Below are positions 1-16,820 of a DNA stretch of 16,820 bases, piece after piece (the first letter of the stretch is position 1; each line of letters starts with the position of its first letter). The stretch is from Desulfovibrio sp. OttesenSCG-928-G15 (GTDB lineage: Bacteria; Desulfobacterota; Desulfovibrionia; Desulfovibrionales; Desulfovibrionaceae). The stretch lies in the NCBI GenBank assembly GCA_030266525.1, contig JAJDIC010000047.1, positions 1 through 16,820 on the forward strand, written 5' to 3'. The notes under the pieces were generated by a model. That model had not been told where the DNA came from, made no database searches, and saw only the letters and a list, made by a program, of their open reading frames with translations. Made by a program: the position numbers and the translations under genes.

Positions 1-625
1 TACCCTGCCGCATGACAAGGCAGACTTTGCCCCGGCTGAGGCAAAACAGCCGCTTACCCTGGCCGTGCTTGCCGCCATGGTGCTGGTTATGGCTTTCGGC
101 ATTGTGCCTGCCGTTACCGCCATTCTTGGCGCTGCGGTCATACTGGTGCTTACCCGCTGTGTGCCCATGACCAGCGTATATGACGTGATTGACTGGCCGA
201 CCATTGTGCTGATTGCCGGAATGATTCCGCTGGCTCTGGCCCTGCAGAAAACCGGGATTATCGGCGAAGTGGGGAACGTCTTTATGGACGTTACCTCCGG
301 GCTTGGCCCGATAGGCATACTGGCCGGGCTTTTTCTGATTACCACGGCCCTTGGCTGTGTCATGTCCAACACGCCGGTGGCGGTTTTGCTGGCCCCCATG
401 GTTATGCATGTCAGCGAGGCAAGCGGCATCAGCCCGCAGGCCTGCGTCATGGTGGTAGCCATTGCCTGTTCCGCCGCCTTTATATCGCCCTTTGGTTCAC
501 CGGTGCTGCTGCTGGTAAGGGAACCGGGGGAATATTCCCTCGGCGATTACCTGAAAACCGGTGTGCCCCTGATGCTGTGCACACTGCCGATTACGCTGTG
601 TATCGTGTGGTTGATGTACCTTTAG
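1..625 (+). CDS. SLC13/DASS-type permease, C-terminal part (5' end outside window)
   Basis: The reading frame is open from base 2 to a TAG at 623-625, so the left window edge cuts the gene; an internal GTG at 65 is not a convincing start. The visible ~207 residues are mostly hydrophobic, with about five or six membrane segments. The run MSNTPVAVLLAPMVMHVS followed by SAAFISPFGSPVLLLV and GEYSLGDYLKTG is the characteristic C-terminal half of SLC13-family (DASS) anion permeases: the SNTPVAVLLAPM and SPFGSPVLLLV helices correspond to the substrate and sodium binding re-entrant region, and the G.Y...DYLK.G motif precedes the last helices. Such proteins sit in the inner membrane and import sulfate, di- or tricarboxylates. 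The substrate cannot be told from this half; larger family members carry TrkA-C domains in the missing part. It ends directly in an intrinsic terminator and is convergent with the ABC-F gene. Confidence 0.85.
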   Translation, partial: TLPHDKADFAPAEAKQPLTLAVLAAMVLVMAFGIVPAVTAILGAAVILVLTRCVPMTSVYDVIDWPTIVLIAGMIPLALALQKTGIIGEVGNVFMDVTSGLGPIGILAGLFLITTALGCVMSNTPVAVLLAPMVMHVSEASGISPQACVMVVAIACSAAFISPFGSPVLLLVREPGEYSLGDYLKTGVPLMLCTLPITLCIVWLMYL

Positions 626-650
626 ACAGCGGAGTCACGAGCTGTCTTTT
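624..650 (+). terminator. intrinsic terminator of the permease gene
   Basis: AGACAGC (624-630) pairs with GCTGTCT (641-647) around a 10-nt loop and is followed by TTTT. The stem starts inside the stop codon of the permease gene, so it should end that transcript before the convergent ABC-F gene. Confidence 0.7.
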
Positions 651-758
651 CCCCTGTCCGCGTTGCGACAGAACCCCCGGAAGGTCATAGACGAAAGAGT
701 CCGCCCCCTCCGGGTGAACCTGTCGCGCCTTGGCAGAGAAAAAATCCAAGCTCGTGAC
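634..758. repeat. nested inverted repeats in the convergent gap
   Basis: Three complementary segment pairs are nested inside one another: GTCACGAGCT (634-643) with AGCTCGTGAC (749-758), GCGACAG (665-671) with CTGTCGC (720-726), and CCCGGA (676-681) with TCCGGG (709-714). RNA from either strand could form one long interrupted hairpin. On the minus strand the right outer arm can also form a short CTCG-TCA-CGAG hairpin followed by a T-rich run, which may serve as the ABC-F terminator. No gene is visible in this gap. Confidence 0.55.
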
Positions 759-772
759 GAGACACAGTACAC

Positions 773-2764
773 CTATTCCCCTTCCTCTCCCAAAGCGGCT
801 TTTTGGGCTTCGTAGGGGGCAAGAGCTTCTTCGGCCTGGGCGAGGTCTTCGAGGAGGCGTTCGCTTTGTTCCGTGAGGGTGTGGAATTCTTTGAGCAGTT
901 CCGTGGTTTTTGCGCTGTTTGCGTAGACTTCCGGGTCGGCAAGCAGGGCTTCGGTTTCTGTCTGGCGGGTGAATACTTCCTGCAGGCGGGCTTCAAGCTC
1001 GTCGTAGCGTTCCTGCAAGGGTTTCATGGCTTTGTACAGGGCTTTGCGGGCTTCTGCCTGTTCGCGTTTGCGACGCTTCACATCTTCTCGGCTCAGGCCG
1101 CTGGTGCGGCTGGCTTCTTTGCGGCGCAGCTCCTGGGCGCGGGAGTTTTCTTCCTGCCGCTGTTTTTTGCGTGCGTCAGCGTATTCGTCAAAACCGTTTT
1201 CATACAGGGCAAAGCCTTCGGGCGAGAGCGCCCATATCTGGTCTGCCGCTTCCGAGAGCAGATATCTGTCGTGGGCGACCATGAGCAGGGTTCCTTCAAA
1301 GGCGGACAAAGCTTCGATAAGCGCTTCGCGGCTTTCCAGATCCAGGTGGTTGGTGGGTTCGTCAAGCACGAGAAAATTGCACCGGGCCAGGAACAGGGAA
1401 GCCAGGATGAGGCGGCTTTTTTCCCCGCCGGAGAGGTTGGTCACGCTACGATCAAAAAAGGGCTTCCCCAGCAGGAACAGGCCAAGCACGCTCATGAGTT
1501 CTTCTTCGGTGGTGCGCGGGTCTGAAAGCCTTCTGATTTCGCCAAGCACGGTTCCGGCCGGGTTCAGGGTATCAAGCTGGTGCTGTGAGAAAAAACCGAG
1601 TTTTACTTGCTGGCCCAAAAGAATATTGCCGCCGGCTTTTTCTGCCCGACCGACCAGAAGTTTGAGCAGGGTGGATTTGCCGCAGCCGTTCGGCCCGACC
1701 AGGGCGATTTTTTGTCCCCGGTACAGGGTGAAGGACAGCTTGTCCCACATTTTTTTTCCGTCTGAAAAGGCGAAATCCAGATCCACAACAGAAAGGACCG
1801 TGCGCTCGGACTGGGGCGGAGCGGGCCATTTGAAGCCGAGTTCCTTCCGTTTGGCTTCCGGCTGCAGGCCATCAAGTTCTTTTTCGAGCTTCTTGGCCAT
1901 TTTTTGGCGCGAGCCCGCCTGCCTTGCTTTGGTGGCCTTGGCTTTGAAACGGCGGACAAAGTCCATTTTGCGCTCTATTTCGTCCTGGATGCGGGCTGCT
2001 TCGCGGGCGCGTTGATCTTCCAACTCTTCTTGCAGGATAAGGAATTTGCTGAAGGAGCCTTTGCGAAATACCGCCTTGCCGGTGCCGGGAAGATAAAGAA
2101 TGTGCGTACCCACCTTGTCCATGAATACCCGGTCGTGGGCGACAAATATGAGCACGCCCTGATAATCGAGCAGGAAGCTTTCCAGCCATTCCACAGCTTC
2201 CAGATCAAGGTGGTTGGTGGGTTCGTCAAGAAGCAGCACGTCGGAACCGGCGGTGAGTACTCTGGCCAGCTTGGCCCGCTCGCGCCAGCCGCCGGAAAGT
2301 TCGCGCAGGGTGCGGTGCCACTTGTTTTCGGAAAAGCCGAGGCCGGAGAGTACAGCTTTGGCCCGGTGCTCCGGGTTGTAGCCGTATTTGAGTTCCAGCT
2401 CATGCTGCCTTGCGGAAAGGGCGGCAATGGCGCTTTCGGAATTCGTGGCAGTGGCTTTGTCCCATTCCTGCCAGAAGTCGTTCCAGTCGGGCAGCACATC
2501 GAGCACAAAAGACAGGAGCTGCGTATCCAGCCGACTTTCGTCCAGCTCCTGCTCCACGTAGCCAAGCCTTGCTTCATGGGGGATGAGGATTTTGCCGTTA
2601 TCCGCGCTTTCCTTGCCCGCGAGAATCTTGATCAGGGTGGACTTGCCGCTGCCGTTGGGCCCGCAAATGCAAAGCCTGACGCCAGATTGGATCTCAAGGG
2701 AGAAATCCTGTAAAATATCGCGCCCGCCAAAGGATTTGGAGATATTTTGAATGGTAACGTTCAT
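773..2764 (-). CDS. ABC-F family ATPase (Uup/YheS type), translation-associated
   Basis: A 663-residue protein with two ATP-binding cassettes and no membrane segments, so it is cytoplasmic and not a transporter. Cassette 1 has Walker A GPNGSGKST (35-43), signature LSGGWRERAKL (156-166) and Walker B LLLDEPTNHLDL (177-188). Cassette 2 has GPNGCGKST (357-365), LSGGEKSR (444-451) and LVLDEPTNHLDL (465-476). The helical linker between them (about 245-310) is rich in R, K and E, as in the ABC-F P-site tRNA interaction motif. The C-terminal ~110 residues are a charged coiled coil, as in Uup/YheS. Family members bind the ribosomal E site and relieve stalling or aid biogenesis; some give antibiotic resistance, for which there is no evidence here. 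The ATG at 2764 lies only 15 nt after the stop of the upstream small membrane protein gene, so it is probably the last gene of the M23 peptidase operon. Confidence 0.93.
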   Translation of the reverse strand: MNVTIQNISKSFGGRDILQDFSLEIQSGVRLCICGPNGSGKSTLIKILAGKESADNGKILIPHEARLGYVEQELDESRLDTQLLSFVLDVLPDWNDFWQEWDKATATNSESAIAALSARQHELELKYGYNPEHRAKAVLSGLGFSENKWHRTLRELSGGWRERAKLARVLTAGSDVLLLDEPTNHLDLEAVEWLESFLLDYQGVLIFVAHDRVFMDKVGTHILYLPGTGKAVFRKGSFSKFLILQEELEDQRAREAARIQDEIERKMDFVRRFKAKATKARQAGSRQKMAKKLEKELDGLQPEAKRKELGFKWPAPPQSERTVLSVVDLDFAFSDGKKMWDKLSFTLYRGQKIALVGPNGCGKSTLLKLLVGRAEKAGGNILLGQQVKLGFFSQHQLDTLNPAGTVLGEIRRLSDPRTTEEELMSVLGLFLLGKPFFDRSVTNLSGGEKSRLILASLFLARCNFLVLDEPTNHLDLESREALIEALSAFEGTLLMVAHDRYLLSEAADQIWALSPEGFALYENGFDEYADARKKQRQEENSRAQELRRKEASRTSGLSREDVKRRKREQAEARKALYKAMKPLQERYDELEARLQEVFTRQTETEALLADPEVYANSAKTTELLKEFHTLTEQSERLLEDLAQAEEALAPYEAQKAALGEEGE

Positions 2765-2779
2765 GGCATAAGGGGCGGG

Positions 2780-3124
2780 TCAGACAGAGGGCGGGGTAAG
2801 GCCGCGCTTGATCATTTCCCGCCGGATAAAGGCGGGGACGACAAAACGGCTGAGAAGCGGAACCACGATTGCAATGGGCAGCAGGACGGAACCGGCGAGC
2901 TTGGTAAGCTGCATCATCATGTTCTGTTCCGCTTCCACGCCGAGAAAGCGAAAGGCAAAGTCAAAATACAAAGGCAACAGCAGCAATCCCCCGCCAAGCA
3001 CGATAAGCAGTAAAAGGGGGTTTCGCAGCGCGGCGCGGGCAATGGCCGGGCGCTCCGCTTCGGGAACTCCGGCAAGTATGGGGTATCTTCTGGCGAGTCT
3101 TTCGCCGCGTGTGGGGGTGGCCAT
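2780..3124 (-). CDS. small two-helix inner-membrane protein, unknown function
   Basis: I do not recognise a named family. From the ATG at 3124 the product is 114 residues, starting MATPTRGERLARRYP; the frame stays open to another ATG at 3169, but the later start has a GGGAA just upstream and removes a poorly structured N-terminus. Two hydrophobic segments are visible: residues about 38-56 (NPLLLLIVLGGGLLLLPLYF) and about 76-98 (LAGSVLLPIAIVVPLLSRFVV). A basic N-terminus and a basic C-terminal tail (RREMIKRG) suggest both ends face the cytoplasm. It lies between the MerR-type gene (stop at 3191) and the ABC-F gene (15 nt away), so it is probably co-transcribed with both. It carries no catalytic motif; a structural or accessory membrane role is a guess. 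Confidence 0.75.
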   Translation of the reverse strand: MATPTRGERLARRYPILAGVPEAERPAIARAALRNPLLLLIVLGGGLLLLPLYFDFAFRFLGVEAEQNMMMQLTKLAGSVLLPIAIVVPLLSRFVVPAFIRREMIKRGLTPPSV

Positions 3125-3190
3125 GGTATTTCCCGTGTACTGCGGGCCAGCGCCGGAACTGTCCGGCATTGGCGGGCGTTTACCTGTATG

Positions 3191-4435
3191 CTATTCGGCA
3201 AAAGAGTCGATTATGCCCCAAATCTGCACGGGGTGCATGGTTTCATCGCCGCTTTTCAGTTGCAGTATTTCCGCTACCGTGCCGCCCTTGTGTGAGGGCA
3301 GTTCCATGAGCAGCAAGCGGTAGTTGCGATCAGAGGTATCTTGTTCAAGGTGCAGCCACCAGCCTTGCCCGTGCCGTTCCCAGCGCAGGGAAAAATGGTT
3401 GGGCGGGGTGAATCCGTAAATGAGCATGGCTTTCAGGTCGTTCAGCGAAAAGCGCCCCCGGCTTTTTCCTCCGGCGCTCATGTATTGGCCGTCTTCTGTG
3501 CAGACCATGAGCGGCAGGCTGAAAAACTGCCTGGGCGGCTCTGCCGGACCGGCGGGCGCATCCGGCTGGGTGGGAACAAGATCTGAATGGGGCCGCAGGG
3601 AGTCTTGAAAAGAAATAACCTGGGCCCGCTCTTTTGTCTGCTCATCATGTGCGGACAGGCCGGGGTGTCCGGCAGGTTCTGCCTGCCCGGTCTGCTCAGT
3701 ATGTGCTGCCTGTTCGGCCTGTACGTGAGCGTCCTGCTGGTTAGGCGGCTGCGGCGCTATGGTTTCCGCTGCGATGCGGGCTGCTGTGGCCAGGGTTTGG
3801 GCGCTTTCTTCCCGCCAGTCTTCGGCGGCCTTGTCTCTGGTGTCCAGAAAGCGGTCAAGGCGTCTGGACAGGCTGGCAACGGTATTGGCCAGCTCGCGGG
3901 TATTGGCGTCAAGCTGATCAAGGCGGGCTTCTATTTCTTCTCCGTGCTTTTGCGCGGCCTGGGTTCTGGCGTCCATGCGTTTTGCCGTGTCCACAGCGAA
4001 GTTTTGTGCGCCCCCTTCGGCAAGCAGACTTTCAAAGGCTTCCAGACGGCTGAGAATGGCGTTCTGCTGCTGGGTAAGGGCAACCATGCCCCTGGCCATG
4101 TTACTGACGTTTTGGGCCAGCACGGGAACAGAGGTCTTGTCCGGGCGCCCTTTGCCGGTAGACTCACGCACAATGAGCATGGCGTCCGGCTCGACCTCAA
4201 TCCAGGAAAACTCCTGGGCCAGCCGGGCGCGCACGTCTTCCACACTCATGCCGGTGTCAAAGTAGTCCCGAATTTTCAGGGCGACTGTGGCGGCTTCCTC
4301 GGTAAAGCGTATGGGTTTTCCCTTATTGGCCACGGGAATACAGCCGGGGAACTTGCGCCGGTAGCTCTTTACCGTGGTTTCGGAAACGCCGAGCAGTACA
4401 GCCAGATCTTTGTGGGTAAAGGTCTTTTCACTCAT
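3191..4435 (-). CDS. MerR-type HTH protein with coiled coil and a separate C-terminal domain
   Basis: A 414-residue protein. Residues 5-75 form a MerR-like winged helix: THKDLAVLLGVSETTVKSYRR is the recognition helix-turn-helix, and GKPIRFTEEAATVALKIRDYF the wing and following helix. Residues about 105-220 are predicted coiled coil (heptad-like VSNMARGMVALTQQQ, LDQLDANTRELANTVASLSRRLDRFLD). Residues about 225-300 are a low-complexity Q/A/E/P-rich linker, and 303-412 form a compact C-terminal domain rich in aromatics (WERHGQGWWLHLEQ). The long coiled coil and extra domain are unlike small-molecule-sensing MerR activators and resemble the plan of DNA-tethering proteins such as RacA; that comparison is only architectural. 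The ATG at 4435 overlaps the upstream M23 peptidase stop (ATGA), so the two are translationally coupled, which points to a role linked to the envelope or cell division. Confidence 0.85.
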   Translation of the reverse strand: MSEKTFTHKDLAVLLGVSETTVKSYRRKFPGCIPVANKGKPIRFTEEAATVALKIRDYFDTGMSVEDVRARLAQEFSWIEVEPDAMLIVRESTGKGRPDKTSVPVLAQNVSNMARGMVALTQQQNAILSRLEAFESLLAEGGAQNFAVDTAKRMDARTQAAQKHGEEIEARLDQLDANTRELANTVASLSRRLDRFLDTRDKAAEDWREESAQTLATAARIAAETIAPQPPNQQDAHVQAEQAAHTEQTGQAEPAGHPGLSAHDEQTKERAQVISFQDSLRPHSDLVPTQPDAPAGPAEPPRQFFSLPLMVCTEDGQYMSAGGKSRGRFSLNDLKAMLIYGFTPPNHFSLRWERHGQGWWLHLEQDTSDRNYRLLLMELPSHKGGTVAEILQLKSGDETMHPVQIWGIIDSFAE

Positions 4436-6066
4436 TGAAATTTAGCCTTTTGGTAGTCGTATTCCGCCAGAGGGATTTTTTTGCTCATGTATTTTCGCCA
4501 CTTTTCCCGCTCCGCCTTGAATGCGCCCAAGCGCTTGGCCGGAACGGCGATATCTCTTTCTGCCAGCATTTTTTCCGGATTAATGAACTGCCCGTTCTTT
4601 TTCATGCGAAAATCAAGGTGCGGTCCCGTGGAATAGCCGGTGCTGCCCACATAGCCGATTACCTGACCCTGCTGTACCCTGTCGCCTATTTTCAGGCCGG
4701 GGGCAAAGCGGTGCAGGTGCAGATACATGGACTCGTAGTTATTCTTGTGCTTCATGGTTATGAAGTTGCCTGCTCCCCGGTCGTACCCTCTGTAAGTAAC
4801 TGTTCCCTGCCCGATGGCCTTGACCGGGGTGCCCAGCGGGGCCGCGTAGTCCACGCCGGGGTGGGGACGCACGGTTTTCAGGATGGGGTGTAGCCTGGCA
4901 AGGCTGAAATGGGAGCTGATACGCGAGTAGGAAAGAGGGGCTTTGAGAAAGGCCCTTTTCAAGCTTTCTCCGGCTGCGTTGAAATAGGTGGCGTTGCCTG
5001 CGGCGTCGGTAAAGGCATACGCTTCGTATTTGCTGTGTCGGTTGATGAACTCCACTGCGGGCATCCTGCCGTACCCTTCAAACTTGCCGTGACGGTAACG
5101 CTTTTCCGTGAGAATGCGGAACCTGTCGCCGGGGCGGACATCGCGCAGGAAGTTGACTTCCCAGGCAAACACCTGGGACAGGCGTGAGGCGAGGGAGGCT
5201 TTTTCCCCGGCTGCCACCATGGCATTTTGCAGGGTGGTTTTGACTTTGCCCTGTATGAGGGCGAGGCGCACTTCAAATTCAATGCCTTCAAGCCTGGCCT
5301 TCCAGACGGTTTTTCCGTCTTTTTCGCCTTCGCTGGTAATGAACAGCTTGCTGTCGTTGGTTATTTCGTATTCAAGGCGGGTGAGGCGGCGCTTGTCAAA
5401 ATAGATGGTATAGGCCTGGCCGAGCTTGAGCTTGCCAAGAGGGTATACTCCTTTGCTTGACGCAACGAGATTTGCCACGTCGGAAGCGGAAAGCCATTCG
5501 CGCAGAATCCCTCCGATGGTATCGCCCTGTTCAACAAAGCCCTGGATTACTGCCGGGCCATCAGAGAAAAGCTCATCATCCCCGAGGCTGCCTGGCTGAT
5601 CGTCCTGATCCTGGCTACGGTCCTGGCCCTGCGGGGTAGCGGAAGGATCTTCGGGGGGCAAATCCGGGTGCAGGCCGGCTACGTCTGCGGGCGTTTCGCC
5701 GGGCTGCTGATCCGTTGGGGCTTCTACCGGGGTATCGTCAGGCTTGTCGTCAGGCGGGCCGTCGGGTTGGGGCAGACTTGCCGACGGGTCTTCCTGTTGC
5801 TCTCCCGGCTTGTCTTCCGACTGATACCAGGACTGTTCTTCAAAATCTTTTCCACCAAAGCCGGACTCGTCGTCATCCTGAAAGGACACCTGCTCGGGTG
5901 AGTCGGTCCGTACCGAGTAATCTTGGGCGATGTATTCAAAATAGCAGACAATACCGACAAGCAGCAGGCCGATAATAACGCCCGCATAGCTCGTATATTC
6001 CATCCAGCGGGGGATGGAGCGGGCCCGGCGATAGCGGTAGGGTTTACGATACATATTTCTGCGCAT
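4432..6066 (-). CDS. membrane-anchored M23 (lysostaphin-type) murein peptidase, MepM-like
   Basis: From the ATG at 6066 the product is 544 residues; an ATG at 6054 (540 aa) is equally possible, and a longer in-frame extension to 6174 would run past the predicted transcription start. A basic N-terminus (MRRNMYRKPYRYRRARS) precedes one membrane helix at about 25-46. A proline/aspartate-rich, Q-rich linker follows to about 170, then an OapA/LysM-like module (FVEQGDTIGGILREW) and an extended MepM-type domain. The M23 catalytic domain spans about 398-505: HPGVD supplies H402 and D406, HLH lies at 450-452, and the last motif reads PHLDF (483-485) instead of the usual PHLHF. Family members are zinc enzymes that cut peptide crosslinks in periplasmic murein. 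It is the first gene of a unit with the MerR-type, small membrane and ABC-F genes. Confidence in the family is high; activity is uncertain because of the His-to-Asp change. Confidence 0.9.
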   Translation of the reverse strand: MRRNMYRKPYRYRRARSIPRWMEYTSYAGVIIGLLLVGIVCYFEYIAQDYSVRTDSPEQVSFQDDDESGFGGKDFEEQSWYQSEDKPGEQQEDPSASLPQPDGPPDDKPDDTPVEAPTDQQPGETPADVAGLHPDLPPEDPSATPQGQDRSQDQDDQPGSLGDDELFSDGPAVIQGFVEQGDTIGGILREWLSASDVANLVASSKGVYPLGKLKLGQAYTIYFDKRRLTRLEYEITNDSKLFITSEGEKDGKTVWKARLEGIEFEVRLALIQGKVKTTLQNAMVAAGEKASLASRLSQVFAWEVNFLRDVRPGDRFRILTEKRYRHGKFEGYGRMPAVEFINRHSKYEAYAFTDAAGNATYFNAAGESLKRAFLKAPLSYSRISSHFSLARLHPILKTVRPHPGVDYAAPLGTPVKAIGQGTVTYRGYDRGAGNFITMKHKNNYESMYLHLHRFAPGLKIGDRVQQGQVIGYVGSTGYSTGPHLDFRMKKNGQFINPEKMLAERDIAVPAKRLGAFKAEREKWRKYMSKKIPLAEYDYQKAKFQ

Positions 6067-6120
6067 GAGACTGTGGCGGCACCTGGCAATAAAAACGGGG
6101 AACGGGCATGCATTTGTAAC

Positions 6121-6136
6121 GCCCGGTTTTGCGGGC
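6121..6136 (-). other. short hairpin in the M23 peptidase leader
   Basis: GCCCG and CGGGC flank a 6-nt spacer within the predicted untranslated leader of the peptidase mRNA, about 55 nt upstream of its start codon. There is no T run after it in the direction of transcription, so it is not a terminator. Its role is unknown. Confidence 0.35.
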
Positions 6137-6151
6137 TGTGTAATCCAAGAT

Positions 6152-6174
6152 GTGAACGGTAAATTGCCGTTCAC
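6152..6174 (-). promoter_or_regulatory. inverted repeat at the predicted 5' end of the M23 operon RNA
   Basis: GTGAACGG and CCGTTCAC form a perfect 8-bp inverted repeat around a 7-nt A/T-rich spacer. It starts about 2-3 nt downstream of the transcription start inferred from the promoter at 6184-6212. It could be an operator for a dimeric repressor or a 5' hairpin that stabilises the message. Confidence 0.5.
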
Positions 6175-6183
6175 CAGTTGGGC

Positions 6184-6212
6184 ACTTTACCTGAAAGCTT
6201 CGCCTTTTTCAA
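6184..6212 (-). promoter_or_regulatory. sigma-70-type promoter for the M23 peptidase operon
   Basis: On the minus strand TTGAAA (6207-6212) and TAAAGT (6184-6189) are separated by exactly 17 nt. The start would be near 6176-6177, giving a leader of about 110 nt to the ATG at 6066. It lies downstream of the strong terminator at 6298-6331, which insulates the operon from transcription coming from the right. Confidence 0.55.
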
Positions 6213-6289
6213 AGTATATTCGCGCCATTTTTTCATTGGGTGAAATGCCGCTTTGTATAGAGTGCGCGAGGGGCGCGCGGCTGTTTTGG

Positions 6290-6454
6290 AAAAAGGAAAA
6301 AGCCTTTGGTTGGGGGGAACCAAAGGCTTTTGCGTGAAGGGGGTCTTCACCCGTCCGGCAAATAAAGGAGGGACCGGACATTTATAGTGCTTCCTGACGC
6401 ATCCTGGGGGGAAGGATGGGGCGTGGCTGGGGGAAACCGTACCCATGCAGGTAC
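6290..6454 (-). ncRNA. candidate sigma-54-dependent sRNA with C-rich hairpin loops
   Basis: The RNA would start near 6453-6454, 12 nt from the -12 element of the sigma-54 promoter, and end in the U tract after the terminator at 6298-6331, about 160 nt in all. Five hairpins are visible on the minus strand: GTACC/GGTAC (6439-6454, at the very 5' end); CATCCT/AGGATG (6400-6418) with loop UCCCCCC; GTCCGG/CCGGAC (6353-6379) with a 15-nt loop containing CCCUCCUUUA; GTGAAG/CTTCAC (6334-6350) with loop ACCCC; and the terminator with loop CCCCCC. A single-stranded UUUCCCCC lies between the first two. The two open frames inside it (starts at 6446 and 6381) lack ribosome binding sites and run through the terminator. 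C-rich loops are typical of sRNAs that bind Shine-Dalgarno sequences. I do not recognise a named RNA family. Confidence 0.72.
6298..6331 (-). terminator. strong intrinsic terminator of the sRNA
   Basis: A perfect 14-bp stem: AAAAGCCTTTGGTT (6298-6311) and its complement (6318-6331), with a 6-nt loop (GGGGGG on plus, CCCCCC in the minus-strand RNA). On the minus strand it is followed by TTTTT-CC-TTTTT, the better of the two U tracts; on plus only TTTT follows. No plus-strand gene lies upstream of it, so it most likely ends the sRNA. Confidence 0.88.
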
Positions 6455-6464
6455 TCTCTATTAA

Positions 6465-6479
6465 GCAACAGTCGTGCCA
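6465..6479 (-). promoter_or_regulatory. sigma-54 (RpoN) -24/-12 promoter
   Basis: The minus strand reads TGGCACGACTGTTGC, a full match to the RpoN consensus TGGCAC-N5-TTGC, with the invariant GG and GC separated by exactly 10 nt. Predicted start near 6453-6454. Because sigma-54 promoters need an ATP-driven enhancer-binding protein, transcription here should be signal-dependent. Confidence 0.85.
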
Positions 6480-6561
6480 ATGTAGGGAGCGACTCGCTTT
6501 TGTAAATAAAATTTAATAAAAACAGATAATTGCGCGACAGGCGTCAAGGCGGGCTTGTAGA

Positions 6562-6575
6562 GTGCGTTTACGCAC
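6562..6575. promoter_or_regulatory. palindrome, candidate enhancer-binding-protein site
   Basis: GTGCGT-TT-ACGCAC is a perfect dyad whose centre is about 115 bp upstream of the inferred sRNA start, the usual distance for activators of sigma-54 promoters. The binding protein is not identifiable from the window. Confidence 0.5.
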
Positions 6576-6683
6576 GTAAGGAAATGTGTGCGAATTAGAA
6601 CGACATTGTGGAGGGGTGGTGTTCGAAGTCGCACATAGGGCACTTGCTGAGCGTTATCGCACGCATGCAGGCACCCGTCAACG

Positions 6684-6730
6684 ACAGGCTCAGGGCAGGA
6701 ATTCGGGAACAAATCCATGCCCTGAGCTGT
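6684..6730. repeat. REP-like inverted repeat 3' of the EF-hand gene
   Basis: CTCAGGGCA (6689-6697) pairs perfectly with TGCCCTGAG (6718-6726) around a 20-nt loop; ACAG (6684-6687) and CTGT (6727-6730) extend the stem past one bulged G. The core CGACAGGCTCAGGGCAGG resembles dispersed extragenic repeats common in many bacterial genomes. In the minus-strand RNA it lies in the 3' tail of the EF-hand message and lacks a U tract, so it may protect the RNA end instead of terminating. Confidence 0.5.
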
Positions 6731-6764
6731 ATTCCATCTTCACGGTTTCAGGGGGCAGCCTGGC

Positions 6765-7181
6765 TTATTTCTTTGCTCTTTTGCCGCCTTTGGGGCCTTT
6801 TTCGGGTTTGCAGGAGTTGAACTCATCAAAGCTCAACTGACCGTCCTTGTTCGTGTCGCATTTTTCAAAGAAGGCCCTTTTCCTTTCATCGCGGCGCTTG
6901 TCGCGGTGAACGCGCATTTCATCGCGGTTGATCATCCCGTCATTGTTCGTGTCGATTTCTTTGAACCGGGCTTCGCCAAGGCGAGGATAGCAAGCCGCGA
7001 ATTCGCTGATTGAAAGAACGCCATCGCCGTCTTTGTCGCACTGGGCGAAGCCGGGCCGTTTGCCTTCTTTTTTGCCGTGGCGCGGCCCTTTTTTATCTGT
7101 AGCCTGGGCGTCCTGGGCGGTGAAGAGCGCGCCGGTTGCGAAAAGAGCGGCAATAGCAATGGCGGTGGTAAGTTTTTTCAT
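6765..7181 (-). CDS. secreted three-EF-hand protein with cysteine-bracketed calcium loops
   Basis: The ATG at 7181 is set by an excellent AGGAGGG 7 nt upstream; the longer open frame to 7367 crosses the predicted promoter. The product is 138 residues. MKKLTTAIAIAALFATGALF and AQA (about 25-27) form a typical Sec signal peptide, giving a periplasmic protein of about 111 residues, very rich in lysine and arginine. Three EF-hand loops are clear: DKDGDGVLSISE (49-60), DTNNDGMINRDE (77-88) and DTNKDGQLSFDE (109-120), all with D at 1, D at 5, G at 6 and E at 12. Loops 1 and 3 have Cys immediately before (C48, C108) and three residues after (C64, C124); loop 2 has none. It probably binds calcium in the periplasm. 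It lies next to the MarR-BaeSR operon, which suggests an envelope-stress role, and its ribosome binding site is complementary to a loop of the adjacent sRNA. Confidence 0.92.
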   Translation of the reverse strand: MKKLTTAIAIAALFATGALFTAQDAQATDKKGPRHGKKEGKRPGFAQCDKDGDGVLSISEFAACYPRLGEARFKEIDTNNDGMINRDEMRVHRDKRRDERKRAFFEKCDTNKDGQLSFDEFNSCKPEKGPKGGKRAKK

Positions 7182-7188
7182 CGAACAA

Positions 7189-7195
7189 CCCTCCT
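7189..7195 (-). promoter_or_regulatory. strong ribosome binding site of the EF-hand gene
   Basis: AGGAGGG ends 7 nt before the ATG at 7181 and fixes that start. It is a perfect complement of the CCCUCCU loop of the candidate sRNA (6366-6372). Confidence 0.85.
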
Positions 7196-7214
7196 GGGTA
7201 ATGTGATTTTCAGT

Positions 7215-7232
7215 ACGACGGTATTGCGTCGT
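7215..7232. other. inverted repeat in the EF-hand leader
   Basis: ACGACG and CGTCGT flank a 6-nt spacer, about 35 nt upstream of the EF-hand start codon and in its predicted untranslated leader. It could be an operator or an RNA hairpin; there is no T run for a terminator. Confidence 0.4.
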
Positions 7233-7313
7233 CTTTATTGTTTTTTTGTAGTTACAAGAAACCTGTTGCCTGCATCCTGCGGGCTGTGCCCTTGGTGTTT
7301 GGGCAGAACCCTT

Positions 7314-7342
7314 TGTACATATATCTAGGTAGCCACTGTCAA
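7314..7342 (-). promoter_or_regulatory. possible promoter of the EF-hand gene
   Basis: A perfect -35 TTGACA (7337-7342, minus strand) is followed at 17 nt by a poor -10 TGTACA (7314-7319), within the A/T-rich GATATATGTACAAAG. A good -35 with a weak -10 would suit activation by a regulator, but the -10 choice is uncertain. Confidence 0.35.
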
Positions 7343-7376
7343 GGCAATATGTATGGTTTGTGAGCAAGTAATGAAG

Positions 7377-7392
7377 AACGCGAAACAGCGTT
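7377..7392 (-). terminator. weak hairpin at the end of the BaeR gene
   Basis: AACGC and GCGTT flank a 6-nt loop overlapping the BaeR stop codon, followed on the minus strand by a CTTCATTACTT run. The 5-bp stem and broken T tract make this a weak terminator at best; read-through into the EF-hand gene is possible. Confidence 0.3.
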
Positions 7393-8084
7393 TATTGTTC
7401 AAAACGGTAGCCCACGCCATATACGGATGTGATGCCGCAGTCGCTGGCCCCTGCCTGTTCCAGTTTGCGGCGTAAATTTTTGATGTGGGTGTCTATTGTG
7501 CGGTCAGTCACTATGCGCTTGTCATCATATAAAGAATCCAGAAGCTGCTCCCTGGTGAAAGCGCGGCCGGGTGATTTACTGAAAAGCAGCAGCAGCCTGA
7601 ACTCGGCCGGGGTAAGGTCAAGCCGTTTGTCTTCATACCAGGCCTGAAAGCCGGATTCGTCAACCTGCAGGGCTTTGCCCGCACTTTGCGGCGCGGGGGC
7701 TACAGCTTCGCGTCCTTCTCTGGTACGGCGAAGCACCGCCTTGACCCTGGCCACCACCTCACGCGGGCTAAAGGGCTTGCAAATGTAATCATCCGCTCCC
7801 AACTCCAGTCCCAGAAGGCGGTCAATTTCTTCTGTTCTCGCCGTCAGAAGCAGTACGGGAATTTGGGAAAAGGCCCGAATTTCACGCAGAATGGTGAGGC
7901 CGTCCTTGCCGGGCAGCATAATGTCCAGAAGGACGAGGTCAAAGTCGCCTTCGCGAATATGCTCCACGCTGTCGTCCCCGTCGGGCAGGGAGGTTACGCA
8001 ATAGTGGGAAGCTTCCAGATAATCAGACAACAACCTGGCAATTTTTATTTCATCTTCCACAACGAGAATGTTGGCTGTGTTCAT
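7392..8084 (-). CDS. baeR: OmpR-family response regulator, BaeR-like
   Basis: From the ATG at 8084 the product is 230 residues, the usual length for BaeR; the ORF extension to 8195 lies inside the kinase gene. The receiver domain (1-120) has the acidic pair at 10-12, phosphoacceptor D54 ([13 protein letters not shown]), T81 and K103 ([14 protein letters not shown]). The C-terminal OmpR-type winged helix (about 135-230) contains [33 protein letters not shown] and [10 protein letters not shown], which closely follow E. coli BaeR. In E. coli, BaeSR answers envelope stress and controls efflux and chaperone genes; targets here are unknown. The start codon overlaps the kinase stop (ATGA), so the two are translationally coupled. 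Candidate local targets are its own operon and the adjacent EF-hand gene. Confidence 0.9.
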
Positions 8085-9589
8085 GCGTTGTCTCCATCGG
8101 GACAGACCGGCAGGGTAAAGCGAATTTGCAGGCCGCCAAGCGGGGAGGCGGCGGCCTCTATTGTGCCCTGATGGGCTTCCACCAGGGTGCGGCATATGGC
8201 AAGGCCCAGCCCGGAGCCGCTTTTTTGGCGGTTGCGGGATTTGTCGCCGGTATGAAATCGGTCAAAAATACTGGGGAGTTCAGCGGCAGACACGTTGGGC
8301 GGGCTGTCTGCAACCGCAATGCTTACCGCGTTGCCGTCTTCCTGGCAACTTACGCGGATTGTGCCGCCGCTGTCTGTATAGCGCATGCTGTTTTCCAGAA
8401 TATTGCGAATAACCTGGGTTATGCGCCCGGCGTCTGCAAATACACATATGGGCAGCTTCGGCAGATGCGATTCCAGGCGCAGATTTTTGGCCGTAACCCT
8501 GTCTGCATAAGTGGACAGAACCAGGGCCAGCTCCTGAACAATATCCAGACGCTTCTTGTCATAGGTAAGGCGACCAAGGTCCGCCAGCGCCAGGGTGAAA
8601 ATGTCGCCGACCAGCCGCTCCAGAAGGTCCACTTCCCCGGAAAGGGACTGGATGGATTCCCTGGTCAGGGGCCGAACACCGTCTTCCAGCGCTTCAAGCT
8701 CGCCCCGGAGTACGGAAAGCGGGGTGCGCAGATCGTGCGAAACTTCGGCCATGAAGGCGCGCCGGGCTTCTTCATGGCTTTCCAGTGCGGCGGCCATCTG
8801 GTTGAACTGGGCTGTGAAAATTTGCAGTTCGTCAAACTTGTCCGGGGACTCTTCTTCTGCCTCGGCCAGGGTTGGCGCGGGGGAAACTCTGGCGCGGAAG
8901 TCGCCGTTTGCAAGCTGGTTGCTGGTTTCGGCCAGGCGTTTTATCGGCGCGATAAGGGTTTTTGCCATAAGCAGCGCGGCAATGGCGGCAACCGCAATGC
9001 CTATGACCATGATGAGCACAATGGCAGTGAGGTGTTTTTCATGGAAGCGAATGTCCACAGCGGCGGTCAGGCTGCTTGCGGGTTCTCGCGTAATCCAGCC
9101 CACGGTTTTGCCCTGGACGGAAATGGGAAGCCATTCGGCCCCTTTTTTGGGCATGTGCCCGGCAATCAGGGTTTTTTTATCCGGCAGCAAAAGCCCCAGG
9201 GTGGAGCGCAGATGGGCGTTTTCCCAATACCTGCGGGTGCGTTCCGCAGAACTGAGGGTATCAAGAATATTGTCCACGCCGGACTGCTGCAGGCGTTTCT
9301 CATCGCCGGGGCGGGAAAAGCGGAAAATGAACTTGCGCCAGTTTTTCTGGTCCCGAACAAAGCCCCAGTTGCCGTGTATGGCGTATTCTTCTTCCAGTTC
9401 CGCGGCCAGAAGCGCTACCCGGTTTTGTTCCAGTTCAACGAGGTAGTCGGCAAAGCCCTGCTGAAAGGTGATTCGGGTGATCAGCCCCATGGCAAGCGCG
9501 GTCAGTGCGCAAACCGAGAGAATAGCCATGAAAAGTTTGGCGGTTATCCCGGCTTTTTGCAACAGGGCTGAGGGGGGGAGGGATTTCAT
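8081..9589 (-). CDS. baeS: sensor histidine kinase, BaeS-like
   Basis: From the ATG at 9589 the product is 502 residues; a TTG at 9622 overlapping the MarR stop is an alternative, but AAGG lies 10 nt before the ATG and the E. coli BaeS N-terminus (GITGKLFLAIF) aligns with [11 protein letters not shown] just after it. Membrane helices lie at about 18-39 and 188-209, flanking a periplasmic sensor of about 150 residues that contains [12 protein letters not shown], a BaeS hallmark. A HAMP domain follows ([19 protein letters not shown]), then HisKA with phosphoacceptor H285 ([16 protein letters not shown]) and HATPase with the N box ([15 protein letters not shown]) and G2 box ([18 protein letters not shown]). 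The G1 box reads DSPPN, without glycine. It autophosphorylates and passes phosphate to the BaeR-like regulator encoded next. The operon order is MarR, kinase, regulator. Confidence 0.92.
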
Positions 9590-9618
9590 AGGATACCGGC
9601 CTTGGGCTGGGGCAATGT

Positions 9619-10071
9619 TCAATCGCTTATTGCCCGCAAATTCTGCTTGATCTGGGTAAGCACCCGAAGGCAGCAGTCCATTTCGTCCGGGTCAACGCCC
9701 GCCATCAGACGTTGCGAACACTCGTCTGCCACTTCTTTGCATTTGGTGCGCAGTTTTTCTGCCTCTTTGGTGGGGTACAGCACTTTGCGACGGGCATCGG
9801 AAGGGGCGCGTTTGCGTATAACCAGCCCCCGGCGCTCAAGAACGTCCAGAACCCGGCTCAAGCTGGACTTGTCCACGCAGATAGCGTTGGCCAGTTCGTC
9901 CTGGGCGATGCTTCCATTATTCCACAATTGGGCCAGAATGCCCCATTGCTCGGCGGTAATGTCTATCTCGGCTTCCAGCAGGCGTTTACGCAGGTTCGCA
10001 CTCATCAGCCGGTTTGTGGTGATGGTGAGGTAGCCCAGAGATTTGTCCACATCGTAATATCGTTCGTACAT
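9619..10071 (-). CDS. MarR-family transcriptional regulator, first gene of the baeSR operon
   Basis: A 150-residue protein of standard MarR length. Helical dimerisation segments (about 8-35 and 105-148) surround a winged helix-turn-helix (about 53-100): IAQDELANAICVDKSSLSRVLDVLERRGLV followed by the wing KRAPSDARRKVLYPT, which carries the DxR signature of the family. MarR proteins are dimeric repressors released by phenolics, drugs or oxidants. There are five cysteines (65, 111, 118, 133, 134), including an adjacent pair, so redox sensing is possible but unproven. Its TGA overlaps a potential TTG start of the kinase and precedes the preferred kinase ATG by about 30 nt. Its start has no clear ribosome binding site and lies close to its promoter, so its RNA may be nearly leaderless. 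Confidence 0.9.
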   Translation of the reverse strand: MYERYYDVDKSLGYLTITTNRLMSANLRKRLLEAEIDITAEQWGILAQLWNNGSIAQDELANAICVDKSSLSRVLDVLERRGLVIRKRAPSDARRKVLYPTKEAEKLRTKCKEVADECSQRLMAGVDPDEMDCCLRVLTQIKQNLRAISD

Positions 10072-10107
10072 ACAACTACTTTATTGTACATCACCGACCA
10101 AGGTCAA
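10071..10107 (-). promoter_or_regulatory. promoter and candidate autoregulatory operators of the marR-baeSR operon
   Basis: On the minus strand TTGACC (10102-10107) and TAAAGT (10078-10083) are 18 nt apart, placing the start at or very near the MarR ATG. A perfect palindrome GACCAAGGTC (10096-10105) covers the -35 element, and TACAA-N8-TTGTA (10071-10088) covers the -10 and start codon. Either dyad has the size of a MarR operator; binding would block RNA polymerase. Confidence 0.45.
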
Positions 10108-10152
10108 TGTTTTGCTTGGCGACAGTGGAAAATTTCCGGAGCGTGGCCCAGA

Positions 10153-11226
10153 TCACAGCGGAAACAGGGTTGCCAGCGCCTTTTGTCTGGCTGTTGCGGT
10201 ATAGCGGGCCGCTGTTTCCCGGCAGGCGCGGACAAGGGCCTGCCATTCCGGGCCGCCTTGCGCCGCAGCGATAATGGCTTTTGCCAACCCCATGCCGCCG
10301 GCCAGGGTATCGCCATCGGAAAAATACAAGCCGTTGCCGGGAATATCGGCCGACAGGTCAAAGGGCGGCTGATAGGCAGAAGCGTAAGCGCCGAGCCTTG
10401 CCTGACGCATATATTCCCAGCCGCCAAAACCGGTGAAGCCTACGGGCACGCAGCCCGCTGCCATGGCTTCCAGGGGCGGCAGGCCAAAACCTTCCGGAAA
10501 GCCGGTGCTTAGAAAAATATCGCTGCCGGCAAGGCAGGCGGCCACCTCCGGGCGCGGCATCTGGTGAATGCCCACCCAGTCCACTTTCGGCGCGTTCGGC
10601 TCGTTTGCCAGACAGGCTTCGGCTACCTGACGCATTTGTTCCGCAAGGGCCTTGTTTTTCCGCGGCATATAGGCGACGCGCACCGGCTTTGCGGCTGGTT
10701 TGCCCGGCCCGCCCAAGGGGGCGGCCTGTTGCGCATTACCTTGAAAAAAGCACTCGGGCAACGCCGGGGGGAGAATGGTGTCATGCACTGCCTTGCCAAG
10801 ACAGAGGGTGTTTTGCAAAAACCAGGATACCGGGCGGGAAACAGAAACGTATTCCAGCGGCAAGGAGCGCCACTGAACGCCGTCCGGCAAGGTGCCCAGC
10901 ATAAAGACCCAGTTTTGCACGTAGACCAGCACCCGCGCCCCGGCCTTGAGGCCGACGGTCATGGCATTGGGCCAGCTTTCCGGTATGCACCAGATATCGC
11001 CCTTGTCCGGTGGGGTGCCCCAGGGCAGGACAGAAAGTCCGGCTTTGCCTCCCGTCCCTGCGCCGCCTTGCGGCAAGGCAGCCTCACAAAAACCGGCTGC
11101 ATCAGGCGAAGGCCCGCTAAGAGCCACCTTGTGCCCCGCGTCTGCAAGGGCTGCGGCGGTGGCGTAGATATTATCCAGTCCGCCGCTCAACTGCCTGAGC
11201 GCCGGAATGAAAAAGCATATTTTCAT
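10153..11226 (-). CDS. GT4-type glycosyltransferase (GT-B fold)
   Basis: From the ATG at 11226 the product is 357 residues; this start overlaps the HypF stop (ATGA), whereas the open frame to 11298 only shadows HypF. The N-terminus MKICFFIPALRQLSGGLDNIYATAAALADAGHKVAL is the Rossmann-like first strand and glycine-rich loop of GT-B enzymes. The C-terminal donor site is clear: GFPEGFGLPPLEAMAAG at about 243-258, with E245 and E253 as the E-x7-E pair of retaining glycosyltransferases. It probably transfers a sugar from a nucleotide-sugar to a glycan or lipid acceptor at the inner membrane; donor and acceptor cannot be inferred. It is the third gene of the M24 peptidase-HypF unit, an unusual place for such an enzyme. 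Confidence 0.82.
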   Translation of the reverse strand: MKICFFIPALRQLSGGLDNIYATAAALADAGHKVALSGPSPDAAGFCEAALPQGGAGTGGKAGLSVLPWGTPPDKGDIWCIPESWPNAMTVGLKAGARVLVYVQNWVFMLGTLPDGVQWRSLPLEYVSVSRPVSWFLQNTLCLGKAVHDTILPPALPECFFQGNAQQAAPLGGPGKPAAKPVRVAYMPRKNKALAEQMRQVAEACLANEPNAPKVDWVGIHQMPRPEVAACLAGSDIFLSTGFPEGFGLPPLEAMAAGCVPVGFTGFGGWEYMRQARLGAYASAYQPPFDLSADIPGNGLYFSDGDTLAGGMGLAKAIIAAAQGGPEWQALVRACRETAARYTATARQKALATLFPL

Positions 11227-13808
11227 GGCTGTTGTCTCATTTTTTCCTGTGCCAACAGGATGTTTCTTCCCCACACCGCTTGCCCGAAGCTGATGCAACC
11301 GTCACCCGGCGGCAATTCCCGGTGCAAAAGCGGCACCAGCCCTCGCGCCTCGAGCATGTCGGCAAGAAGGAGTGTGAGCGTGGTATTTTGCATGCACCCG
11401 CCGGAAAGCCCCACATGGGTCAGAGTATATTTGCGGGCGTAAAAAGAGGCCGCTTGTGTCAGGGCAAAGGCCAGACTCGCGTGGAAGCGTGCGGCAAGTA
11501 TATTTGTAGCTGTGCCGCTTTGTCTGTCTTCAAACAGGGCGGCGAAAAGGCTGTGGGTATCCAGCCGGGCCTGACCGGAGGCTGGAAGCCTGAGAGGGCA
11601 GGGGTAATAGTCTTTTTCTTCGACGGTCTGGCCCTGCGCGGCTTCTTCAAGGCGAATGGCAGCCTGGCCCTCATAACTTGTAGTGTGGCAAAGCCCGAGC
11701 AGGGCGGAAGCGGCGTCAAAAAGCCTGCCGCAGCTTGTGCTGACCGGGCTGTTGATGCGGCGGCGCAGCATGGTGGCAACGGCTGTTGCTGTTTGCCGGA
11801 ACTGTTCCGGCCAGAGCGCGCAAAGGTCTTCTTCTGCCAGACACAGGCGCAGAAGCAGGGCGTGGGCTATGCGCCATGGCTCCTTGATGGCGGCTTCCCC
11901 ACCGGGTAAATCCATGGGGGCGAAGCTGCACAGCCGGGTAAAGTCCGGCGGGGTATCGCTGCCGCCCGTATCGACCAGAATAAGCTCGCCGCCCCAGAGA
12001 GTGCCGTCATGCCCGAGTCCTGTTCCGTCCAAAGCGAAAACCAGGGCTTTTCCGTTGTGGCGGTTTTCAGCCAGCACGGCCATGGCGTGCGCCTCATGGT
12101 GCTGCAAGGGCAGCACCGGGAGGTTCTGCTCTGCGGCAAAACTTTGGGCCATGCTGCTGGAAAGATAGTCGGGGTGCTTGTCCCGCACCACCAGTTGTGG
12201 ACTTACCTTGAGCAGGTCAGCCAGATGCCCGCGCATGGCTTCGTGAAAGGCGGCTGTTTCCAAGTTGGCCATATCGCCGATGAACTGGCTGACAAAGGCG
12301 TTATCCCCCTTGGTCAGACACAGGCTGTTTTTCAGTTCCGCGCCCACGCCAAGCACACAGGGGGCGGTTTGGGCAGGCTCCCCTCCGGGAGCAGGACGGG
12401 CTTCCCCCTGTGGCGGCGCAAGGCAAATGGGCCGGGGCACAAAGCCGCGCGCCCGACGGAAAAACAGGGTGCCTCTGCCGGGAAGCGGGCGGAGCACGGA
12501 ATCATCCACCCGGATCAGGATGTCCCGGTCATGAAACAGGAAGGCATCAGCCAGGTGTCCGAGTTTTGCCAGCGCTTCCCGGTTGCCAAGGCAGATGGGC
12601 TCGCCAGCCGGGTTGCCGGATGTCATGACCAGGGCGCAGGGCTTTGGGGATTGCGCCTCGTCCTCGCAACGCGCGGCGATTTTTTGCCCGAAGCGTTCCA
12701 GAAGTATATGGTGCAGGGGGGTGTAGGGCAGCATAATCCCGATTGTTCGCGTGTCCGGCGAAATGCCGCGCGCCAGCGCGTGCCCGTTTCGGCTTCGCAG
12801 CGGGCAAAGCACAATGGGCCGCTCTTGCGAGGCAAGCAGGGCGCGCGCCTCATCACTGACCAGGGCTATTTTTTCGGCTTCGTCGCAATTACGGACCATT
12901 ACGGCAAAGGGCTTGTGCGGTCGTTTTTTTCTCTGGCGCAATAGTGCAACCGCCGCATCATTACAAGCGTCGCAGGCCAGGTGGAAGCCGCCAAGTCCCT
13001 TGACCGCGGCAATGCCGCCCCCGGCCAGAAAGGCGGTCAGGGCGTCCAGGGCTTTGTCGTGACTTGTACCTGTGTGCGCATTGCCGGGCGCGGCGGAGTA
13101 TGGGGGCAGGCTTGCCCCGGACGATGCAGGCGTCTGTGCGTCGGCAAGCGCCGCGTCTGCCTCACGCAGGTTTTGGGTCAGGGCAAACCATACGTGCGGG
13201 CCGCATTCCGGGCAGGCATTGGGCTGGGCGTGGAAGCGACGGTTACGCGGGTTTTCGTATTCCGCCCTGCATTCGGGGCACAGGGGGAAGCAGCCCATGC
13301 TGGTATGGGGGCGATCATAGGGAATGGAGCGGGTAATGGTGTAGCGCGGGCCGCAGTTTGTGCAGTTGGTAAAGGGGTAGTCTTTGCGCCTGCCTTCGGT
13401 CATATCGGCCAGGCAGTCCGGGCAGGTTGCCATGTCCGGGCTGATCAGCACGGCGTGGGTGCCGGAAGCGGTACTGGCGGCGATGGAGAAGCCGTGTTCG
13501 GTCCTGTCGGTGGTCGGAAGCGGGTCGAGCGCTTCGCGTTGTAACGATGTGATACGGGCCAGCGGGGGGAGGCGCTGTTCCAGGGACAGGGCGAAGCGTG
13601 CGATCTTGTCTGCATCTCCCTGCACTTCAATAACCACGCCGCGCGGGCTGTTGCGCACAAAACCGGTGAGGCCCAGCTCATCGGCCAGAGTGAACACAAA
13701 GGGACGAAAACCAACGCCCTGCACCTGCCCCTGTACCACAAAACGGGTGCGTTGCAGGTGCATGCCTGCGGCGTTTTGGCTGAAAGAGGGGGTGCTGCCT
13801 GCCGTCAT
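11223..13808 (-). CDS. hypF: carbamoyltransferase HypF, NiFe-hydrogenase maturation
   Basis: From the ATG at 13808 the product is 861 residues; 13859 and 13763 are other in-frame starts, the first inside the upstream peptidase gene. Domains in order: acylphosphatase-like (about 22-108, with VQGQVQGVGFRPF), two C4 zinc fingers (CPDC at 129-132, CTNC at 149-152, CPEC at 177-180, CPECG at 199-203), a YrdC-like ATP-binding domain (about 255-450, KGLGGFHLACDA and KKRPHKPFAVMVRN) and a Kae1-like domain (about 485-861, with metal-binding LPLQHHEAHAMAV, H570/H571/H574, and GLSGGCMQNTTL near the end). HypF turns carbamoyl phosphate into carbamoyl-adenylate and loads it on HypE for synthesis of the cyanide ligands of the NiFe site. 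A low-complexity insert of about 45 residues separates zinc fingers and YrdC domain. No other hyp gene is in the window, so HypF is detached from its partners here. Confidence 0.95.
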   Translation of the reverse strand: MTAGSTPSFSQNAAGMHLQRTRFVVQGQVQGVGFRPFVFTLADELGLTGFVRNSPRGVVIEVQGDADKIARFALSLEQRLPPLARITSLQREALDPLPTTDRTEHGFSIAASTASGTHAVLISPDMATCPDCLADMTEGRRKDYPFTNCTNCGPRYTITRSIPYDRPHTSMGCFPLCPECRAEYENPRNRRFHAQPNACPECGPHVWFALTQNLREADAALADAQTPASSGASLPPYSAAPGNAHTGTSHDKALDALTAFLAGGGIAAVKGLGGFHLACDACNDAAVALLRQRKKRPHKPFAVMVRNCDEAEKIALVSDEARALLASQERPIVLCPLRSRNGHALARGISPDTRTIGIMLPYTPLHHILLERFGQKIAARCEDEAQSPKPCALVMTSGNPAGEPICLGNREALAKLGHLADAFLFHDRDILIRVDDSVLRPLPGRGTLFFRRARGFVPRPICLAPPQGEARPAPGGEPAQTAPCVLGVGAELKNSLCLTKGDNAFVSQFIGDMANLETAAFHEAMRGHLADLLKVSPQLVVRDKHPDYLSSSMAQSFAAEQNLPVLPLQHHEAHAMAVLAENRHNGKALVFALDGTGLGHDGTLWGGELILVDTGGSDTPPDFTRLCSFAPMDLPGGEAAIKEPWRIAHALLLRLCLAEEDLCALWPEQFRQTATAVATMLRRRINSPVSTSCGRLFDAASALLGLCHTTSYEGQAAIRLEEAAQGQTVEEKDYYPCPLRLPASGQARLDTHSLFAALFEDRQSGTATNILAARFHASLAFALTQAASFYARKYTLTHVGLSGGCMQNTTLTLLLADMLEARGLVPLLHRELPPGDGCISFGQAVWGRNILLAQEKMRQQP

Positions 13809-13827
13809 GTGTTCGGAACAGGGCGCG

Positions 13828-14898
13828 CTACAAAACGCGCGCCCCGTCCTCCGTAACAAGAATCATATATTCCCAGCGCACGCCGTGGCGGCCTGGCCGG
13901 TAGAGGCCTGGCTCCACCGTCACCACCATGCCCGGCATGAGCCGGGTGGGCGCTTTGGTACCCAGGCTTGGCGCTTCATGGGTTTGCAGGCCAACGCCGT
14001 GGCCCAGCCCGTGGGTAAAAAGCTCGCCCACGCCTTTGTCGTCAAGGTATGAGCGGGCAACGGCGTAAATGTCCGTGCTTGTGGCACCGGGGTGGATGTG
14101 TTTGATGGCCTTGGCCTGCGCTTCCTTGATCAGGTTCAGGTCGGAAGCGAACAGGGGGTCTGGTTTTTCGCCGACCCAAAAACTGCGGGTCTGGTCAGAG
14201 CAGTAGCGTTCAAGGCGACAGCCCACATCAATGAGCACCGCGCAGTTCTCCAAAATGGCATCGTCCCCCGGTTCCGCGTGGGGCAAGGCCGCGTTGGCGT
14301 TAGTGCCGACAATGCTGGGGAAGGCCAGCTCTTCTGCTCCGTGGTTGCGGAAAAACTGTTCAATATCCCAGGCCACCTGCTTTTCCGTCCGTCCGGGCAC
14401 CAGTACGCCCGGCACCCAGTCCATGAGCTTGTGGTTCAAAGAGCAGGAGCGCTCCATCGCGGCTATTTCACCCGGCTCCTTGAGCAAGCGCAGGCTTTCC
14501 ACCATGCCGTCGGCAGCTTTGAGCGTAAGGCCCTCACAAAGGATTTGATGGGCGTACACACTCAGGCTGTGCGCTTCAAAGCCGATAGTGCCGTGAGTCA
14601 TGTCGCGCAACAGGTCATGCACCTGATCCATGCCCGAGCCGCGGTAAATGAAAATATGCTCCTCATCCCACAGCCGTTTTGCCGCGTCCAGATAGCGCGG
14701 GTCAGTGCACAGGCGGTCTTTGCCGTCCGCGGTTATTATCAGGCAACCGGAGCTTTCATTGACTTGCGCGTCATGCAGCTCAAAACCGCTCAGGTAGTAC
14801 CGGTTTGCATCCAGTGTGACCAGAAGGGCGTCCAGCCCTGCCGTGTGCATAAGGCGGCGCACATTTTCCCGCCTTTGGGCATACTGCTGCCTGTTCAT
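13828..14898 (-). CDS. M24B metallopeptidase (Xaa-Pro aminopeptidase/dipeptidase family)
   Basis: A 356-residue cytoplasmic protein with the pita-bread fold layout: a creatinase-like N-terminal domain (about 1-130) and a catalytic domain (about 140-356). All five dinuclear metal ligands are recognisable: D224 (VLIDVG), D235 (CSDQTRSF), H300 (FTHGLGHGVGLQTHE), E329 (TVEPGLY) and E343 (VRWEYMILVTEDG). NANAALPHAEPGD at about 201-213 is the typical substrate-site loop. The enzyme should remove or hydrolyse N-terminal residues before proline, helping peptide turnover. The ATG at 14898 has GGGAGAG a few nt upstream. The gene starts the M24-HypF-glycosyltransferase unit: HypF begins 19 nt after its stop. 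Which proline peptidase it is (PepP, PepQ) cannot be decided by eye. Confidence 0.92.
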   Translation of the reverse strand: MNRQQYAQRRENVRRLMHTAGLDALLVTLDANRYYLSGFELHDAQVNESSGCLIITADGKDRLCTDPRYLDAAKRLWDEEHIFIYRGSGMDQVHDLLRDMTHGTIGFEAHSLSVYAHQILCEGLTLKAADGMVESLRLLKEPGEIAAMERSCSLNHKLMDWVPGVLVPGRTEKQVAWDIEQFFRNHGAEELAFPSIVGTNANAALPHAEPGDDAILENCAVLIDVGCRLERYCSDQTRSFWVGEKPDPLFASDLNLIKEAQAKAIKHIHPGATSTDIYAVARSYLDDKGVGELFTHGLGHGVGLQTHEAPSLGTKAPTRLMPGMVVTVEPGLYRPGRHGVRWEYMILVTEDGARVL

Positions 14899-14961
14899 GC
14901 GTCTCTCCCGCCGGAATGATTAAGGGTTCTGGCTGATTGCTTTTGACCGACAACACCTGCC

Positions 14962-14978
14962 GACAGCTTCTGGCTGTC
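14962..14978. promoter_or_regulatory. inverted repeat in the divergent intergenic region
   Basis: GACAGC and GCTGTC flank a 5-nt spacer between the divergent M24 peptidase and GT92-type genes. It is about 15 bp upstream of the -35 of the plus-strand promoter and may be an operator acting on one or both genes. I could not identify a convincing promoter for the M24 gene. Confidence 0.35.
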
Positions 14979-14992
14979 TGGCGCATATGGTC

Positions 14993-15021
14993 TTGTCAGC
15001 CGCTGCTTTCACGCTTACCAT
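14993..15021 (+). promoter_or_regulatory. possible sigma-70 promoter for the GT92-type gene
   Basis: TTGTCA (14993-14998) and TACCAT (15016-15021) are 17 nt apart, matching consensus at 5 and 4 of 6 positions. The start would be near 15028, leaving a leader of about 67 nt. Confidence 0.4.
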
Positions 15022-15094
15022 AGAGTTGTCCGTTTGCCAAAGCCTCGCGCCCGGCAACGCTTTTCACGACAATACCATCCGGGGTTGTAGCGAA

Positions 15095-16240
15095 ATGTCC
15101 ATGCACTACCTTACCCTTTGCTGCATAGCAAAGGAAGAAACGCCTTTTCTCAAGGAATGGCTTGCCTACCATGCCCAACGGGGGGTGGAGCATTTTTATG
15201 TGTATGACAATATGAGCCAAACGCCCATCCGGGATGTGCTGGGCGGTTTTGCCGATGGGAAAAGGGCTACTGTATTACGGGTTCCGGGCAAAAGCATACA
15301 GCTTTCCGTGTATAAGGACTGTCTGAAAAATTTCGGGGCGCAATCGCGCTGGATGGGGTTTCTTGATCTGGACGAGTTTGTTTTTCCCCGAGAAGATACC
15401 GACATCCGGGTTTTTTTATCCGAATTTGAAGCGTATGGGGGGCTGGCCGCAACATGGTGGCTGTTCAATTCGTCAGGCCATCTGAAACGCCCTGACGGGC
15501 TTGTTCTCCAGAACTATACCGAGGCTTTTGCCGAGCAGAATTCCTATCACGTCAAATGCTTTGTGAACCCGGCCAGAACCGAAGCGCCGCTCAGCCCGCA
15601 TCATTTTCAGCACAGCCATGGCGCTTACTGCGTGAATGAAGATCACGTTCCGCTATCGCCGTGGCGGCAATTTACCGTGGCCGAGGGCCGACGCATCCGG
15701 ATAAACCACTACTTTGTCCGCTCTCAGCAAGATTTTGAAGAGAAAATTCGCCGGGGCAGGGCAGACGACGCAGCAGACGACAGGGCCTATGACATGACCA
15801 TGTTCATGAGCGCCCTGAACAAGCCCAGCCGGCTCGATACAGGTATTTTCCAGTTTGTGCCGGAGCTTGCTGCGGCGCTTGAGCGCAACAAAATGCCCGC
15901 CCCCTCTCCGCTGCCGGATAGCGCGCACCCCTTTGAAACCCTGATGGACGCGGCACTCGCCTTTCTGGATGTGGGCCAGCCGGAAAAATGCCTTGCCTGC
16001 CTGTGTTACGCCGATGAGGAGGCACGAAAAAAAGCCGACTACTGGACCCTTCGCTCCATGGCGGCCCAAATAGCGGGCAATGTGGACAGGGCAGAGCGCT
16101 TTATCCACGAAGCCCTGCGCCTGGAATGCGCAGAAACCGCCTACGCCCAATGGCAACGTATTTTACGGGCCAAAGGCAAAAATACCCTTGCCGACGGTGT
16201 TGCGCAGATGATGCAGGGGGACCCGGCTATTTTTTTATAA
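15095..16240 (+). CDS. GT92/DUF23-like glycosyltransferase with C-terminal helical repeats
   Basis: From the ATG at 15095 the product is 381 residues (15101 is a close alternative; the open frame back to 14987 would include the predicted promoter). The N-terminus HYLTLCCIAKEETPFLKEWLAYH, then GVEHFYVYDNMSQ, is the opening of the GT92 (DUF23) and related GT2-like GT-A families, and GFLDLDEFVFP (88-98) carries the DxD metal and nucleotide-sugar motif. HVKCFVNPAR and INHYFVRSQQDFEEKIRRGRA match the later conserved segments. Residues about 285-375 look like TPR-type helical pairs (LAFLDVGQPEKCLACL, AAQIAGNVDRAERFIHEALRL). No signal peptide or membrane segment is seen, so it acts in the cytoplasm, probably on a cell-surface glycan. 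The acceptor is unknown. It is divergent from the M24 gene and ends 18 nt from the convergent Nudix gene. Confidence 0.85.
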   Translation: MSMHYLTLCCIAKEETPFLKEWLAYHAQRGVEHFYVYDNMSQTPIRDVLGGFADGKRATVLRVPGKSIQLSVYKDCLKNFGAQSRWMGFLDLDEFVFPREDTDIRVFLSEFEAYGGLAATWWLFNSSGHLKRPDGLVLQNYTEAFAEQNSYHVKCFVNPARTEAPLSPHHFQHSHGAYCVNEDHVPLSPWRQFTVAEGRRIRINHYFVRSQQDFEEKIRRGRADDAADDRAYDMTMFMSALNKPSRLDTGIFQFVPELAAALERNKMPAPSPLPDSAHPFETLMDAALAFLDVGQPEKCLACLCYADEEARKKADYWTLRSMAAQIAGNVDRAERFIHEALRLECAETAYAQWQRILRAKGKNTLADGVAQMMQGDPAIFL

Positions 16241-16258
16241 GGCCGGACTGTATGGGGG

Positions 16259-16657
16259 CTAAGCCCTGTCAGGGAGAAGGCGGATTGCCGCCAGAATACC
16301 CCGGTCGGCAGGAAGGAAATCCAGAAGCAAGGCCTCTTCCGGCGTACTCCAGCGAAGCTCCTGCCCGTCATGGGGGCTTGGGGTGCCCGTAAAATCAAGC
16401 ACATGCATAAAATGCAGGGTAACACGCAAATCCGGGTAGTCATGCTCAACCACGCGCCAGGGCACAACGCGTCTGCAATGAATGCCCAGTTCTTCCCGTA
16501 GCTCGCGGCACAGGGTCTGCTCCATGCTTTCCCCTGGCTCTTGCTTGCCGCCGGGAAATTCCCAAAAGCCCGCCCGGGGCTTCCCCTCCGGCCGCCTGGC
16601 AGCCAGAAAACGCCCCGAATTCCATATAATGCCTGCGGCGACCTGAACATGCTGCAT
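16259..16657 (-). CDS. MutT-type Nudix hydrolase
   Basis: From the ATG at 16657 the product is 132 residues, close to E. coli MutT (129); the longer frame to a TTG at 16744 adds a segment with no counterpart in Mut[14 protein letters not shown] aligns with the first strand of MutT, and [14 protein letters not shown] followed by RELREELGI (G37 to I59) is a complete Nudix box GX5EX7REUXEEXGU, so the magnesium-binding glutamates E52, E55 and E56 are present. MutT removes 8-oxo-dGTP from the nucleotide pool to avoid mutation; that is the likely role, although many Nudix enzymes have other nucleotide substrates. The start lacks a clear ribosome binding site. The gene appears to be single. Confidence 0.9.
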
Positions 16658-16764
16658 AAGATGAATGGTACTGCCAAAAGTTTTCAAAGCCAAAACACGA
16701 ATTACCACAAGCCAATGAAACACCGATTTTTTTTCGTCTGGCAAGGCGCGGGTGTATTGTATCC

Positions 16765-16790
16765 GGGGCTGGACTCTTCAGTCCTGCCCC
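16765..16790. other. imperfect hairpin near the right edge
   Basis: GGGGCTGGACT and AGTCCTGCCCC pair with one T-T mismatch around the loop CTTC. There is no T run in the minus direction, and only TCTT follows on plus. It may belong to a gene beyond the window. The remaining bases to 16820 hold no gene that I can support. Confidence 0.4.
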
Positions 16791-16820
16791 TCTTAAACGA
16801 AAGGGGAGCAAAGCAACCCC

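Follow-up and report, generated by a model that had tools for sequence, protein, structure and literature searches.

What is encoded between the genes for an EF-hand protein and an M23 peptidase in Desulfovibrio sp. OttesenSCG-928-G15, where a sigma-54 promoter points into a stretch that looks empty? The locus lies in a DNA segment of 16,820 nucleotides (contig JAJDIC010000047.1), referred to here as the window. As judged from sequence comparison, it holds a conserved small-RNA gene under sigma-54 control, for which a dedicated sigma-54 activator apparently serves as the switch. Comparison among genomes supports the gene, its strand, its fold and terminator, the promoter, the array of upstream sites and the link to the activator.

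Promoter and terminator at the locus

By sequence inspection and folding, the minus strand from 6479 to 6290 begins with a sigma-54 promoter of consensus type, continues with hairpins whose loops hold C runs and closes with a terminator that has a 14-bp stem (Table 1). According to their Pfam domains, the flanking genes encode an EF-hand protein (7181-6765) and an M23 peptidase, whose start was placed by eye at about 6054. The window is Desulfovibrio-type DNA, and the best match found for its M23 peptidase (51% identity) is in a Desulfovibrio MAG.

The full-consensus RpoN promoter described in an earlier, sequence-only reading of this DNA is indeed present on the minus strand: TGGCACGACTGTTGC is the single exact match to TGGCAY-N5-TTGC in the whole window, and a sigma-54-type promoter is kept in all 13 homologues described below. 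When one mismatch was allowed, two matches were found in the window versus 4.2 expected in shuffles, so that the promoter motif by itself is little proof. The minus strand folds better than its own shuffles (z -4.73, 0/200 shuffles). The perfect 14-bp terminator stem with a double U tract, which had been noted about 120 bp on, was found as well; the stem is followed by TTTTTCCTTTTT and lies about 122 nt after the predicted start near 6453.

Table 1. Predicted features of the C-loop RNA locus (window coordinates).
Feature	Position	Strand	Basis or remark
Upstream activator site 1, GTGCG-N4-CGCAC, 1 mismatch	6649..6662	-	predicted
Upstream activator site 2, 1 mismatch	6621..6634	-	predicted
Upstream activator site 3, 2 mismatches	6588..6601	-	predicted
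Upstream activator site 4, no mismatch	6562..6575	-	predicted
Sigma-54 promoter TGGCACGACTGTTGC (-24/-12)	6465..6479	-	sigma-54-type site at the same place in 13/13 homologues
C-loop small RNA gene	6297..6457	-	span of covariance model; start predicted near 6453
Three-way junction, outer stem around H1 and H2	6393..6451	-	suboptimal in window, conserved in relatives
H1, loop UCCCCC (6434-6429)	6419..6444	-	folds, covariation, loop comparison
H2, loop UCCCCCC	6400..6418	-	folds, covariation, loop comparison
H3, loop CCCUCCUUUAUUU	6353..6379	-	folding, covariation, loop comparison, 16S comparison
H4, GUGAAG/CUUCAC hairpin	6334..6350	-	covariation; loop not conserved
Intrinsic terminator, 14-bp stem (6331-6298), CCCCCC loop, double U tract	6290..6331	-	

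Homologues and compensatory changes

Relatives of the RNA were searched for in a family of 288 genomes, reached via G001, the genome with the Desulfovibrio MAG that carries the closest M23 match. BLASTN (E≤0.01) matched 19 of the 288 genomes. Twelve matches of just 22-36 bases were left out, and the seven genomes with matches of at least 80 bases (G001, G121, G126, G127, G129, G131 and G132) provided, together with the window RNA, a covariance model (R1) that ran from the predicted start on and excluded the promoter. R1 matched 38/288 genomes at E≤1. Its strong set comprises 13 matches in 12/288 genomes with E≤3.8e-16, the next match being at 2.0e-5. Six of these are new with respect to BLASTN (G124, G125, G128, G130, G133 and the second match of G127), and all six have TGGCAC-N5-TTGC directly upstream, though the promoter was absent from the model. 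The promoters of the 13 homologues are of three types, with seven TGGCAY-N5-TTGC, five CGGCAC-N5-TTGC and one TGGCAT-N5-CTGC. G127 has two dispersed strong matches, each with promoter and activator sites (G127:C10:49945-50099, L062; G127:C104:14265-14419, L061).

A second covariance model, run at the level of the order (348 genomes), recovered these 13 matches and, far more weakly, a tandem pair in G118 (1.6e-7 and 2.0e-7), each member with its own sigma-54 site. This pair was one of 27 weak covariance loci checked; the other 26 (E 2.2e-6 to 0.013) have no adjoining sigma-54 site and were read as chance terminators. Eleven further weak loci, among them L079, which is shared with the earlier 27, likewise have no sigma-54 site beside the match. 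At one of these eleven, L157 of G117, a C-run multi-hairpin RNA candidate with C8 and C7 runs was seen by eye on the minus strand at about 1400-1800, without sigma-54 site or activator array; it is possibly a relative of the C-loop RNA under another promoter.

The stems are conserved in the relatives with compensatory changes. In an alignment of 14 sequences, which was fitted to the R1 structure and hence is biased towards it, 90.5% of 698 cells are paired, and both sides have changed at 37 of 51 pairs (105 cells; shuffle mean 33.8 cells, 0/500 shuffles as many), with at most 24 cells in slid controls. A plain MAFFT alignment of eight sequences gave 13 pairs changed on both sides, a number reached by 2/500 shuffles, and 19 cells versus 8.5 in shuffles (0/500); further pair types were not above shuffles in this alignment (30 vs 31.8). 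Homologues, compensatory changes and the conserved promoter thus back the earlier proposal of a sigma-54-driven, multi-hairpin C-loop small RNA.

An Rfam search of the window returned no family at the gathering cut-off (its best weak match scored 25.3 bits where 55 were required), and a search of 13 relatives returned no family for the RNA, 6C included. The one match among these relatives was an FMN riboswitch outside the RNA in L104 of G021 (L104:3518-3677), shortly after an activator-linked C-loop RNA.

Conserved C-rich loops

Seen by eye, the minimum-energy folds of all 13 relatives consist of the three-way junction followed by H3, H4 and the terminator. For the window RNA, this junction fold lies 2 kcal/mol above the minimum and is thus suboptimal (-56.2 vs -58.2 kcal/mol). 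The hairpin that the sequence-only reading had put first, at about 6454-6439, belongs to the minimum-energy fold of the window RNA, yet it occurs in none of the 13 relatives' folds and is not conserved. Stems and C runs do lie where that reading placed them; however, conservation does not extend to the CCCC loop of the GUGAAG hairpin, and the C-loop of H1 within the junction was missing from its list.

Four C-loops are conserved among the 14 RNAs, namely those of H1 (at least five C in 14/14), H2 (at least four C in 13/14), H3 (CCCUCC in 10/14) and the terminator (at least four C in 14/14). The RNA has conserved C-rich apical loops on stable stems, as found in the class of sX13 and 6C/B11. In the window, the loop of H3 has CCUCCUUUA in common with the 3' end of the 16S rRNA as read in the relative G119, the 16S pattern having been matched in 1 of 14 assemblies.

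An array of upstream activator sites

Four GTGCG-N4-CGCAC sites form an array upstream of the promoter, and none of 5000 shuffles contained as many. At most one mismatch leaves three sites in the whole window, all within 6562-6662, while two mismatches allow 15 sites, four of which belong to the array. The motif was derived from the same RNA promoters that were later scored, and each of the 35 scored promoters has two or more sites in 250 nt at up to two mismatches (0.01-0.67 expected); the G147 promoter was left out of this set, and G128 entered it with just 172 nt of upstream DNA. The motif is common to the window and all 22 scored activator-linked promoters. In G001 the sites lie farther off, at -248 and -234.

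A scan of the 288 genomes with the exact two-site pattern matched 24 times, at 17 places spread over 15 genomes, versus nine matches for the reversed-pattern control. Twelve of the 17 places are at RNA promoters already known, and another, in G283, revealed a sigma-54 C-loop RNA that is not linked to the activator and that the other routes had missed. No sigma-54 C-loop RNA was found at the array places in G240 and G263; G021:C340 and G027:C7 lie outside the inspected set. By this strict two-site pattern, GTGCG-N4-CGCAC arrays appear to occur mainly at sigma-54 C-loop RNAs. The promoter had been called an orphan, but it does have upstream activator sites, of the kind found at RNAs adjoining one particular activator.

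A response-regulator activator linked to the RNAs

The RNA of G001 is preceded, on its own strand, by a gene for a response regulator that has sigma-54 activation and Fis-type domains and carries the motif GAFTGS. Relatives of this activator, whose motif is GAYTGS or GAFTGS and in many cases GAYTGS, are present in 57/288 genomes at E≤1e-90 and in 43 genomes at E≤1e-140. Strong covariance matches occur in 11 of these 43 activator genomes versus 1 of the 245 others (Fisher p 2.6e-9, ignoring kinship). The single exception, the RNA-bearing G121, has no close activator orthologue (best 44%), though the array is present. In the window no sigma-54 activator was found beside the RNA.

Downstream DNA was read for 50 (30 loci and 20 more) of the 60 activator match rows, the 10 rows left out being of ≤48% identity. 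In 20 of the 43 activator genomes, a sigma-54 RNA with C runs and site array lies directly downstream of the activator, with tandem genes in G119 (three; L100) and G118 (two; L101/L070). Most activator-linked RNAs are too diverged for the covariance model. The -12 element is ATGC or CTGC in 10 of the 20 cases, and in the same 10, when the first 170-175 nt are folded at minimum energy, only a single hairpin loop holds a C run, although further C runs are present; the kinship of these RNAs is therefore judged by linkage, array and C runs. Among the 43 activator genomes, 12 had no recognizable sigma-54 C-loop RNA, including G213-G216 and G025 (contig ends), nor was any RNA found downstream in seven rows outside the 43 (six of ≤47% identity and a truncated copy in G028). 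C-run hairpins with 6-9 C follow a second gene behind the activator in G213-G216 (L120-L123), for which no sigma-54 promoter of their own was recognized. A gene for a PAS-type histidine kinase precedes the activator in G024 and G143. Comparison of these loci supports a link, via the site array, between the RNA and a DVU0679-like activator.

Proposed mode of action and its alternatives

We consider it reasonably likely that the locus encodes a stand-alone regulatory RNA governed by a two-component/sigma-54 switch, and that its C-loops pair without Hfq and lower translation at G-rich ribosome-binding sites. On the side of the switch, we infer activator binding with control by phosphorylation: a DVU0679-like response regulator (receiver, sigma-54 AAA+ and Fis-type HTH domains; GAFTGS or GAYTGS) would open the sigma-54 promoter once bound to the GTGCG-N4-CGCAC array, which lies some 100-180 bp upstream from the -24 element. 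The transcript would then fold into a scaffold displaying four C-rich loops, three with C5-C6 and one with CCCUCCUUU, a putative look-alike of the 16S rRNA 3' end. For the RNA itself we infer base pairing, repression and targets, in that the loops would pair in trans, without Hfq, with the G-rich ribosome-binding sites of several mRNAs, which would then be translated less. Hfq was found in 0/15 relatives, 14 of them RNA-bearing, whose assemblies may be incomplete; the control search matched 5/14 known genomes.

By analogy with sX13 and B11, whose C-loops act on G-rich leaders, the window RNA should pair with G-rich ribosome-binding sites. Among seven leaders of the window compared by duplex energy, a single one, in front of the EF-hand gene, gave a good pairing, with 7 bp and -13.2 kcal/mol to H3, the next reaching -6.4. 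This leader is CAGGAGGG (window 7165-7195), and its pairing to H3 is a plain Shine-Dalgarno match. On the basis of this model, the EF-hand gene mRNA is a candidate target.

The main rival is that the RNA acts as a sponge for a C-binding protein, its repeated C-loops on variable stems titrating a C-rich-binding protein such as KhpA/KhpB; CsrB titrates CsrA in this manner via GGA loops. We regard this as unlikely, although several features suit it: each molecule carries several similar loops, genes occur in tandem copies (two in G118, three in G119), and the C runs of relatives extend up to ten, those of 8-10 fitting poly-C better than a Shine-Dalgarno match. A KH_KhpA-B match was obtained in 15/15 genomes, 14 over the cut-off, but KH proteins are widespread (10/14 control genomes, 6 over the cut-off), so that their presence says little. 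The H3 loop, moreover, is CCCUCC rather than poly-C in 10 of the 14 RNAs, which suits pairing to GGAGGG.

It is very improbable that the region is a small-protein gene or a leader of the M23 peptidase gene. Two overlapping minus-strand ORFs of 91 and 85 aa do lie between the M23 start and the EF-hand end, over the RNA, and the M23 gene follows downstream on the same strand. However, neither ORF has a Pfam match, in agreement with the earlier description of a stretch without a credible gene, and across the 14 RNAs the longest open stretch inside the transcript ranges between 17 and 52 aa. A strong terminator stands before the M23 gene, and the neighboring genes vary among genomes, a purA-like gene being shared by four loci and a gapA-like gene by three (names assigned by eye).

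Still less probable is that the functional RNA is read from the opposite strand, with G-rich loops binding CsrA-like proteins. The plus strand would display GGA in its loops, and the folding energies of both strands are similar (sense more stable in 6/14 RNAs); yet promoter and activator sites face the C-loop strand, and the conserved pairs include G-U in 61 cells versus A-C in 18, which identifies the minus strand as the RNA. A chance promoter beside an ordinary terminator, with no gene at all, is the least credible reading, since 16.8 kb of DNA will fairly often hold a single near-consensus sigma-54 motif, but structure, promoter and activator sites are conserved in 12 genomes.

The preferred reading, a C-loop RNA that represses by pairing, may be extended, tentatively, to a Desulfovibrionaceae module. 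Here a dedicated activator would have as its main target class a fast-evolving family of multi-C-loop RNAs with tandem or relocated genes, one loop of the window group would copy the anti-Shine-Dalgarno tail of the 16S rRNA, and the RNAs would form an Hfq-free brake on mRNAs with strong ribosome-binding sites. The locus and its homologues supply a fold, a promoter pattern and a possible way of acting for a class of sigma-54 RNAs of which a single example had been reported, with no known function, in sulfate reducers that gave no Hfq match (0/15 relatives). They also point to a switch of its own, enhancer-activated, for C-loop RNAs. With the activator-site array in hand, the regulon can be searched for, and its signal and targets can be put to the test.

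Comparison with known systems

Sigma-54 together with an activator also drives the regulatory RNAs Qrr and CrcZ, the former being present in several copies; Qrr needs Hfq, and CrcZ binds it. The RNAs described here differ from both in their C-rich loops and in the result of the Hfq search among the relatives.

In its loops, the window RNA resembles sX13 of Xanthomonas, a structured RNA with C-rich apical loops. Repression by sX13 depends both on the C-rich motifs of its loops and on G-rich motifs close to translation starts, and Hfq is dispensable (PMC3771888). In contrast to the window RNA, sX13 has three such loops in 115 nt, and the Rfam search gave no relation between the two. C-rich loops are also shared with 6C and B11. 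In the accessible portion of PMC10470900, mycobacterial B11 has two C-loops and represses through a leader with six G, and the title of a 6C paper cited there states that 6C acts without RNA chaperones. These RNAs, however, belong to Actinobacteria, B11 with its two C-loops among them, whereas the window RNA falls into no Rfam family.

A search of open-licence PMC found no print report of the C-loop architecture, the site array, the tandem copies or the relocated members. An ncRNA prediction published for O. alaskensis G20 in 2024 contains, in its main text, none of the terms sigma54, RpoN and C-rich (PMC11124144). Sigma-54 control of such an RNA had been taken as undescribed in this lineage, but sigma-54 RNAs of the lineage are already reported and not new: the D. 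vulgaris regulome, in the available text, comprises 36 regulons and includes four sigma-54-dependent non-coding RNAs (Kazakov et al., 2015, PMC4641369). The same text has DVU0679 (GAYTGS) controlling an ncRNA downstream of itself, and in the published table GAYTGS is given for DVU0679 only. The RNA downstream of DVU0679, Dv_sRNA2, is described as expressed and without known function, and two relatives have probable counterparts close to orthologues (Rajeev et al., 2011, PMC3333781). Unlike Dv_sRNA2, the window RNA and the strong covariance matches other than that of G001 were not seen beside the activator. Dv_sRNA2 nevertheless resembles the relatives' RNAs as far as these sources go, being sigma-54-dependent and located downstream of a response-regulator activator with GAYTGS, and by this likeness of context, rather than of sequence or fold, it probably belongs to the same class as the window RNA.
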